From NCBI RefSeq assembly GCF_900113955.1, contig NZ_FORH01000003.1, positions 372,001 through 436,000 on the forward strand: a stretch of 64,000 bases of DNA. The letters are read 5' to 3'. The notes beneath the pieces were generated by a model, which did not search any database, had not been told where the DNA came from, and saw only the letters and a program-made list of their open reading frames with translations. The DNA comes from Celeribacter neptunius. Lineage in GTDB: Bacteria; Pseudomonadota; Alphaproteobacteria; Rhodobacterales; Rhodobacteraceae. Made by a program: the position numbers and the translations under genes. Shown here piece after piece: positions 1-64,000 of the stretch (position 1 is its first letter; every line of letters begins with the position of its first letter).

Positions 1-696
1 GCGCTACAGCCCGCCCCGTCGATAGCGCTCGGGCTGATCCTCGTGGCGGCCTGTCCGGGTGGAAATGTCTCGAACTTCTTCACCCATCGGGCGGGCGGGA
101 ACACGGCACTCTCGGTCTCGCTGACCGCCTTCGCCACGGTGGGCGCGATCGTGCTGACGCCGCTCAATATCGCGTTCTGGGCCAGCCTTTACCCGCCGAC
201 ACGGGCGCTGCTGCACGAGACCCATATCGACCCGGTGAGCGTGGCGTTCACCGTGGGCGTCATGCTGCTTTTGCCGCTGACCGCCGGAATTGCGCTGAAC
301 CATTACCGATACGATCTGACGGCGCGCATTCGCGGTCCTCTGAAATGGATATCGATGGCGATTTTCATGGGGTTCGTGGCGCTCTCGCTCAGCGCCAACT
401 GGACCTATTTCGCGCAATTCGTCGGACTGATCGCGGGGCTGGTCGTGCTCCACAACGCATTGGCGTTTGCGGGCGGATACGGCACCGCGACGCTGGCAGG
501 GCTGTCGCCCTTCGACCGGCGCGCGATCAGCATCGAGACGGGCATCCAGAATTCCGGGCTCGGCCTCGTGTTGATCTTTGCCTTCTTCGGCGGCTTGGGC
601 GGCATGGCGATCGTCGCGGCTTTCTGGGGCATCTGGCACATCATCGCGGGCTTCGCGATCTCAACTGTCATGAGACGAAAGGAGGCCGCGCGATGA
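1..696 (+). CDS. bile acid:sodium symporter family protein (5' partial)
   Basis: The reading frame is open from the first base, so the start lies upstream of the window; 231 residues are visible. The frame is a run of hydrophobic membrane segments and contains the segment CPGGNVSNFFTHRAGGN near the start, which is the conserved cation-binding crossover region of the BASS (bile acid:Na+ symporter) family. Members import organic anions such as bile acids, pantoate or 2-keto acids with sodium; the substrate here cannot be told. The stop overlaps the start of the next gene as ATGA, so it is translationally coupled to two dehydrogenases that probably act on the imported compound (inference). Confidence 0.85.
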   Translation, partial: ALQPAPSIALGLILVAACPGGNVSNFFTHRAGGNTALSVSLTAFATVGAIVLTPLNIAFWASLYPPTRALLHETHIDPVSVAFTVGVMLLLPLTAGIALNHYRYDLTARIRGPLKWISMAIFMGFVALSLSANWTYFAQFVGLIAGLVVLHNALAFAGGYGTATLAGLSPFDRRAISIETGIQNSGLGLVLIFAFFGGLGGMAIVAAFWGIWHIIAGFAISTVMRRKEAAR

Positions 697-1631
697 CCCG
701 GATCCTGATTACCGGAGCGGGCGGCATGATCGGCCGCGTGCTAACCGCTGAACTGGCCGCAAGCGGACACGAGGTCATCGCGACCGATCTGACTGTGCCG
801 AAGACCCTACCCGACACTGTGCGCTTCGTGGCGATGGATGTGACCTCCGACGCCCCCGGCAAGGTCATCGCCCGCGAACGGCCCGAGGTGATCGTGCATC
901 TCGCCTCTATCGTGACCCCTGGCCCCGGCATGGGGCGCGAGCTGGCCTACCAGGTCGATGTAGAGGGTACGCGCAAGGTGCTGGAGGCGGCCCTTTCGGC
1001 CGGGGTGCGGCGGCTCGTCGTGACATCCTCGGGCGCGGCCTATGGCTATCACGCCGACAATCCCGTGCCGCTGCGTGAGAGCGATCCGGTGCGCGGCAAT
1101 CCAGAGTTCGCCTATGCTGATCACAAACGACAGGTGGAGGAGATGCTGGCCAAAGCGCGCACCGCCCACCCGGTGCTCGAACAGGTCGTGCTGCGGGTCG
1201 GTACGGTACTGGGCAAGGACACGAACAACCAGATCACCGCGCTTTTCCGAAAGCCGCGCCTGCTCGCGCTGAGAGGCTGCGAGAGCCCCTTCGTCTTCAT
1301 CTGGACCCACGATCTCGCGCGCATCCTGATCCGTGCCGCGACCGATGGCCCGCCGGGCATCTTCAACGTCGCGGGCGACGGCGCTTTGGGTGTCTCCGAT
1401 CTGGCGCAGCGTCTGGGCAAACCGCTGCGTCGCCTGCCCGCGCTTGGCATCAAGGCCGCGCTCGCCCTCGCCCATCCTCTGGGGCTGAGCCGCTACGGAC
1501 CAGAGCAGGTGCGCTTCCTGCAATACCGCCCCGTACTCGCCAATGACGCGCTGAAGGAGGTGTTCGGCTACACGCCCGAGCTGACCAGCGCGGAAGTCTT
1601 CGACCTCTGGGCGCGCGAGGCCGGACTATGA
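693..1631 (+). CDS. NAD-dependent epimerase/dehydratase (extended SDR)
   Basis: 312 residues. The start at 693 is chosen because GGAGG lies at 681-685 and the ATG overlaps the upstream stop; an open frame further upstream is a shadow of the symporter gene. The N-terminus TGAGGMIG is the Rossmann glycine-rich NAD-binding motif. A YADHK segment about 150 residues in supplies the Tyr-x-x-x-Lys catalytic pair, preceded by a TSSGAAYG serine region. This is an extended short-chain dehydrogenase of the sugar epimerase/D-erythronate dehydrogenase type. It is coupled by ATGA overlaps to the symporter before it and the SDR after it, so the three genes form one operon. The substrate is not predictable. 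Confidence 0.85.
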   Translation: MTRILITGAGGMIGRVLTAELAASGHEVIATDLTVPKTLPDTVRFVAMDVTSDAPGKVIARERPEVIVHLASIVTPGPGMGRELAYQVDVEGTRKVLEAALSAGVRRLVVTSSGAAYGYHADNPVPLRESDPVRGNPEFAYADHKRQVEEMLAKARTAHPVLEQVVLRVGTVLGKDTNNQITALFRKPRLLALRGCESPFVFIWTHDLARILIRAATDGPPGIFNVAGDGALGVSDLAQRLGKPLRRLPALGIKAALALAHPLGLSRYGPEQVRFLQYRPVLANDALKEVFGYTPELTSAEVFDLWAREAGL

Positions 1632-2410
1632 GTGCGCGCGTCGCGGTGATTTCGGGCGGCGCCGGGGGGCTTGGGCAGGCGCTCTCGGCGGGGCTGCGCG
1701 CCGAGGGCTGGCAGGTCGTTCTGCTCGACCGGGACATCACCGGGCTGACGACCAAGCCAAACGAGGAGGCCGTCGCCTGCGATCTGACCGACGCGGATCA
1801 GCTAGGCAGCGCCTGCACAGGCATCCTGACGCGCTATCCCCGGATCGATCTGGTAATCTACAACGCAGGCATCACCCAGATCGGCCCGTTCTCCGCCCTG
1901 ACCCAGGCCGCACATCGCAAAGTATTCGAGATCAATTATTTCGCGGCGACCGCGATGGCACGGCAGTTCCTCGAACCCGTGCGGGAAAGCCACGGCACGC
2001 ATCTGGCAATCTCCTCGGTCGCGGGGTTCTCACCGCTCTACCACCGCACGGCCTATGCAGGCTCGAAACACGCGCTGGAAGGGTTCTTCAAATCACTGCG
2101 CTCGGAGGAGGCCCCACACGGTGTGCGCGTGCAGATCGCGGCACCGTCCTTCGTGGCGACCAATCTCGACCGCGCCGAGCCGCAGGCCGACGGCATCTCG
2201 CGCCCAGGCGCCGCTACGGACGGGGTGGATTACATGACGCCCGAGGCCGCGGCACAGGTGATGCTCGCCGGGTTGAAGCGCAGCCGCCCAATGATCCCGG
2301 TGGGCCGCGTCGCGCGGCTTGCGTGGTGGCTCAACCGCGCCTCTCCCCGATTGTTTCAACGCGTGATGGAGCACCGAATAGCAAAAGACAGAAACCAAGA
2401 CCCGCCTTGA
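1628..2410 (+). CDS. SDR family NAD(P)-dependent oxidoreductase
   Basis: 260 residues, usual length for a classical short-chain dehydrogenase. The N-terminal glycine-rich nucleotide motif is GGAGGLG, the NAG structural motif appears as YNAGI, the catalytic serine is in ISSVAG, and the Tyr-x-x-x-Lys pair is in YAGSK. The start overlaps the previous stop (ATGA). The C-terminal part is longer and basic, as in SDRs that act on hydrophobic substrates. It is the last gene of the operon with the symporter and the extended SDR. Exact reaction unknown. Confidence 0.85.
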   Translation: MSARVAVISGGAGGLGQALSAGLRAEGWQVVLLDRDITGLTTKPNEEAVACDLTDADQLGSACTGILTRYPRIDLVIYNAGITQIGPFSALTQAAHRKVFEINYFAATAMARQFLEPVRESHGTHLAISSVAGFSPLYHRTAYAGSKHALEGFFKSLRSEEAPHGVRVQIAAPSFVATNLDRAEPQADGISRPGAATDGVDYMTPEAAAQVMLAGLKRSRPMIPVGRVARLAWWLNRASPRLFQRVMEHRIAKDRNQDPP

Positions 2411-2537
2411 CAGGTTGCGCTCCCCGTTTCTCTCTTGAGAAATACAGTTTTATTGCACAAGTTTGTCGAGGGGGGCACTGAGGCGCCTTTAGCTTTATAG
2501 AGTTTTTGGGGAAGCAAAAGACTACGCAAATAGCATT

Positions 2538-2705
2538 GACCTGCCACTGAACTTTCGTCCAACCGCGATCGGACTCCGGAGGTTGTTTACGCCATCTGGC
2601 GCAGGTTGAGCAATCGCCCGGCGCGCGAAGCCTTCATCTCGCGCAGCGGCTCGGGCGATTGCGCAGGTCAGGGTTCGGGCATAGGCAGCCGGTGCCTGGT
2701 AATTA
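2538..2705 (-). mobile_element. IS3-family element end, transposase C-terminal remnant (copy 1)
   Basis: Read on the minus strand this stretch encodes a tail with YQAPAAYARTLT followed by RRAIAQPAPDGVNN, typical of the C-terminus of IS3-family OrfB transposases, and ends in a TGACCTGCCAC terminus at 2538. The same sequence, mostly identical, recurs at 12930-13090. Nothing upstream of the YQAPAAY motif is left, so only the right-hand end of an element survives. No intact transposase or second terminus was seen here. Confidence 0.7.
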
Positions 2706-3258
2706 AAACTGTCTGACGTCAGCGTTCATGGGGCCAAATAAGGTCATTTCTAAGAGAATGCTTGTTGCTCATCGTAGCCATCGAAGAGTGGACGATGAGA
2801 AAGACAACAAAGAGCCCTGCCGAAAAACGTCACGCTCAGGTCTTCACAAACCATTTTATCAGATAACGCCTTCCAGGGCCGTCAGCCCTGCCTCGTCATT
2901 CACGTACCGCCCAGAGACTGCACCCAGAGCTTTTTGCCCAGATGGCGACCCGCGCCGCCTTGCGTAGCGCATCGTCCGCCGGCACGGAGTTGCCTTCGGA
3001 GTTCTCTTGGATGCTGAGTGCAATTCTTCGCCAGAACGCCATAGCTTAAGAACTTTAGGAGCTTATATAGTGGCTTTCGCCTCGGTCATACCCTGCGAAA
3101 TGCGCCATGGCGACGCATTAATGGGTTCGCAGCTCCAGCGCGTGTCTCCTTTAACAAACCGCACCGCAGCATTCCGATACCTCGACCTATATGGCCTGAA
3201 CGCTGCCCCTGCCGAAGAGCAGTGCGCGACCGCAAGTAAGTTCCATACGTCATACGCC
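2706..3258. other. intergenic debris between SDR operon and IclR gene
   Basis: No gene is supported. A short minus-strand frame ending near 2865 reads like the tail of a broken gene but I do not recognise it. A small inverted repeat CAGGGC/GCCCTG sits around 2876-2892. Short plus-strand open frames here lack ribosome sites and one overlaps the IclR gene antisense, so they are left out. Confidence 0.4.
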
Positions 3259-3963
3259 TCATTCATCGCCTGTGTCTGGGATCACCTCAAATCCAGCCAT
3301 CGCCATTTCGGCATGCGCAATGTCACGGAACGAAATAAGCGTCTCATTGTCGAGATCGACCGCCATGCCCGTGATGGTAACCGCGCCCAGGAATGAGCCG
3401 TCGCTCTCGAACAGTGGAAAGGCAATCGAGGCAAAATGTTTGTTTCGCTCTCCACGCGAAATGTAATACCCCCGCGCTTTCGTCGCCGCATATGCGGGAG
3501 TCTCGGCTTCGGTGTACGCGAACAAAAGCTGTGCCGCCGCCCCGCCTTCATCCAGTGACACGCTGCCGCCGACATCGATGAAATATCGAAAATCCTGATA
3601 GGCGTGGTCCCGCGCCAGACAGGTCCGTTCGTTGCCTGAACGGATGAAAAAGGAGGTCGTTTGCTCAACCCGTGCGCTGATACGCGCGACCGGCGGCTCG
3701 ATGCGGGAAATGAAATTCGACGTCGCCTTGAAAATGGAAGACAGCCGGAGATTCGCAGGGCCCGGCGAATAGGCGCCATCTCCGTTCTTCTCTAAAAACC
3801 CCCATTTCACCAAAACCTTCAACAGCCGCAAAGCGGTTGCCTTATCAAGGCCGGAAAGTTCCGCAAGCTCCCGCAATTGAAGCCTTTTCCTCTCCATGGA
3901 GAAGAGAGAAAGCAGGAGCATCCCGCGATCCAAAACGCCTGAGGGGGGCTTTATATCTGTCAT
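3259..3963 (-). CDS. IclR family transcriptional regulator
   Basis: 234 residues from the ATG at 3963, chosen because GGAGG lies about ten bases before it; an in-frame extension to 4038 has no such site and would run through the divergent promoter. The N-terminal winged helix (LRELAELSGLDKATALRLLK, about residues 35-55) and the C-terminal effector domain are of normal IclR length. The gene is divergent from the AhpD-like/lyase operon, and the 100-bp space between them holds a sigma-70-like promoter and a perfect palindrome, so it most likely controls that catabolic locus in response to a pathway carboxylate (inference). Confidence 0.9.
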   Translation of the reverse strand: MTDIKPPSGVLDRGMLLLSLFSMERKRLQLRELAELSGLDKATALRLLKVLVKWGFLEKNGDGAYSPGPANLRLSSIFKATSNFISRIEPPVARISARVEQTTSFFIRSGNERTCLARDHAYQDFRYFIDVGGSVSLDEGGAAAQLLFAYTEAETPAYAATKARGYYISRGERNKHFASIAFPLFESDGSFLGAVTITGMAVDLDNETLISFRDIAHAEMAMAGFEVIPDTGDE

Positions 3964-3991
3964 GAATGTGACCTCCATTTTCACGAGAGCG

Positions 3992-4049
3992 TTGACAGGA
4001 AAAATCTTCGCTGTTTTACTGAATAATACATGTTTCATTCAATGAAACA
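3992..4049 (+). promoter_or_regulatory. promoter with palindromic IclR-type operator
   Basis: TTGACA at 3992-3997 and TTTACT at 4015-4020 are 17 bp apart and form a good sigma-70 promoter for the genes starting at 4064. Directly downstream, 4031-4049 is TGTTTCATTCAATGAAACA, a perfect 9+1+9 palindrome that resembles the KdgR/IclR class of operators. It would cover about +4 to +22, a repressor position, and touches the ribosome site at 4050. The assignment to the adjacent IclR protein is inference. Confidence 0.65.
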
Positions 4050-4063
4050 AGGAGGAGGAACGC

Positions 4064-4399
4064 ATGACGACAGAATTTTATTCTGCAGACGATGCAAAAC
4101 ATCGGATGGAGATGGCGAAACTGGCACCCAAGGACTTTGACGCCTGGATGACGCTGAACAAGATCCCGGGGGAGGACAACGGCGCGATCCCGCCGCGTGT
4201 GCGCGAGATCGTGGCGGTGGCCGTGGCGCATGCAACAGGGTGCCCCTACTGCATCCAGTCGCACGTCCAGAAAGCCAAAGCCGCAGGCGTCACCAAAGCC
4301 GAAGTGGCCGAAGCCGTCTTGCTGTCGGCCGCCCTCTGCGCCGGCGCTGCGGCGGCCCATGGCGGCCTCGCGATGAAATTCTACGGCGACGACCTCTGA
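4064..4399 (+). CDS. carboxymuconolactone decarboxylase/AhpD-like protein
   Basis: 111 residues with a strong ribosome site (AAGGAGGAGG) before the ATG. The middle holds CPYCIQSHVQKAKAAG: a CxxC pair followed by His, the redox signature of AhpD-type alkylhydroperoxidases in the carboxymuconolactone decarboxylase family. True PcaC decarboxylases lack this pair, so a thiol-dependent peroxidase or disulfide role is more likely than decarboxylation. It is the first gene after the IclR-controlled promoter and lies 41 bp before a lyase gene, so the two are co-transcribed. Many catabolic operons carry such a small protein with no proven role. Confidence 0.85.
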   Translation: MTTEFYSADDAKHRMEMAKLAPKDFDAWMTLNKIPGEDNGAIPPRVREIVAVAVAHATGCPYCIQSHVQKAKAAGVTKAEVAEAVLLSAALCAGAAAAHGGLAMKFYGDDL

Positions 4400-4440
4400 G
4401 TCTCGAAACGCCACACGATACTGACTTGAAAGGATAACGG

Positions 4441-5808
4441 ATGAGCGTATCCGTCTTTGATATGCAAACCATGTGTCATCTCTGGAGCACACCGGAGATG
4501 CGCGACGTGTTTTGCGAAAATACCCGCCTGCAAAAATGGCTCGACTTTGAACGTGCCCTCGCCGAAACGCAGGCCGAGCTTGGTCTCATTCCCGCAGAAG
4601 CGGCCTCCGAGATCGCAGCCGCCTGCGACATCTCCAAAATCGATCTGGCCGCGACCGCCGAGGAAACCCGCCGGATCAAGCACACTCTGGTCCCCCTTTT
4701 GCGTCAGGTGCAAAAACGACTGAGCCCCGCCGCGTCGGAAAACCTGCACTACGGCGCCACGACCCAGGACGTCGTGGACACCGGGCTGATCCTGCAACTC
4801 AAGGACGCCCATGCCATCGTCACCCGTGATCTGGCCACCATCGGACGCGAATTGGTGCGTCTTGCGGGCGAGCATCGTGACACGGTCATGGTCGGCCGGA
4901 CGCATGGCGTTCAGGCGCTGCCGATCACCTTCGGGCACAAATGTGCGATCTGGCTCGACGAATTGTCACGCCACGCCGAACGCCTCAGCCAGGCAGAAAG
5001 CCGTCTGTTCGTGGTCATGCTCGTCGGCGCCGTCGGCAGTCAGGCCAGCTATGGCCCGCGCGTCGCAGAGGTCGAAGCCGGTGTGGCCAAGCGTCTCGGG
5101 CTTGCCGCCACGGACATCAGCTGGGCGCCGTCGCGCGACCGAATTGCGGAATACGCCACCCTTCTCGCCATGATCGCCGCCACGCTGAGCAAGATCGGCA
5201 ACGAGCTGTTCAACATGCAGCGCAACGAGTTTGCCGAGGTCGAAGAGGGCTTCACCGAGGGAAAACTCGGCTCGTCCACCATGCCGCACAAACGCAACCC
5301 GACCGCTGCGGAAAATGTTGCGATGCTGTCACGATCCGTGCGCTACTCTGCCACGATGATGCTGGAAGCCATGGTGCAGGAACATGAGCGTGACGGCATT
5401 GCCTGGAAATCGGAATGGAAAGCCGTGCCGGAAACGCTTCTCGTCACTGGCGCGATCCTGTTTCAGGCCGGTGCGCTTCTGAAGGGCCTGCGGATCGACA
5501 AGGACGCCATGAAACGCAATGTCGAGATGATGCAGGGCTATCTCTTATCGGAAAAAGTCATGCTCGAACTTGGCAATAAAGTCGGCAAGAACACTGCGCA
5601 TGAATGGCTCTACGAGGCCTCGATGAGCGGCATCGAAAAAGGCCAAAGCTTTGCCGAGGCCCTACGCGCGCACGAACATATCTCCGATACGTTCAGCGAT
5701 GACAATGTCTCCGAATTGACCCGCCCGGAGGCCTATCTGGGCGCCATCGGCGACAGCATCGACCGCGTTCTGGCGCGCGAAAAAGACGCGCCCTGGCTCG
5801 CGGCCTGA
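4441..5808 (+). CDS. aspartase/fumarase superfamily lyase (adenylosuccinate lyase-like)
   Basis: 455 residues. The superfamily signature GSSTMPHKRNP is present around residues 279-289, with the upstream conserved segments HYGATTQDVVDTG (about residues 102-114) and GRTHGVQALPITFG. These give the catalytic His-Thr region, the substrate-carboxylate binders and the mobile serine loop of enzymes that eliminate fumarate or carry out the CMLE cycloisomerisation. Length and C-terminal domain fit adenylosuccinate lyase or 3-carboxymuconate cycloisomerase. A housekeeping purB is unlikely: the gene sits in an IclR locus with a TTT transporter and an MmgE/PrpD gene. It may cleave an N-substituted or C-substituted succinate to fumarate (inference). 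Confidence 0.85.
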   Translation: MSVSVFDMQTMCHLWSTPEMRDVFCENTRLQKWLDFERALAETQAELGLIPAEAASEIAAACDISKIDLAATAEETRRIKHTLVPLLRQVQKRLSPAASENLHYGATTQDVVDTGLILQLKDAHAIVTRDLATIGRELVRLAGEHRDTVMVGRTHGVQALPITFGHKCAIWLDELSRHAERLSQAESRLFVVMLVGAVGSQASYGPRVAEVEAGVAKRLGLAATDISWAPSRDRIAEYATLLAMIAATLSKIGNELFNMQRNEFAEVEEGFTEGKLGSSTMPHKRNPTAAENVAMLSRSVRYSATMMLEAMVQEHERDGIAWKSEWKAVPETLLVTGAILFQAGALLKGLRIDKDAMKRNVEMMQGYLLSEKVMLELGNKVGKNTAHEWLYEASMSGIEKGQSFAEALRAHEHISDTFSDDNVSELTRPEAYLGAIGDSIDRVLAREKDAPWLAA

Positions 5809-5818
5809 TCAGGAATTT

Positions 5819-5849
5819 CCGATGCGCGATTGGAGGAATCGCGCATCGG
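5819..5849 (+). terminator. strong hairpin after the lyase gene
   Basis: CCGATGCGCGAT at 5819-5830 pairs perfectly with ATCGCGCATCGG at 5838-5849 across a 7-base loop, starting 11 bases after the lyase stop. There is no T-run, so it is either a Rho-assisted terminator or an mRNA-stabilising stem separating the lyase transcript from tctC. Confidence 0.5.
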
Positions 5850-5899
5850 GATACCGGCCAAGCACGCGCGTGACACGCGTTCTGCCCGGTCGGAAATTC

Positions 5900-5926
5900 G
5901 AGAACGATGATCCTAAAAACGTTCTC
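5900..5926. promoter_or_regulatory. inverted repeat upstream of the TTT transporter
   Basis: GAGAACG (5900-5906) and CGTTCTC (5920-5926) form a 7-bp inverted repeat with a 13-bp AT-rich centre, about 95 bp before the tctC start. It differs from the IclR palindrome at 4031. It could be an operator of another regulator or a chance repeat. Confidence 0.3.
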
Positions 5927-6021
5927 AAACAGAAACGCAAGAGTGAAGCTAATGTGTTAATAATACTTAGTTTTCTTCGGGATTTCATTCCCGCACTCAT
6001 GTATGAATGGGAGGAACAAAC

Positions 6022-6990
6022 ATGCATGCACATAACCTGAAAACCGGCGCAGTCGCGCTACTTGCACTCGTCGCCGCCGCACCTGCGATGGCATTCCCGG
6101 ACAAGCCGATCGAACTGGTTGTCCCCTTTAGCCCCGGCGGCGGCTCTGACGTCTCCGCGCGCGTCTTTGCTCAATGCATCGAGCAGCATGTCGACCAGAA
6201 AATTCTGGTGAAAAACATCACCGGCGCGCGCGGCAAAATTGCCGAAGTCGAGGTGCGCGACGCCCATGCCGATGGCTATAAATTGCTTTGGGCACACCAA
6301 GGCATGGACATGGGTCTCGCCACCGGACGCTCGGATTACAACTACACCGCCTTTGCCCCCGTCGCGACGACCGTGGCGATGAACTACGGCATCTTTGCCG
6401 GCGCCCAGAGCGGCATCGACAGCGTCGAGAAACTGAAGGCGGAAGTTGCGGCCAATCCCGGCAATTATACCATCGGCACCGCTCTGAACGGGTTTTCGCA
6501 TTTTGCCGCTCTGGACTTTCTCGATCAGGCGGGGGTGAGCACCGATGACGTGCGCACCATTCCGATGTCGGGCGACAAAACGCGTATCGTGGCCGCTATT
6601 CAGGGCAACCTCACGCTGGTTCCGACCGCTGTCGGCGCTGCGGCCCCCTATGTCGACTCGGGCGATCTTTCCTCGGTCGCGGTGCTGTCCAAGGATCGCG
6701 ATCCCCGTCTGGGCGAGACCCTCACCGGCATGGAACAAGGTGTAGACAGCACCTTCCCGATGTATTTCACCACCTTCGCGCCCAAGGACACGCCCGATGA
6801 TGTGGTGTCCACACTGGCAGAGGTCTGGATGGCCGCCGCCAATGATCCCGACTGTCAGGCGCAGCTTCAGAAACAATCGATGACGGTTGACGCCGCCAGT
6901 GGCGGTGCACTGGATGAGGTTCTCGCTCAGCGCTACCAACGGATCGAAGAGCTTGCTGATAAGTTCAACCTGACAGCAACCGACGGCTGA
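6022..6990 (+). CDS. tripartite tricarboxylate transporter substrate-binding protein
   Basis: 322 residues from the ATG at 6022, which has GGGAGGA just before it. The N-terminus is a classical signal peptide ending near APAMA-F, after which the mature protein begins PDKPIELVVPFSPGGGSD, the TctC/BugD hallmark where the PGGGSD loop binds the substrate carboxylate. This is the periplasmic receptor of the TTT system encoded by the next two genes and presumably delivers a di- or tricarboxylate to them. A GC-rich hairpin separates it from tctB, which would allow the receptor to be made in excess. Confidence 0.9.
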   Translation: MHAHNLKTGAVALLALVAAAPAMAFPDKPIELVVPFSPGGGSDVSARVFAQCIEQHVDQKILVKNITGARGKIAEVEVRDAHADGYKLLWAHQGMDMGLATGRSDYNYTAFAPVATTVAMNYGIFAGAQSGIDSVEKLKAEVAANPGNYTIGTALNGFSHFAALDFLDQAGVSTDDVRTIPMSGDKTRIVAAIQGNLTLVPTAVGAAAPYVDSGDLSSVAVLSKDRDPRLGETLTGMEQGVDSTFPMYFTTFAPKDTPDDVVSTLAEVWMAAANDPDCQAQLQKQSMTVDAASGGALDEVLAQRYQRIEELADKFNLTATDG

Positions 6991-7029
6991 ACGACTTGAT
7001 GGCTGCGTCTTCGTGACGCGCAATCGAAC

Positions 7030-7059
7030 GGGCCCGCCTCCCGGCTCTCCGGCGGGCCC
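7030..7059 (+). terminator. intra-operon hairpin between receptor and membrane genes
   Basis: GGGCCCGCC at 7030-7038 pairs with GGCGGGCCC at 7051-7059 (loop 12). Followed by CC and a short TTT. Placed between tctC and tctB it probably trims transcription or protects the tctC mRNA; the aapJ-aapQ junction at 47943 has the same arrangement. Confidence 0.6.
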
Positions 7060-7088
7060 GCCTTTCCTCACTTTCGAAAGGTGGCGCG

Positions 7089-7550
7089 ATGCGTACCACA
7101 GACCTTCTTTTCTCGGCGGTCTATCTCTTTGTCATGCTGATCGGCTTCACGCAGATCGGCAATCTGACAGAATTCAGTGCCTCAGGCATAACCTCCGCGA
7201 AGTTCTATCCCCAATTGGTTCTGGGCCTCGGCTTGTTGACCGGCGTGATCGAAACCGCCCGCACCCTGATGTCCAATATCTATGCCGAACAACCGGATTT
7301 CGCGTCCACATGGCGTGGTGCCTTCCGTCCGCGCCGCGTGGTGCTTTTGGCGCTGTTCATTGTCTATCTGCTCAGCATGAAACCGCTCGGCTTCATGGTC
7401 TCCACGGCGGCCTTCTGCTTTGTCACCACGGTTTTGCTGGCACCTGTACGCAACCCCAAGCTCGCGATCGTCGCCGGTCTGGTCACGCTCGGCACCCTCG
7501 CGCTGATCTACCTCCTGCTTGTCGTCTATCTCCAAGCTTTCCTGCCCTGA
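7089..7550 (+). CDS. tripartite tricarboxylate transporter small membrane protein TctB
   Basis: 153 residues with four predicted membrane segments (about residues 5-20, 35-55, 80-100 and 112-150), the layout of TctB subunits. It starts after AAAGGTGG and ends 9 bp before tctA. TctB families are poorly conserved; the call rests on size, hydrophobic pattern and the tctC-tctB-tctA order. It is the small integral-membrane partner needed by TctA for solute uptake. Confidence 0.85.
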   Translation: MRTTDLLFSAVYLFVMLIGFTQIGNLTEFSASGITSAKFYPQLVLGLGLLTGVIETARTLMSNIYAEQPDFASTWRGAFRPRRVVLLALFIVYLLSMKPLGFMVSTAAFCFVTTVLLAPVRNPKLAIVAGLVTLGTLALIYLLLVVYLQAFLP

Positions 7551-7559
7551 GGACACGAT

Positions 7560-9068
7560 ATGTATGATTTGATGCTCGTGGGCGCCTCCCACGTTTTTCA
7601 ACCCTGGACCTTGCTGGCGATCATGTGCGGTGTCGCAGGCGGTCTTGTGATCGGCTCGATCCCCGGCCTGACCTCGACCATGGCCATCGCCCTCATGGTC
7701 CCCCTGACCTATGCGATGGATCTCGAATTTGCCCTGCCTCTTCTCATGGGGGTTTATTGCGGGGCCATTTCGGGCGGTCTCGTCGGCGCGATCCTTCTCA
7801 ACATCCCCGGCACCCCCGCCTCTGCGGGCACATGTCTCGATGGCTATCCCATGGCAGCCAAGGGCCAGGCGACACGCGCGCTGGCCTTGGCCGTCTATTC
7901 CTCGATGATCGGCGGGACACTGTCGGGGCTTGCTCTGGTGTTGATCGCACCGCTGTTGGCGAAAGTGGCACTGTCCTTCGGGCCTTGGGAATACTTCGCG
8001 CTGGTGGTGTTCACCTTTTCCTGTATCTCCGCGATGACCGCGAAAGGCCGCGCCGTCAAAGCCTTCATGGCGGCCTTCATAGGTCTGGCCCTTGCCCTCG
8101 TCGGCCTCGACGAAGCCTCAGGACAGACACGTCTGACTTTCGGCTTCACCGCCTTCGAATCCGGGTTTTACGAATTGCCCGCCCTAATCGGCCTCTTCGC
8201 AATTTCCCAACTTCTGGCGGATACGGATGATATTGGGCAGAAAGGCAAAGTCCTCAAGATCGACTTCCAGCTCCGCACCTTCCTTGGCACCTTCCGCGAA
8301 GTGATGTCCCGCAAGCGCGACCTTCTGCGGTCGAGCTTCATCGGCGTGATCATCGGTATTCTCCCAGGCGTCGGCCCCGGCCTTTCCAACATCGTCGCCT
8401 ACAGTCAGGCCAAACGCGCCAGCAAAACGCCCGAAAAATTCGGCACCGGCGAATTGCCCGAAAGCGTGATGTCGCCGGAGGCCGCCAACAATGCCTCGAT
8501 GGGCGGCGCACTGATCCCGATGCTGACGCTTGGCATCCCGGGCGATGCCTCGACCCTGATGATGCTCGGTGCCTTCATGCTGCATGGCATTGACCCCGGC
8601 CCGCTACTGTTCCGGGACCATGGCGATCTGATCTGGGTGATCTTCATTGCCTTCTTCGTGGCCTTCGCCTTCTGCACTGTCATCTATCACTTCTTCATCC
8701 CGCTGACGATGAAAGCGATCTCAGTGCCGCGCCAATATGTGATCCCAGTGCTGCTGATCCTCTGTACCGTCGGGTGCTATTCGCTCAACAACCGGATGTT
8801 CGATGTCTACTGTTTCTTGGGCTTCGGGCTTTTGGGCTACTTCCTGCACATCGCCCGCGTGCCCGTTCTGCCCGTCATCCTCGGCCTCATCCTGGGCCCG
8901 ATGGCCGAAGAACAGCTCAGCCTCGCTTTGGCCTTTGGCCAGGGCTCCGTCCTGCCCTTCGTGACCCGGCCGATCTCCGGCACCATCCTGCTCGTAGCCG
9001 TCCTGTCGCTCGTGTTGCCGCCACTTCTCGGTCGCTTCCGCGCCAAGACCGCGATTGATCCCGCCTAA
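7560..9068 (+). CDS. tripartite tricarboxylate transporter large permease TctA
   Basis: 502 residues, many membrane spans. Conserved TctA stretches are visible: GGLVIGSIPGLTSTMAIAL near residue 28, a mid-protein GILPGVGPGLSN repeat of the same glycine/proline motif near residue 265, and LGIPGDASTLMMLGA. The two PG-rich motifs reflect the internal duplication of the family. It works as the ion-coupled permease with the periplasmic receptor encoded at 6022. A 33-bp gap with AAGGAG leads to the next gene. Confidence 0.93.
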   Translation: MYDLMLVGASHVFQPWTLLAIMCGVAGGLVIGSIPGLTSTMAIALMVPLTYAMDLEFALPLLMGVYCGAISGGLVGAILLNIPGTPASAGTCLDGYPMAAKGQATRALALAVYSSMIGGTLSGLALVLIAPLLAKVALSFGPWEYFALVVFTFSCISAMTAKGRAVKAFMAAFIGLALALVGLDEASGQTRLTFGFTAFESGFYELPALIGLFAISQLLADTDDIGQKGKVLKIDFQLRTFLGTFREVMSRKRDLLRSSFIGVIIGILPGVGPGLSNIVAYSQAKRASKTPEKFGTGELPESVMSPEAANNASMGGALIPMLTLGIPGDASTLMMLGAFMLHGIDPGPLLFRDHGDLIWVIFIAFFVAFAFCTVIYHFFIPLTMKAISVPRQYVIPVLLILCTVGCYSLNNRMFDVYCFLGFGLLGYFLHIARVPVLPVILGLILGPMAEEQLSLALAFGQGSVLPFVTRPISGTILLVAVLSLVLPPLLGRFRAKTAIDPA

Positions 9069-9101
9069 TCTTACAGACTTACGTTCCAAGGAGTTCACTG
9101 A

Positions 9102-9962
9102 ATGACATCGCTCATTTCCCCTGAGGACCTGATCGCCCGTCTGGGCGATCCCAACCTCGTCCTTCTCGACGCCAGCTGGTATATGCCCGCTGATCCCCGC
9201 GATCCCGAAGCCGAGTTCGAGACCGCGCATCTTCCGGGCACCAAACGGTTCGATTTCGACGGCAAGATCAAGGATCACGACAGCGATCTGCCGCATATGA
9301 TGCCCACGCCAGAGACCTTTGAGGCCGCCGCCCGCGCCCTCGGGATTTCCGCGGGCTCGCAGATCGTGATCTACGACGGCGCCGGGATTTTCGCGGCCCC
9401 GCGCGCGTGGTGGATGTTCAAAGCCATGGGCCATGACGCCGTCAGCGTGCTGAACGGTGGCCTGCCAGCATGGAAAGACGCGGGCGGCCCCATCGAGACC
9501 GGCCCCGAAACCGCCGCGACACCGGGTGATTTCACCGCAAGCCCCGCAACGGAGCGTCTCGCCTCCGCAGAAGACGTTCTTAAGGCCGTCAACGGCCAAG
9601 CGGGTCAACCCACCGCCATCGTCGACGCCCGAGGTGCGCCCCGGTTCGAAGGCAGCCAGCCGGAACCCCGTCCCGGCCTGCGCTCCGGCCATATGCCCGG
9701 CGCACGTAACATCCCCTTCGATCAGGTTCTGACCGACGGCAAATATCGCGACGCCGAGGACATTCGCAACATCTGGGCCGCCGCAGGTCTTCCTGATCAA
9801 GGGCGCGTCATCGCCAGCTGCGGCTCCGGGGTTACCGCCTCCGTGCTTGCTTTGGCGGCAGAGTCCGCCGGGCTTCCCACGGTCACCGTCTATGACGGCT
9901 CCTGGTCGGAATGGGGGCAGGAGAGCCGCTCTGAACTACCCGTCACAACGGGCGCCGCATGA
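9102..9962 (+). CDS. sseA: 3-mercaptopyruvate/thiosulfate sulfurtransferase
   Basis: 286 residues made of two rhodanese domains. The catalytic loop of the C-terminal domain is CGSGVTA with the cysteine at about residue 240; the CGSGV(T/S)A form is typical of 3-mercaptopyruvate sulfurtransferases rather than thiosulfate-specific enzymes (CRxGxR). The first domain keeps DASWYMP and the AHLPGTKRFD region but has no catalytic cysteine. It transfers sulfur from mercaptopyruvate to thiol or cyanide acceptors in the cytosol. Its stop overlaps the MmgE/PrpD start (ATGA), so it is coupled to the catabolic genes; why is not clear. Confidence 0.85.
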   Translation: MTSLISPEDLIARLGDPNLVLLDASWYMPADPRDPEAEFETAHLPGTKRFDFDGKIKDHDSDLPHMMPTPETFEAAARALGISAGSQIVIYDGAGIFAAPRAWWMFKAMGHDAVSVLNGGLPAWKDAGGPIETGPETAATPGDFTASPATERLASAEDVLKAVNGQAGQPTAIVDARGAPRFEGSQPEPRPGLRSGHMPGARNIPFDQVLTDGKYRDAEDIRNIWAAAGLPDQGRVIASCGSGVTASVLALAAESAGLPTVTVYDGSWSEWGQESRSELPVTTGAA

Positions 9963-11329
9963 GCACGCCCGACCTTGTCCCGCTCGCCGCGTTCGTCTCA
10001 GGCTATATGGTAGATCCTGATGACGCCGCCTTGGCGAGCCGCCTGCGCAGCACGGTTCTCGATTGGGGATCGGCGGCGCTGGCGGGCACCGGGCATCCGT
10101 TGTTCTCCGCCTATCAAACCGCCTTTCTCTCCCCCGGGGAGCAAGGCCCGCTGCGCGTGATCGGCACCTCCGGGCGACATCCCATGATAGCCGCCGCAAT
10201 GACCAATGCCGCGCTCAGTCACCTCTGGGAGGTCGATGACGCCCATCGCGACGCCACCAACCACCCCGGCATCACGGTACTCCCCGCCGTGATGGCCTTG
10301 GCCGAAGCCCATCGCCTCGATCCAGCCACGGTCTGCGCCGCCATCGTGGCGGGCTACGAGGCGGTGATCCGCGTCAGTGCTCATCTCGGCGCCCCACATT
10401 ATGCGATCAATCATTCGACCGCGACCGCAGGCAGTTTTGGCGCCGCCGCCGCCGCCGCCCGAGCGCTTAGGTTCAGCCCCGAGCAAACCCTGTCCGCCTT
10501 TGGTCATGCCGGCACGCAGGCCGCCGGTCTCTGGGCCTTGCTGGACGACGATTGCACGGAGTCCAAAGCCTTTCATGCCGCCATGGCGGTGCGCAACGGG
10601 CTTCAGGCCGTGCAACTGGTCCAATCCGGCCTTCCTGGCGCGCCACGCATTCTCGAAGGCCCGCGTGGCATGCGTGCCTCATGGCACCTCACCGACACGG
10701 ATGCTGCATGGCTGGCACCCGATGGCGCCCCTCTGATCCATACCGTCACGATCAAAGGCTGGCCCGTGTGCGGTCAAATGCATTCCGCCCTCGACTGCGC
10801 CGCCGATCTGGCCAGACGGGTGCCCCAAGACGCTGCGGCAGCCGGTCCGGTCACGGTGCGTTTGCCAGAAAGTGCCCTCGCGATTGCCGGGCGCCAAGCG
10901 CCGACGACGGTCGCCGAGGCAAAATTCTCCACCAGCTTCTGTATTGCCGCGACGCTCTGCGGCAAGCCCCCAAGCCTTGCCGGTCTGACGGAAGCGCTTG
11001 TGGTCGACCCGGAAATTCAGCGCCGCGCCGAGGACGTCACGCTTGTCGCAGATGCCGCCATGACGGCGCGTTTCCCCAAGGAACGTCCCGCCGAAGTCTG
11101 TCTTGAGACCCCCTCCGGCCCGCAAAGCGAGCGCCGCAGCTTTCGACGCGGCGACCCGGAGGCGCCTTGGACCGATGCCGCAATGATCGAGAGAACACGC
11201 GACGTCCTGGCCCTGACGCCATGGGAAACACGACCAGAGGTCCTGATCCGCTGGGCCGATGCCCTCGTGGCGCACTCCCCCGGTTGGGCCGCCGAAACCC
11301 TCCACGAGGCTCTGCTGACCACCCGGTGA
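9959..11329 (+). CDS. MmgE/PrpD family protein
   Basis: 456 residues. The MmgE/PrpD fold is seen from the helical N-terminal domain containing WEVDDAHRDATNHPG and a small-residue-rich FGAAAAAARAL helix, and the C-terminal HTVTIKGWPVCGQMH segment. Known members are 2-methylcitrate dehydratase, cis-aconitate decarboxylase and iminodisuccinate epimerase. The methylcitrate cycle genes prpB and prpC are absent from the locus, so a PrpD role is not supported. Together with a fumarate-forming lyase, an epimerase or dehydratase acting before the lyase is attractive (inference). Translationally coupled to sseA. Confidence 0.85.
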   Translation: MSTPDLVPLAAFVSGYMVDPDDAALASRLRSTVLDWGSAALAGTGHPLFSAYQTAFLSPGEQGPLRVIGTSGRHPMIAAAMTNAALSHLWEVDDAHRDATNHPGITVLPAVMALAEAHRLDPATVCAAIVAGYEAVIRVSAHLGAPHYAINHSTATAGSFGAAAAAARALRFSPEQTLSAFGHAGTQAAGLWALLDDDCTESKAFHAAMAVRNGLQAVQLVQSGLPGAPRILEGPRGMRASWHLTDTDAAWLAPDGAPLIHTVTIKGWPVCGQMHSALDCAADLARRVPQDAAAAGPVTVRLPESALAIAGRQAPTTVAEAKFSTSFCIAATLCGKPPSLAGLTEALVVDPEIQRRAEDVTLVADAAMTARFPKERPAEVCLETPSGPQSERRSFRRGDPEAPWTDAAMIERTRDVLALTPWETRPEVLIRWADALVAHSPGWAAETLHEALLTTR

Positions 11330-11368
11330 CGGCGCCACAAAGACCACATAAAGCACAGGAAGACCCCG

Positions 11369-12826
11369 ATGACCGCCCTGCCCCTGATCGACCCGCAGAC
11401 ATTCGAGACATTGAAAGACGCATTGCGCGCGGCCCTGCCTGAAGCGGCGGTGATCACCAATCCCGACCGGCTCGCGGCGCTTCTTGCGGAGGAACGTGCG
11501 CTATTCGAGGGCAACGCGACGTTCGCCGTGGCCCCCGCCACGACGGAAGAGCTGTCGATTGCCGCGCGTCTCTGTCATGCTCACGGCGTGCCCATGGTGC
11601 CGCAAGGTGGCAACACGGGACTGGTCGGCGGGGCCGTCGCGAAAGGTGGCGAGGTCTTGATCTCGATGACACGGATGAACCGCATTCGTGCGGTCGATCC
11701 GGTCAATTACACGATGACCGTCGAAGCCGGGGCTGTTCTTGCCGATATTCAGAACGCAGCCGCCGCCGAGGGCTGTCTGTTTCCACTGTCGCTCGGCGCG
11801 GAGGGGAGCTGTACGATTGGCGGGAATATTGCAAGCAACGCCGGTGGAATCGGCGTGTTGAAATACGGCAATGCCCGCGAGCTGACCCTCGGACTTGAGG
11901 TGGTTTTGCCGGACGGTCGCATCTGGAACGGCATGCGTCCACTGCTCAAGGACAATTCCGGCTTTGCGCTCAAGCATCTGTTCATCGGCAGCGAAGGCAG
12001 CGTCGGTTTTGTCACCGCCGCCATTCTCAAACTTTTCCCTGCGCCCGCTGAGGTCCAGACCGCGTTTTGTGCCCTGCCCTCGCCCGAAGCGGCCCTTGGG
12101 CTTTTGTCGCTGGCCCGCCGTCTGAGCGGCGATCAAGTCACGGCCTTCGAACTCCTGTCCGATTTCGCATGTGGCATCGTCTGCGATCATGCCGGGGGCG
12201 TCTTTCCGCTGTCCGAGCGCGCGCCATGGTACGCTGTCGTCGAGCTGTCCACCTCGCGGGAAGGCTCCGATCTGCGCGAGGTTTTCGAGACCATTCTCGA
12301 ACAGGGCTTTGAAAACGGCCTGATCGAAGATGCAGTTGTTGCGGAAACGCTTGATCAGCGCGACCGTCTCTGGGCACTTAGGGAACGCACGCCCGAGGCG
12401 CAGAAACGCGCAGGCGGGTCGATCAAACACGATATTTCCGTGCCCGTCAGCGACATTCCCGCGTTCATCGCAGAGGCAACCCAAGCCGTCGAAAACTATA
12501 TGCCCGGCATTCATCCTTGCGCCTTCGGACATGTGGGAGATGGCAATGTTCACTTTAACTTCACCCAGCCCGACGGGATGGATAAACAGGCCTTTCTGGA
12601 GCATTGGGACCCGATCAACGAGATCGTCTACCCGATTGCCATGTCCTTTAACGGCTCGATTTCCGCGGAACATGGTGTGGGGCTTCTGAAAGCGGATGAA
12701 ATTTCGGCCTATCGTCCCGAGATCGAAACCGAACTCAATCACCGCCTGAAAGCTGCGCTTGATCCTGCAGGTCTGATGAATCCCGGGAAGTTCGTAGGCA
12801 ACGTGAAGTCGCAGAACCAGAGTTGA
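11369..12826 (+). CDS. FAD-linked oxidoreductase, D-2-hydroxyacid dehydrogenase type
   Basis: 485 residues of the vanillyl-alcohol-oxidase/GlcD fold. The FAD pyrophosphate loop is PQGGNTGLVGGAV (about residues 76-88), followed by GSCTIGGNIASNAGG; the C-terminal substrate/metal region has HVGDGNVHFN and SAEHGVG. These are shared by D-lactate, D-2-hydroxyglutarate and glycolate dehydrogenase subunits. It would feed electrons from a D-2-hydroxyacid into the respiratory chain or an ETF. It closes the catabolic operon, 39 bp after the MmgE/PrpD gene. Substrate unknown; a hydroxyacid product of the lyase pathway is plausible. Confidence 0.87.
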   Translation: MTALPLIDPQTFETLKDALRAALPEAAVITNPDRLAALLAEERALFEGNATFAVAPATTEELSIAARLCHAHGVPMVPQGGNTGLVGGAVAKGGEVLISMTRMNRIRAVDPVNYTMTVEAGAVLADIQNAAAAEGCLFPLSLGAEGSCTIGGNIASNAGGIGVLKYGNARELTLGLEVVLPDGRIWNGMRPLLKDNSGFALKHLFIGSEGSVGFVTAAILKLFPAPAEVQTAFCALPSPEAALGLLSLARRLSGDQVTAFELLSDFACGIVCDHAGGVFPLSERAPWYAVVELSTSREGSDLREVFETILEQGFENGLIEDAVVAETLDQRDRLWALRERTPEAQKRAGGSIKHDISVPVSDIPAFIAEATQAVENYMPGIHPCAFGHVGDGNVHFNFTQPDGMDKQAFLEHWDPINEIVYPIAMSFNGSISAEHGVGLLKADEISAYRPEIETELNHRLKAALDPAGLMNPGKFVGNVKSQNQS

Positions 12827-12929
12827 GCAGGATGTGAGGTGCTCATAGAATTATAGACGCCTTGCCTGACGAGTTAGAATAGCCTGCGTCCAAGGCCGAG
12901 CGCAGCCGTGGGAAAACCTCTAGGGCGCG

Positions 12930-13454
12930 TGACCTGCCACTGAACTTTCATCCAACCGCGATCGGACTCCGAGGGTTGTTTACGCCATTTGGCAGGAGCT
13001 GAGCAATCGCCCGGCGCGCGGAGCTTTCATCTCGCGCGAGCCAGGTCGGGTGATTGCTGTGGTCAGGGTCCGCGCGTAATCTGCTGGGGTCTGGTAATCC
13101 AGGCCGAATGCGGGCGTTCTGTGTTGTAGTCGCTGGCCCAGGCGGCGATCACGAGGCGCGCATGGGCGAGATTGCGGAACATCATCTCGTTGAGCAGCAC
13201 ATCCCGCATCCGGCCGTTCCGAAAGCCCGAGCAAGAACTTCAGATGCGCGACCGCCTCGCGCTTCACGCATTCGCCATTGTCACTCGGACCAATGGCGTG
13301 AGATGGCTCATCGTCACCGCTTTTTTGAACCCAGCTCTTTCATCGCGGCGAGGTCGAGCATCTGTTCGTCCATGAAGCTCATTCGCTTTATTGTCCGTCC
13401 TCAAGTTGGGCCGGTCTTTAGCCGATCGTGGAGGAAAAATCCCGTGGCAGGTCA
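12930..13454 (-). mobile_element. internally deleted IS3-family element with both termini (copy 2)
   Basis: The left end begins TGACCTGCCAC at 12930 and the right end is its inverse (GTGGCAGGTCA) ending at 13454; a GCGATCGG-like block also matches further in. Minus-strand translation in shifting frames gives NGRMRDVLLNEMMFRNL..., ASDYNTERPHS and YQTPADYARTLT, the OrfB C-terminus of IS3 elements, broken by at least two frameshifts. A short MSFMDEQMLDLAAMKELGSKKR-like frame near the right end may be the start of OrfA. About 525 bp remain of an element normally 1.2-1.4 kb. No target duplication is obvious. Confidence 0.75.
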
Positions 13455-13734
13455 GACCAATTCATGCCGTGTTCTGGCTGACCTTGGACCCGCACCAGAT
13501 GTCCCAAATTATCTGACGACGCACAACGCCTCGAAACTGCGAACAGCGGCAACTAATTGCAACTGAAAGTGTTCTGCCGAACACCCTCAGAATTTGATGT
13601 GCCTTGCAGACCTCTGCACTAGGTCTTTAAGGCCGCTTCGTCGGCGTGCCGGTGAAGGCACTCAAATCCGAGATCGCCGGGCTCGTCGAAAGGCTGACAT
13701 CCGGAGCCACCCAGCTCAGCCGAACGTGGGGACC
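13455..13734. other. intergenic stretch without a supported gene
   Basis: Lies between the deleted IS3 element and the end of the histidine kinase gene. A plus-strand fragment near 13629-13700 reads like a basic, coiled segment of a lost gene but gives no recognisable family. The 103 bp on the other side of the IS element (12827-12929) also hold nothing I can name. Confidence 0.4.
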
Positions 13735-14694
13735 CTAAAACGAAATACGGAAATGGGCGCCTCTTGAAGCAGAAAGAAGCTCGATCTTCGCCCCATGGGC
13801 CTTAAGCACATTGCGCGTGATGGCAAGCCCCATTCCGGTGCCACCTGCCTGTCGACGGCTGGTGAAGAACGGCTCGAAAACATGCGCAGCATGTCCGGGA
13901 GAGACCCCGTCGCCATTGTCCTTTACATCAAGGATGACGCGTCCGGCGCGCTCTGAACAGGAAAGTTCAACCCGGCTCGCGCCATGCTCTCGGGCGTTTC
14001 GCAGGAGCTGGGAGCACACAAGTTGCACCCCTTCGATTGCCATCGGTAAAGGCTCTTGCGGGGCGGCACAGATCACCGCCACATCTGTGAATTGATCCCG
14101 CAACGATGCGACGACGTCGCCCAAACTGACCTTCCCGATGTAACGGGTCTCGCGCGCCCTTGCGATAGCGCGCAGAGACTCGAGCTGGGCTTCGATCTGC
14201 GCGCGGGCGCCATCGAGCTGTTGCAGCAGTCCGGCGTCTTCACCGATCAGCGTCGCGCTGTCCTCCAGCAATTCTGTCGCGGCCCGGATCGCCGAGATCG
14301 GCGTTTTCAACTCGTGGACCACATGATCGGTAAAGCTGCGGACCGTCGCCTCCCGATCCCGCAACGCTTCGGTCATAGAGATCACCGCCTCGGCTGTCTG
14401 GGTGATTTCCTGCGTCCCGAAATGCTGCGGTCGGGGGGCAATCTGCCCCGCTTCGTGGCTGGCGGCATAATCTCTGAGCTGCGCAATGGGGCGCAGGAGA
14501 AGGCGCACCATCAGCCAGCCAAGAGTGGCAGTCGTGACCAGAATACCAATCGCCAAAATAACGGCCGCTTTGCGAAACCCGATCTCGGGCCCAAGATAAC
14601 GTAACGCCACCAGCCCCAACAGGGACACCAGCAAGGCGCCCGAGAGCCCCCCTCCGATCACGAAACCCAGAGAGGGGCGCCAGCGCCGGCTCAT
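13735..14694 (-). CDS. sensor histidine kinase with minimal periplasmic loop
   Basis: 319 residues. Two membrane helices (about residues 10-33 and 42-66) are separated by fewer than ten residues, so there is no real extracytoplasmic sensor domain; signal is probably read in or near the membrane. A short HAMP follows. The phospho-acceptor is His127 in HVVHELKTP, the N box is NAREHG and the G boxes are DNGDGVSPG and GTGMGLAI. The start overlaps the stop of the response regulator frame (ATGA). The kinase is intact, but its partner regulator is frameshifted and the DUF4173 gene before that is truncated, so the unit is probably dead or dying. Confidence 0.87.
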   Translation of the reverse strand: MSRRWRPSLGFVIGGGLSGALLVSLLGLVALRYLGPEIGFRKAAVILAIGILVTTATLGWLMVRLLLRPIAQLRDYAASHEAGQIAPRPQHFGTQEITQTAEAVISMTEALRDREATVRSFTDHVVHELKTPISAIRAATELLEDSATLIGEDAGLLQQLDGARAQIEAQLESLRAIARARETRYIGKVSLGDVVASLRDQFTDVAVICAAPQEPLPMAIEGVQLVCSQLLRNAREHGASRVELSCSERAGRVILDVKDNGDGVSPGHAAHVFEPFFTSRRQAGGTGMGLAITRNVLKAHGAKIELLSASRGAHFRISF

Positions 14695-15353
14695 TCGAGT
14701 GCTCCCAGGCGCAGACCCTGGCCATGCACGGTTTTGACGATATCGGGCAGCCCTGCGCCCGCGAGTTTATGTCTGAGATTGCGCAGATGACTGTCGAGCG
14801 TGCGATCAGACACGGCGCTTTGGCGCCCCCAGACGCTCTCGAACAGTACGGAGCGGGAAACAAGCCGAGAGGGATCTTCCATCAGGGCGGCGAGAAGCTC
14901 GAATTCCGTGGCCGTCAGCGGCAACGCCTGGCCGGCGACCAGACATTGCTTGAGCTTCATGTTCAGGGTAATTGCGCGTCTGGATGGAACGCTTGCCACC
15001 GGAGCGTTTCAGGATGGTCTTGACCCGCGCGATCACCTCGCGCGGGCTAAAAGGTTTGGTGACATAGTCATCCACGCCGAGCTCGAGACCGAGAATGCGG
15101 TCGATCTCGTCATCGCGGGCCGTGAGAAACAGAATTGGGGCATCTGATTGCACACGCAGACGTCGGCAGACTTCGAACCCGTCATCTCGGGCAGTCCAAC
15201 ATCAAGAATGATGAGATCCGGCCCCCCGCGTGCCGCCTCGCGCAGCGCAGATTGCCCATCAGAAGCCGTCGCGACGAAAAATTCGGACCGCTCCAAGGCT
15301 ACGCATAACAGACCGCGCAACCGTGGATCATCATCAACCAAAAGTATTTTCAC
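14691..15353 (-). pseudogene. OmpR-type response regulator with two compensating frameshifts
   Basis: The span is 663 bp, exactly right for a 220-residue receiver plus winged-helix regulator, but the protein is split over two frames. Residues from 15353 (KILLVDDDPRLRGLL to [10 protein letters not shown]) are in frame A. About 15180 the frame must shift by one base, after which [21 protein letters not shown]...[15 protein letters not shown] continues in frame B. Near 15000 it returns to frame A for [21 protein letters not shown]...DSHLRNLRHKL. Frame A alone hits a stop at about 15033. Either two single-base mutations or assembly errors; all catalytic and DNA-binding motifs are otherwise good. 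Confidence 0.75.
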
Positions 15354-15374
15354 GTCGCTTTGCCCGAATATCTG

Positions 15375-16080
15375 TCACTTGCATTCGGAGGGAAGGATAT
15401 GGCCCACACACCATTTGCGAAAGCCCCATTCCAGCCAGCTCGTGATCGGGTCGCGAAAGATCCCGCACTCCTCGAATTGCCCCCCTATTGGGTCCTGATC
15501 ATAAGCACTCAGAACAGCCTCACCTTGACCTGAGGCCAGCGCGGCATGGAACGCGTTGGGGCCAAGCTCGCAAATATAGCCATAGTCCTGTGTGCCGCGT
15601 GTCAGGTTATGCTCTGCGATCGCGCCCGCAAAATTGACGAAGCTCGCAGCGTAGGGGACCAGCCCAGCCAGAACGACGAGACGGAACGCGAGCCACATTC
15701 GACTCTTGAGCGCACTGATCTGCCTGATCATCACACAGAGCCCCAGCGCAATAAGTCCCACCCAGATCAGGGAGTAGGCGCGCAGGTAGGTCAGGCTGAA
15801 TTCCTGCACATAGAGATCGAGCCGCATCAGCGCCGCGAGACAGAGCACCGCGTTCTGGGCGACATAGAGGACCATCAGTGGGTGGATCAGCCGATGTTCC
15901 CGCAAAAACGGATGGGCCGCCAGTGCGAAGCCTCCGGCCAGGAGCGCTGGCTCCAAAAGCGGATAGGCGCCACGATGGGCGTATTCCGCAAGTGACATAC
16001 CATGCGGAAGCGCTGCACCGAGCACAATGATGGAGATATTCGTGAGAGTTGACTCGATCGAATAGGGGCAAAAAAGTGAG
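15375..16080 (-). pseudogene. DUF4173 membrane protein, 3' part only
   Basis: Minus-strand frame with several membrane helices. The segment ALPHGMSLAEYAHRGAYPLL is the recognisable DUF4173 motif, and the C-terminus ends 21 bp before the response regulator, the usual neighbour order for this family. Full proteins have about 450-550 residues; here about 215-235 remain. Upstream the frame runs into an IS3 transposase remnant, so the N-terminal half has been lost. The exact junction is uncertain because the frame stays open through it. Function of the family is unknown. Confidence 0.65.
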
Positions 16081-16191
16081 TCAAATCAGTGCGCGCCGTC
16101 ACGCACTGCCGCCCCAAACGGTGGGCATTTCTGACCCAGGCCAGGCAAACCTCAGCGAATACATGGCTCACCTCTCGTGCCGTCGCATTTG

Positions 16192-16330
16192 TCAGTTCGC
16201 ACGGCTCAGGCTTAGGTCTTCTTTCGACCGTTGATGATGGTCCCGCGGGGAGAGCCCGTCGAGGCTCATGTACGGGCGATTATGGTTAGGGTCATCGCGC
16301 CACGCACAGATCAGGACCAGGGCCTAGCGC
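16192..16330 (-). mobile_element. IS3-family transposase C-terminal remnant
   Basis: Minus-strand translation reads CAWRDDPNHNRPYMSLDGLS PRDHHQRSKEDLSLSRAN then stop at 16192, the classic C-terminus of an IS3 OrfB (W-R-x-x-Y/P-N-x-x-RP). An in-frame stop lies just before this segment. The sequence from 16081 to 16191 is probably the terminal repeat region joined to the DUF4173 gene. It is a different IS3 element from the 2538/12930 pair. Confidence 0.65.
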
Positions 16331-16461
16331 AGCTTGGCAAGCAGGGGCTCGTTCACACGTTCATCCCTGTGCCTGCCCTGAGGAAGGAATAATTTTTCCT
16401 AGACGCCCACGCTGCAAACGTCATGATGCTCGAAAACAGAGACAAAGAAAGGGAGGGTCCG

Positions 16462-17832
16462 GTGGAGGAGGCTGGTACCCCCCACGACAGCCTTTTGACC
16501 GCGTCATTGACGCAGGTCAGCGTGCTGGTCGTGGATGATGAACCGGGGATGCGAAATTTCCTGGTCAAGACATTGACCCCGCATTGCCGGGCGGTCGCCG
16601 AGGCGTCGAATGCCGAAGAGGCCGCCGCACAGCTGGCCGCACAGCATTTCGACATCATGCTGCTCGACAACATGATGCCGGGACAGAAGGGATTGGACTG
16701 GCTGGCGGAACAAAGAACCACCGGTGGCGTCACCGATGTCATCATGGTCACCGCCTACGCCGATCTGGAGACCGCGATTCAGGCGATGCGGGCGGGCGTA
16801 TCGGATTTCATCCTCAAGCCGTTTCGCACCAACCAATTGCTGAACGCGGTCTGCCGCTGTCAGCAGACCGCGATGCTGCGGCGGGAAAATCGGCTGCTGC
16901 GACGCGAGCTCGAGCAATGCGATCTCGGAGCGCGTCACCGCGACCGGTTGCTCGGCGGATCGCCGGAAATCGAGGAGATTCGCACCACGCTGGAGCGGGT
17001 GAAGGATGTCACCACGCCGCTGTTGATCACCGGCGCATCGGGCACCGGCAAGGAAGTGGCTGCGCGCCATCTTCACGCCGCCTCGAAACGCGCGGATCGG
17101 CCCTTTGTGCCGGTCAATTGTGCCACCATCCCGGCCGAGATGATCGAGCTGGAGCTTTTCGGACATGCCGCCGGGGCCTACCCCGGCGCGGCCGCGGCGC
17201 GCGAGGGGCTTCTGGCCTCGGCCCAGGGCGGAACCGTGTTCATCGACGAGGTGGCGGACCTGTCCGGCCCGGCCCAGATGGCGCTTCTGAGGGTGCTGGA
17301 AGACGGGCTGGTCCGGCCAGTGGGCACCGAGCGCAGCCTGCAACTCGACATTCGTTTCGTGCTGGCGAGCGCGCGGTCGCTGCGCCAAGAGGTGGCCGAG
17401 GGACGTTTCCGCCCGGATCTGTTTTTCCGCATTGACGTGCTCAATCTTCAGATGCCGCCTCTGGCGCATCGCGGCACGGATGTTCTGGAGCTGGCAGCGC
17501 TTTTTCTCGACGACCTGTCGCATCGGCTCGGCCTGCCCGGGCTCGAGATCGACGCGGCGGCGCGCGCAGCCATGCTGCGCTACGACTGGCCGGGCAATAT
17601 CCGTGAGCTGCGCAATTTCATCGAGCGCGCACTGATCTTTGGCGGGTTCCCACTTGAAACGCTCGGCGGCGAGCAGATCGCCCGCGCCGCGATTGCGCCG
17701 CTCGATCAGGTGGAGCGGCGCGAAATTCTGCGCGCGCTCGACGCGGTGGACGGCAACCGCACCGAGGCGGCCCGCCGGCTTGGGGTTTCGCGCAAGACCA
17801 TCGACCGCAAATGCGCGGCCTGGGGGCTTTAG
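16462..17832 (+). CDS. NtrC-family response regulator with altered GAFTGA loop
   Basis: A GTG at 16462 is chosen as start because GGGAGG lies five bases before it; in-frame ATGs at 16423 and 16426 lack a site and would add 13 residues. Domain order: receiver (VVDDEP, phospho-Asp in LLDNMMPG, Lys in LKPF), AAA+ domain (Walker A GASGTGKE, Walker B TVFIDEV, arginine-rich RFRPDLFFRI), Fis-type helix-turn-helix at the C-terminus (NRTEAARRLGVSRKTID). The sigma-54 contact loop, normally GAFTGA, reads GAYPGA: the key Thr is Pro. It may therefore not remodel sigma-54 in the usual way. Three bases separate it from the cognate kinase gene. Confidence 0.87.
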   Translation: MEEAGTPHDSLLTASLTQVSVLVVDDEPGMRNFLVKTLTPHCRAVAEASNAEEAAAQLAAQHFDIMLLDNMMPGQKGLDWLAEQRTTGGVTDVIMVTAYADLETAIQAMRAGVSDFILKPFRTNQLLNAVCRCQQTAMLRRENRLLRRELEQCDLGARHRDRLLGGSPEIEEIRTTLERVKDVTTPLLITGASGTGKEVAARHLHAASKRADRPFVPVNCATIPAEMIELELFGHAAGAYPGAAAAREGLLASAQGGTVFIDEVADLSGPAQMALLRVLEDGLVRPVGTERSLQLDIRFVLASARSLRQEVAEGRFRPDLFFRIDVLNLQMPPLAHRGTDVLELAALFLDDLSHRLGLPGLEIDAAARAAMLRYDWPGNIRELRNFIERALIFGGFPLETLGGEQIARAAIAPLDQVERREILRALDAVDGNRTEAARRLGVSRKTIDRKCAAWGL

Positions 17833-17835
17833 GCG

Positions 17836-19806
17836 GTGGCGCGGCGCTGGTCTGTGTTGCGATCGGTGCGGGTGCGCCTGCTGGTCATCGCGCTCCTGCC
17901 GATGCTGGTGCTGTTGCCGCTGCTGCTCGGCAGCACCATGATGCGCTGGTCGGGCAAGATTGACGACATCCTGATTTCCAAGGTCAATGGCGATCTGACC
18001 ATCGCGGATCAATATCTGGCCCGGCTGATGGATATGTCCGGCGAAAGGCTGGATGCGGTGGCGGGATCGGTCGCGCTGCAACAGGCACTCGGGCAGAAGA
18101 CCGCGCTCGCAGCTCTGCTGGCGGAACGGCGCGTGGCCTTGCAACTCGACTTTCTCTATCTCGCGACGAAAGAGACCAGCCCCGGCGGGTTTCAACCCGG
18201 CGCCTGGCCAGTGGTGCGGGCGGCTTGGAACGGCAGAGCTGAAAGCGCCATTGACATCCTCTCTGCGGAGGCGCTCGATCAGCTCTCGCCGGGGTTGGCA
18301 GATCAGGCGGCAATCCGTCTGGTCCCGACCGTCGCCGCGGTGGCGACCGCGCGGCAGGTCGAGGATCGCGGCATGATCATCCATTCCGCCGCCCCCGTGC
18401 ACCTGCCCGATGGCCGCCGAGCGGCGCTGGTCGGCGGGCGGCTTCTCAATCGCAATCTCGATTTCATCGACACGATCAACGCACTGGTCTATCGCGAACA
18501 GAGCCTGCCCGAGGGCAGCCGCGGCACGGCGACGCTGTTTCTCGAGGATGTGCGCGTGTCGACCAATGTGCGCCTGTTCGAAAATGTACGCGCGCTTGGC
18601 ACCCGTGTCTCCGCCGTCGTGCGGGCCCGGGTTCTGGATGAAGGATCGGTCTGGCTCGACCGGGCCTTTGTGGTCAATGACTGGTATATTTCGGCCTATG
18701 AGCCGATTGTCGACAGTTTCGGCACGCGGGTCGGTATGCTCTATGTCGGCTATCTCGAGACCCCGTTTCAACACGCCAAGACGGTCTCGATCCTGACCAT
18801 CATCCTGGTGTTCCTGCTGATCGCCACCGTCTCTGTCCCGATTTTCCTCAGATGGGCCGGGCGGATCTTTCTGCCGCTCGAACGCATGACCCAGACTATC
18901 GCGCGGGTCGAGGCCGGGGACCTGCAGGCGCGCAACGGCGATGCCGGGGATAGCGGCGAGATCGCGCAGGTCGCTGGGCATTTCGACGATCTTCTCGACC
19001 AGATCCAGGAGCGCGACCGGCTCTTGCGCGATTGGGCCAACAGTCTCGAACAGAAGGTCGAGGAACGCACCGCCGATCTGCGCGCCGCCAATCGCAAACT
19101 GGAGAAAACCACCGAGCGACTGATCATCTCGGAAAAACTCGCCGCCGTCGGGGAAATCACCGCCTCTGTCGCCCATGAGATCAACAATCCGATCGCGGTC
19201 ATTCAGGGCAACGTCGAAGTGGCGCGCAGCCTGCTGGCCGAACATGCCGAGGCGGTCGAGACCGAGTTTCGGCTGATTGACGATCAGATCTATCGCATCG
19301 GTTCGATTGTCTCCAAACTTCTGCATTTCGCGCGCCCCGAAGAATATTCCGGCGCCGCCAATGTCATCTCGCCCGCCGAGGTCGTGCGCGATTGTCTCGT
19401 GCTGACCCGCCATCAGATCGCGACCAACGGGATCGTGGTCGAAACCGATATGGCAGCGGACAAGAACGTCCTGATGGCCCGGACCGAGCTGCAGCAGGTG
19501 CTGGTCAACCTGATCCTGAACGCGGTGCATGCGATGCCCGAGGGCGGCACGCTGTCGCTGGCGGTGCGCGATGTGACGAAAGGCGTGAAAATCGAGGTGG
19601 CAGATAGCGGCACCGGCATAGCCCCCGAGACGCTGCGACGCATCTTCGATCCGTTCTTCACCACCAAACAGGCGCAGGGCACCGGGCTCGGCCTGTCGAT
19701 CAGTCAAACGCTGGTGAGACATGCCGGTGGCACGCTTACCGCAAGCTCGGTGCCCGGCGAGGGCAGCCTGTTCACGATTTTCCTGCCGCAGACCGATCCG
19801 CAGTAA
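17836..19806 (+). CDS. Cache-domain sensor histidine kinase
   Basis: 656 residues from a GTG three bases after the regulator stop. A membrane helix (about 11-33), a large periplasmic region of some 280 residues ending in NDWYISAYEPIVDSFGTRVGMLYVGY (typical of a double-Cache ligand sensor), a second helix (about 315-340), HAMP, a coiled coil ending EERTADLRAANRKLEKTT, then HisKA with His447 in SVAHEINNP and a HATPase domain (NAVHAMPEGG, DSGTGIAPE, GTGLGLSIS). The layout is that of NtrB/DctB-type kinases that sense small organic acids outside the cell. It most likely activates the adjacent regulator to control the downstream OFA transporter. Confidence 0.9.
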   Translation: MARRWSVLRSVRVRLLVIALLPMLVLLPLLLGSTMMRWSGKIDDILISKVNGDLTIADQYLARLMDMSGERLDAVAGSVALQQALGQKTALAALLAERRVALQLDFLYLATKETSPGGFQPGAWPVVRAAWNGRAESAIDILSAEALDQLSPGLADQAAIRLVPTVAAVATARQVEDRGMIIHSAAPVHLPDGRRAALVGGRLLNRNLDFIDTINALVYREQSLPEGSRGTATLFLEDVRVSTNVRLFENVRALGTRVSAVVRARVLDEGSVWLDRAFVVNDWYISAYEPIVDSFGTRVGMLYVGYLETPFQHAKTVSILTIILVFLLIATVSVPIFLRWAGRIFLPLERMTQTIARVEAGDLQARNGDAGDSGEIAQVAGHFDDLLDQIQERDRLLRDWANSLEQKVEERTADLRAANRKLEKTTERLIISEKLAAVGEITASVAHEINNPIAVIQGNVEVARSLLAEHAEAVETEFRLIDDQIYRIGSIVSKLLHFARPEEYSGAANVISPAEVVRDCLVLTRHQIATNGIVVETDMAADKNVLMARTELQQVLVNLILNAVHAMPEGGTLSLAVRDVTKGVKIEVADSGTGIAPETLRRIFDPFFTTKQAQGTGLGLSISQTLVRHAGGTLTASSVPGEGSLFTIFLPQTDPQ

Positions 19807-19809
19807 TTC

Positions 19810-19906
19810 GGACAAAATGTCCCACATTGCCGCCGCCCGGCAAAGGTGCGCGGACAGGATGTCCGGATTTGCCCGTGCCACATCGGAACAAATGGCCAGA
19901 ATGTCA
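19810..19906 (+). promoter_or_regulatory. three operator-like palindromes in 42-bp register
   Basis: GGACAAAATGTCC (19810-19822), GGACAGGATGTCC (19852-19864, extended to CGGACA/TGTCCG) and a weaker GGCCAGAATGTCA (19894-19906) share the pattern GGACA-N3-TGTCC and start exactly 42 bp apart. They lie 160-250 bp before the transporter start, an enhancer-like position for an NtrC-class activator. An 18-bp palindrome GGCATGCG-GT-CGCATGCC follows at 19977-19994. No clear -24/-12 element was found between them and 20064. Confidence 0.6.
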
Positions 19907-20063
19907 TTCCAAGTATCTGTTTTAATTATATTATTTATTTGACACAGGAAAGATGTCTTGACCATTTTCTCCCCGTGGCATGCGGTCGCATGCCGGTTTG
20001 ACCGCACCCGCCCCGGGAGGGGGCGCGGACGGCAACGATCTGACGAACAGGGAGGATAACACC

Positions 20064-21788
20064 ATGAGTAACGTCCAAGGGGGCGGCGCGCTCGGCTTTT
20101 TGCACAAGAGCCACATCGTCGCAAAACCCGGTTACAACCGCTGGCGCGTGCCGCCGGCATCCATCGCCATCCATCTTTGCATCGGCTCGGTCTATGCCTG
20201 GTCGGTGTTCAACCCGGCGCTGATGCGGCAACACGGCGTCGTCTCGCCCGCCGCCAGCGACTGGAGCCTGAGTTCCGTGGTCTGGATCTTCTCCGTGGCC
20301 ATCGTGTTTCTGGGCCTGTCGGCGGCCTTTGCCGGCAAATGGCTGGAAGAGGTCGGCCCGCGCATGGTCGGCGTCGTGGCGGCCTTTCTCTGGGGCGGCG
20401 GCTTCATCATCGGCTCCTTCGGAATTTCAAGCCACCAGCTCTGGCTGATCTACCTCGGCTATGGCGTGCTCGGCGGCTGCGGCCTGGGGCTTGGCTATGT
20501 CTCTCCCGTCTCGACCCTGATCCGCTGGTTTCCGGACCGGCGCGGCATGGCCACCGGCATGGCCATTATGGGCTTCGGCGGTGGCGCGATGATCGCCGCC
20601 CCGGTCAAGGGATGGCTGCTTGGTGTCTTCGCGAAAGCGCCCGACTATCTCGGCACCCAGGACGCCGTGGCGACCGTGGTCGAGAATGGCCGGCTCTTTG
20701 CCGAAACGGCGGCGGGCAAGATCGAGGTGGTGATCGCCTCGGCCCAGCAAGCCGCCGAGGTTGGCGGGCAGGCCGGCGTCTATGCGGTCGGGACCGGTGA
20801 TACCGGTGCGGCGGCGACCTTCATGACGCTCGGGATCGTCTATTTCATTGTTATGATCCTCGCCTCTTTCCAATACCGCGTCCCGCAAGACGGCTGGAAA
20901 CCCGAAGGCTGGGAACCCAAGCCCGTCGCCTCGGGTCTCGTGACCCAGAACAACGTCCATATCGATCAGGCGCTCAAGACACCGCAATTCTGGCAGATGT
21001 GGCTCATGCTCTGCCTCAATGTCACCGCCGGGATCGGCGTGATCGGGGTGGCAAAGACCATGATGAGCGAGATTTTCGGCACCACCATGCCGTTGATCGT
21101 GACTGCGGGTTTTGCCTCGACCTATGTGCTGATGATCTCGGTCTTCAATATGGTGGGGCGGTTCTTCTGGGCCTCGACTTCGGATTTCATCGGCCGCAAG
21201 GCAACCTATATGTGCTTCTTCGTGCTGGGGATTCTGCTCTACCTGTCGATCCCCTATCTGGCCAGCGCCGGCGCCTCGGCACCGTCGACGATCTACCTGA
21301 TCGGTTTCTACCTGGCGACGATGATCATCTTCTCGATGTATGGCGGTGGCTTTGCGACGATCCCGGCCTATCTCGCGGATATGTTCGGCACCATGCATGT
21401 GGGCGGGATCCATGGCCGCATCCTGACCGCATGGTCCACCGCGGGGGTTCTCGGGCCGTTGGCGATCACATCGCTGCGGCAGATGTCCGTCTCGAACGCA
21501 ATCAACGATCTGGCCGCGCGGGTCGACCCCGGTGTCTTCGCCGACACGTTCGGTGCGCCGATCGGCCAGTTGCAGCAATTGGTGGACGCCCACACGGTGA
21601 CGATTGCCCGCCTGATGGAGATCGCTCCCGCCGGCACCGTAGATCCGACCCCGAGCCTCTACAACACCACCATGTATGGCATGGCGGCGCTTCTGGTCGT
21701 GGCCTTCTTCGCCAACCTTCTGATGAGGCCGGTGAAAGAACATCACCACCACGATGAAGCCGAACTGGCCGCCGTACCGGTCGAGTAA
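20064..21788 (+). CDS. OFA family MFS transporter
   Basis: 574 residues from the ATG at 20064, which has GGAGG eight bases before it; the frame is open further upstream but without a site. Twelve membrane helices are visible, with the MFS loop motif RWFPDRRGMATGMAIMGFG after helix 4-5 and DFIGRKATY in the second half, as in oxalate/formate antiporter-like (OxlT/OFA) proteins. There is an unusually long loop between helices 6 and 7 (residues about 195-255). The end is His-rich. It is preceded by a dedicated two-component pair and phased operator sites, so transport is probably induced by the external substrate. Substrate is likely a small monocarboxylate or oxalate-like anion. Confidence 0.87.
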   Translation: MSNVQGGGALGFLHKSHIVAKPGYNRWRVPPASIAIHLCIGSVYAWSVFNPALMRQHGVVSPAASDWSLSSVVWIFSVAIVFLGLSAAFAGKWLEEVGPRMVGVVAAFLWGGGFIIGSFGISSHQLWLIYLGYGVLGGCGLGLGYVSPVSTLIRWFPDRRGMATGMAIMGFGGGAMIAAPVKGWLLGVFAKAPDYLGTQDAVATVVENGRLFAETAAGKIEVVIASAQQAAEVGGQAGVYAVGTGDTGAAATFMTLGIVYFIVMILASFQYRVPQDGWKPEGWEPKPVASGLVTQNNVHIDQALKTPQFWQMWLMLCLNVTAGIGVIGVAKTMMSEIFGTTMPLIVTAGFASTYVLMISVFNMVGRFFWASTSDFIGRKATYMCFFVLGILLYLSIPYLASAGASAPSTIYLIGFYLATMIIFSMYGGGFATIPAYLADMFGTMHVGGIHGRILTAWSTAGVLGPLAITSLRQMSVSNAINDLAARVDPGVFADTFGAPIGQLQQLVDAHTVTIARLMEIAPAGTVDPTPSLYNTTMYGMAALLVVAFFANLLMRPVKEHHHHDEAELAAVPVE

Positions 21789-21829
21789 TCAATCTGGGGT
21801 CGGGGCGTCCAAAGCGCCCCGATCCGATG

Positions 21830-22055
21830 CCCCGACACAGCAGGCCGGTTCACCCCCTGGCCGAAATCGATCCGCCTGTGTATCGGCATCAACCGAAGAG
21901 GCCTGAGGACAAGGAGCCGAGTGTGCGTGTCGACGACAGTCAGAATAGGCAGCTTCTTGCCCGAAGCGAGCTGGTGGTGAACAAAGCCCATGGCCCAAAC
22001 ATCGCTCGGCCAGACGAGAGGTCCGCAAGAGGGGAGAAGTTGATCTTCATCTGAT
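21830..22055 (-). mobile_element. IS3-family transposase core remnant
   Basis: Minus-strand translation contains WAMGFVHHQLASGKKLPILTVVDTHTRL, matching the start of the IS3 integrase core (normally WSMDFVHDQLATGRKLRVLTVVD, first catalytic Asp). The catalytic D is G here and the frame breaks after about 30 residues. The next 120 bp to the island boundary hold no gene. Confidence 0.6.
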
Positions 22056-22180
22056 CCGACGACCTCTCTTTTGTCCCGGCAACGCCCCCCACCAAAGGAA
22101 GTGCACCACTGTCACTTCTTCACCAAAACATGAGATTGGGTCACAAACCTGACGATCAGGTCGTTTTCGTCTGACGTTCA

Positions 22181-22209
22181 ACTTGGAGAGTAATGGCGCG
22201 CTGGGGAGG
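22181..22209 (+). repeat. island attachment site, distal copy
   Basis: A 29-bp copy of the tRNA-Arg 3' end and the bases following it, matching 32794-32822 at 28 of 29 positions (T/C difference at the eleventh base). Similarity stops abruptly after it, so the tRNA itself is not duplicated. Confidence 0.85.
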
Positions 22210-22280
22210 CGAAGATTAACATGAAGAACACGGCCAACATATTGAAATAAAACAATAAGTAAAGATGGAAAGTTTACCCC

Positions 22281-22301
22281 GTGTCCCCATTTGTGTCACC
22301 T
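22281..22301 (+). repeat. possible integrase arm-type site, left
   Basis: This 21-bp sequence ending TTTGTGTCACCT matches 32729-32749 at 18 of 21 positions in the same orientation. One copy lies 72 bp inside the left end and the other 44 bp inside the right end, the place expected for tyrosine-integrase arm sites. The rest of 22210-22608 is AT-rich and shows no gene. Confidence 0.45.
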
Positions 22302-22608
22302 AAATGTGCAAAGATATCTGCCTAAGACGTCACAGAATTCCACCTCCTCCGCGATTCTTAAAATTGTCACTTAACCAATTGTTTTTTATCGATTTATTGC
22401 AGATCCTGTCTGATCATTCCATACATGTCTGTTTTGAAAAGGCACCTCTTCACTTCGTAAGGTTTTATGAGGGTGCTTGCTCCACAATTGTTGGTCTTTC
22501 CAAGACTTGCTGTCCGTCTCTTCGTCCCATGGTTGGTTAAGGTTTGCCTTGACGTTCTGTTCTTGTCCGTCTCAGACTGGCAGCGGTGGTGGACGAAGTG
22601 ATTTTTCG

Positions 22609-23139
22609 ATGAGTTTGAAAGGGTGGAGCATGCTCGCATTCGCGGGCTTCGTTGGACTTGGGGTCATCGGTGGCGATGGCAGTGGTTCGTCCGATCACGC
22701 AGTGGCTCCTTCAGACGCAAGCGCAGCGTCTCCCATCCAGACTCAGCGTTCCCTTTATGTGACTGGCAATTCTGTCAATGTCAGAGAGGGGCCAAGCACC
22801 ACTTATCGAAAGATAGGCCAACTTAGCCGAGGACAGGTTGTTCACGAAATTGATCGAAGCAACGGTTGGGTGAAGCTCTCATTCAAAGGGCAGGTTGGCT
22901 GGATGTCTGGCAAGTACCTGAGTTCGAGCAAACCGAAAGCAAGTGTAAGGTTCGCGACATCTAGCAGCAGTCCCAAATGTCACCCCAACTACAAAGGCGC
23001 ATGCGTGCCCATTGCTAGCGATGTGGATTGCGCTGGAGGTAGAGGGAATGGTCCGGCCTACGTGCAAGGGCCCGTCCGTGTCGTGGGGAGAGATGTCTAC
23101 GGTTTAGACCGTGACAATGATGGAATAGGCTGCGAATAG
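22609..23139 (+). CDS. exported SH3-domain/Excalibur protein
   Basis: 176 residues from the ATG at 22609; the longer open frame upstream has no ribosome site. The N-terminus carries a hydrophobic signal segment (about residues 8-22). An SH3b domain follows (VTGNSVNVREGPSTTYRKIG to VGWMSGKYL, about residues 48-100). The C-terminus is an Excalibur domain with DVDCAGGRGNGP and DVYGLDRDNDGIGCE, where the D-x-D-x-D-G-x-x-C motif binds calcium and cysteines pair. Such proteins act in the cell envelope, binding peptidoglycan. It is island cargo on its own transcript. Confidence 0.75.
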   Translation: MSLKGWSMLAFAGFVGLGVIGGDGSGSSDHAVAPSDASAASPIQTQRSLYVTGNSVNVREGPSTTYRKIGQLSRGQVVHEIDRSNGWVKLSFKGQVGWMSGKYLSSSKPKASVRFATSSSSPKCHPNYKGACVPIASDVDCAGGRGNGPAYVQGPVRVVGRDVYGLDRDNDGIGCE

Positions 23140-23212
23140 ACCTGCTTTGGGGCTTACGCCTTATTCCTTCCGGCGTCGCTGTGCCTTGGCCCCCTTGATG
23201 ACCTTCAAGGCA

Positions 23213-24634
23213 TCAGTTGCATTCGATCTGAACAGTAAACGTTTGCGCTTCTTCAGCAAGTTGGGGGCCGTTCATCGCAGAAGATGTATCTGAAATGACG
23301 GGCTCCACCCCGTTGAGGGAAAGGAAGAGTTTTGCAGCGCTTCCGCGAATTGCAAAGTTGATGTTTTGAGGAATGTCTCCAATGACTTCTTGCACAGCTG
23401 CAGCGTCGAGTTTTGACACAACAACACCAACAACCACCCCTTCTGACGACAAGACTGGCCCTCCCGAATTCCCGGGCTGAACAGGAGCGGAGATTTGCAT
23501 GGTCGTTTCATCTCCTCCGAGGCCGGTCATGGAAGAGATTGCACCTCTGGTAACGTTGATGCCTCCGAGCAAGCCTGACAAAGGGTAGCCAACGACAGTG
23601 ATGTCTTGATTCAATTTGGCTACCGTTGGGCTGAACGTGGCTATGGCTTTTGGTTCTGTATTTACCTTTAGAAGGGCCAAGTCGAAATTCTGAGATTGCT
23701 CAACAAGACTTGCGTCCTCACCATCGACCTTCAGAGCCTTGCATTCTTTTACCACGTGGGCGTTGGTGAGGACATGACCAAACTCAGAAACATAAAAGCC
23801 CGAGCCTGAACTGGTCCTATCGCTTCCGTTTGGTTTCTGGCTCTCTTGGTCAGAAGTTTCCGGGGGGACTGAAGCAAGTAATTGTCCAACTTTGCCTGCC
23901 ACGTTCAGCAATCTGCCATTCTCTGGGATGCGTAGGGAGGCATAGCGATCAGTGGTGATGCTTGCAGTCAATGCGGCAAGCAGTTCCTTGTCATATGACT
24001 CTGCTGAAATCATGAGTGTCCCCCAAACCCCGTCGACCAAATTGGTCCTCGCATATAGAGATTTGCCCTGAGAGTTTGTTGCAGAGGTTATGACTAGATT
24101 GTTCTTACGAACCTTGTATGCGTCGCCGCGAACCGCCGAGAAATTTTCGACATATTGATGAAGGTCTCGGGTGCTATTCACATCGCCAAAATGAACAGAA
24201 ATTCCAAGTGAGCTTCCAATTAGGGAGTAGTTCAGGAAGTTCTCCGAGTGTCGCCCTTCGACCAATTGGGTGGACCACAGCATCGAGAAGCCAAGGGGTT
24301 CTTGGAAGGTCATTTCCCATCCCCCTTCAAGCATAAAATCGAGCGCCTCAAGGGACAATGTTACGGCATGAAATTCGAACGGCTCGCTGTCGAATTCCTT
24401 GTTGGCATATTGAGACAGAGCGCGAAAAGATCGCTGACCCCAAGCGCCGTCCAATAGCCCGTTGTAATACCCGTCGAGCGTGAGGCCGAGTTGAATTAAC
24501 CGCAACTCGCTGGTTGAATACCTTCCCGCTTCGAATGGTTGGAATACTTCGTCTTCAGGGGCGGAAAAGGCGCTCGAAATTGAAACGATGAGAATTAACG
24601 CGGCGCGGCGAATGGCGCAATATATTGAATTCAT
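23213..24634 (-). CDS. exported trypsin-like serine protease
   Basis: 473 residues. Signal peptide at residues 1-25 (hydrophobic LILIVSISSAFSA). Residues 37-80 (STSELRLIQLGLTLDGYYNG LLDGAWG) look like a peptidoglycan-binding-type repeat, then a middle domain of unknown fold. The C-terminal half (about 270-440) is a trypsin/DegP-like protease with the triad His in TNAHVV, Asp in NFDLALLK and Ser in PGNSGGPV. No PDZ domain is seen, so it is not a standard DegP. Probably periplasmic. It converges with the SH3/Excalibur gene and may share an envelope role, which is inference. Confidence 0.8.
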   Translation of the reverse strand: MNSIYCAIRRAALILIVSISSAFSAPEDEVFQPFEAGRYSTSELRLIQLGLTLDGYYNGLLDGAWGQRSFRALSQYANKEFDSEPFEFHAVTLSLEALDFMLEGGWEMTFQEPLGFSMLWSTQLVEGRHSENFLNYSLIGSSLGISVHFGDVNSTRDLHQYVENFSAVRGDAYKVRKNNLVITSATNSQGKSLYARTNLVDGVWGTLMISAESYDKELLAALTASITTDRYASLRIPENGRLLNVAGKVGQLLASVPPETSDQESQKPNGSDRTSSGSGFYVSEFGHVLTNAHVVKECKALKVDGEDASLVEQSQNFDLALLKVNTEPKAIATFSPTVAKLNQDITVVGYPLSGLLGGINVTRGAISSMTGLGGDETTMQISAPVQPGNSGGPVLSSEGVVVGVVVSKLDAAAVQEVIGDIPQNINFAIRGSAAKLFLSLNGVEPVISDTSSAMNGPQLAEEAQTFTVQIECN

Positions 24635-24788
24635 GTCACTATCGAGCTTTCGGCTAAGTTCGAAATTTAGAGATTTGCAAGCATGTGCAACGCGGAACTC
24701 GGTTGCTCTAAATTGATCTTTGCATTTATCTGGTCATGCGTCGAGTTGAAGGCGTTTCGGACTATTAGAATTTTTCGGGGGATTAATT

Positions 24789-25298
24789 ATGTCATTCAAA
24801 TTGCGAGCGGGGCTCCTTACTGGGGCGCTGCTTGTGCTTGGTGCCTGTGTGCCAACCACCAGTTACTACCTTTACAATTCGAGAGCCGATGTGTCTCGGG
24901 CGCACAACGATGATTTTGAATGCGATTTGGCGGCAGAAAGATCGGTGCCTCAAGCTCTGCGAGTGGCAACAACGCCAATGTATACAACGCCACAATACAC
25001 GAACTGCTACAAAGTCGGCTATACCGTGCAATGCAATACGACCGGTGGTCAAACATATGGGGGCGACACCTACACATATGATGCGAACAAGAACCTCCGG
25101 AATGAGTATTACGCTCGATGTATGGTCGGCAGAGGTTGGCAGGTCTTTGAAGTCCCGGACTGTGATCCGAAGAAGGTGCCAATGGATTTGCGAGAGAAGT
25201 TGATGGGCAAACTACGCCAGCCGGCAGAAGGTTCTTGTTACATCCAACTCACCGAACGTGCTGGAAATATTGTCTATCCATCAGAGTTGTTGGAGTAG
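24789..25298 (+). CDS. putative lipoprotein of unknown function
   Basis: 169 residues. The N-terminus has a charged start, a hydrophobic stretch and the lipobox VLGAC with Cys at residue 20, so it should be lipidated and anchored in the envelope. The mature part has several cysteines (DFECDLAAE, TNCYKVGYTVQCN, EYYARCMVGRGW, VPDCDPKK), suggesting disulfides. The RCMVGRGW segment resembles those in small outer-membrane lipoproteins that monitor envelope assembly. No family could be named. GGGGGATT before the ATG provides a weak ribosome site. Confidence 0.7.
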   Translation: MSFKLRAGLLTGALLVLGACVPTTSYYLYNSRADVSRAHNDDFECDLAAERSVPQALRVATTPMYTTPQYTNCYKVGYTVQCNTTGGQTYGGDTYTYDANKNLRNEYYARCMVGRGWQVFEVPDCDPKKVPMDLREKLMGKLRQPAEGSCYIQLTERAGNIVYPSELLE

Positions 25299-25308
25299 TA
25301 GCCGAAAG

Positions 25309-25343
25309 GAGAGGCGGCGGGCTCTTTGGCGATGCCGCCTCTC
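25309..25343. terminator. bidirectional terminator
   Basis: GAGAGGCGGC (25309-25318) pairs with GCCGCCTCTC (25334-25343) around a 15-base loop, followed by TTGTCTCTT. It lies between the convergent lipoprotein and resolvase genes and can serve both. Confidence 0.75.
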
Positions 25344-25350
25344 TTGTCTC

Positions 25351-25905
25351 TTAAGTTTGTGCAGACTTGGTAACCCGATAAACAGACCTCTCAGAGATGC
25401 CCAGTGCTTTTGCGATAGCTCGCTTGGTCATCCCCTCTGAGAGCATCCTGTGGACCTCTGGGGCCATGCGCTGGGCGGTTGGGGCGCGTCCTTTGTACTT
25501 CCCCTCCCGCTTGGCCTTAACGATCCCCTCCTTCTGACGTTCCAGCATCATCTCTCGCTCGAACTGAGCCACAGAGCCCAAGACGTTGAGCATGAGCTTC
25601 CCAGTGGCGTTGGAAGTATCCAGTCCGAGATCGAGAATGCGTAGTCCGACGTTCTTTGCTTCCAAGGCCTCTACGATTTCTCCAAGGTGCCTCACCGATC
25701 TGGCCAGACGATCCAGCTTCGTGACGATCAGGGCGTCGCCTTCTCGAAGGTACTCCAGAGCCTCAGAGAGGCCCGTACGGCGGCCTACAGAGCTTGTTTG
25801 CTCCTCCCATATCCTTTCGCACCCAATGGCCCTCAGTGACTCTCTCTGAGCCTCCAAGCCTGCGATCTGTTCCAATGTCGATGTACGTGCGTAGCCGATG
25901 AGCAT
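25351..25905 (-). CDS. serine recombinase (resolvase/invertase family)
   Basis: 184 residues from the ATG at 25905, which has AGGAGGG before it; an upstream in-frame extension lacks support. The N-terminal catalytic domain holds the nucleophile Ser in GYARTSTLEQ (residue 8), then TKLDRLARSVRHLGEIVE and the long dimer helix GKLMLNVLGSVAQFEREMM. The C-terminus is a small helix-turn-helix (TKRAIAKALGISERSVYRV). Length and layout match Tn3-type resolvases and Hin-like invertases. No transposase accompanies it; it may resolve island dimers or act on sites in the AT-rich space upstream. No obvious res site was found. Confidence 0.9.
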   Translation of the reverse strand: MLIGYARTSTLEQIAGLEAQRESLRAIGCERIWEEQTSSVGRRTGLSEALEYLREGDALIVTKLDRLARSVRHLGEIVEALEAKNVGLRILDLGLDTSNATGKLMLNVLGSVAQFEREMMLERQKEGIVKAKREGKYKGRAPTAQRMAPEVHRMLSEGMTKRAIAKALGISERSVYRVTKSAQT

Positions 25906-26300
25906 GACTGCCCTCCTAATCTGCCAATGATGTCTATGAGATTGTGACAGAGCGTCTGCCAAAAGGCGGAGACCACTCCATAGTCCGGCTATCGCACCAT
26001 GCGCTGGGCATGACACGGGACCAAGGTCTATTGGCAGAGATGTAAAGCCAAGAGATCACGAAGTTTTTTGGCATTCAAAGGGGGGCGGGGGTGTTTGAAA
26101 GGCACTTCAAAAAAGAGGGGGTTTATTATTGCTTATTATTGTTCTTTGAAATCGACGGTTTGTGGCTCGATTGACGACTTAGGGCGGAAACCGGACATTC
26201 GCTGCACCATGTTCTGATGTCAGCGAAGCGCAGAGAGCAGACTTTGCGGAGTTAATTGGACTACCGAACGCGCCGTTCATTCCGTCTGGTGTTTCTGCGC
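25906..26300. other. AT-rich non-coding space inside the island
   Basis: No gene found. The middle (about 26075-26150) has G-runs followed by a short tandem TTATTATTGCTTATTATTGTTC and lies between two divergently read genes, so promoters and perhaps the resolvase site are here. Confidence 0.35.
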
Positions 26301-26356
26301 TTGACCTTGCTAATTTTTTGCCCCACAAATGAGAGGGAAAAAATTAACAAGGTCAA
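26301..26356 (+). promoter_or_regulatory. 19-bp inverted repeat before the XRE-ImmA module
   Basis: TTGACCTTGCTAATTTTTT at 26301-26319 is mirrored by AAAAAATTAACAAGGTCAA at 26338-26356, 18 of 19 positions, with an 18-bp spacer. It ends six bases before the ATG at 26362. As DNA it is a strong candidate operator for the XRE regulator encoded two genes on; as RNA it would form a stem that hides the translation start. Confidence 0.65.
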
Positions 26357-26361
26357 CGAGT

Positions 26362-26988
26362 ATGGAATCACTTCGCCGCCAGACTATCAGCAATCCTGTT
26401 GAGCGGGATCAACGTCTTTCTGAACTACAGCTGGAGTGTGATCGACTGATCGCAGCCGGACACCATGCTTTGGCGGGTCGGGCGAGCGCTTCGCCGCTGC
26501 ACCCTTCGAACACCGCTGGCTTCCTATCCTACGCTGACGGTGTGAAGGGGCTTCGCGCAGAGAATATTGATGACAATTGGCGCGTTTTCCGTCGTGAAGG
26601 TGTCGAGGGCATCTGCAACGATGAGCTGAAGCACAGGGTGCTTTTTGCGAACGTATTCGAGGCCTGCGGAGAACGTGACCCCCAAGCCCGCTCTCGCAAA
26701 GGAGCAGGCTCTGAGCGCGTTGCGAGCGGTGATCTCTTTGAAAGTGCAGGAATTGATTTGCCTGACTCGGTGATCAAGTTTCGGGGGGACTACAAAACCT
26801 ACTATCTCATGGTTGATCAAAACGGGGCCATGGAACTCAGCCTTCCCATCGTGAAGGCAGGCGGAAACTTTTTGCGCTGCATCGAACGGATTTTCCTGAT
26901 CGATGGCTCTGACCTTGACGAAGTCGAATTTGGCGTTGATGAACCCGCAGACGATTCCGATCTGGATTTCGTCGTGACCCGGAAATAA
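26362..26988 (+). CDS. unknown protein, partner of XRE-ImmA regulator
   Basis: 208 residues from the ATG at 26362. Another in-frame ATG at 26329 lies in the loop of the inverted repeat and has no ribosome site, so the later one is preferred. The protein is soluble, with an N-terminal helical part (NPVERDQRLSELQLECDRLI), a central region ending FRGDYKTYYLMVDQNGAMEL and an acidic tail (DEPADDSDLDF). I recognise no family. It is only 12 bp from the XRE/ImmA gene, in the position of a toxin or substrate protein controlled by a metalloprotease regulator (inference). Confidence 0.7.
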   Translation: MESLRRQTISNPVERDQRLSELQLECDRLIAAGHHALAGRASASPLHPSNTAGFLSYADGVKGLRAENIDDNWRVFRREGVEGICNDELKHRVLFANVFEACGERDPQARSRKGAGSERVASGDLFESAGIDLPDSVIKFRGDYKTYYLMVDQNGAMELSLPIVKAGGNFLRCIERIFLIDGSDLDEVEFGVDEPADDSDLDFVVTRK

Positions 26989-27000
26989 CGTGAAACTACT

Positions 27001-28128
27001 ATGTTCAGCAGCAAAAGGCTCAGCCTGGCCAGGAAACGGCGCAGGCTGACGGCAAAAGGTCTCGCCCAGGAAGCAGGAGTATCACCTGTCACGATAACCC
27101 GTTTGGAGAACGGCCAAAATGAGGCTGTTCCTGAAACAGTGGAGAAGTTGGCGGAAGCTCTCGGTTACCCGACTGTTTTTTTCTACCAAGAGGATCAATC
27201 TGCGCTAACCAAGGAAGTCGTAAGCTTCCGAAGCCTAAAGAGCATGAGCGCCAAGGAACGCGACGCGGCATTGTCGGCGGGAGAAATTGGTGTGGAAGTC
27301 TATTCGTGGCTCGACGGCCACTTCAACCTTCCTGATCTTGATCTTCCTCCATTTGATCCCGAACTTACACCTGAGACAGCTGCAGAAGCCTTGCGGCAAC
27401 ATTGGGGTCTCGGGTATGAGCCTATCCCAAACCTCCTCAAGCTGCTTGAGGCGAAGGGAATTCGCGTTCTGGGCTTGGAGGAGAACACCGCGAACGTTGA
27501 TGCATTCTCCTTCTGGGAAGACGGGCGCGCCTATGTCTTCTTGAACTCGTATAAGTCAGCGGAACGCAGTATCTTCGACGCGGCACATGAACTGGGCCAC
27601 CTTGTTTTACACAAGCATGGCACAACGCCCGTTGGAGCGAAAAACAGCAAGGAGCCAAATCCTTTCGAAGACTCTCGAAATGTTGAGGTAGAGGCAAACA
27701 GATTTGCGGCGGCGTTCTTGATGCCAGAGGAAGACGTGCGTTTACGCCTGCCTCGCTTCATTACAGCAGATGTCATCATCAAGGCCAAAAGGCGTTGGAG
27801 GGTTTCAGCAATGGCCCTCGCCTATCGCGTCCACCATTTCCAACGACCGATGCTGACAGAGTGGCAATACCGGTCGATCTGCATCGAGCTTGGCAAGCGG
27901 GGATACCGCAGCGGGGAACCAGAGGGCATCCCCCGAGAAAGCTCTGTCCTCTGGAAGATGGTGCTGTCCGAGCTGTGGTCTGATCGCAAAAATCTCCGGC
28001 ACATTGCGGACGATTTGGCTCTGCCTGTTGGTGAAGTCGAAATGCTGCTTTCGGGGATTTTGCCTCAAGCAGATAGGGCCGAAGTGAGCGGGGGTGGCAA
28101 TCGTCCAGCTCTGCGACTTGTTAAATAG
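27001..28128 (+). CDS. XRE regulator fused to ImmA/IrrE metalloprotease
   Basis: 375 residues. The N-terminal XRE helix-turn-helix (residues about 5-60) shows LTAKGLAQEAGVSPVTITRL. The ImmA/IrrE (M78) domain follows with the zinc motif HELGH in FDAAHELGHLVLHKHG near residue 200 and a later EVEANRFAAAFLMP that supplies the third ligand. A C-terminal extension of about 100 residues (AMALAYRVHHFQRP...) is typical of these fusions. Such proteins control phage, ICE or toxin-antitoxin modules, cutting a partner on damage or infection. The 12-bp spacing to the preceding unknown gene suggests one operon. Confidence 0.9.
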   Translation: MFSSKRLSLARKRRRLTAKGLAQEAGVSPVTITRLENGQNEAVPETVEKLAEALGYPTVFFYQEDQSALTKEVVSFRSLKSMSAKERDAALSAGEIGVEVYSWLDGHFNLPDLDLPPFDPELTPETAAEALRQHWGLGYEPIPNLLKLLEAKGIRVLGLEENTANVDAFSFWEDGRAYVFLNSYKSAERSIFDAAHELGHLVLHKHGTTPVGAKNSKEPNPFEDSRNVEVEANRFAAAFLMPEEDVRLRLPRFITADVIIKAKRRWRVSAMALAYRVHHFQRPMLTEWQYRSICIELGKRGYRSGEPEGIPRESSVLWKMVLSELWSDRKNLRHIADDLALPVGEVEMLLSGILPQADRAEVSGGGNRPALRLVK

Positions 28129-28263
28129 GCACTGGCTGCCTCAGAGAGAGCAAACTCTTGAGAGAGCTACTCGTTCCTGAACCTTCAGTTCGGATCAATT
28201 TCAGAGATGGATGATTTCGACATTGCCCATTTTTGGTCGAGGTATTCGGCCAAGAGGCGGCGG

Positions 28264-28476
28264 TGACAGGGTAATCCCCCCATTTTTAATGGGGCCCAGC
28301 CGTAGAAATCACGCGGCTGCTTTCAGTTTCATGGCGGGTGTCATTCCGCCGATGCCCATGTTGGGTCGCTCGTTATTGTAAGTCCAGAGCCATTCGGTTG
28401 CCTGGTCCTGTGCCTCCTCGATGGTTTCAAAAATGAACTGCCCCAGCCATTCGCCGCGAACCGTTCGGTTGTAGCG
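28264..28476 (-). mobile_element. IS3-family terminus and transposase tail
   Basis: Minus-strand frame: YNRTVRGEWLGQFIFETIEE then TYNNERPNMGIGGMTPAMKLK and stop at 28309, the C-terminal 55 residues of an IS3-family OrfB. A terminus starting TGACAGGG with a CCCCATTTTTAATGGGG hairpin lies at 28264-28295. The rest of the element is missing; the frame passes straight into an RHS gene fragment. The 135 bp between this end and the XRE-ImmA stop hold no gene. Confidence 0.7.
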
Positions 28477-28797
28477 CATAGGATTGGAACTCGCGTAATT
28501 ATACACACTCGGCCCATCGACCAACCCCAACGGATCGGCCTCGATATACCGCCCCGTCGTCGGATCGTAGTCCCGCATCCAGTTCTGGTGCAAGCCGCTT
28601 TCGGCCTGGAACCATTGTCCCGGAAACCGCGCGTCGATCACGCCGTTTTCCACATGCACACCGCCAAACGGCAGCCAGGACGCCGTCCACACCGTGGTGC
28701 CCGCCTCATCGGCGGCGAGCACCGGCCGACCAATGTGATCCGAGCGCACGAAATAAATATTGTCACCCTCAAGCACCGCAATCGGCGCGCCCAAGCA
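28477..28797 (-). pseudogene. RHS repeat core fragment
   Basis: About 107 residues of the conserved RHS-associated core: VLEGDNIYFVRSDHIGRPV, then WLPFGGVHVENG, RFPGQWFQAESGLHQNW and YIEADPLGLVDGPSVYNYA. In a full RHS protein this stretch comes just before the variable toxin tip. Here it has no upstream RHS repeats and its downstream toxin has been replaced by an IS3 transposase tail in the same frame. It begins inside the end of the putative immunity gene, in another frame. Confidence 0.8.
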
Positions 28798-29305
28798 AAT
28801 GGCCATCCTCGTCGCGCTTGCCACCGAAATAGCGCCAGTGCTCAATAGCTTCGATGACAGCTCTGAAATCCTGACACGGGGGGAGGTCAATTTCCCGATC
28901 GGCGTCTTTGTTACTTTTGTGCGACAGGATTGCCTGCATTATCTTTTGCTTAAAATCTCCCAGCGAAAGCTCTTCGCAAGACTGGATATTCGGACCGTAG
29001 TAAACGACGGAAGATAAAGGCCAAAAAAGCAATGACGGCAAGACCAGGCTCTCCAAAATCACCTTGATGATTGAAGTGGTTTTCAGACGACAAGGGCCCC
29101 TCTCGCCGTCATAGCAAAAGCATCGACCACCAGCGTCGAAGAGCAAGCCGGTGCTGAACTTCGCCTTGCTCGGCAACCTGAACAACGTCGTGAACCCAGA
29201 CCGTCGATAGACAACGTCCATGGTCGAGAATTCTTTTCGCTCAGGAAGTTCGATCCAGAACAGCGGATATATGAAATCGCGTTGGAAATCAGAGTTGTGC
29301 GACAT
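28769..29305 (-). CDS. putative immunity protein of the RHS toxin tip
   Basis: 178 residues from the ATG at 29305; a TTG at 29317 overlapping the toxin stop is an alternative. No family is recognised. There is a hydrophobic stretch in the middle (VILESLVLPSLLFWPLSSVVYY), so it may be membrane-attached. The call rests on position: it directly follows an RHS C-terminal tip and precedes a displaced RHS core, the usual place of an immunity gene. The last ~10 residues overlap the RHS core fragment and may have been changed by the recombination. Confidence 0.55.
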   Translation of the reverse strand: MSHNSDFQRDFIYPLFWIELPERKEFSTMDVVYRRSGFTTLFRLPSKAKFSTGLLFDAGGRCFCYDGERGPCRLKTTSIIKVILESLVLPSLLFWPLSSVVYYGPNIQSCEELSLGDFKQKIMQAILSHKSNKDADREIDLPPCQDFRAVIEAIEHWRYFGGKRDEDGHLLGRADCGA

Positions 29306-29313
29306 GAAGTGAT

Positions 29314-29742
29314 TCAATTCTTACCTGTGGCGACATTCACAGCGCCGCCAACGGCACCACCAGTCACCCAGCCGGGTGTCCGTACTACCGAGCGAACAGG
29401 AGCAGGCCACATGTCAGCTGCTTTCACCCCTTTAATGCGGCGGTAGTAGTCGGTCATAGCGTGAGTCCTCGGGGTAACATAGTTCCCATTTAGCTTGCGG
29501 AATGGGGATTTTTCAAAGGCTTTAGCCCAACTTCTTGTCTTATATGCGCGCCACGGAATGGCATGTGAAAACTCTGTCCCAGCCCGGCGCCATGTCGTCG
29601 CCGCGAAGCCTGCGCCAGAAAACACGACTCCCACCAGAGCATCGGTTGCAGCTTCTCCCCAAGTGTAGCAGCCATCGCCCCAGATCTGATCAGCAACATA
29701 TCCGGACGCAACACCAACCGCTGCACCATATGCGGCAGCCAC
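29314..29742 (-). pseudogene. RHS C-terminal toxin tip lacking its RHS core
   Basis: 142 residues from a GTG that immediately follows an in-frame stop, with no RHS repeats upstream. It opens with the glycine/alanine-rich linker seen just after RHS cores (GAAVGVASGYVADQIWGDG, then WGEAATDALVGVVFSGAG) and continues into a basic, probably toxic domain (HAIPWRAYKTRSWAKAF, LNGNYVTPRTHAMTDYYRR). The toxin family could not be named. Without a core and export signal it cannot be delivered, so it is an orphan tip that may only serve as a recombination reservoir. Confidence 0.65.
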
Positions 29743-29930
29743 TGCTCATCCAGCCGATGTCCGCTTTGGGCCGAGAGTTACGCTTGCGTTTGCCAAGCAA
29801 AACCGCCCCTCTTACGCCTAATAGTATCGTGTTAAGTTGTTGGAGAGTACCTAAGGAGACTTGGAGTTGCCCCAAACCATGTAGGCCTATACCCCCTCCT
29901 ATAAAGATATACCTAGGGATAGGGGTACCC

Positions 29931-31301
29931 CTAGGCTGCTTTAGACTGGTCTAAGGGAGAACTCTCCCTCACGACCGGAGCAAATCCAAACCTCTGCATA
30001 TAGCTTCGAGCAATGGCGAATTTTGCTGTCTCTGCCTGCCTCTTCTTTACGATCAAGCTATCGTGGATGGGGAGTGATGGGCATTCAAGTTCGAAGATGA
30101 GCCTTTCCATGGCGTCAAGTATGCACTCCGACTCCTCGTACTGAAGAGATGCCCATTGGGGGCGAGTAAATGCCCTCTCAAGTATAGGATGAAGCTTCAG
30201 AACTTCATCGAGAACCTGATTGAAAGAGAATTGGAGCGGGAAGCCCTCCTTTTTCAGGAATTTCTCTTTGTTTCCTCGAGGCCAGCGACTTGGGACTGTC
30301 GAGCTGCCAAAGATCATAACAACAGCCTGTTTCATGGCTGCACGGGGAATTCTCTTTGAGGCATAGGGATCAACTTCGTGCTTCAACTCACGCCCATTCA
30401 TCGCGTACCAGATGAACAGATGACTTGCCCGAACATCGACTTCGACAGTTTCTTCCCCGTCGATCCGAATTTGGCTGCGTTCTGATTTGTGCATGTTTAG
30501 CCAATTGTGCCCAGAGGCCGCATAAAGCCTGCCCTCTTGATCAAAGGAGTATGTCTTTGAAATAGCATTGCTGAAATGCCTTTGGATTCTTGGTTTTGTG
30601 GTCAGAGAAAATTCATATTCAGCGAGTGCAGCATTCAACTTATCTATTCGTTGGCACTCAGCCAGATAGGCAGGCGTGTTTAGAAGCGACTTTTCAGGCG
30701 GCAAGTGCTGGCTGCGCCCATTCCGCCCTTTGCCAACCATTTCCCCTTTGAGGCGTACAGAGGGACTACGGCCAATGTCCTCCGAAAAATGGTTTTCATC
30801 GTCTTCAAGGGAAATCCTGTGTTCTTTTGCGATCTCGAAGAATTGCTGGGTTGCCCTATAGCGACTGGCATAGCCGACTTCATTAATCCCTTGGATTCTC
30901 TGGCCTTCCCAAGTCGATGGTTTTTGGCTGCCTTTGATCCTGTCCACCAAATCCATTTCAGGCCATGTCGCGATGACCATTTGGAAGTTGTCATGGGTTG
31001 CAAGCGTCTCTTTCAGCGCCTCAGGGTCAGAGGGCCGATACATGAAGCCTTCGGCCCCGTTCTTCTGGGAATGGAGTAGAAGGTCCGCTGCAAATGCCCC
31101 AATGGTTGCCTTGATCGAAGGGATGTCCTTTTGTTTCGGGCGTCGTTTGCGAGTCTGGGTCTTAAGCTGATGTTCAATGGTCAATTCATAGAGGCGATTC
31201 ACAAAGGCGTTCGCCGCATTGGATGAGGGGTAATGTCTGAGCGTCGCCATCTCGGCGGCGTTGAGAATAGATTTATCAAAGTCGCTGCCTTTGAGAAGCA
31301 A
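29931..31301 (-). CDS. predicted family-A-like nucleic acid polymerase
   Basis: 456 residues from a TTG with AGGGA before it; an ATG at 31250 is an alternative. Not a known annotated family to me. Three motifs in the right order resemble the palm of family A DNA polymerases and T7-type RNA polymerases: motif A ETVEVDVRASHLFIW (Asp), motif B RAAMKQAVVMIFGS (R-x3-K-x6-FG, one residue shorter than Pol I) and motif C LPIHDSLIV (His-Asp-Ser, as in T7 RNA polymerase). Neither a 5'-3' nor a 3'-5' exonuclease domain is visible. It follows the integrase by 69 bp and is probably co-transcribed with it. An inverted repeat CCTAGGG/CCCTAGG overlaps the stop. Polymerase activity is inference. Confidence 0.55.
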   Translation of the reverse strand: MLLKGSDFDKSILNAAEMATLRHYPSSNAANAFVNRLYELTIEHQLKTQTRKRRPKQKDIPSIKATIGAFAADLLLHSQKNGAEGFMYRPSDPEALKETLATHDNFQMVIATWPEMDLVDRIKGSQKPSTWEGQRIQGINEVGYASRYRATQQFFEIAKEHRISLEDDENHFSEDIGRSPSVRLKGEMVGKGRNGRSQHLPPEKSLLNTPAYLAECQRIDKLNAALAEYEFSLTTKPRIQRHFSNAISKTYSFDQEGRLYAASGHNWLNMHKSERSQIRIDGEETVEVDVRASHLFIWYAMNGRELKHEVDPYASKRIPRAAMKQAVVMIFGSSTVPSRWPRGNKEKFLKKEGFPLQFSFNQVLDEVLKLHPILERAFTRPQWASLQYEESECILDAMERLIFELECPSLPIHDSLIVKKRQAETAKFAIARSYMQRFGFAPVVRESSPLDQSKAA

Positions 31302-31370
31302 TTCGGTTTCCCTTGTATTTTGTCATCGTGTGCTTGCAACGTCGAGAAAGCTTCGAACGTCCCTCAAGCC

Positions 31371-32705
31371 TTAATCTCTGGTGTCGAGGACAATTTTCTC
31401 CAGCCACTCTGCTTTCACAGAGAGCGATGCCCCTCGTCCATATCTCTGCCCCGCAGATCGAGCAGACCAGCCACCAACCTGATCAATGATCTCTTCCGGT
31501 GCATTCACATCTCTGAGGCGGTCACGGATTGAATGCCGGAGGCTATGCATCGTTTTATCAATGCCCTGAGCTCTGACCCACTTAGCAATCGCATTTGAGG
31601 CGCTTGTTGCCTTGAAGTCCCCCGGTACCGCGTACTTGGGCCAGACGTATTCTGACTTGGTATTTGCAACTATGCGCTGGGCAGCCCAAAGCGCAGCACC
31701 AACCAAAGGCACCTCTCTCGTTGATCGAGCCGTCTTCAGGTCGCGAACGTCACTTTCTCGGATGGAAACGTAAGGAACCTCACCCAAAGAAAAGTCGGTG
31801 ACTTTCAGGCCAATCGCTTCCCCAAGCCGAAGGCCAGTATCCGAGATGAGTGCAACCGCCCAGCGCAATGAGTCATCCCTTTCAATGCAAATTTTTTGCA
31901 ATTGGGATATCTCATTGATTGTAAATGGCTCCCGAACGACTGAGTCGCTCTTTGGCAGAACAATATTTTCGAAAACGTGTGGACCCGGAAGCCCATTTTC
32001 AGCGAACGCATAGCGTAACACCGGAGTGAGGTAGTTCAAATAGCGCTTCACTGTGGCGACCTTATTCCCATCATCGAGCAATTTTCGAACAAAGCCATTT
32101 GCCTCTTCACGCTCATACCGATCAACCGGCCTATCTGCTGAATAGGCAAAAAACCGGTTTACCGCATTCCAGCGTGCTTTTCCCTTCTTCGACTTGGGGT
32201 CTTCTCTCTTCGCTGCTTGGTATTGACTGACTGCCTCGGAGAACAATGGCGACAACTTCTCACCAAGGAACAGGTCGTAAGCGAGGTTTACATACCCCGG
32301 AGTGCGCTCCCGAACATATGCAGGCTCACCATATTGGCCCGTTTCCCGGCAGAGGAACTTAATTTCATCCATGAACTCATCCGGCCAAATACCGGCTGCA
32401 TCGTATTGAACCCTATCCCCGGGGTTTAGACCGTACGCCTCCAAAAATGCATATGCTGCTTGACGCTCCTCTGGTCCTAAGAGGTTTACGTCACCGCGAC
32501 GAGCTTTCCATAAAGCATCTTGGCGTAATGCGTGCTCATGAGCCCGTCTTGCGGCCTCAGCCTGAGAGCGTGTTTTCAGAGAAAAGAATAGGACGTCTCG
32601 TCTTTCTGGATAGAGAGTGCGCACATCGTCGGGAATTCTTCTTCGGAAATACCAGACGCCTTTGCGGTTCTGAAGATACTTAGCTTCCAAACGGAAGGCT
32701 CCCAT
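31371..32705 (-). CDS. tyrosine-type site-specific integrase
   Basis: 444 residues from the ATG at 32705; a GTG at 32747 would add 14 residues. The C-terminal catalytic domain shows the first Arg in ISDTGLRLGEAIGL, His-x-x-Arg in MHSLRHSIRDRL and the nucleophile Tyr in WSARSAGQRYGRG. The N-terminal part has the ALRQD/DVRTLYPERR features of DUF6538-type integrases of Rhodobacteraceae islands (family named from memory). It ends transcription toward the polymerase-like gene and starts about 100 bp from the tRNA-Arg 3' end, so it is the integrase of this island. Confidence 0.93.
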   Translation of the reverse strand: MGAFRLEAKYLQNRKGVWYFRRRIPDDVRTLYPERRDVLFFSLKTRSQAEAARRAHEHALRQDALWKARRGDVNLLGPEERQAAYAFLEAYGLNPGDRVQYDAAGIWPDEFMDEIKFLCRETGQYGEPAYVRERTPGYVNLAYDLFLGEKLSPLFSEAVSQYQAAKREDPKSKKGKARWNAVNRFFAYSADRPVDRYEREEANGFVRKLLDDGNKVATVKRYLNYLTPVLRYAFAENGLPGPHVFENIVLPKSDSVVREPFTINEISQLQKICIERDDSLRWAVALISDTGLRLGEAIGLKVTDFSLGEVPYVSIRESDVRDLKTARSTREVPLVGAALWAAQRIVANTKSEYVWPKYAVPGDFKATSASNAIAKWVRAQGIDKTMHSLRHSIRDRLRDVNAPEEIIDQVGGWSARSAGQRYGRGASLSVKAEWLEKIVLDTRD

Positions 32706-32728
32706 CTCGAATAGTATTAGTGACACGT

Positions 32729-32749
32729 GTGTATCCCTTTGTGTCACCT
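32729..32749 (+). repeat. possible integrase arm-type site, right
   Basis: Matches 22281-22301 at 18 of 21 bases in the same orientation, between the integrase start and the attachment core. The flanking GTGACACGTGT makes a partial inverted repeat with it. Confidence 0.45.
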
Positions 32750-32793
32750 CACAGGCAACCCAAAAGTCTCTAAGTCACTGATATTATTTAAGA

Positions 32794-32822
32794 ACTTGGA
32801 GAGCAATGGCGCGCTGGGGAGG
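32794..32822 (+). repeat. island attachment site, tRNA-proximal copy
   Basis: Covers the last 16 bases of tRNA-Arg including the encoded CCA and 13 bases beyond. Repeated at 22181-22209 with one mismatch. Integration here leaves the tRNA gene whole. Confidence 0.85.
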
Positions 32823-32883
32823 ATTCGAACCCCCGACCCCTTGATTCGTAGTCAAGTACTCTATCCAACTGAGCTACCAGCGC
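32807..32883 (-). tRNA. tRNA-Arg (anticodon ACG)
   Basis: 77 bases including an encoded CCA. Acceptor stem GCGCTGG/CCAGCGC, anticodon stem CTTGA/TCAAG with loop CTACGAA (anticodon ACG), and the T loop TTCGAAT closed by a G-rich stem. Its 3' end is the attachment site of the island. Confidence 0.95.
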
Positions 32884-32970
32884 GCGGGGTAGGGGCGATT
32901 TACAGAGAGTCGTCAGGGGGCGCAAGAGGCCATTGTCATTTTTTTGAAAAACTTCGCACGCGGCACGAAT

Positions 32971-34416
32971 TTATTCCGCCGCAGCCGCATTCGATGCGCG
33001 TCCGGAAGGGGCAGCCGCCGATGCGGCGTAGCCTTTCGGCAGGTGAATGGCAAAAGAGGTTCCGCTGTCATCCGTACGTTCGAGCACCAGCTGGCCGCCA
33101 TGGCCGCGCACCAGTTCGGCGGCAATCGCCAGGCCGAGACCGAAACCGCCCTTGCGGGTGCCGCCCTGGAACGGCTGGAACAGGTATTCGCGCGCTTTCG
33201 GCGGCAGGCCCGGCCCCGTATCGGTCACCGAGAGCACCCATTCCTCTTCATCCTCACGCCCCGCGACGGAAATTTCACCGCATTTTCCGGTGGCCATGAT
33301 CGCCTGACGGGCATTGCGCACCAGATTCGACAGCACCCGGTGCAATTGTTCCGGATCGGCGCGCAGCACCATGGTGGCGGGAATATCTTCGGAGAAGGAC
33401 AGATCGAAGTCATCGATGGAAAGTCGCTCACCCTCGATCACCTCGGCCACCAGCTCGGCCAGACGCACTCCGGTGAGCGTCGGCGCCGGCTCCTCGGCCT
33501 TGCCGAAGGCCAAGGTGGTCTCACAGAGGTTCACCGCGCGCTGGATCGAATTGACGAGTTTCGGCGCAGACCGGGTCACCGCCGGGTCCTGTGACATTTC
33601 CAGCCGGTCGGTGAACAGCTGCGCCGTGGTCAGGATGTTGCGCAGGTCATGCGAGACCTTCGCCACCGCACCACCAAGCTGGGCCAGACGCTCTTTCTGC
33701 CGCAGGGAGGCGGTGAGCTCGGTTTCCATCGCCTTGAGCGCGGCTTCCGCTTCGCGCAGTTCCGCGACCTTGGCCGAAGGCTCGATGATCCGGCGGGCAT
33801 CCTCGGGGGCCTGGGCATAAGAGGTCATCGCCCCCACGACACGCTTGATCGGGCGCACCAGCAGTGCGCGCACGGCAAGGAACAGCAGGAAGGCGGTGAA
33901 AAACGAGATCACCGCAGACAGAAGCAGGATGCGCAGACCATAATCGATCATCGCCGCTCTGAGCGGCGCGGTCGGCAGGGTCACCTCGATCAACAGCCCG
34001 GCCTGTTTCACCGGATCGCCAATCACCCGGATCACCCGCTCCGCCGGATCGAACAAGGTCACCATGGCATCGCGGATCAGCTCGAACGCAGGCGCCTCGC
34101 GCAGATCGTAAGTGGCATGGACCTGATCGGGAATCGGCGAGGACAGGACGAGCTGGCGGATCTCGTTGCGCCGGAGCACGACGTTATAGACGCCGGCATT
34201 GGCCAGAAGCTCGTCCTCGAGATCCATGTCGAGACTATCATTGGCCAGGAGCGCCAACGAGGCGATCTGGGCGCGTTCAAGACGCGACAACAGAAAGTCT
34301 TCGCGGAACCGCGCCACGGAGGGCACGAAAATCATGATCTCGGCCGCCATCACGAAGATCACGGTGAGGATCAGGAACCGCCCTGTCAGCGTGTTGATAA
34401 AACGCGGCAATGTCAT
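32971..34416 (-). CDS. sensor histidine kinase
   Basis: 481 residues. A membrane helix at about 12-32, an extracytoplasmic segment of about 130 residues, a second helix near 165-187, then a short HAMP/coiled region. The phospho-acceptor is His256 in KVSHDLRNILT, the N box is LVRNARQAIM and the G boxes are DTGPGLPP and GFGLGLAI. The SHDLRN form is like NtrB-group kinases. No response regulator is adjacent; the gene is the last of an operon with an FAD reductase 24 bp upstream and a TVP38 protein before it. The C-terminal tail is alanine-rich. Confidence 0.88.
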   Translation of the reverse strand: MTLPRFINTLTGRFLILTVIFVMAAEIMIFVPSVARFREDFLLSRLERAQIASLALLANDSLDMDLEDELLANAGVYNVVLRRNEIRQLVLSSPIPDQVHATYDLREAPAFELIRDAMVTLFDPAERVIRVIGDPVKQAGLLIEVTLPTAPLRAAMIDYGLRILLLSAVISFFTAFLLFLAVRALLVRPIKRVVGAMTSYAQAPEDARRIIEPSAKVAELREAEAALKAMETELTASLRQKERLAQLGGAVAKVSHDLRNILTTAQLFTDRLEMSQDPAVTRSAPKLVNSIQRAVNLCETTLAFGKAEEPAPTLTGVRLAELVAEVIEGERLSIDDFDLSFSEDIPATMVLRADPEQLHRVLSNLVRNARQAIMATGKCGEISVAGREDEEEWVLSVTDTGPGLPPKAREYLFQPFQGGTRKGGFGLGLAIAAELVRGHGGQLVLERTDDSGTSFAIHLPKGYAASAAAPSGRASNAAAAE

Positions 34417-34440
34417 TGCACCTCTTCCGCCGATCCCGCC

Positions 34441-35838
34441 CTAGGGAACGAGCCTCTGCACCGCTTTCACGACCCATTTGACCTTCCGGTTCTCGAAAAG
34501 CCTTGGGGTAAAATAGGCACTCACCGCCCGTTTGTTAAGTTCTGCCAATGTGGGATAAGGCGCGACCATGCCCGCGATTTTGCTCATCTTGAGTTTCAAG
34601 GACAGCATGAGCGACCAGAATGCAATCAGCTCCCCGGCCTCAGGGCCCACAATGGTAACGCCCACGGGGCGGCCCTTGACCACCATCAGCTTGATGAACC
34701 CGGCGCCGCCGCGGCCTGTGGCAATGGCGCGGTCATTGCCGGTATAGTCGGCGCGCACCACCTCGAGCTTTTCCGCGAATTTCTCGCGCGCCGCCGCCTC
34801 GGTGAGCCCGACCTGTGCCAGTTCCGGATCGGTATAGGTGGCATGTGGGATATGATGCGTCCGGGCCTTGGCCGGCAGGGCAAAGAGCAAGGATCGGACG
34901 ATGATCCCGGCCTGATAGCCCGCCACATGGGTGAATTGCAGCCCGCCGGAGACCACATCGCCGATCGCGTAAATCCGGCGGTTCGACGTGCGCAGATCCG
35001 CGCCCACCTTGATGCCGTTCTTGCTGCGATCGACATCGGCATGCTCGAGCCCGAGCTCTTCGCTATTGGCCCGCCGCCCGGTGGCCGCCAGCAGATGGCT
35101 GCCCTGCACCACCTGCCCGTCCGACAATGTCACCTGGATAGCACCCGCCGCCCCGCTGATCCGCTCGGCGGCCACACCTTCGCGCAGCGCAACCCCTTCG
35201 GCGCGCAGCGTGGCTTTGACCAGCTCGGCCGCTTCCGGGTCTTCCCGGCCCAGCGCATCGAAGGCCTCGATCACCGTAACCTCGGCGCCGAGACGGCGAT
35301 GCGCCTGCGCCATTTCCATGCCGATCGGCCCACCGCCCAGAATGATCAGATGCCTAGGACAGCCCGTCAGCCCCCAGATCGTCTCATTGGTCAGATAGGG
35401 CACAGTGGACAGGCCAGGGATATCCAGCAGCATCGGCCGCGAGCCTGTGGCGATCACAAACCGACGGGCTTTGATCTTGATCCCCCCCGCCTCGACACTC
35501 TTCGGCGAGGTGAACCGCGCCTCGGCGCGAATGACCGTACAGCCCAGCCCCTCGAACCGTTCCTGACTGTCATGCGGCGCGATGGTGGAGATCGTCTTGC
35601 GCACATGTTCCATGGCATGGGGATAAGACAGGCCTTCTTGCGCGGCATGAAGCAGGGCTTTCGACGGCACGCAGCCGGTATTGAGGCAATCGCCCCCCAT
35701 CTCGCCCTTCTCGATCAAAACCACCCGGGCGCCCATCTGCACGGCCCCCGCCGCGACCGAGAGCCCGCCAGAGCCGGCGCCAATGACGCAGATGTCGGTT
35801 TTGATCCTTTTCGGGGATGCTGTCTTTGCTTTCGTCAT
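34441..35838 (-). CDS. FAD-dependent pyridine nucleotide-disulfide oxidoreductase
   Basis: 465 residues from the ATG at 35838, with AAGGAGG in front; the frame is open upstream but overlaps the TVP38 gene. FAD-binding GAGSGGLSVA at about residue 20, redox-active disulfide GGDCLNTGCVPSK at about residue 51, NAD-binding GGGPIGMEMA and the C-terminal dimerisation domain (ATYTDPELAQVGLTE). The family contains dihydrolipoyl dehydrogenase, glutathione and mercuric reductases. No MerA-specific C-terminal cysteine pair is seen and the usual C-terminal His-Pro is replaced by APYPTL, so substrate is open. Its start overlaps the stop of the TVP38 gene (ATGA), an association often seen. Confidence 0.88.
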   Translation of the reverse strand: MTKAKTASPKRIKTDICVIGAGSGGLSVAAGAVQMGARVVLIEKGEMGGDCLNTGCVPSKALLHAAQEGLSYPHAMEHVRKTISTIAPHDSQERFEGLGCTVIRAEARFTSPKSVEAGGIKIKARRFVIATGSRPMLLDIPGLSTVPYLTNETIWGLTGCPRHLIILGGGPIGMEMAQAHRRLGAEVTVIEAFDALGREDPEAAELVKATLRAEGVALREGVAAERISGAAGAIQVTLSDGQVVQGSHLLAATGRRANSEELGLEHADVDRSKNGIKVGADLRTSNRRIYAIGDVVSGGLQFTHVAGYQAGIIVRSLLFALPAKARTHHIPHATYTDPELAQVGLTEAAAREKFAEKLEVVRADYTGNDRAIATGRGGAGFIKLMVVKGRPVGVTIVGPEAGELIAFWSLMLSLKLKMSKIAGMVAPYPTLAELNKRAVSAYFTPRLFENRKVKWVVKAVQRLVP

Positions 35839-36572
35839 GCTGCCTCCTTGCGCCAAACCTTCCACAGAATCGGCAAAAGCGCGAGCAGACAAAGCCCGAG
35901 CGTCGGCAAAAGAATGGGCGGGGTGAAGAACACACCGAGATCCGGCGCCTCGCCGCGCTCGAACACAGAGCCGAGCCCGGCGCCAACCGACGTCAGGATC
36001 AGCGCCCCGGGAATGATGCCCAGCGCGGTGGAGATGAAAAACCGGTAAAACCGCACGCCGAACAGGGCCGGCAGCAGATTGGCGACAAAGAACGGCACCA
36101 ACGGCAGGAAGCGGATGAGAAACAGCATCGACCATTGATTCTCGTCGATCCCGTGTTTGATCTTGTGAATGCGTCCTTCGGAGGCATCGATCTTGGAGGC
36201 GAGCCAATCGCCCAAGCCCCAGCGCGCCGCCAGAAACAGCACGGAGGCCCCCATGATAGCACCGCTCATATTGAAGAGCACACCGGGGAATGTGCCGAAC
36301 AGAAAACCACCGGTGAGCGTCGCCACCGTCGCCCCGGGAAGCGAGAGCGCCACGATCACCGTATAACATGTGACGAACAGAACGACCGAGAGCACAGCAT
36401 AGCGCTCCGTATAGGCCAGAAGCTGCGCCCGATTCTCCGACAGGGCCTCAAAACTCAGATGTTCGCGCAGCATGATCGACAGGCCGAGCCCCAGCCCGGC
36501 CAGAATCAACAGCACCCAGAAATGGTGGCGACTGCGGCCCTCGGGCGCATTATCTCTGTCTTTTCCTGTCAC
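35835..36572 (-). CDS. TVP38/TMEM64 family membrane protein
   Basis: 245 residues from a GTG with AAAGGA before it. Several membrane helices and the SNARE-associated (DedA-like) signature GATVATLTGGFLFGTFPGVL followed by FLLIRFLPLVPFFVANLLPALFG in two conserved pieces. Thought to be lipid-handling or metal-related transporters of the inner membrane. Overlaps the FAD reductase start. The first gene of a three-gene operon with that reductase and a kinase. Confidence 0.87.
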   Translation of the reverse strand: MTGKDRDNAPEGRSRHHFWVLLILAGLGLGLSIMLREHLSFEALSENRAQLLAYTERYAVLSVVLFVTCYTVIVALSLPGATVATLTGGFLFGTFPGVLFNMSGAIMGASVLFLAARWGLGDWLASKIDASEGRIHKIKHGIDENQWSMLFLIRFLPLVPFFVANLLPALFGVRFYRFFISTALGIIPGALILTSVGAGLGSVFERGEAPDLGVFFTPPILLPTLGLCLLALLPILWKVWRKEAA

Positions 36573-36742
36573 GACCCCGTCCTTTGCCCTTGCCAGTCAG
36601 GCGTTCAGGCAGGATGATCGCTTCTGCGCCAGAGCACCAGCGCTTTGCACGCGGCTTCACGTGGCAGTGATGATCCGTCAGGGATTTTCCGGCCTCACGG
36701 GCAATTTGTTTCAGAATTCCGTGCATTTCCGCGCCATGAGAA

Positions 36743-36771
36743 TTGACAAGCCGCGATGACCCTCCTATTGG
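36743..36771 (+). promoter_or_regulatory. rpmH promoter
   Basis: TTGACA (36743-36748), 17 bp, TATTGG (36766-36771), about 100 bp before rpmH. It lies in the 299-bp divergent space between the TVP38 and rpmH genes, in which I see no gene and no convincing cluster of DnaA boxes. Confidence 0.6.
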
Positions 36772-36871
36772 CAGGGCTTCGAACGATTACTCGCCTTCGA
36801 ATCCCTTTGTCATGCCGCTGGCATGGTGATCCCGGGATTTGGGCCCCAACGCAACCGATGGAGATGGCGCG

Positions 36872-37006
36872 ATGAAACGCACCTATCAACCGAGCAACCT
36901 CGTCCGCAAGCGCCGTCACGGCTTCCGTGCCCGCATGGCAACCAAAGCTGGCCGCAAGGTTCTGAACGCCCGCCGTGCACGCGGTCGTAAATCCCTGTCC
37001 GCGTAA
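36872..37006 (+). CDS. rpmH: 50S ribosomal protein L34
   Basis: 44 residues, beginning [20 protein letters not shown] and ending in the basic RAKGRKSLSA-like tail of L34 (here [10 protein letters not shown]). It binds 23S rRNA. GATGGAGATGGCG precedes the start. First gene of the conserved rpmH-rnpA-yidD block. Confidence 0.97.
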
Positions 37007-37042
37007 TCCACGCCTAGGGACGCCTGATAAAGGCTCACGACG

Positions 37043-37519
37043 ATGACACCGCCGGACGCACCCCAAGCAAAGGCCAAGGCCGGAGCCCAAGGGTCGCAGT
37101 CGGCGGTTTTGTCATGCCGAAATTCGTCATGCGCGAATGACAATTCCGACGAGATGCCCGAGATGGAAACCCTCGCCAAACGCGCGGATTTTCTGAAAGC
37201 TGCGCGCGCCCGTCGCCAGGGCACCTCGAGCTTTCTCTTGCAGGGTCGCAAACGGTCGGAAGCGGAAGCCGTCCAAGGCATTCGCGTCGGCTACACCTGT
37301 TCCAAGAAGGTCGGCAATGCCGTGGCCCGCAACCATGCCAAACGGCGGTTGCGCGAAGCTGCGCGCCTGTTGATCCCCGAATTGGGGCGTGACGGCTGGG
37401 ACTATGTGCTGATCGGCAAGAAGGGCGACACAAGCGCGCGCGCCTTTGATCTCCTGCTCAAGGACCTCAGATATGCCCTGAGAAAAGTCCATGGAGAGAC
37501 AAAGGAGAGTAAGAGATGA
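37043..37519 (+). CDS. rnpA: ribonuclease P protein component
   Basis: 158 residues. The conserved core starts at about residue 43 ([15 protein letters not shown]) and contains the RNA-binding RNR-like motif in [17 protein letters not shown]. The 40-residue N-terminal extension beginning MTPPDAP is common in Rhodobacteraceae, so the ATG at 37043 is kept. With the RNase P RNA (not in this window) it cuts the 5' leader of tRNA precursors. Its stop overlaps the yidD start (ATGA). Confidence 0.93.
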
Positions 37520-37794
37520 CACCGCTGGCCTTCGTGATCTCCCTGCCCGTGCGCGCCTATCGCCGAACCTTCTCGCCCTTCGTCGGGCATAATTGCCGCT
37601 ATCAACCGACCTGTAGCGCCTATGCCATGGAAGCGCTCGAAAAACACGGCGGCCTCAAAGGCTCCTGGCTGACCATCCGCCGCATTGGCCGCTGTCACCC
37701 CTTGGGCGGCATGGGCTATGACCCGGTGCCGGAGCCACAAGACAGACATGCGCCGAAAGCGAAGCCAACATCCGAGGACACGCCCGATGCTTGA
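37516..37794 (+). CDS. yidD: membrane protein insertion efficiency factor YidD
   Basis: 92 residues. Family hallmarks: [20 protein letters not shown] with the CRYxPTCSxYA motif completed by CSAYAMEAL, and the [14 protein letters not shown] end. A peripheral membrane protein helping YidC-dependent insertion. Starts inside the rnpA stop and its last eight bases overlap ttcA. Confidence 0.95.
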
Positions 37795-38668
37795 CGATCT
37801 CGACGATATCCATCCGCTGTTCCACGGCGCCCCCTCCACGACGGAGTTCAAGAAGCTGCGCAAGCGGATCATCCGCAATGTCCGCGAGGCGGTGGAGCAA
37901 TACGGCATGATCGAGCGCGGCGCCAAATGGCTGGTCTGCCTGTCGGGTGGCAAGGACAGCTATACGATGCTCGCCGCGCTCTACGAGCTCAAATGGCGCG
38001 GCATGCTGCCGGTCGAGCTTGTCGCCTGCAATCTCGATCAGGGTCAGCCGGGCTTTCCCGCGACGGTGCTGCCGGAATTCCTCGAGAAAATGCAGGTGCC
38101 GCACCGGATCGAGTATCAGGACACCTATTCCATCGTCATGGACAAGGTGCCCGAGGGCCGGACCTTTTGCGCACTCTGTTCGCGTCTGCGTCGTGGCAAC
38201 CTCTATCGCATCGCCCGCGAAGAGGGCTGTTCGGCGGTGGTGCTGGGCCATCACCGCGATGACATTCTCGAAACCTTTTTCATGAACCTGTTTCACGGCG
38301 GGCGTCTCGCCACCATGCCGCCGAAACTGGTGAACGAGGAGGGCGATCTCTTCGTCTATCGCCCTCTGGCCCATGTCGCCGAGGAGGATTGCGAGAAATT
38401 CGCCCGGGCGATGAATTACCCGATCATCCCCTGCGACCTCTGCGGTTCGCAGGACGGGCTGCAACGCCAGCAGGTCAAGCAAATCCTCAACGGTTGGGAA
38501 AAGAACAGCCCCGGCCGCCGGCAGGTGATGTTCAAGGCCCTGACCAACATCCGGCCCTCTCACATGATGGACCCGAAGCTCTTCGATTTTCTTGGGCTGA
38601 GCCTGAACGAGCGCCCTGCCCCCGCCGCGGTTGATGAAAATTCTAACGGAATCCCCAAGTTGCGTTAA
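37787..38668 (+). CDS. ttcA: tRNA 2-thiocytidine(32) synthetase
   Basis: 293 residues from the ATG at 37787. PP-loop SGGKDS at residues 53-58 activates C32 with ATP; the iron-sulfur/sulfur cysteines are C128 and C131 (CALC) and C216 with C219 in CDLCGSQ. These are the TtcA features that separate it from TilS. It converts cytidine 32 of certain tRNAs to s2C. It overlaps yidD, which is an unusual place but suggests co-transcription with the rpmH block. Confidence 0.93.
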
Positions 38669-38755
38669 CCGCGTGGCCACTTTCTTGTCCCATGTTACCC
38701 GGTGACTCGGGCCCCAACAGGCCCAAAACCGACCGGAAACGACGGGAAAAAGACC

Positions 38756-40303
38756 ATGAACCATGACATCGCAGCCAAGCTTCAACGCCTGCGCGATGCC
38801 CTGACGGGGCCTCAGACACTTGCCTTCCTTCCGGCGCTTTGCCTCGGCGCCTATTGGTTTGGCGGCGAAAAGCTTCTGGTGCTCTGCGCTCTGTTGCTGC
38901 CGGCACTGATGGCGAGCCTGTCCGTGCTCACCTCTTTCATCACACCACGCGCCGCCTCGCACCAACAGCCCCGCGACGGGCTCACCAAGCTGCCTTTGCG
39001 CATGGCGGTGGTCGAAGCTCTGGACCAGACCCTCGACAGCCGCGACGTCACCGGGCGCACCACCGCCTGTCTGGTCATCGAGATCGATGATTTCCGCAGC
39101 ATTTGCGGCAACTTCGGCTCCGCTGCAGGCGATGATATTCTGGCGGGCGCGGCGCGTCGGCTCGAAGACGTCTTGCGCGAACACGACACCATCGCCCGGC
39201 TCGACAACGCCCGTTTCGCCGTGGCGCTGGCGCCGATGCGCCGCGCCGATCTCGAGACCATGATCCAAATGGCCTCGCGCATTCAGGCGATCCTCTCGGA
39301 ACCCTATTCCGTCGATGCCACCAAGGTCTTCACCACCTGTTCCATCGGCTTTTGCATGCCCAACCGTGCCCCCGCCGCCTCCGGCCAGGCCTTTCTCGAT
39401 GCCGCCGAGATCGCTCTTGCCGATGCGCATCGCAACGGCCCCGGTGCGATCCGCGCCTATTCGCCGAGCCTGCCGCCGCGCACGCTTGAACGCGGCAGCA
39501 TCAATGCCGATGTCGGCGAAGCGCTGGAAAGCGGCCAGATCATCCCCTGGTTCCAACCCCAGCTCTCGACCGACACCGGCGAGGTCTCCGGCATGGAAGC
39601 GCTGGCGCGCTGGGATCATCCGGAAAAAGGCACGCTTGGCCCAAGTCAGTTCCTGACCGAGATCGAAGAACTGGGCCTGTTGGAACGCCTGCACGAGATC
39701 ATCCTCTATCACGCGCTCATGGCGGTCAAAACCTGGGACAAGGCCGGATTCAACGTGCCCTCCGTGGCGGTGAACTTCTCGCCGACCGATCTCGCCAATC
39801 CGAAAATCGTCGACAAGATTCGCTGGGAACTCGACCGGTTCGAACTCGAACCTTCGCGACTGAGTGTCGAGATCCTCGAAAGCGTCATTTCCTCTTCGGA
39901 CAATGACACGATCAGCCGCAACATCTGGGCGCTGAAGGAAATGGGTTGCGGCATCGATCTCGACGATTATGGCACCGGCCACGCCTCGATCGCCAATATC
40001 CGCCGTTTCGCCGTGAAACGGATCAAGATCGACCGCTCCTATGTCTCGCGCTGCGATCTCGACCGCGACCAGCAAAGCATGCTGGCCGCCATCCTGACCA
40101 TGGCCGAGCGGCTCGATCTCGAGACCCTCGCCGAAGGGGTCGAGACCGTGGGCGAACATGCCATGCTGTCGCAGCTGGGCTGTGGTCATGTCCAGGGCTT
40201 TTCGATCTCGCGCCCGATGGCATTTTCGGACACGCTGGAATGGATGGATGCGCATAAACGCAAACTGGCCCAGACGCCTCAGATCGGCCGCCGCGCCAGC
40301 TAG
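38756..40303 (+). CDS. degenerate GGDEF-EAL protein, probable c-di-GMP phosphodiesterase
   Basis: 515 residues from the ATG at 38756; a GTG at 38702 is less likely. Two membrane helices near residues 20-60 with no large sensor domain. The GGDEF domain follows, but its signature has decayed to LDNARFAVAL (GGDEF replaced by DNARF), so it cannot make c-di-GMP. The EAL domain looks active: GMEALARW, NFSPTDL, DDYGTGHASI, IKIDRSYV and EGVET are all there. It should degrade c-di-GMP, perhaps tuned by GTP binding to the dead domain. It lies between ttcA and yidC. Confidence 0.9.
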   Translation: MNHDIAAKLQRLRDALTGPQTLAFLPALCLGAYWFGGEKLLVLCALLLPALMASLSVLTSFITPRAASHQQPRDGLTKLPLRMAVVEALDQTLDSRDVTGRTTACLVIEIDDFRSICGNFGSAAGDDILAGAARRLEDVLREHDTIARLDNARFAVALAPMRRADLETMIQMASRIQAILSEPYSVDATKVFTTCSIGFCMPNRAPAASGQAFLDAAEIALADAHRNGPGAIRAYSPSLPPRTLERGSINADVGEALESGQIIPWFQPQLSTDTGEVSGMEALARWDHPEKGTLGPSQFLTEIEELGLLERLHEIILYHALMAVKTWDKAGFNVPSVAVNFSPTDLANPKIVDKIRWELDRFELEPSRLSVEILESVISSSDNDTISRNIWALKEMGCGIDLDDYGTGHASIANIRRFAVKRIKIDRSYVSRCDLDRDQQSMLAAILTMAERLDLETLAEGVETVGEHAMLSQLGCGHVQGFSISRPMAFSDTLEWMDAHKRKLAQTPQIGRRAS

Positions 40304-40430
40304 GCCATCCGCCCAGGGATCCCACATCACTTTCGCGCCTTTTCCAGAAAAAATAGGCAAAACCGCTTGACCTCGAGGCTTCTGGCGGGTTGAACCACCC
40401 GAGATGAATTCCAACAATCGGGCGGCCTAG

Positions 40431-42257
40431 ATGGACGATCAAAACAAGAACCTGATTCTTGCCATTGTGCTCAGTGGCATCGTGTTACTCGGGTGGACCT
40501 TCTTTTTCCCGGCGCCGGAGACCGTGACGGATCCGAATGCGCCGGCGGTGACGCAATCCGCATCTGACGACACGGCCGCGACGACACCGCCCGCGGCGGG
40601 TTCGTCCGCCGATGCTCAGGGCGCCCTGAACGAGACCGCAGATCAGACCGCCGACGCACCGCGCATCACCATCGACACGGATCGCCTGACCGGGTCCCTG
40701 TCGCTTGTCGGCGGCCGGATCGACGATCTGTCGCTGAAGGATTACACGATCGATGTCGACAGCGACGAGCTGGTCAAACTCCTGACCCCCGTCGGCACGG
40801 ACACGCCCTATTACGCCTCGTTTGGCTGGGCTCCGGGCGGCGCGCTGACCCAGGACGACGTGCCGGGCACCAACACGCTCTGGTCGGTGGAGAGCGGCGA
40901 CACGCTCACCACGCAATCGCCGGTGGTTCTGGTCTGGGACAATGGCAAGGGGCTGACATTCCGCCGCACCATCGCGATCGACGACAATTTCATGTTCTCG
41001 GTGACCCAGTCGATCGAGAACACCTCGGGGGCTCCGATCCGCGTTGCCACCAACAACGAGATCGTGCATCTGGGCAAGCCCGAGAACCTGACGCGCCTTT
41101 TGGTGCATGAGGGGGCGATCCGCGAAAACGACGGCACGCTGGAAGAGATCAGCTTCAAAAGCGGGTTCCTGAAAACCAAATTCGACGAGCTGAAAGCCGA
41201 CGCGCGCTGGGGCGAACATGCCGAGTTGCAGGAAGTCACCCAGAACGGCTGGATCGGCTTCACCGATCACTATTGGATGACCACGCTGATCCCCAATGCC
41301 GACGATGCTTTCACCTCGGTCGTGACCTATCACGAGGCCAGCGACACCTATAAGACCGTCGCCCGCTACCCGGCCGTGGACATCGCCGCCGGCGGTGCCT
41401 TTGAAGTGTCCTCGCGCTTTTTCGCGGGCGCCAAGGAATGGGAAACCATCCGCACCTACGAGCGCGACGGTGGGGTCTATAAATTCAGCGACTCGACCGA
41501 TTGGGGCCTGTTCTATTTCATTACCAAGCCGATCTTCCGCATCCTGCACGCGCTGCATGGGCTGATTGGCAACATGGGCTGGTCGATCATCGTTCTGACG
41601 CTGATCATCAAGGGCATCATGTTCCCGCTGGCCTATAAATCTTATGTCTCCATGGCGCGGATGAAAGAGCTTCAGCCGGAGATGGAAAAGCTCAAGGAAG
41701 CCGCCGGCGAGGACCGCGAAAAGCTTCAGCGCGGCATGATGGAGCTCTACAAGACCAACAAGGTGAACCCGGCCTCCGGCTGTCTGCCACTCCTGTTGCA
41801 GATCCCGGTGTTCTTCTCGCTCTACAAGGTGATCCTGGTCACCATCGAATTGCGGCACGCGCCCTGGGTCGGCTGGATCCGCGACCTGTCGTCGCCTGAC
41901 CCGAGCTCGATCCTCAACCTGTTCGGCCTGTTGCCCTTTGCAGCCCCGGAAGCCGGCTCTGCCCTGGCCTTCCTGAGCCTCGGCGTCCTGCCGATCCTTC
42001 TGGGCATCTCGATGTGGCTGCAGCAGAAACTGAACCCGGCGCCGACCGATCCGTCGCAGGCGATGATCATGGCCTGGATGCCCTGGGTGTTCATGTTCAT
42101 GCTCGGCAATTTCGCCTCGGGTCTGGTGCTCTACTGGATCGCCAACAACACGATCACTTTCACCCAGCAGTACCTGATCATGCGCAGCCACGGGCACAAA
42201 CCCGACGTGTTCGGCAACATCATGCGCTCGCTCAAGCTCAAGAAAAAGGACGCCTGA
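40431..42257 (+). CDS. yidC: membrane protein insertase YidC
   Basis: 608 residues, usual for Gram-negative YidC. N-terminal signal-anchor (LILAIVLSGIVLLGWTFFF), an acidic linker (about 30-75), the large periplasmic beta-domain (about 80-360) and the conserved five-helix C-terminal region starting GLFYFITKPIFRILHALHG, with the cytoplasmic helical loop PEMEKLKEAAGEDREKLQRG. Inserts membrane proteins alone or with SecYEG; works with YidD encoded nearby. Confidence 0.97.
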   Translation: MDDQNKNLILAIVLSGIVLLGWTFFFPAPETVTDPNAPAVTQSASDDTAATTPPAAGSSADAQGALNETADQTADAPRITIDTDRLTGSLSLVGGRIDDLSLKDYTIDVDSDELVKLLTPVGTDTPYYASFGWAPGGALTQDDVPGTNTLWSVESGDTLTTQSPVVLVWDNGKGLTFRRTIAIDDNFMFSVTQSIENTSGAPIRVATNNEIVHLGKPENLTRLLVHEGAIRENDGTLEEISFKSGFLKTKFDELKADARWGEHAELQEVTQNGWIGFTDHYWMTTLIPNADDAFTSVVTYHEASDTYKTVARYPAVDIAAGGAFEVSSRFFAGAKEWETIRTYERDGGVYKFSDSTDWGLFYFITKPIFRILHALHGLIGNMGWSIIVLTLIIKGIMFPLAYKSYVSMARMKELQPEMEKLKEAAGEDREKLQRGMMELYKTNKVNPASGCLPLLLQIPVFFSLYKVILVTIELRHAPWVGWIRDLSSPDPSSILNLFGLLPFAAPEAGSALAFLSLGVLPILLGISMWLQQKLNPAPTDPSQAMIMAWMPWVFMFMLGNFASGLVLYWIANNTITFTQQYLIMRSHGHKPDVFGNIMRSLKLKKKDA

Positions 42258-42275
42258 TCTCAGGCGGGATATCCG

Positions 42276-42923
42276 ATGGAATTGCAATTTCCCATCGCTG
42301 AACCAGATGCGGCGGCCCTCGAGAAGGGCCGCTTGCTGTTTGCGGGCGAGACCGATTTTCTCAAAGGCGTGGTGGCCATGGACGGCATGCCGCCGGACGA
42401 CCGGTTGGAAGTGTGCTTCGCCGGTCGCTCCAATGTCGGCAAGTCGACACTGATCAATGCGCTCACCGGGCGCAAGGCGCTGGCACGCGCCTCGAACACG
42501 CCCGGACGGACCCAGGAGATTAACTTTTTCACCTGCGCCGAAAGCCACTATCTCGTCGACCTGCCGGGCTATGGCTTTGCCAAGGCGCCGGTGAAAACCG
42601 TCGAGAAATGGCAACGTCTCCTGAAAGCCTACCTGTCGGGCCGCGCCACGCTGCGCCGGGCCTTCGTGCTGATCGACAGCCGCCATGGCGTCAAGGACGT
42701 CGACGAAGAGATCATGACTCTCTTGGACAAATCCGCCGTGCCATTTCAGGTGGTGATGACCAAGGCCGACAAGGTGAAAGAAGCCGAGCGCGAAAAGATC
42801 ATCGCCCAGGTGCGTTCGAAAGTCTCGCGCCACCCCGCCGCCTTCCCGGAAATGATCCTGACCTCGTCGGAAAAGGGCTGGGGCATCGATGTCCTGCGCG
42901 CGGTGATCGCCACGCTGGTGTAA
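42276..42923 (+). CDS. yihA: ribosome biogenesis GTP-binding protein
   Basis: 215 residues. G1 GRSNVGKST, G2 region with TPGRTQEINFF, G3 DLPGYGFA, G4 TKAD and G5 TSSEKGWG. This is the EngB/YsxC GTPase needed for 50S assembly. It starts 18 bp after yidC and the order yidC-yihA-argB is common in alphaproteobacteria. Confidence 0.95.
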   Translation: MELQFPIAEPDAAALEKGRLLFAGETDFLKGVVAMDGMPPDDRLEVCFAGRSNVGKSTLINALTGRKALARASNTPGRTQEINFFTCAESHYLVDLPGYGFAKAPVKTVEKWQRLLKAYLSGRATLRRAFVLIDSRHGVKDVDEEIMTLLDKSAVPFQVVMTKADKVKEAEREKIIAQVRSKVSRHPAAFPEMILTSSEKGWGIDVLRAVIATLV

Positions 42924-43011
42924 GCCCCGGGCCGATGTCCGCGCCAGGCCACTTGGCGTGCCGCCTCGAACATTGTAATCAGGGCCAAACCCTCATTTGG
43001 AATCCCTGACA

Positions 43012-43908
43012 ATGAAGAAGCAAGACATGAACAGAGACTGGATCGCGACCGCCCGCACCCTTTCCGAAGCGCTGCCCTATTTGCAGCGATACGAGGGTGC
43101 CACGGTGGTGATCAAGCTCGGCGGTCATGCCATGGGCTCGGATGAGGCGATGGAAAGCTTTGCCCGCGATGTGGTGCTGATGCAGCAGGTCGGCGTGAAG
43201 CCGGTGATCGTTCACGGCGGCGGCCCGATGATCAACAAGATGCTCAACCAGTTGGGGATCGAGTCCACATTCGTCCACGGCAAACGCGTCACCGACAAGG
43301 CGACTGTCGAAGTGGTCGAGATGGTGCTCTCCGGCCTTGTGAACAAGCGCATCGTGCAGGCGATCAACGGCCAGGGCGGCCGCGCGGTCGGCATTTCCGG
43401 CAAGGATGCCAATCTGATGATCTGCGAACAGACCGACCCGGATCTGGGCTTTGTCGGCACGCCGGTCTCGATGAACCCGGGCATCGTCACCGAGCTGGGC
43501 GACGAGAACCTCATTCCGGTGATCGCGCCGGTGGGGGCCGGGCGCAATGGCGAGACCTTCAACGTCAATGGCGACACCGCCGCCGGCGCCATCGCCGGTG
43601 CGCTGCATGCCGACCGGCTCCTCCTCCTCACCGATGTCTCGGGCGTAAAGGATGCCAATGGCGAGGTTCTGACCGCGTTGAATTCGCAGCAGATCAAAGA
43701 TCTGACCGATCAGGGCGTCATCGCCGGCGGCATGATCCCCAAGACCCAGACCGCGCTCGATGCCCTGAAAGACGGGGTGCGGGCCGTGGTGATCTTGGAC
43801 GGGCGTGCGCCCAATGCATGCCTGTTGGAACTCTATACCGAACATGGGGCGGGCTCGCTCATTCGCGACACACAGCCCCGCGTCAAACCCTCGAAAAAGG
43901 GGGCGTGA
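43012..43908 (+). CDS. argB: acetylglutamate kinase
   Basis: 298 residues from the ATG at 43012 ([10 protein letters not shown]); ATG 43027 is also possible. Amino acid kinase fold: [11 protein letters not shown] at the nucleotide site, [11 protein letters not shown] for acetylglutamate, and the C-terminal GGMIPK phosphate contact. It phosphorylates N-acetylglutamate in arginine synthesis. The N-terminal helix before VVIKLGG is of the length seen in arginine-regulated ArgB proteins. Confidence 0.96.
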
Positions 43909-43909
43909 C

Positions 43910-44425
43910 ATGCCCCTCCGCCTCATCCTCATGCGTCACGCAAAATCGAGCTGGGGCGATCCGTTACAAGAGGACATCGACCGACCGCTGACCGCGCGCG
44001 GACAGCGCAATGCCCTGTCGATGGGCCATTGGCTGAAAGAGCGCGGCTATATCCCGGACCATGCGCTGGTCTCGAGCGCCACGCGCACGCAACAGACCTA
44101 TGATCAGGTCTGTCATGCGCTCGGAACGGAGCCCGAGAACACCCTGCTCGAAGCGCTCTACCTGGCCTCTGACGGCTGTCTGTTGCGCGCACTGCACCGG
44201 ACCAGAGGGCAAACCGTGCTGTTGATCGCGCATAATCCCGGGATCGGTGATTTCGCCGCACGGTTTCCCGACAAGGCCCCCGATCATCGCAAATGCGGCA
44301 GCTACCCGACCTGTGCCACCACGGTCTACGAGCTGGGCTGCGAGGATTGGCGCGACGCCACCTGGGGCAAAAACCGCATACTGGATTTCGCCACACCGAA
44401 AGAGATCGAAGCCGGTCGACACTAA
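43910..44425 (+). CDS. SixA-like histidine phosphatase
   Basis: 171 residues from the ATG two bases after the argB stop. The RHG-type motif is LMRHAKSSW (catalytic His), and the second His lies in LLIAHNPGIGDF. Size and the RHAKSSW form match SixA phosphohistidine phosphatases, which act on phosphorelay or PTSNtr proteins. Co-transcribed with argB. Confidence 0.9.
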   Translation: MPLRLILMRHAKSSWGDPLQEDIDRPLTARGQRNALSMGHWLKERGYIPDHALVSSATRTQQTYDQVCHALGTEPENTLLEALYLASDGCLLRALHRTRGQTVLLIAHNPGIGDFAARFPDKAPDHRKCGSYPTCATTVYELGCEDWRDATWGKNRILDFATPKEIEAGRH

Positions 44426-44450
44426 CCCTCTGCACATCATCCAATAGCAA

Positions 44451-44474
44451 AAGGGCGCCCCGTGAGGCGCCCTT
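44451..44474. terminator. bidirectional terminator
   Basis: AAGGGCGCC (44451-44459) pairs with GGCGCCCTT (44466-44474), loop of six. Sits between the convergent phosphatase and aapP genes and serves both. Confidence 0.85.
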
Positions 44475-44497
44475 GGATTTTCAACCGGCCTGAAAAC

Positions 44498-45286
44498 TCA
44501 GTGGCCGAGGATCTGCGACAGGAAGAGCTTGGTGCGCTCCGATTTCGGATTGTTGAAGAACTCTTCCGGTTCGTTCTGTTCCACGATCTGGCCCTGATCC
44601 ATGAAGATCACCCGGTTCGCCACCTGACGGGCAAAGCCCATCTCATGGGTCACGCAGAGCATGGTCATGCCCTCTTCGGCGAGCTCGATCATGGTGTCGA
44701 GCACCTCCTTGATCATCTCCGGGTCCAAGGCCGAGGTCGGTTCATCGAACAGCATGATCCGCGGTTTCATGCAGAGCGAGCGGGCAATCGCCACACGCTG
44801 TTGCTGACCGCCGGAGAGCATGCCCGGGTATTTATGGGCCTGATCCGGAATTTTCACCTTTTCGAGGAAATGCATTGCCGTCTCTTCGGCTTCGCGCTTC
44901 GGGATCTTGCGCACCCACATCGGCGCCAGCGTACAGTTCTCGAGAATGGTCAGATGCGGAAACAGGTTGAAGTGCTGGAAGCACATGCCCACTTCCGAGC
45001 GGATCTTGTCGATATTCTTGAGATCCGAGGTGAGCTCGGTCCCGTCGACGATGATCTTGCCCTGCTGATGCTCCTCAAGACGGTTGATACAGCGGATCAT
45101 GGTCGACTTGCCAGAGCCCGAAGGCCCGGCGATGACGATCCGTTCGCCCCGGTTCACCGTCAGATTGATGTCGCGCAACACGTGGAACTCACCGTACCAC
45201 TTGTTCATGTTGGAGATCTGGATCGCCACCTCGTCGGAGACGGTCATGTGGGAACGGTCGATTTCACGTTCGATAGCTTGAGACAT
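44498..45286 (-). CDS. aapP: general L-amino acid ABC transporter ATP-binding protein
   Basis: 262 residues from the ATG at 45286 with AAAGGAG in front. Walker [10 protein letters not shown], signature LSGGQQQR, Walker B IMLFDEP and the switch His in THEMG. Polar amino-acid ABC ATPase of the AapP/GlnQ group. It is the last gene of aapJQMP, 14 bp after aapM. Confidence 0.94.
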
Positions 45287-45300
45287 GGTCGGTCTCCTTT

Positions 45301-46617
45301 TTAACGATGGTCGGTGCGGAGCTTGCGCTCCAGCCACTGAGAATAGCGGGACATGGCGAAACAGCAGATCCAGAAGATGAGCCCGATGAAGATGTAGAGC
45401 TCCCAGGTGATGCCGTTCCAGGCGGAGTTGGCACGGATCGCCTGCGCGGCGGCCAACATGTCGAAAATCCCGATGAAGAACACCAGCGTGGTATCCTTGA
45501 ACAGGCCGATAAAGGTGTTCACGATGCCCGGGATGGAGATCTTGAGCGCCTGCGGCATGATGATCAGCCGCTGTGCCTTCCAATAATCGAGCCCCAGCGC
45601 GTCGGCCGCCTCATATTGGCCTTTCGGCAGGGCGGCGAGACCACCGCGGATCACCTCGGCCATGTAAGCCGACGAGAACAGCGTCACCATGACGATCACC
45701 CGCAGCGTCAGATCGAACTCCGTGCCCGGCGGCAGGAAATAGTTCAACAGCAGCGACGCGGTGAACAAGAGCGTGATCAGCGGCACGCCGCGGATGAACT
45801 CGATGAAACCGACACAGATGGTCTTGACGATCAGCAGGTCCGACTGACGGCCGAGCGCCAGAACGATGCCGATCGGCAGCGACAGGGCGATGCCCGAGAC
45901 ACCGATGATCACACAGATCACGAAACCACCAAGCTCACGGCTCTGGATTTCCTGAAGATGCAGGAGCGGCAGCACCTTGTTGAGGCCGGAGGTCACGGAA
46001 GGCCCGATAAAGAACCACCAGATCAACGCCACAGCGACAGCAATCAGCCCGGTGAGGCCCGAGCCAAGCGAGCGCCCCGCAAATTGCGATGCCATATATG
46101 CGAGAACGAACCCGAGCGCGACCGATACCGGCCCCCAGATCGTCCCGCCCCAGATCAGCCAGACCATCAGGAACGGGTAGACCGCCGTGATCCAAAGCAT
46201 CTTGCGCGGCAGCGCGTCAAATAGCACCGGCAGAATGGCAAGGATCAGCAGCACGAAAGCGATATGGGTGCGCCAATACTCGCTCGACGGGAAGAACGTG
46301 CCGTAAACGATCTGGTTCCAGCGCTCATTGATCACCGCCCAGCAGGCGTAATGCGTATTGCCGTGGAGATCGTTGAGGATGGTCCGGCATTCCTGCAGCG
46401 AATCCGCGGTCCAGACCCCACCGAACGCCCATGGCAAAACCGCTTTCAGCAGGGAATAGATCACATAGATCGAGACCAGCGTCAGAGCCGTATTGAACCA
46501 GCCGGAGAACAGGTTCTCGCGCATCCATTTCGCGACCCCGACCTGCCCACGCGGGGCCGGTTGCTGTTCCAGCATTTCCTTGCGCACATAAGCGAGGGGC
46601 GTGTTTTGACTACTCAT
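45301..46617 (-). CDS. aapM: general L-amino acid ABC transporter permease AapM
   Basis: 438 residues, far longer than ordinary HisM permeases, which is typical of Aap/Bzt systems. Five or more N-terminal helices precede the HisQ-type permease domain with [20 protein letters not shown] near residue 320, the EAA loop contacting the ATPase. Ends 14 bp before aapP and starts 1 bp after aapQ. Confidence 0.94.
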
Positions 46618-46618
46618 C

Positions 46619-47839
46619 TCAGCGCTCCTTCAACTTGACGGATTTGTTGTAGATGTTCATGCCCGACGAGATGAACAGGCTGACCACCAGATAGATCAGC
46701 ATCATCAGGAGCATGCATTCCAGCTCCCGCCCGGTGTTGTTCATCGTCGTCCCGCCGAGCGTCGCGCGCAAATCCTGATACCCCACGGCCAGGGCCAGCG
46801 AGGAGTTCTTCGTCAGGTTCAGAAACTGCGAAATCAGCGGCGGGATGATCACCCGCAGCGCCTGCGGCAGGATCACCAGGTTCATCGTCCGCGACGGGCG
46901 CAGGCCCAGCGCAAAGGCGGCTTCGGACTGGCCTTTCGAGATGGCCAGAATCCCGGAGCGTACGATCTCGGCGATGAACGCGCCGGTGTAGAAGCTCAAC
47001 GCCAGCCAGAGCGCCAGCATCGGGTTTCTGAGCATCGTGCCGCCCTGGAAGTTGAACCCTTTGAGTGCCGGCAGATCGAGCCCGATCGGGCGTCCCAAAA
47101 GGAAGAACACCAGAAGCGTCGGCACGAATAAGATGGCGAGATTGATCCAGAATTTCGGCAGGATCTGCCCCGTCGCCTCGAAGCGACGATGCGCATAGCG
47201 GTTAAAGGCCCAGATCGCCAGAAGCGACAGCAGGAAGACGAGCACCACAAAAACCGACCCCGGCCCCCAGACCGGCGCCGGAATATAGGTGCCGCGGTTG
47301 GTGACCGCCACACTGTCCCAGAGCCACATCGAGGCGGACGGAGTCTCGCCCCGGAAAGCACGCGGTTGCGGCAGCGCCTCGGAGAGCACGGCCATGGTGG
47401 CGATAATCCAGATCACCACCGGAATATTGCGAAAGGTCTCGACATAGACCGTCATCAGCTTCGAAATGAGCCAGTTTTTCGACAGGCGCAAAACGCCCGC
47501 GACCACGCCCACCACGGTGGCGAGGATACAGCCCATGAAGGCCACCAGCAGCGTGTTCAGAAGTCCGACCATCGCTGCACGCAGGTTGGTCGAGGTCGAA
47601 TCGTATTCGATCAAACGCTGGTTGATGTCGTAATTGGCCGGGTTGAACAAAAACCCGAAGTCGATTTCCTTGCCGAGATTGGCGAGGTTGGTGATCGTAT
47701 TGCGCACCAGAAACGCCGCGATGAACATGAAGGCGAGCATCGCGATCACCTGAATGGTAATCGAGCGATAACGCGTATCATAGATCAGCTGGCTGAGCCG
47801 AAAACCTTGGTCCTGCGGCGTGTCGATAGCTGTCGTCAT
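46619..47839 (-). CDS. aapQ: general L-amino acid ABC transporter permease AapQ
   Basis: 406 residues from the ATG at 47839; the longer frame to 47884 has no ribosome site. Opens RLSQLIYDTRYRSITIQVI; the EAA loop reads AEIVRSGILAISKGQSEAAF. Together with AapM it forms the channel. Preceded by a hairpin that separates it from aapJ. Confidence 0.93.
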   Translation of the reverse strand: MTTAIDTPQDQGFRLSQLIYDTRYRSITIQVIAMLAFMFIAAFLVRNTITNLANLGKEIDFGFLFNPANYDINQRLIEYDSTSTNLRAAMVGLLNTLLVAFMGCILATVVGVVAGVLRLSKNWLISKLMTVYVETFRNIPVVIWIIATMAVLSEALPQPRAFRGETPSASMWLWDSVAVTNRGTYIPAPVWGPGSVFVVLVFLLSLLAIWAFNRYAHRRFEATGQILPKFWINLAILFVPTLLVFFLLGRPIGLDLPALKGFNFQGGTMLRNPMLALWLALSFYTGAFIAEIVRSGILAISKGQSEAAFALGLRPSRTMNLVILPQALRVIIPPLISQFLNLTKNSSLALAVGYQDLRATLGGTTMNNTGRELECMLLMMLIYLVVSLFISSGMNIYNKSVKLKER

Positions 47840-47942
47840 GAGAGACGGTCCCCTATTTCCCCAGAATATGCTCCAGCAGCGCACAGGCGCTCTTTCCTGT
47901 TCGCTGAATTTATTCTTGTCTTATATGCGGAGCTCAAAAGGC

Positions 47943-47970
47943 GAAGGGCGCGGTATGATCCGCGCCCTTC
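47943..47970 (-). terminator. intra-operon hairpin between aapJ and aapQ
   Basis: GAAGGGCGCGG (47943-47953) and CCGCGCCCTTC (47960-47970) form an 11-bp perfect stem 14 bases after the aapJ stop. It probably lets the binding protein be made in excess over the permease. Confidence 0.75.
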
Positions 47971-47983
47971 CCTTTAGATGGTC

Positions 47984-49009
47984 TTAGCGGAAGGGCGGCG
48001 AGTAGATCAGGCCGCCTTCGGTCCACTGTGCGTTCAAGCCGCGCGCCAGACCCACCGGGGTGTTTTCACCGATGTTCTTCTCGAAGCTTTCGCCGTAGTT
48101 GCCAACCTGGGTGAGGATGTTCAGAGCCCAGGCGTTGTCGAGGCCGAGCATGGCGCCCAGTTCACCTTCGACACCCAGAAGACGGTTGATCTCCGGGTTG
48201 TCCGTGCCTTTGGCAAGCTCGGCGGCATTGGCCGAGGTCACACCGTATTCTTCGGCTGCGATCATCGCGTTCAGCGACCAGCGCACCACGTCACCCCAGT
48301 TGTCGTCGCCATGGCGCACGAGCGGGCCGAGCGGCTCTTTCGAGATGATTTCCGGCAGAACCACGTAGCCTTCCGGGTTTTCGAAGGACGCACGCGACGC
48401 GGCCAGAGCGGAGGCATCGGTGGTGTAGACGTCACAGGCACCGGCAAGGAACTGGTTCTGCGCCTCGGTGAAGCTTTCGACCGGAACCGGTTCGTAATCC
48501 ATGTTGTTCACACGGAAGTAGTCGGCAAGGTTGAGCTCGGTGGTGGTGCCGGTCTCGATACAAACGGTGGCACCGGAAAGCTCTTTCGCGGAGGACACGC
48601 CGAGATCTTTCGGCACCATGAAGCCCTGACCGTCGTAGTAGTTCACACCGACGAAAGTGTTCTTCAGGTCCACGTCACGCGAGAAGGTCCAGGTGGTGTT
48701 CCGGGCCAGCATATCGACCTCGCCGGAAGCCAGCGCGGTAAAGCGCACGGCCGACGTCAGCGGGGTGTATTCAACAGCTTCGGAATCGCCAAAAATAGCA
48801 GCTGCGACAGCGCGGCAGACATCGACGTCAAAGCCCACGAACTTGCCGCTCGCATCCGGCGCGGCAAAGCCGGGAGTGCCCGGGTTCACACCACACTTCA
48901 GAACGCCGCGCTCTTTCACCGCGGCGAGAGTGGACGAATCCTGAGCCATCGCCGTTCCGGCAGCCAGACCTGCCAGCGTCAGCGCGCCAAGAAATACGGA
49001 TTTTTTCAT
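47984..49009 (-). CDS. aapJ: amino acid ABC transporter substrate-binding protein AapJ
   Basis: 341 residues from the ATG at 49009 (GAAGAGG before it). Signal peptide ending GTAMA-Q, then LAAVKERGVLKCGVNPGTPG FA as in AapJ/BztA. Periplasmic receptor of broad amino-acid specificity. The 228-bp region upstream to the ATP12 gene contains its promoter, which I could not define with confidence. Confidence 0.94.
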   Translation of the reverse strand: MKKSVFLGALTLAGLAAGTAMAQDSSTLAAVKERGVLKCGVNPGTPGFAAPDASGKFVGFDVDVCRAVAAAIFGDSEAVEYTPLTSAVRFTALASGEVDMLARNTTWTFSRDVDLKNTFVGVNYYDGQGFMVPKDLGVSSAKELSGATVCIETGTTTELNLADYFRVNNMDYEPVPVESFTEAQNQFLAGACDVYTTDASALAASRASFENPEGYVVLPEIISKEPLGPLVRHGDDNWGDVVRWSLNAMIAAEEYGVTSANAAELAKGTDNPEINRLLGVEGELGAMLGLDNAWALNILTQVGNYGESFEKNIGENTPVGLARGLNAQWTEGGLIYSPPFR

Positions 49010-49237
49010 GTTTACCTCTTCCTGATATTGCACCCTTTGCGGGCGCTCTTTCCGACCCTCCCTGTGGGCCGGGGGCGATATCGAATTGGGCAAATGCCCC
49101 TTCAGTGGGCTTACATTGGAAGGATTCATTCCAGAACGTCAAGGGCGGGATCACAAATCTGCATCAACACTGAGCGACTGCCTAAACCGCTTGCAGATAT
49201 GCGCGCGGTTTCAGCGTCTCCCGCCACGAAGCGCCAA

Positions 49238-49945
49238 TTAATTGACCACTCGGTAAAACAGCGCAGCCTGAGCAAAGCTGAGACGCTTGATCTCCACGGC
49301 CTCCGCTTCCTCTTCGTCTTCCCCCCATTGTTCGAGCTGAAATTGCTCATCAACGCGCGAGATCCGCCAGGCCTCTTCGGCCGGGAGATGTCCTTCGGTC
49401 ACGGCGAAACCGAGGATCAAAGAGCCGGAAAGGGACACCAGATCGTGAAACGCCGCCAGTTCGAATGCGGTGAAATCATGGGTCTTCCGGCGCAGGGTTT
49501 GCAGCGCTTCGGAAGGTTGCGGCAGATGGATCACCCCGGCGCGCGGCTCCAACCGCGCCCCCAGATGCGTCGCGGCCCACTCGAGGATCGGGTCCCATGC
49601 TTCCTTTTGACGCGCCACTAGCTCCTTCGGATGTTCGGCCCGATAGCACAGAAGATCGCTGTCGCCATATTCCGCCAGCATATCCGCCACATCGGCTTGC
49701 TGCACCGTCACCTTGTCGATCGCGGCATTGGCGCCACGGGTCGCGGGCATGGTATTGGGATCGATCACGCCCTCCTGGGCCTGCCATTCCGCGGCGATCA
49801 GCTCAGCCAATGCCCGGGTCGGCACGATCAGCGGCGCCTTCGCCGGCGTGCGCACCGGACGCCCGTCCAGATGGACGGTAAAGCCCCCGTCGGCCTCCGC
49901 CACCGTGGTGTCTTTCCAGAACCGCTTTGCTGCCCATTCCGCCAC
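49238..49945 (-). CDS. ATP12 family F1-ATPase assembly chaperone
   Basis: 235 residues. The ATP12 pattern is clear: WAAKRFWKDTTV at the start, FTVHLDGRPVRTPAKAPLIVP, then AAEWQAQEGVIDPNTMP. In mitochondria Atp12 holds the F1 alpha subunit before assembly; the alphaproteobacterial protein is taken to do likewise. Starts 4 bp after the HAD phosphatase gene. Confidence 0.92.
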   Translation of the reverse strand: MAEWAAKRFWKDTTVAEADGGFTVHLDGRPVRTPAKAPLIVPTRALAELIAAEWQAQEGVIDPNTMPATRGANAAIDKVTVQQADVADMLAEYGDSDLLCYRAEHPKELVARQKEAWDPILEWAATHLGARLEPRAGVIHLPQPSEALQTLRRKTHDFTAFELAAFHDLVSLSGSLILGFAVTEGHLPAEEAWRISRVDEQFQLEQWGEDEEEAEAVEIKRLSFAQAALFYRVVN

Positions 49946-49948
49946 AGC

Positions 49949-50617
49949 CTATCCTTTCCAAATCTCGTCGAGCGCCGTTTCGAGCGCCTCGAACCGGTCG
50001 AGCACCACACGCGCCCCCGCCGTCAAAAGCGCCGCGCGCCCGTGGTAGCCCCAGCTGACACCGATGCCGTGACAGCGCGCCGCCCGGGCCATTTCCATGT
50101 CATAACTCGTATCCCCGATCACCACCGCGTCAGACGCCTCGACACCGGCGTCGATCAGACAGGTCTGCACCATAGACGGGTGCGGTTTCGACGGATGATC
50201 ATCGGCGCTCTGTGCCGAGATAAACAGATCCGCGAAGTCCCAGCCCGCCATCAGCGCCGTCAGCCCGCGCCGGCTCTTGCCGGTGGCAATGGCGAGATAC
50301 AGATCGTCGCGCGCGCCCAATCGCCGGATCATTTCTTCGGCCCCGGGATAGAGCGGCGAGGCCGCCGGTCCCTGCGCCAGACGATGTTCCTGAAACGCGG
50401 CCTTATAGGCTTCGATCATCTGCTCCAGCCTGACCTCTTCCGCCTCGGGCGCGAGATGCCGCATCGCCAGCGGCAGGGACAGGCCCACAATCGACAGGAT
50501 CGTGTCCCGCCCCGGCACCGGCAGATCTCCGGCGGCAAAGGCGGCTTCCATCGAGGCGATGATATGCGCCTGGCTGTCGACCAGCGTACCGTCGACGTCG
50601 AAAATGACCAGCTTCAT
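49949..50617 (-). CDS. HAD-IA family hydrolase, phosphoglycolate phosphatase-like
   Basis: 222 residues from the ATG at 50617, overlapping the rluC stop. HAD motifs: nucleophile in FDVDGTLVDSQ, motif II Thr in IATGKS, Lys in KPHP, and acidic motif IV in GDTSYDM. It is shorter than Gph and probably acts on a small phosphate ester. In Rhodobacteraceae it is usually found between rluC and ATP12, as here. Confidence 0.88.
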   Translation of the reverse strand: MKLVIFDVDGTLVDSQAHIIASMEAAFAAGDLPVPGRDTILSIVGLSLPLAMRHLAPEAEEVRLEQMIEAYKAAFQEHRLAQGPAASPLYPGAEEMIRRLGARDDLYLAIATGKSRRGLTALMAGWDFADLFISAQSADDHPSKPHPSMVQTCLIDAGVEASDAVVIGDTSYDMEMARAARCHGIGVSWGYHGRAALLTAGARVVLDRFEALETALDEIWKG

Positions 50618-51663
50618 CCGCGCAGCTCCTCGAAGGGATCCTCCGCGGCGAGATCTTCGGTCCAACCGAAGGTCTCCCAGCTCTGCGCCATGTGATCGGG
50701 CAAGGGCGCGGTGACGGTGATCACCTTCTTGGTCACCGGATGTTCAAAGGTCAGACTGCGTGCGTGCAGGTGCAGTTTCTTCGAAATGATCCCGCCCAGC
50801 TGCGCGCCCCAGCCATCGCCGAGGTTCTCCTGCCCCGAGCCCCCGTATTTACCGTCGCCAATGATCGGATGGCCGATCTCCGCCATATGGGCGCGCAGCT
50901 GGTGCGTCCGCCCGGTGATTGGCTCCATCGCCACCCAAGAGGCGCGCGAGGCCACCCGGTAGAGCGTCGCATAAAGCGTATGCGCGCGTTTCGCGCCTTC
51001 GGTGGCATCGATGTCGCGCGGATGCACAGCGATCATCTTTTCGCCCTCGCCGCTCTTGCCACGACCGCGCGCCTTCACCAGCCCGTATTTGATCTCGCCG
51101 AGATAGGGCACGGGTACACCGGCGACCAAGGCCCAGTAGATCTTGCGCGTGTTCTTGTGTCGAAACGCCTCGGTCAATTTCGACGCCATCGCAGGTGTGC
51201 GCGCCAAGGCGAGCACACCGGATGTGTCCTTGTCGAGACGGTGCACGAGGCGCGGCTTTTCCGGGAAATCACCCTGAAGCGCCACCGAGAGCCCGTCGAC
51301 ATGGCGGGTCTGTTTCGAGCCGCCCTGTGTCGGCAGGCCGGCCGGCTTGTTGATCACGATGATATGCTCGTCCTGATAGATCACCGCATCGCGCATCATC
51401 TTGGCATCGGCGGCCGAGATCTTCTCCGCGTCGCGTTTCGGCTTCGGTGCGTTCTCATCGGGCAGTGGCGGCACGCGGATTTCCATCCCCGGCCCGACCC
51501 GGCTGTTGGATTTCGCCCGTGCACCATCGACGCGGATCTCGCCCTTGCGGCACATCTTTTCGATGTTGCCCTGAGTCAGCTGCGGAAACATTTTGCGGAA
51601 CCAGCGGTCCAGCCGTTGTTCCGGTTGATCGTCGCCGATCGTGATCATCTGAACCCGGCTCAT
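50614..51663 (-). CDS. rluC: 23S rRNA pseudouridine(955/2504/2580) synthase
   Basis: 349 residues. S4 domain at the N-terminus (QRLDRWFRKMFPQLTQGNIE), then the RluA-type catalytic motif HRLDKDTSGVL with the nucleophilic Asp, and GRTHQLRAHM. An inserted stretch (GRGKSGEGEKM) is usual in the Roseobacter group. Overlaps both the HAD gene and crcB by ATGA. Confidence 0.9.
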   Translation of the reverse strand: MSRVQMITIGDDQPEQRLDRWFRKMFPQLTQGNIEKMCRKGEIRVDGARAKSNSRVGPGMEIRVPPLPDENAPKPKRDAEKISAADAKMMRDAVIYQDEHIIVINKPAGLPTQGGSKQTRHVDGLSVALQGDFPEKPRLVHRLDKDTSGVLALARTPAMASKLTEAFRHKNTRKIYWALVAGVPVPYLGEIKYGLVKARGRGKSGEGEKMIAVHPRDIDATEGAKRAHTLYATLYRVASRASWVAMEPITGRTHQLRAHMAEIGHPIIGDGKYGGSGQENLGDGWGAQLGGIISKKLHLHARSLTFEHPVTKKVITVTAPLPDHMAQSWETFGWTEDLAAEDPFEELRG

Positions 51664-52034
51664 GCGTAGAAACTCCGTGCAGAATAAAGACCAAGGGCGA
51701 TGCCTCCGAGCGCCAACACCAGCGTGCCCGCGACATAAGCCGCGGCAAACGCGTAGTCACCGCGCTCGAAAATGGTCATCGCGTCGAGAGAGAAGGCCGA
51801 ATAGGTGGTAAAGCCCCCGAGCATCCCGGTCATCAACAGAGGCGCGTAGCGGTTGCCATCCTCATGCGCCAGGATCACCACGATCACCCCCATCAGGAAC
51901 GAACCGAGGAAGTTCACGAACATCGTGTTCCAGGGGAAGCTCTTGCCCATCAGATGGGTGATGCCGAGGCCGGACAGATAGCGCGCCGATGCGCCGAGTG
52001 CGCCGCCCAGGGCGACTTGTATCAAGGGTGCCAT
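51660..52034 (-). CDS. crcB: fluoride efflux protein CrcB
   Basis: 124 residues, four membrane helices. Family motifs GGALGASARYLSG, NTMFVNFLGSFLMG (Asn and Gly ring) and GMLGGFTTYSAFS with the fluoride-lining Phe/Thr. A dual-topology fluoride channel. No fluoride riboswitch could be made out in the 48 bp before it; it is probably read from the rarA promoter. Confidence 0.93.
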   Translation of the reverse strand: MAPLIQVALGGALGASARYLSGLGITHLMGKSFPWNTMFVNFLGSFLMGVIVVILAHEDGNRYAPLLMTGMLGGFTTYSAFSLDAMTIFERGDYAFAAAYVAGTLVLALGGIALGLYSARSFYA

Positions 52035-52082
52035 ATCAATCTCTCCGTTTCGTCCCTGCCATGCGGGTCAGGCTCGGAAATG

Positions 52083-53408
52083 TCAAGTTTTGCCGGATTT
52101 CTTGCGCTCCTCGCGCAGCTTGTCGAAATAGCTCACGCGTTTCGACAGCTCGCGCTCGAAACCACGTTCCACCGGTTTGTAGAACTGGGTGCGTGGTAAA
52201 CTGTCCGGGAAATAGTTCTGACCGGAGAAGCCGTCTTCGGCGTCATGGTCGTAAGCATAGCCCGCGCCATAGCCCTGTTCCGCCATCAGCTTGGTCGGTG
52301 CATTGAGGATATGATGCGGCGGTGGTTCCGAGCCGGTCTTGCGCGCCGCTTCGCGGGACGCCTTATAGGCCGTGTAGACCGCGTTGGATTTTGGTGCGAG
52401 CGCCAGATAGACCACGGCCTGCGCCAGCGCCAATTCACCCTCGGGCGACCCCAAACGTTCATATGTCTCCCAGGCATGAAGCGCGATCGTATGTGCCTGT
52501 GGATCGGCCAATTGAATATCCTCCACCGCCATGCGCAACAGGCGGCGCGCCAGATAGCGCGGGTCCTCGCCGCCCTCAAGCATGCGATTGAACCAGTAGA
52601 GCGCGGCATCCGGGTCCGACCCGCGCACCGATTTGTGCAGGGCCGAGATCAGATTGTAATGCTCGTCGCCGGACTTGTCATATTTCGCCGCCCGCCGCAT
52701 CAGCCGCTTGCCGAGCTGTTCCGCATCCAATGGCTCTTTGACAGTCCAGGCGGAGACCTGTTCGATCAAATTGAGAAGCGTGCGCCCGTCGCCATCCGCC
52801 ATCTCATAGAGCGCATGACGCGCCGCCTCGGTGAGCGGCAGGGGCTTTCCAAGCTCGTCCTCGGCGCGGAGGGTCAGGTCTTCGAGATCCTCGGGCGACA
52901 GGCGGGTCAGAACCATGACCTGCGCACGCGAGAGCACGGCGGCGTTGAGCTCAAAGGACGGGTTCTCGGTCGTAGCCCCGACCAGAAGGATGGTGCCATC
53001 CTCCATATGTGGCAGGAAACTGTCCTGCTGCGCCTTGTTGAAACGATGAATCTCGTCGACGAACAAGAGCGTCCCCTGCCCGTTCTGCCGTCGCATCTTG
53101 GCGGCTTCAAAAACCTTGCGGAGCTCCGGCACACCGGAAAAAATTGCGGAAATCTGGATGAAATGCAGATCCGTCTCGTCTGCCAGAAGCCGGGCGATCG
53201 TGGTTTTTCCGACCCCGGGCGGCCCCCAGAAAATAATCGATGACAGGGCACCTGCGGCCAGCATCACGCCCAGCGGCGCATCCGGACCCAGAACCTGTTT
53301 CTGACCGATCACCTCGGCGAGCGTCTGCGGGCGCAGCCGGTCCGCCAGCGGCCTCGGCGCTTTGCCTTTGGGGTCTGGGATGTCGGAAGAGGAGAATAAG
53401 TCGGCCAT
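52083..53408 (-). CDS. rarA: replication-associated recombination protein A
   Basis: 441 residues. AAA+ ATPase with Walker A GPPGVGKTT, Walker B LFVDEIHRFNK, sensor GATTENPSF and the C-terminal tetramerisation part ending DSLPRTQFYKPVERGFE. The family (RarA/MgsA/WRNIP1) acts at stalled forks together with SSB. First gene of the rarA-crcB-rluC-HAD-ATP12 run. Confidence 0.95.
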   Translation of the reverse strand: MADLFSSSDIPDPKGKAPRPLADRLRPQTLAEVIGQKQVLGPDAPLGVMLAAGALSSIIFWGPPGVGKTTIARLLADETDLHFIQISAIFSGVPELRKVFEAAKMRRQNGQGTLLFVDEIHRFNKAQQDSFLPHMEDGTILLVGATTENPSFELNAAVLSRAQVMVLTRLSPEDLEDLTLRAEDELGKPLPLTEAARHALYEMADGDGRTLLNLIEQVSAWTVKEPLDAEQLGKRLMRRAAKYDKSGDEHYNLISALHKSVRGSDPDAALYWFNRMLEGGEDPRYLARRLLRMAVEDIQLADPQAHTIALHAWETYERLGSPEGELALAQAVVYLALAPKSNAVYTAYKASREAARKTGSEPPPHHILNAPTKLMAEQGYGAGYAYDHDAEDGFSGQNYFPDSLPRTQFYKPVERGFERELSKRVSYFDKLREERKKSGKT

Positions 53409-53493
53409 GGCGCGAAGTTACGCCGCCGATACGCGATGGGAAAGAGGTTTCGGGACCGAAGTCATCGCTTTCGGCCCCGAGCCTTCGGGGAAA

Positions 53494-54081
53494 CTAATGC
53501 AGCTTGTTACTGAGATTGATCTGCATACAGGCATTCTTCGCGCCGCCGATATCCATCACCCGGCCGATGATGTCGATATCGAGCCCGACTCGACGCCCCC
53601 AGCGATCCCCATGTTCCGGAATAAGACAGATCACCGAGGTCGCCCCCAGAGCCCGTGCCGAGTTGGTCATTTCGCCGATCAGGCTCATCTGCACCCGCAT
53701 CCGCTGTTTCGCAGGCACGCGCGGCGAGACGAAAATCCGGCTCGATTCCCAGACATGCGGCGCAACCGGTGCCTCGTCGAACAACAGATCCTCGGGGATT
53801 GTGTCCAACAATCCACGTTGTGCGTCTCTGATCATGTAGGAATAGATGCCACATTTGGTGGTCGTAGGCGTCAGGCGGATACCTGCCAGGACTTCGCCAA
53901 ACTCATGCACCGCGATCCAGCGAGATGCGGGCGTGTCGTATTGGTCGTATTCCATACCATCTGCCTCTGGCAGGTCCCACTTCGCATGCTGGATAAATGT
54001 TTCATGCCGGGCGCGAAGCATATTGGCGAAGAGATCGCCGTAATTGTGCAGATTGGCAAAAGAAAGCGTGGTCGTTTGCAT
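53494..54081 (-). CDS. LuxI-type acyl-homoserine lactone synthase
   Basis: 195 residues. Residues conserved in LuxI enzymes are present in order: RARHETF, KWDLP, YDQYDTP (Asp pair), AGIRLTPT (Arg), WESSRIFVS (Glu and Arg). It makes an acyl-HSL from SAM and acyl-ACP. GGAGAC precedes the start. Lies 54 bp after the luxR stop on the same strand, so they may be one operon; a 15-bp palindrome is in between. The 85 bp to rarA hold nothing. Confidence 0.9.
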   Translation of the reverse strand: MQTTTLSFANLHNYGDLFANMLRARHETFIQHAKWDLPEADGMEYDQYDTPASRWIAVHEFGEVLAGIRLTPTTTKCGIYSYMIRDAQRGLLDTIPEDLLFDEAPVAPHVWESSRIFVSPRVPAKQRMRVQMSLIGEMTNSARALGATSVICLIPEHGDRWGRRVGLDIDIIGRVMDIGGAKNACMQINLSNKLH

Positions 54082-54099
54082 GGTACGTCTCCGATGTTG

Positions 54100-54114
54100 G
54101 TTGATTTCATCAAC
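54100..54114. promoter_or_regulatory. lux-box-like palindrome before luxI
   Basis: GTTGATTTCATCAAC is a perfect 6+3+6 inverted repeat 19 bp before the luxI ATG, extended by GTTG/CAAC-like flanks on both sides. It is shorter than a canonical 20-bp lux box. Candidate site for the adjacent LuxR protein; because it is downstream of luxR it could also be a repressor site. Confidence 0.45.
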
Positions 54115-54135
54115 GCAACGCGGGAGGAAGTACCG

Positions 54136-54747
54136 TCATAGCAGCTTGATCTCCTTGGCTTTTTGAATGGCCTCCGAAGTCGTCCGGGCCATCAGACGTT
54201 CCCGGGCGGAGACAAGTCGCGCTTTCAGCGCGCTTTCCGAGATCCCGAGCTTGGCCGCGGCTGCTGCGTGACGATCACCGCCCGCGATGCACCGGAGGGC
54301 CTGAATCTGGGCCTGTGTCAGATCGGTCTGCGGCTCGGAAATTTCATGCAAGGTACGCACCAGGGTCGCGATCTTGGAAATCTCCTGATCCGAGAACTCA
54401 CGATCGGATCTCGCGCATCCGACGATGCTGCGCGATTGAACCGGACCGCAGGACACGGCAACACCATAGTTCAGGCCGAATTCAGCGGCCTGCCTCCACA
54501 AATTGAACGGATCGGGGAGTTCTATTTCGCTCCACCTTTTGGCTCCTTCGCAACTGAGCCCCCAAGCGATCATCGGATCCCTCAGCGCATAGGCATTGAC
54601 CGCATAATGCTGGATCCATTTCGGATCATAAGTCGCTTCCGAGATGATTGGCGACGCAAAGCGGATATGGAGCCCGGCCGAATATCCGGCGGGCGCAGCC
54701 ACACGAAGCTGTGCAAAGAGGCGGGTGAGTTCTGTCGTGTTTGACAT
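54136..54747 (-). CDS. LuxR family autoinducer-binding regulator
   Basis: 203 residues, a little short. The autoinducer-binding domain shows the diagnostic set: Trp and Tyr in YDPKWIQHYAVNAY, Asp-Pro in LRDPMIAWG and Trp in RWSEIEL. The C-terminal LuxR helix-turn-helix is LTQAQIQALRCIAGGDRHAA then LGISESALKARL; the usual Glu and Lys-Thr positions differ. The gene sits directly upstream of the synthase gene. Confidence 0.88.
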   Translation of the reverse strand: MSNTTELTRLFAQLRVAAPAGYSAGLHIRFASPIISEATYDPKWIQHYAVNAYALRDPMIAWGLSCEGAKRWSEIELPDPFNLWRQAAEFGLNYGVAVSCGPVQSRSIVGCARSDREFSDQEISKIATLVRTLHEISEPQTDLTQAQIQALRCIAGGDRHAAAAAKLGISESALKARLVSARERLMARTTSEAIQKAKEIKLL

Positions 54748-54972
54748 GGGAAATCAATTTACTTGCGAAAGGGGCGACAACCTAAAGGCGATCAACATAC
54801 CTATTGCTAAACCAAATGGCCGAAAATTTAAAGCCAAAAGACGACAGCTATGGAAATGTCCGGTCTAGTTGCGAGGCCGTTGCACACAACGAATTCCAAA
54901 AACTGAATGTTTTTCAGGAGATTACGCCGTGGTTTAACCTGAGAACGCCACAGTATTCCCTTGCGTCAACAC

Positions 54973-55003
54973 AAAAAAAGCCCCGCAAAATGCGAGGCTT
55001 TTT
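54973..55003 (-). terminator. rho-independent terminator of the alpha operon
   Basis: AGCCCCGCA/TGCGAGGCT stem with A-run and T-run on both sides, starting 20 bases after the rplQ stop. Ends the rpsM-rpsK-rpoA-rplQ transcript. The ~225 bp up to luxR should hold the luxR promoter; no gene is seen. Confidence 0.88.
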
Positions 55004-55023
55004 CCGGAATTTCAGAGAAGATC

Positions 55024-55452
55024 TCAGTCTTCTTCGGCCATCGCAGCGTCTTCGGCTTCGAGGCGGGCCTTGTCCGCGGCGCCTTTGGCGGCCGGGTCGC
55101 GGTCCACCAGCTCGATGATCGCCATCGGAGCCATATCGCCGTAACGGAAGCCAGCTTTCAGAACGCGGGTGTAGCCACCGGCGCGCTCAGCGTAGCGCGG
55201 GCCAAGCACTTCGAAGAGTTTCGCAACGTCTTTGTCTTGTTTCAGCTGAGCAGCCGCCTGACGACGGGCGTGCAGATCGCCACGTTTGCCCAGCGTGATC
55301 AGCTTGTCCATGATGCGCTTGAGCTCTTTGGCTTTCGGCAGCGTGGTTTTGATCTGTTCGTGCTCGATGAGCGAGCCAGCCATGTTGGAGAACATCGCTT
55401 TGCGGTGTTCGTGGGTCCGGTTCAGGCGGCGGTAACCTTTAGCATGACGCAT
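55024..55452 (-). CDS. rplQ: 50S ribosomal protein L17
   Basis: 142 residues, beginning [20 protein letters not shown], with [20 protein letters not shown] in L17 style, and an acidic C-terminal extension (DAAMAEED) common in alphaproteobacteria. Last gene of the alpha operon. Confidence 0.97.
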
Positions 55453-55575
55453 TTTCTATCTCCTTTAGCGTGTTTTGCTTTGTCCGGCAGCCGATGCGTG
55501 TCAGCCACTCTCCTTGGGGCCCGTCTCAAAGGGACGATATGCCCGGATCTTCCCCGCCATGTGCGGGCATTTGAT

Positions 55576-55597
55576 GGAGGGGACCAAGGCCCCCTCC
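55576..55597 (-). terminator. hairpin between rpoA and rplQ
   Basis: GGAGGGG (55576-55582) pairs with CCCCTCC (55591-55597), directly after rpoA. No T-run in the minus direction, so an attenuator or stabilising stem rather than a full stop. Confidence 0.5.
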
Positions 55598-55604
55598 GAA
55601 AGAC

Positions 55605-56621
55605 TTAGAACTGGTCTTCGAATTTCTTCGCCAGCTCTTCGATGTTCTCAGGCGGCCACTCTTCGACATCCATGCCGAGGTGCAGGCCCATGCCGGACAG
55701 AACCTCTTTGATCTCGTTGAGCGACTTGCGGCCGAAGTTCGGGGTGCGGAGCATCTCGGCTTCGGTTTTCTGGATGAGATCGCCGATATAGACGATATTG
55801 TCGTTCTTCAGGCAGTTGGCGGACCGCACGGAGAGCTCCAGCTCGTCCACTTTCTTCAACAGAAGCGGGTTGAACTCGAGACCGTCGTCCTCTTCCTGAC
55901 GACCGGCCGATTCCGGCTCGTCGAAGTTCACGAAGATCGACAGCTGATCCTGAAGGATACGCGCGGCGAAGGCCAGCGCATCTTCCGGGGTCACGGAACC
56001 GTCGGTTTCGATCTTCATCGTCAGCTTGTCATAGTCGAGCACCTGGCCCTCACGGGTCGGCTGCACGTCGTAAGACACTTTCTTGACCGGCGAGTAGATC
56101 GCATCGACCGGAATCAGGCCGATCGGCGCATCTTCCGGCTTGTTCTTGTCGGCGGAAACGTAGCCCTTACCGGTGTTCACGGTGAGTTCCATGAACAGGT
56201 CGGCGCCATCGTCGAGATGGCAGATCACGTGATCCTTGTTCAGGACCTCGATGCCCGCGCTCTCGGAGATGTCACCGGCGGTGACGACCATCGGACCCTT
56301 GGCGGAGATCGAGAGACGCTTCGGCCCTTCGACTTCCATGCGCAGGGACACGCCTTTGAGGTTCAGGATGACATCGGTCACGTCTTCACGCACACCGGCG
56401 ATCGACGAGAACTCGTGCAGCACGTTGTCGATCTGCACGGAGGTGATGGCCGCGCCCTGAAGCGACGACATCAACACGCGACGCAGCGCGTTGCCCAGCG
56501 TCAGACCAAAGCCGCGCTCGAGGGGTTCTGCAACAACGGTTGCCTGACGTGCCGGTTCCATGCCCGGTTTCACATCCAGCTGTTGCGGTTTAATGAGCTC
56601 GGCCCAATTCTTGTGGATCAT
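55605..56621 (-). CDS. rpoA: DNA-directed RNA polymerase subunit alpha
   Basis: 338 residues. N-terminal dimerisation domain with [20 protein letters not shown] and C-terminal domain with [15 protein letters not shown] and [17 protein letters not shown], which binds UP elements and activators. A hairpin (56705-56722) lies between it and rpsK. Confidence 0.98.
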
Positions 56622-56744
56622 GCTAGTGCCTCCATTCTTGTCCTCCCGCCCATGTCCTTAAAACGAGGGGACGCCCGAGGGATCTCAAAAACGCAAAATG
56701 GACCGCGGGCGAGAACACCCGCGATCCCAAAATCGTAATGGTGA

Positions 56745-57137
56745 TTACACCCGGCGACGCTTCGGAGGGCGGCAGCCGTTGTGGGCAATCGGGGTCACGT
56801 CGCGGATGGACGTGATGTTGAAGCCGATAGCAGCCAGAGCGCGCAGCGCGGACTCACGGCCAGAGCCGGGGCCCTGAACTTCGACTTCGAGGGTTTTCAC
56901 ACCGTGATCCTGAGCTTTTTTACCAGCATCTTCGGCCGCCATCTGAGCAGCGTAGGGCGTGGATTTCCGGGAGCCTTTGAAGCCCATGGTGCCAGCGGAC
57001 GACCAGGAGATCGCATTGCCCTGCACATCGGAGATCAGGATTTTGGTGTTGTTGAAGGTGGAGTTCACATGAGCAACGCCTGCGGCGATGTTCTTGGAAA
57101 CTTTTTTCTTCGTCGTACGACGGGTATCGCGTGCCAT
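56745..57137 (-). CDS. rpsK: 30S ribosomal protein S11
   Basis: 130 residues. Contains [16 protein letters not shown]-like sequence ([16 protein letters not shown]) and ends [11 protein letters not shown], both typical of S11. 15 bp after rpsM. Confidence 0.98.
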
Positions 57138-57152
57138 TGGTCGGTTCTCCCC

Positions 57153-57521
57153 TTACTTCTTCTTACCAGCGATGGCCTTTGCCGGGCCTTTGCGGGTGCG
57201 AGCGTTGGTGTGGGTGCGCTGACCGCGAACCGGAAGGTTCCGACGGTGACGCAGGCCGCGGTAGCAGCCGAGGTCCATGAGACGCTTGATGTTCATCTGC
57301 ACTTCACGACGAAGGTCACCTTCGACGGTGTAGTTGGCGTCGATGTGCTCGCGGATGGCGAGAACTTCGGCGTCGGAGAGCTCGTTCACACGACGGGTCA
57401 GGTCGATGCCAACGGCTTCACAGATGGCGACGGCAGAGGTGTTACCAATACCGGTGATATAGGTGAGCGCGATCGGAACGCGCTTCGCGGTCGGGATGTT
57501 TACGCCGGCGATACGTGCCAC
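57153..57521 (-). CDS. rpsM: 30S ribosomal protein S13
   Basis: 122 residues from a GTG at 57521, preceded by AAAGGAAAA; the frame is open further upstream but the S13 family starts ARIAGVNIP. Ends with the basic tail [20 protein letters not shown]. About 200 bp separate it from adk; no gene there. Confidence 0.97.
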
Positions 57522-57724
57522 GTTATTTTCCTTTCGTTGCGGTTCCGTAGTCCCGGAACCTTTTTTCACAACGGAGGCTCGCGGGACAAAGCCGGCGAGC
57601 CACAGCTGAATTCAGGTGATGATTGCGTCGGGAGCGACCCGGAACGAATCTATATTCCCCGAGGGGATGGTGTGCCATAGAGGCGAATCGCCGGAGGGTC
57701 AAGGCCTTCCGGCGACAGAATGTC

Positions 57725-58300
57725 TTATGCCAGCGCTTTCGCGATATCGGCCGCAACCTGGTCCATGCTCTGCAGCCCGTCGACGGTCTTCAGATCTCCC
57801 CGGGCATAGTAATAGCCGATCAGCGGAGAGGTCTTCTTGTAATATTCCATCAGACGGATCTTGAGGCTTTCCTCATTGTCGTCGGCGCGCACCGGCTGAC
57901 CTGCCGCAGCGGCCTCTTTCGCCCGGTTGACGATCCGACCAACGAGGGTCTCGTCATCCACTTCGAGCTGGACCACCGCTTCGAGCTGGGCACCGTTGCG
58001 GGACAGCAGCTCATTGAGCGCATCGGCCTGAGCCAGAGTCCGCGGGAAACCGTCAAAGATGAACCCCGCCGCATTGCCGGACTTGATCTTCTCATCGATG
58101 AGACCGATCACGATCTCGTCGGTGACGAGTTGACCCGCATCCATGATGGCTGCGACTTTCTTGCCCATCTCGGTGCCGGAGCTGCGGGCTTCGCGCAGCA
58201 TGTCACCGGTCGAAAGCTGCACCATACCCCGCTCCTCGACGAGGCGTTGTGCTTGAGTTCCCTTGCCCGCGCCCGGCGGTCCAAGCAGAATAATGTTCAT
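57725..58300 (-). CDS. adk: adenylate kinase
   Basis: 191 residues, the short form without the long LID. P-loop [18 protein letters not shown] and the Arg-rich contacts ([14 protein letters not shown] near the end). Converts ATP + AMP to 2 ADP. Overlaps the secY stop by ATGA, so the two are coupled. Confidence 0.96.
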
Positions 58301-59655
58301 TTTCTTGCTGTCCCTCTTTTGCTGCGCTTCCTCCCACGCAGCTGAGATTTCTCGATCAGCCCCTCATATTGGTGTGCCAACAGGTGAGACTGGATTTGTT
58401 GAATCGTATCCATCGTCACCGATACCACAATCAGCACGGACGTGCCGCCAAAATAGAAGGGGATGGCGAACTGGCTCCGCAGGATCTCCGGCAACAGACA
58501 AACGGCTGCGAGATAGGCGGAACCGACCACGAGGATGCGGGCCACGATATAATCGAGGTGCTCCTCGGTCTTCTTCCCCGGGCGGATGCCGGGGATGAAC
58601 CCGTTCTGGTTCTTCAGATTCTTCGCCACGTCCTCCGATTTGAAGGCGACGTTGGCGGTGTAGAAATAGGCGAAGAAGACGATCATCGCCGTAAAGAACA
58701 GAAGGTAAAGCGGTTGACCCGGGCCGAAATAGGCGAGGATCGTGGACATCACCGGACCGACATCCTGCTGACCGGAGAAGGTCGCGATCGTGGTCGGCAG
58801 AAGCAAGAGCGACGAGGCGAAGATCGCCGGGATCACACCTGCCGGGTTGACCTTGATCGGCAGATGGCTGGACTGCGCATCATAGATCTTCATGCCCTGC
58901 TGACGGCGGGGGTACTGGATATGCACCTTGCGCAAGGCGCGTTCCATGAACACCACAAACGCGATCACGGCGACAACCATGACAATCACGGCCAACGTCA
59001 CGACCGGCGAGATCGCGCCCGAACGACCGGAGGCAAAGAACTGTGCCAGCGCCCCGGGGATCTCGGCCACGATGCCGACGAAGATGATCAGGGAGATACC
59101 GTTGCCGATGCCGCGCTGGGTGATCTGTTCACCGAGCCACATCAGGAACATGGTGCCGCCCACAAGCGTGATCACCACGCCGGCGCGGAAATACCAGCCC
59201 GGATCATGGGCCAGGTTGCCGGCCTCGAGCGAAGCGGCGAGACCATAGGCCTGGAACAGCGCCAGAGCGACCGTGCCGAAACGGGTGTATTGGTTGATCT
59301 TCTTGCGGCCCGCTTCGCCCTCTTTCTTGAGGTTCTCGAGCGAGGGCACCATCGAGGTCAGCAGCTGAACGATAATGGAGGCCGAAATATAAGGCATGAT
59401 GCCCAGGGCAAAGATCCCCATCCGCCCGAGCGCGCCGCCGGTGAACATCGACAGGATGCCGCCGATGCCGGATGCGGCCTGGTCCATGAAGTCCTTGAGC
59501 GCGCCGCCGTCGATCCCCGGCACCGGAATATAGGTGCCCAGACGGTAGACGATCAGAAGACCGACGGTGAAAAGAATACGCTGACGAAGCTCTTTGGCTT
59601 TCCCGAGGGTGCCCCAGTCGAGGTTCGCCGCCATTTGTTCTGCTGCGGATGCCAT
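58297..59655 (-). CDS. secY: preprotein translocase subunit SecY
   Basis: 452 residues, ten membrane helices. Family stretches: [20 protein letters not shown] at helix 1, the cytosolic [11 protein letters not shown] loop and [20 protein letters not shown]. Protein-conducting channel of the Sec system. Follows rplO by about 100 bp. Confidence 0.98.
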
Positions 59656-59758
59656 ATGGTCTCTCTATTCACGACAGCGCCGCCCGACCGGCTTTCCGGA
59701 GGGCGGCGCTTGGAAAACTCAAACTTGATGTAAGGGGTGAGCCCCCTCGTCACAAGCC

Positions 59759-60235
59759 TTATTCGGCTGCCGCGTCGGCTTTGACCGCCACGGTGAGCGA
59801 CCCGCCGGCTTTTTCGACAGCTTCAACAGCCGATTTGGAGGCGCCGGTCACGGTGATCACCGCTTTCGACTTGATCTCACCTTTGGCCAGAACGCGGACA
59901 CCGTCGAGCTTGCGACGCACCAGACCGGAGGCCACCAGGGTGTCTTCGGTCACGTTGGCGGCGTCGAGCTTGCCGGCTTCGATGAATTTCTCGATCAGGC
60001 CGAGGTTCACGACAGCGTATTTCTTGGCGTTGGGCTTGTTGAAGCCACGCTTCGGAAGACGCTGGTAGAGCGGCATCTGGCCGCCCTCGTAGCCATTGAT
60101 GGCCACGCCGGAACGGGATTTCTGACCTTTGATACCACGGCCACCCATTTTACCTTTGCCGGAGCCGGGGCCACGGCCAACGCGGGTGCGGGCTTTGGTT
60201 GCGCCAGGATTGTCGCGCAGTTCATGCAATTTCAT
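59759..60235 (-). CDS. rplO: 50S ribosomal protein L15
   Basis: 158 residues. N-terminus [20 protein letters not shown] with the Gly/Lys-rich [20 protein letters not shown] segment. Normally follows rpmD directly; here 3 kb of other genes lie between, and a promoter candidate precedes it. Confidence 0.97.
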
Positions 60236-60330
60236 GTCGCTTCTCCTTGCCGGATGTGCCCTCCAGCGACGGAGCGGGCAAACGCGGCTTACATATGTTG
60301 ATTCTCATGGACCGAAGAGTCCACCGGGGG

Positions 60331-60359
60331 CGTATAGACGCTTGGCCGCGGCGGATCAA
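60331..60359 (-). promoter_or_regulatory. candidate promoter for rplO-secY-adk
   Basis: On the minus strand TTGATC (60354-60359), 17 bp, TATACG (60331-60336): four of six matches in each box and ideal spacing, about 95 bp before the rplO start. It would be needed because the ribosomal operon is interrupted upstream. Confidence 0.5.
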
Positions 60360-60416
60360 GCCTTTGATCCTCTGGCTCTGCGCCCGTCACATCAAGCCGG
60401 TTCACATCAATGACAA

Positions 60417-60440
60417 CACCCCGCGGTCTTCCGCGAGGTG
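60417..60440 (-). terminator. hairpin after the small ORF/DUF1127 genes
   Basis: CACCCCGCGG (60417-60426) pairs with CCGCGAGGTG (60431-60440), one mismatch, loop of four, followed on the minus strand by TTGTCATTG. Ends the transcript of the small genes before the rplO promoter. Confidence 0.55.
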
Positions 60441-60484
60441 CTTGATCTCTCAGTCGGGTCCTGACGCTCGGACGATCGCCGGGT

Positions 60485-60634
60485 TCAGTCGCGCGTGGCG
60501 CGCAAATATTCGGTCCAGCAGGGCACCGGCTCGAGGCTGCGGAGCGCGTTGAACGCCCGCATCATCCTATTTGCCAGGGCCGCGAAAGGACGCGGAAAGC
60601 CGATGCTATTTGGGAAGGAAGCGGCGCGTGCCAT
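60485..60634 (-). CDS. small basic protein of 49 residues, candidate
   Basis: ATG at 60634 with AAAGGA seven bases before it, running to a TGA at 60485. The product starts MARAASFPNSIGFPRPF and has an amphipathic middle (ALANRMMRAFNALRSLEPV). It lies 42 bp after the DUF1127 gene on the same strand and before a hairpin, as a second gene of that transcript. Basic small proteins often accompany DUF1127 genes in this group. No family named. Confidence 0.4.
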   Translation of the reverse strand: MARAASFPNSIGFPRPFAALANRMMRAFNALRSLEPVPCWTEYLRATRD

Positions 60635-60676
60635 GGTCGGATCCTTTGTGTCGCTGTCTATCGCTGTGCAGATCGC

Positions 60677-60895
60677 TCAGATCCGCGCGGCGCTTTCGCG
60701 GGCGATGTCGAGAATGTCGGAGCGACCGACACCGATATCGGCCAGTTCGTGATCCGAAAGCGCATCGAGCTGGTTGTAGGTCTGCGTGAAGGCACGCTGA
60801 CGCGCAAAGCTCAGGCGGATGCCGTCGAGCGTGTTGCGCACGGCAGCGATCAGGCCGGAGCCGGCACTGCGGGAAATATCGGAATAGTGAGCCAT
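60677..60895 (-). CDS. DUF1127 domain-containing small protein
   Basis: 72 residues. The C-terminal half is the DUF1127 (YjiS-like) motif: TYNQLDALSDHELADIGVGRSDI. Arginine-rich members bind RNA and affect phosphate or sRNA metabolism in Agrobacterium and Rhodobacter; this one is not markedly Arg-rich. ACAAGAACA precedes the ATG with no strong ribosome site. It is within the block that splits the ribosomal operon. Confidence 0.85.
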   Translation of the reverse strand: MAHYSDISRSAGSGLIAAVRNTLDGIRLSFARQRAFTQTYNQLDALSDHELADIGVGRSDILDIARESAARI

Positions 60896-61058
60896 TGTTC
60901 TTGTCCTTACTTATGGGGCCAGATGCCCCGTCTGTTTTATGTCTCTCTTGGAGTAAGGCTCATGTAGAGGGGGGTGTTTGCGATGACATCCCCCTGTTTT
61001 TGCGACTCCGCTATGCACAAAACGCATGCAGTTTTAAAACTGATTACTTTTTGAGCAT

Positions 61059-61181
61059 TTACTTTGGGTGGTGATGGCTTGCATCCCATTGCCGCATCTG
61101 CGGGCTGGACAAATCGAAAGCGGGAATGCTGGTCATGAAGTTTTCAAGCATGACCAACAGAGCATTTACGAGCGTGTTCAT
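61059..61181 (-). CDS. small protein of 40 residues, candidate
   Basis: ATG at 61181 with a strong AAGAGGAG site. The product begins MNTLVNALLVMLENFMTSIP, a hydrophobic helix that could be membrane-bound, and ends in a His-rich HHHPK. The frame is open further upstream without a site, so the short form is preferred. No family recognised. The 163 bp between it and DUF1127 are empty. Confidence 0.4.
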   Translation of the reverse strand: MNTLVNALLVMLENFMTSIPAFDLSSPQMRQWDASHHHPK

Positions 61182-61365
61182 GTCTGGGCTCCTCTTCGGA
61201 TTCCGGGTCGCACCGGGCGGGTTTGCCCGGCAGAGAGCGGAGATGAGGAAATCCTGCGCTTCAAATCTTAACGAGGGACCAAGCAAAACGGGCGACTTCG
61301 GGGCGCATCGCGCCAATTGTCACGATGCAAAGCACCACGACATGCGCGACCCCGGCCCCGGGATC

Positions 61366-62139
61366 TCAGAACAGCTCACCCTGCACCTGACGCGCCAACC
61401 CGGTCATTTTCGTCTTGTCGAAAGGACCGACCAGCGCATAGAGCCAGGCACCGTCCTGCCAGTAGACCATCGACAATGCGTCTTTCTCGCCATGGCGCAA
61501 AGCGGTGTTCTGACGATCCACCACCGGGGTGAGATAAAGCGTCACCCGCGTCCCCTCCCCGTCCTCATACATGAATTGCGCCGCCGCCCCCTGTTCAAAG
61601 GGCAAAAGCCGCCCGCCCACGAGCGACAGGCCGTTTTGGTTCAGATCCGGAATCCTTACCTCGGCGCCAAGCCGATTGCTGAGCCAGCCTTTGAGATGAT
61701 CGCGTTCACTCGCCGGCACTTCGACCGGGTGCACCACCTCGACAGCATAGAGCTCATGCGCCGCCGAAGCCTCGGCCAGTACATCGCCGGCGAGATCCGT
61801 CGGGGCAGAGCCGCGCGTCAGATTGCCGGCCCCGAAGCCCAGAGCCAGCAGAGCCAGACCTGCCGCAATCTGTTGCCATCCCCAACCCGCGCGCGCGGGC
61901 GTCTGCGATATGGCAGCGGCCTCGACCGCTGCCTCAGCCGCCTCCAAAATCGTATCGAAATGCCCGGCGGGCGGGGTTGGAAACGCAGCCTTGAGCGCGG
62001 CCATATCCGTCATCACTTGAGCCACGCGGGTGGCAAGCGTCTCGTCCTCTTCCATTCGGCGCTCGAAGGCCAGCGCCTCCTCTCGGGTCATCTCCCCGTC
62101 AACGTAACGATGAATGTCGATATCCATAGTGTCGCTCAT
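61366..62139 (-). CDS. anti-sigma factor
   Basis: 257 residues. N-terminal anti-sigma part (DIDIHRYVDGEMTREEALAF, about residues 5-60; no HxxxCxxC zinc motif), one membrane helix at about 90-108 (IAAGLALLALGFGAG) and a periplasmic domain. Overlaps the sigma gene by ATGA, so it is made with it. It should hold the ECF sigma factor at the membrane until a periplasmic or redox signal arrives. Confidence 0.85.
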   Translation of the reverse strand: MSDTMDIDIHRYVDGEMTREEALAFERRMEEDETLATRVAQVMTDMAALKAAFPTPPAGHFDTILEAAEAAVEAAAISQTPARAGWGWQQIAAGLALLALGFGAGNLTRGSAPTDLAGDVLAEASAAHELYAVEVVHPVEVPASERDHLKGWLSNRLGAEVRIPDLNQNGLSLVGGRLLPFEQGAAAQFMYEDGEGTRVTLYLTPVVDRQNTALRHGEKDALSMVYWQDGAWLYALVGPFDKTKMTGLARQVQGELF

Positions 62140-62645
62140 GTCACGCTCCTTAACCGCACCGGCTTTCCGCCCCCCGGTTCCTGTCTCAACGCCGCACGGG
62201 CGCGCGAAATCCGCGACATCACCGTGCCGATCGGAATGCCGAGCACCTCGGCGGCTTCTGCATAGCTCACCCCATCGATCACCACGAGCAACAATACGTC
62301 GCGCTGCTCAGATGGCAGGGCGTCGACCCGGCGCAGCAATTCTGCGGCCTCGAGCCCCTGTTCCGCCGAGGGCAAGGCATGCGGCGTCAGGTCCGCCTCG
62401 TCATAGGCGACATGGATATGGCGCGCCGCGGCATGGCGCAACGCATTGCGATGAATGTTCAAGGCCATCTTGGCAAGCCAGGGCCGGAGCGGGCGCTCCG
62501 CTTGCCACAGATGTTTCTTGCGCAGGGCGCGTTCGGCACAATCCTGAACCAGATCGTCGGCCCGGCTGCGATCGCGCGTCAGCGCAAAGGCGTAACGCCA
62601 AAGCGACGGCAGGGCCTCTTGCAATTCCTCTCGAAACCGGGTCAT
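62136..62645 (-). CDS. ECF RNA polymerase sigma factor
   Basis: 169 residues from the ATG at 62645 (AAGAGG before it). Region 2 with LVQDCAERALRKKH and region 4 with LPSEQRDVLLLVVIDGVSYA EAAEVLGIPIGTVMSRISRA. Group IV sigma factor controlled by the adjacent anti-sigma. It follows a COG4315 gene by 77 bp and may be read from its promoter. Confidence 0.92.
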   Translation of the reverse strand: MTRFREELQEALPSLWRYAFALTRDRSRADDLVQDCAERALRKKHLWQAERPLRPWLAKMALNIHRNALRHAAARHIHVAYDEADLTPHALPSAEQGLEAAELLRRVDALPSEQRDVLLLVVIDGVSYAEAAEVLGIPIGTVMSRISRARAALRQEPGGGKPVRLRSVT

Positions 62646-62722
62646 CCGAACCTCTTTGAAAACGGCGGAGAGAGCATCCCCTCCCCGCCAACGCATGATC
62701 GTATCAGGAGTAGTGATGCGGC

Positions 62723-63103
62723 TTACGGGCGGGCCGTATGCCAGACATCCTTGACGCCGTCGCCGGTCATGTCACCGGGTTTCTCATCCTTGACCCAAAG
62801 ATAGAGCGGCTGACCTTTGTAGGCGACCTGCTCGGTGCCATCCTTGCGGGAGATCACCGAATAGCCAGAGGGCAGTTTCATCCCGGCTTCGCCGAACACC
62901 GGCGGCCAGAGCCCGGCACATTCGTCATAGCAATTGGACACGCCCTTTTCGTCCTTGTCGAAGGTGTAGAGCGTCATGTGCGTGTCGGCGGACATGAGGT
63001 AGGTCTCATCGCCGAGCTTGCCGGTCACGACAGGCGCATCGGCGGCAAAGGCAGTGGTGGCGAAAGTGGCCAGCGCAGCCGCGAGGGGAAGGGTCTTGAG
63101 CAT
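62723..63103 (-). CDS. COG4315 secreted protein
   Basis: 126 residues. Signal peptide ending TTAFA-A. Two copies of the family motif follow: LYTFDKDEKG and LYLWVKDEKPGD (Y-x-[FWY]-x-x-D), with a cysteine pair in SNCYDECAGLWPPV. Family of unknown role, often placed with ECF sigma factors and oxidative stress genes. It is the first gene of the ECF operon, behind a promoter with an ECF-like shape. Confidence 0.88.
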   Translation of the reverse strand: MLKTLPLAAALATFATTAFAADAPVVTGKLGDETYLMSADTHMTLYTFDKDEKGVSNCYDECAGLWPPVFGEAGMKLPSGYSVISRKDGTEQVAYKGQPLYLWVKDEKPGDMTGDGVKDVWHTARP

Positions 63104-63144
63104 ATCTGATCTCCAAAAACTGTCGTCTGCTCCGCTGCAGACAT

Positions 63145-63177
63145 GAGAGATACAGCGCGAGAGGCGGTTTTATTCCC
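63145..63177 (-). promoter_or_regulatory. candidate ECF-type promoter
   Basis: Minus strand GGGAATAAA (63169-63177), 15 bp, GTATCTC (63147-63153). A GGAA -35 box and a GTATC-like -10 box at this spacing fit ECF sigma promoters and would allow the sigma factor to drive its own operon. The box identity is inference. Confidence 0.4.
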
Positions 63178-63216
63178 GGAGCATGGAACTTTTTTGAATA
63201 CCCAAGAAAAGAAAAC

Positions 63217-63240
63217 GCCCCGCTGTTTCCAACGGGGCGC
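63217..63240 (-). terminator. rho-independent terminator after rpmD
   Basis: CGGGGCG/CGCCCCG stem with a 10-base loop, followed on the minus strand by TTTTCTTTTCTT. It lies 41 bp after the rpmD stop and would end the upstream part of the ribosomal operon. Confidence 0.85.
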
Positions 63241-63280
63241 TTAAGATCATTCACAAGCGGCACAGAGGCCGGGACTGGGC

Positions 63281-63469
63281 TCAGCCGCGCTCTTCGACGA
63301 TTTCGACGAGGTGCGGGATCGAGGCGACCATGCCACGGATGGAGGGGGTATCCTCCAGCTCGCGGGTCTTGTGCATCTTGTTGAGGCCGAGGCCAACGAG
63401 CGTCTGACGCTGTTTGGCCGGGCGGCGGATCGGGGAACCGATTTGTTTCACAACGATGGTTTTAGCCAT
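63281..63469 (-). CDS. rpmD: 50S ribosomal protein L30
   Basis: 62 residues. [20 protein letters not shown] and [20 protein letters not shown] are the conserved L30 stretches. 12 bp after rpsE. Confidence 0.97.
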
Positions 63470-63481
63470 TTGTCAGTCTCC

Positions 63482-64000
63482 TTACGCGTCTGCAGCTTCG
63501 GCAGCCGGCTCATCCTTTTTCAGGATTTCGGCGACTTTCTTGCCACGGCGCTGAGCCACGGAACGCGGGGAAGCCTCTTTCTTGAGACCGTCGAGCGTGG
63601 CGCGGATCATGTTGTACGGGTTCTGGGAGCCGATGGATTTGGCAACCACGTCCTGCACGCCGAGCATTTCGAACACGGCACGCATCGGACCACCGGCGAT
63701 GATCCCGGTACCGGTCGGTGCGGTGCGCATGACGACTTTACCGGCGCCGTGACGACCTTCGACGTCGTGGTGCAGGGTGCGGCCCTCTTTGAGAGCAACG
63801 CGGATCATCTGACGCTTGGCTTGCTCGGTGGCTTTGCGAATGGCCTCGGGGACCTCTTTCGCTTTGCCTTTGCCGAAGCCGACGCGGCCTTTTTGGTCGC
63901 CCACAACCACGAGAGCAGCAAAGCCGAAACGCTTACCACCTTTCACGGTTTTGGACACGCGGTTGATCGCAACCAGACGATCGGCGAATTCCGGAGCTTC
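63482..64000 (-). CDS. rpsE: 30S ribosomal protein S5 (5' partial)
   Basis: The frame stays open to the window edge; 172 residues are visible, missing about 15 at the N-terminus. [40 protein letters not shown] and the [15 protein letters not shown] segment define S5. A start within the frame (63958) is not the real one because [11 protein letters not shown] continues upstream. Confidence 0.97.

Follow-up and report, generated by a model that had tools for sequence, protein, structure and literature searches.

The TV-Pol family of polymerases was predicted in 2008 by Iyer, Abhiman and Aravind (PMC2579912). It is defined by a bi-helical thumb, an absolutely conserved hairpin arginine, an RRM-like palm with two Asp residues, and fingers carrying an Asp and an RxxxK motif, and its members were predicted to be active as primases and polymerases. 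The branch with an N-terminal domain adjoins lambda-type integrases, gamma-delta resolvases or transposases in restriction-modification (R-M) hot spots. Figure 2 of that paper names Roseovarius nubinhibens and other Rhodobacterales in its legend, and the 2008 set also includes Ma-LMM01 (PMC2579912).

The characterised relative is CcPol-MP. According to the excerpts of PMC7581432 considered here, it is a dNTP primase that requires its MP partner, and its authors stated in 2020 that they knew of no biochemical characterisation of any other TV-Pol. The excerpts of PMC10061031 discuss replication, second-strand synthesis and defence as roles of such island primases. As far as their excerpts go, PMC10853773 and PMC7824862 cite the 2008 paper in the reference list only, and PMC11348598 mentions TV-Pol once. 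Among titles and abstract starts, no description of the alphaproteobacterial branch was found.

Probable membership of the locus in TV-Pol

The window analysed here, a stretch of 64,000 nucleotides from Celeribacter neptunius, contains next to an integrase gene an open reading frame for a 456-residue protein (Table 1). Three of the four structural features that define TV-Pol were found in it, namely the hairpin arginine, the palm with two Asp and the fingers with Asp and RxxxK. For the fourth, the bi-helical antiparallel thumb, helices are predicted in the AlphaFold2 model. Like the TV-Pols with an N-terminal domain, which are stand-alone proteins of 400-600 aa with Rhodobacterales, R. nubinhibens included, among their hosts, it carries such a domain and no fused nuclease, has the same catalytic Asp pair, hairpin and finger residues, adjoins an integrase and a resolvase on a mobile element, and shares the association with R-M hot spots. 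The R. nubinhibens genome (L116, G759) contains a single protein that our polymerase profile picks up (L116:9410-10792, E 4.8e-132). It lies 101 bp behind an integrase, and its core shares 39-40% identity with the window protein. Paired by species name and by being the single genomic match, it is very probably the published TV-Pol.

Ma-LMM01 gave marginal scores, and was set aside as a clean sequence proof of membership. A profile search of its complete sequence yielded no match at E<=1. When ORFs from part of T7 and from 50 kb of Ma-LMM01 were run through a filter-free hmmsearch, MAP_030 ranked first (E 0.0038, 8.8 bits), and hhalign placed this single sequence on our alignment over 84 columns (P 7.7e-4). 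MAP_030 adjoins two transposase genes, and we infer that it is the published Ma-LMM01 TV-Pol.

The initial annotation had seen in the protein a possible new polymerase family. This reading was rejected because TV-Pol had already been described (PMC2579912). Defining residues, gene context and, very probably, a shared species member all agree with that description, and we conclude from these comparisons that the polymerase very probably belongs to TV-Pol. Considering titles and abstract starts, what may be new is the mapped element, the abundance of the branch, its D5-free context, the suggestion of a winged helix, the sugar-gate substitutions and an integrase fusion.

Table 1. Features of the putative element and of its polymerase, with positions in the window
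Feature	Position	Strand	Evidence or remark
Whole element, about 10.6 kb	22180..32822		att repeats and congener comparison
att direct repeat, far end, 30 nt	22180..22209	+	29/30 identical
SH3 protein, weak Excalibur match, cargo	22477..23139	+	PF08239 E 2.8e-16
Trypsin-like protease, cargo	23213..24634	-	PF13365 E 1.9e-23
Gamma-delta type resolvase (serine recombinase)	25351..26016	-	PF00239 E 2.2e-39
219-aa protein upstream of HTH-M78 gene	26329..26988	+	no Pfam family
HTH and IrrE/M78 peptidase protein, cargo or regulator	27001..28128	+	PF06114 E 9.5e-26
rve transposase ORF, weak RHS matches	28309..28890	-	PF13683 E 9.4e-10; RHS below cut-off
Polymerase gene, TV-Pol-type	29931..31301	-	456 aa, TTG start, open reading frame throughout
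Motif C H413-D414 (in LPIHDS)	30060..30065	-	104/105, 1 gap; partly by construction
Motif B R320-x3-K324, fingers	30330..30344	-	K 89/89, R 87/89 in A4
Motif A Asp289 (in EVDVRASH)	30435..30437	-	105/105
G257-R258, beta-hairpin arginine	30528..30533	-	89/89 in A4; on GR of Pol I
N-terminal domain, residues 12-212	30666..31268	-	MarR-like winged helix predicted (weak)
Tyrosine (lambda-type) integrase	31371..32747	-	PF00589 E 8.7e-13; 69 bp upstream of polymerase, same strand
att direct repeat, tRNA end, 30 nt	32793..32822	+	overlaps 3' end of tRNA-Arg
tRNA-Arg (acg), integration site	32807..32883	-	tRNA scan

Catalytic residues and predicted fold

The protein had no significant match in library scans of Pfam, NCBIfam and PADLOC. 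At E<=10 the sole Pfam match was unrelated (E 0.14), PF00476 (DNA polymerase I) remaining unmatched, and a sequence search of the PDB returned no credible relative. It matched PHROG_4756, a family of unknown function (E 4e-25) that is not mentioned in the literature searched. The annotated absence of an exonuclease domain was upheld: Pfam scans found no nuclease domain in the window protein, nor among the 25 of 35 weakly matched families listed for the 89 aligned members.

These 89 rows (alignment A4), all of which match PHROG_4756, are the window protein and 88 of 104 distinct ORFs from relatives; 3 of 112 loci had yielded no usable ORF. The 16 others, mostly short, very long or fused, were removed by hand, and a few of them (e.g. 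L202, L206, L210, L220) are presumed to be duplicates or contig-edge copies. Motif counts out of 105 take in all 104 ORFs, those 16 included, and the window.

Motifs A, B and C, as annotated from the sequence, follow the GR258 hairpin in the order of EVDVRASH (D289), R320-x3-K324 and LPIHDS (H413-D414), and their conservation among relatives is far above chance. The two Asp residues expected to be invariant were found as such in the 105 sequences, one gap apart, with the reservation that for motif C this is partly by construction: the 80 loci from the genome collection were fetched with the pattern LP[VI]HDS[FLI]I[VI], and one of two viral patterns also contained HDS. In 62 sequences collected earlier by profile or tblastn search, the four residues D, K, H and D were conserved in 61/61, 60/60, 59/59 and 59/59 sequences. 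R258 and K324 were each present in 104 of the 105, with 1 gap, as were H413 and D414. Within A4, G257, R258, R275, D289, Y313, K324, P411, H413 and D414 are invariant, as is the start Met, because start codons force Met; the fingers Asp, D311, is found in 86 of 89 rows.

To compare these residues with known enzymes, A4 was aligned with 30 Pol I proteins by hhalign (P 2.4e-4, 191 columns). R258, D289, R320, K324, H413 and D414 each fell on an identical Pol I residue; an alignment with integrases, used as a negative control, gave P 0.24. Motif B had been annotated as one residue short, which was an over-reading, since R-x3-K aligns without gap with that of Pol I. At K+8, the column of the Pol I O-helix Tyr, Asn (44/89) and Gly (34/89) predominate, so that the aromatic residue is replaced and nothing is deleted. 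At D+5, the column of the Pol I motif A Glu, His (65/89) and Gln (14/89) are found. In the window protein, H294 lies on this Glu, V328 on the Phe and G332 on the Tyr, positions which we take to be E710, F762 and Y766 in E. coli Pol I numbering. The equivalents of E710 and F762 are kept in CcPol, according to the excerpts of PMC7581432, whereas H294 and V328 stand here. Compared to DNA polymerase I, the window protein is of the same fold class, and its motifs A, B and C align in register; it differs by its replaced sugar-selection Glu and Tyr, its lack of an exonuclease and of a PF00476 match.

The resemblance to family A polymerases that had been read from the motifs was borne out by structure prediction and fold search. 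The AlphaFold2 model of the polymerase (pLDDT 90.9, pTM 0.88) gave 40 Foldseek matches in the PDB at E<=0.001, all to family A DNA polymerase entries and with a probability of 1.00; rank 50 was a family B polymerase (E 0.011). Despite these matches, the top rows had a TM of about 0.24-0.32 and an rmsd of 10-18, so there is good support for the fold class but not for the global superposition. A strand is predicted at 256-261, at the hairpin arginine. Against viral models, the best matches included the protein's own relatives in Aeromonas phages 2L372X and 4L372D, and a Rheinheimera phage Barba31A protein named DNA polymerase; a virophage replication protein and phage polymerases came at lower ranks. 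Model and alignments together support a family A-type (palm) polymerase without exonuclease, whose catalytic Asp residues are conserved.

A T7-like single-subunit RNA polymerase, transcribing the island genes, would share the HDS of motif C, as in T7 RNAP, and one of the 89 A4 members does match the RNA polymerase family PHROG_414 (E 0.0046). In the PDB, however, everything matched at E<=0.001 is a DNA polymerase, and hhalign of A4 with five T7-like RNAPs covered only 50 columns around motif C (P 1.5e-3). On profile and fold this reading was rejected as most improbable. With T7 DNA polymerase as a single sequence, P was 0.1.

The N-terminal domain, folded alone, gave an AlphaFold2 model of pLDDT 91.1 that mixes helices with strands and weakly resembles a winged helix, whereas the TV-Pol N-terminal domain was predicted to be all-helical (PMC2579912). 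Foldseek returned no match to it at E<=0.001, the best having E 0.079. Among the 50 matches listed, at least 8 are not winged-helix proteins (EBNA1, Cas6, Alba). Most of the 50 are presumably MarR-type or other winged-helix proteins. A MarR-like winged helix in this domain is a weak suggestion, a lead only. Its alignment (A5) uses 59 of the 89 N-terminal pieces.

Six of 45 loci have, close to the polymerase, a protein of 230-250 aa with conserved Cys/His, an RHGS motif and no Pfam match (cluster 6, for example L105:7772-8503, and 5 further loci). The idea that it is a stand-alone version of the TV-Pol N-terminal domain was rejected (hhalign P 0.5); it is a possible partner of the polymerase.

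The element and the distribution of its polymerase

The initial annotation had placed a stand-alone polymerase on a tRNA-integrated element, and tRNA-Arg, integrase and att repeats are indeed present. Even with up to 3 mismatches allowed, the 25-nt core of the att repeats matches nowhere else in the window, and shuffles gave 0. The tRNA was present in 18 of 19 congener loci. When the 125 bases beside it were compared in these 18, 6 resembled the far-left window flank, none the element, and 12 neither; for the 6 flank-like congeners, at most 2 of 200 shuffles were as good, and BLAST agreed for two congeners (L273 and L278). Repeats and congener comparison together indicate that the island most likely spans 22180-32822.

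Other repeats were noted inside the element. A search for origin repeats gave weak short repeats only. A 21-nt imperfect direct repeat lies inside both ends (22281-22301 and 32729-32749), possibly as integrase arm sites. A 27-nt inverted repeat, 85% complementary, surrounds the start of the 219-aa gene (26301-26356). This orphan and the HTH-M78 (IrrE-like) gene (26329-28128) are a possible regulator or defence pair, and the ORF at 28309-28890 is probably a mosaic of transposase and RHS remnants.

Searched with the single protein, 101 close genomes yielded relatives of the polymerase in 10. With a 13-row profile, the order gave 53 among 292 genomes and the phylum 24 among 398, the polymerase's own genome being included in each count; the family is common in this order. 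From the species genome collection, 184 of 216 pattern matches were confirmed and 80 kept. Among viruses, a first search with the single window protein yielded no relative in 6 stretches. Viral contigs then gave 28 loci from 74 stretches, and 4 from 31, three of these on contigs already found. A phage member used as query matched 58 phage records, mainly Vibrio (36) and Aeromonas (14) phages. Both Vibrio phages searched (L015, L017; ON922990, HQ634156) carry two family members each. Of 12 virus records searched for a conventional DNA polymerase A, 4 had one; ten of the 12 are possibly fragments.

The neighbourhood of 40 polymerase loci was compared with 40 control stretches from set positions in 20 of the same genomes. 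The comparison is tilted towards the polymerase loci, because the HMMs were built from them. Integrases were found in 32 of the 40 polymerase loci (1 in controls), resolvases in 12 (0) and tRNAs in 27 (8). Type III mod and res were each found in 6 (1 and 0, respectively), and a methyltransferase cluster, c7, in 5 (0). The R-M and methyltransferase genes, commoner here than in controls, would fit a part for the polymerase in anti-phage defence, where it would copy RNA or DNA, as the initial annotation had also considered. This support, defence-like cargo nearby, is indirect; no single cargo gene recurs nearly as often as the integrase, there is no PADLOC match, and phages use the polymerase too, as the two Vibrio phages show. 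We regard a defence enzyme as very unlikely, and set it aside.

In a second set, an integrase was present on the available DNA of 53 out of 78 loci. In 12 of the 78 it immediately precedes the polymerase gene on the same strand: 8 times within 330 bp, 3 times abutting or overlapping it, and once as a fusion. The fused case, in Bradyrhizobium japonicum in8p8 (L146:7688-10825), is one 1046-aa ORF with tyrosine integrase and polymerase in frame, which may stem from stop loss or assembly error.

Elsewhere among TV-Pols, a D5 helicase is fused or linked to the polymerase, but here a D5_N profile found no helicase linked to the polymerase in any of the 39 polymerase-bearing genomes checked. D5_N was present in 3 of them, on other contigs or 134 kb away. 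The same difference separates the locus from the CcPol-MP and PolA-SSB primases of SCC and other Bacillota islands. These, too, are family A polymerases encoded by islands that integrate site-specifically and often carry R-M cargo, but in the excerpts of PMC7581432 and PMC10061031 a D5/COG3378-type helicase and an OB-fold SSB partner accompany the polymerase and the recombinase is mostly a large serine recombinase, instead of the tyrosine integrase found here.

A proposed role for the polymerase on its element

Fold class, conserved catalytic residues, likely element ends, resolvase and the family-wide integrase association were computed here. On this basis we consider it rather probable that this TV-Pol is an island-encoded primase/polymerase, the replication enzyme of the 10.6-kb element, copying excised or incoming DNA. 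The process would begin with an island cut out by the integrase or with island DNA newly arrived in a cell. The winged-helix-like N-terminal domain would then bind element DNA, and the polymerase would start and/or extend DNA synthesis on the exposed single strand. The element, copied or made double-stranded, would reintegrate at tRNA-Arg. Replication of the excised island, one role suggested by the initial annotation, is close to what had already been proposed for TV-Pols. In favour of a replication role, CcPol-MP is a dNTP primase in the excerpts of PMC7581432. Against it stand the lack of a linked D5 helicase in 39 genomes, the 12 of 18 congeners that resemble neither flank beside the tRNA, and sugar-gate residues unlike those of Pol I and CcPol.

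The lack of a linked D5 helicase would also suit an enzyme that acts on island DNA taken up as a single strand, through competence or conjugation, and makes from it the duplex needed by the integrase, with no replication of an excised circle. Such second-strand synthesis is proposed for SCC PolA-SSB primases in the excerpts of PMC10061031, and agrees with the position of the integrase in 12 of 78 loci, immediately upstream and on the polymerase strand. No transfer gene was recognised among the scanned element proteins, however, and we consider this alternative unlikely.

Beyond the favoured role as replication enzyme of the element, a more specific version can be formulated, which we judge rather unlikely: a one-protein starter with an unusual His/Gln sugar gate, sometimes fused to the integrase, in which a winged helix recognising the element is attached to a family A palm able to initiate synthesis de novo with neither a helicase nor an SSB partner. 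If it were true, the fusion would couple recombination and copying physically.

The family has so far been unrecognised by Pfam, NCBIfam and PADLOC, and among the matches listed its phage relatives are mostly annotated as hypothetical. PHROG_4756 carries no functional name, and the present result suggests one. With a defined 10.6-kb element and its likely ends, the 2008 TV-Pol prediction becomes directly testable.
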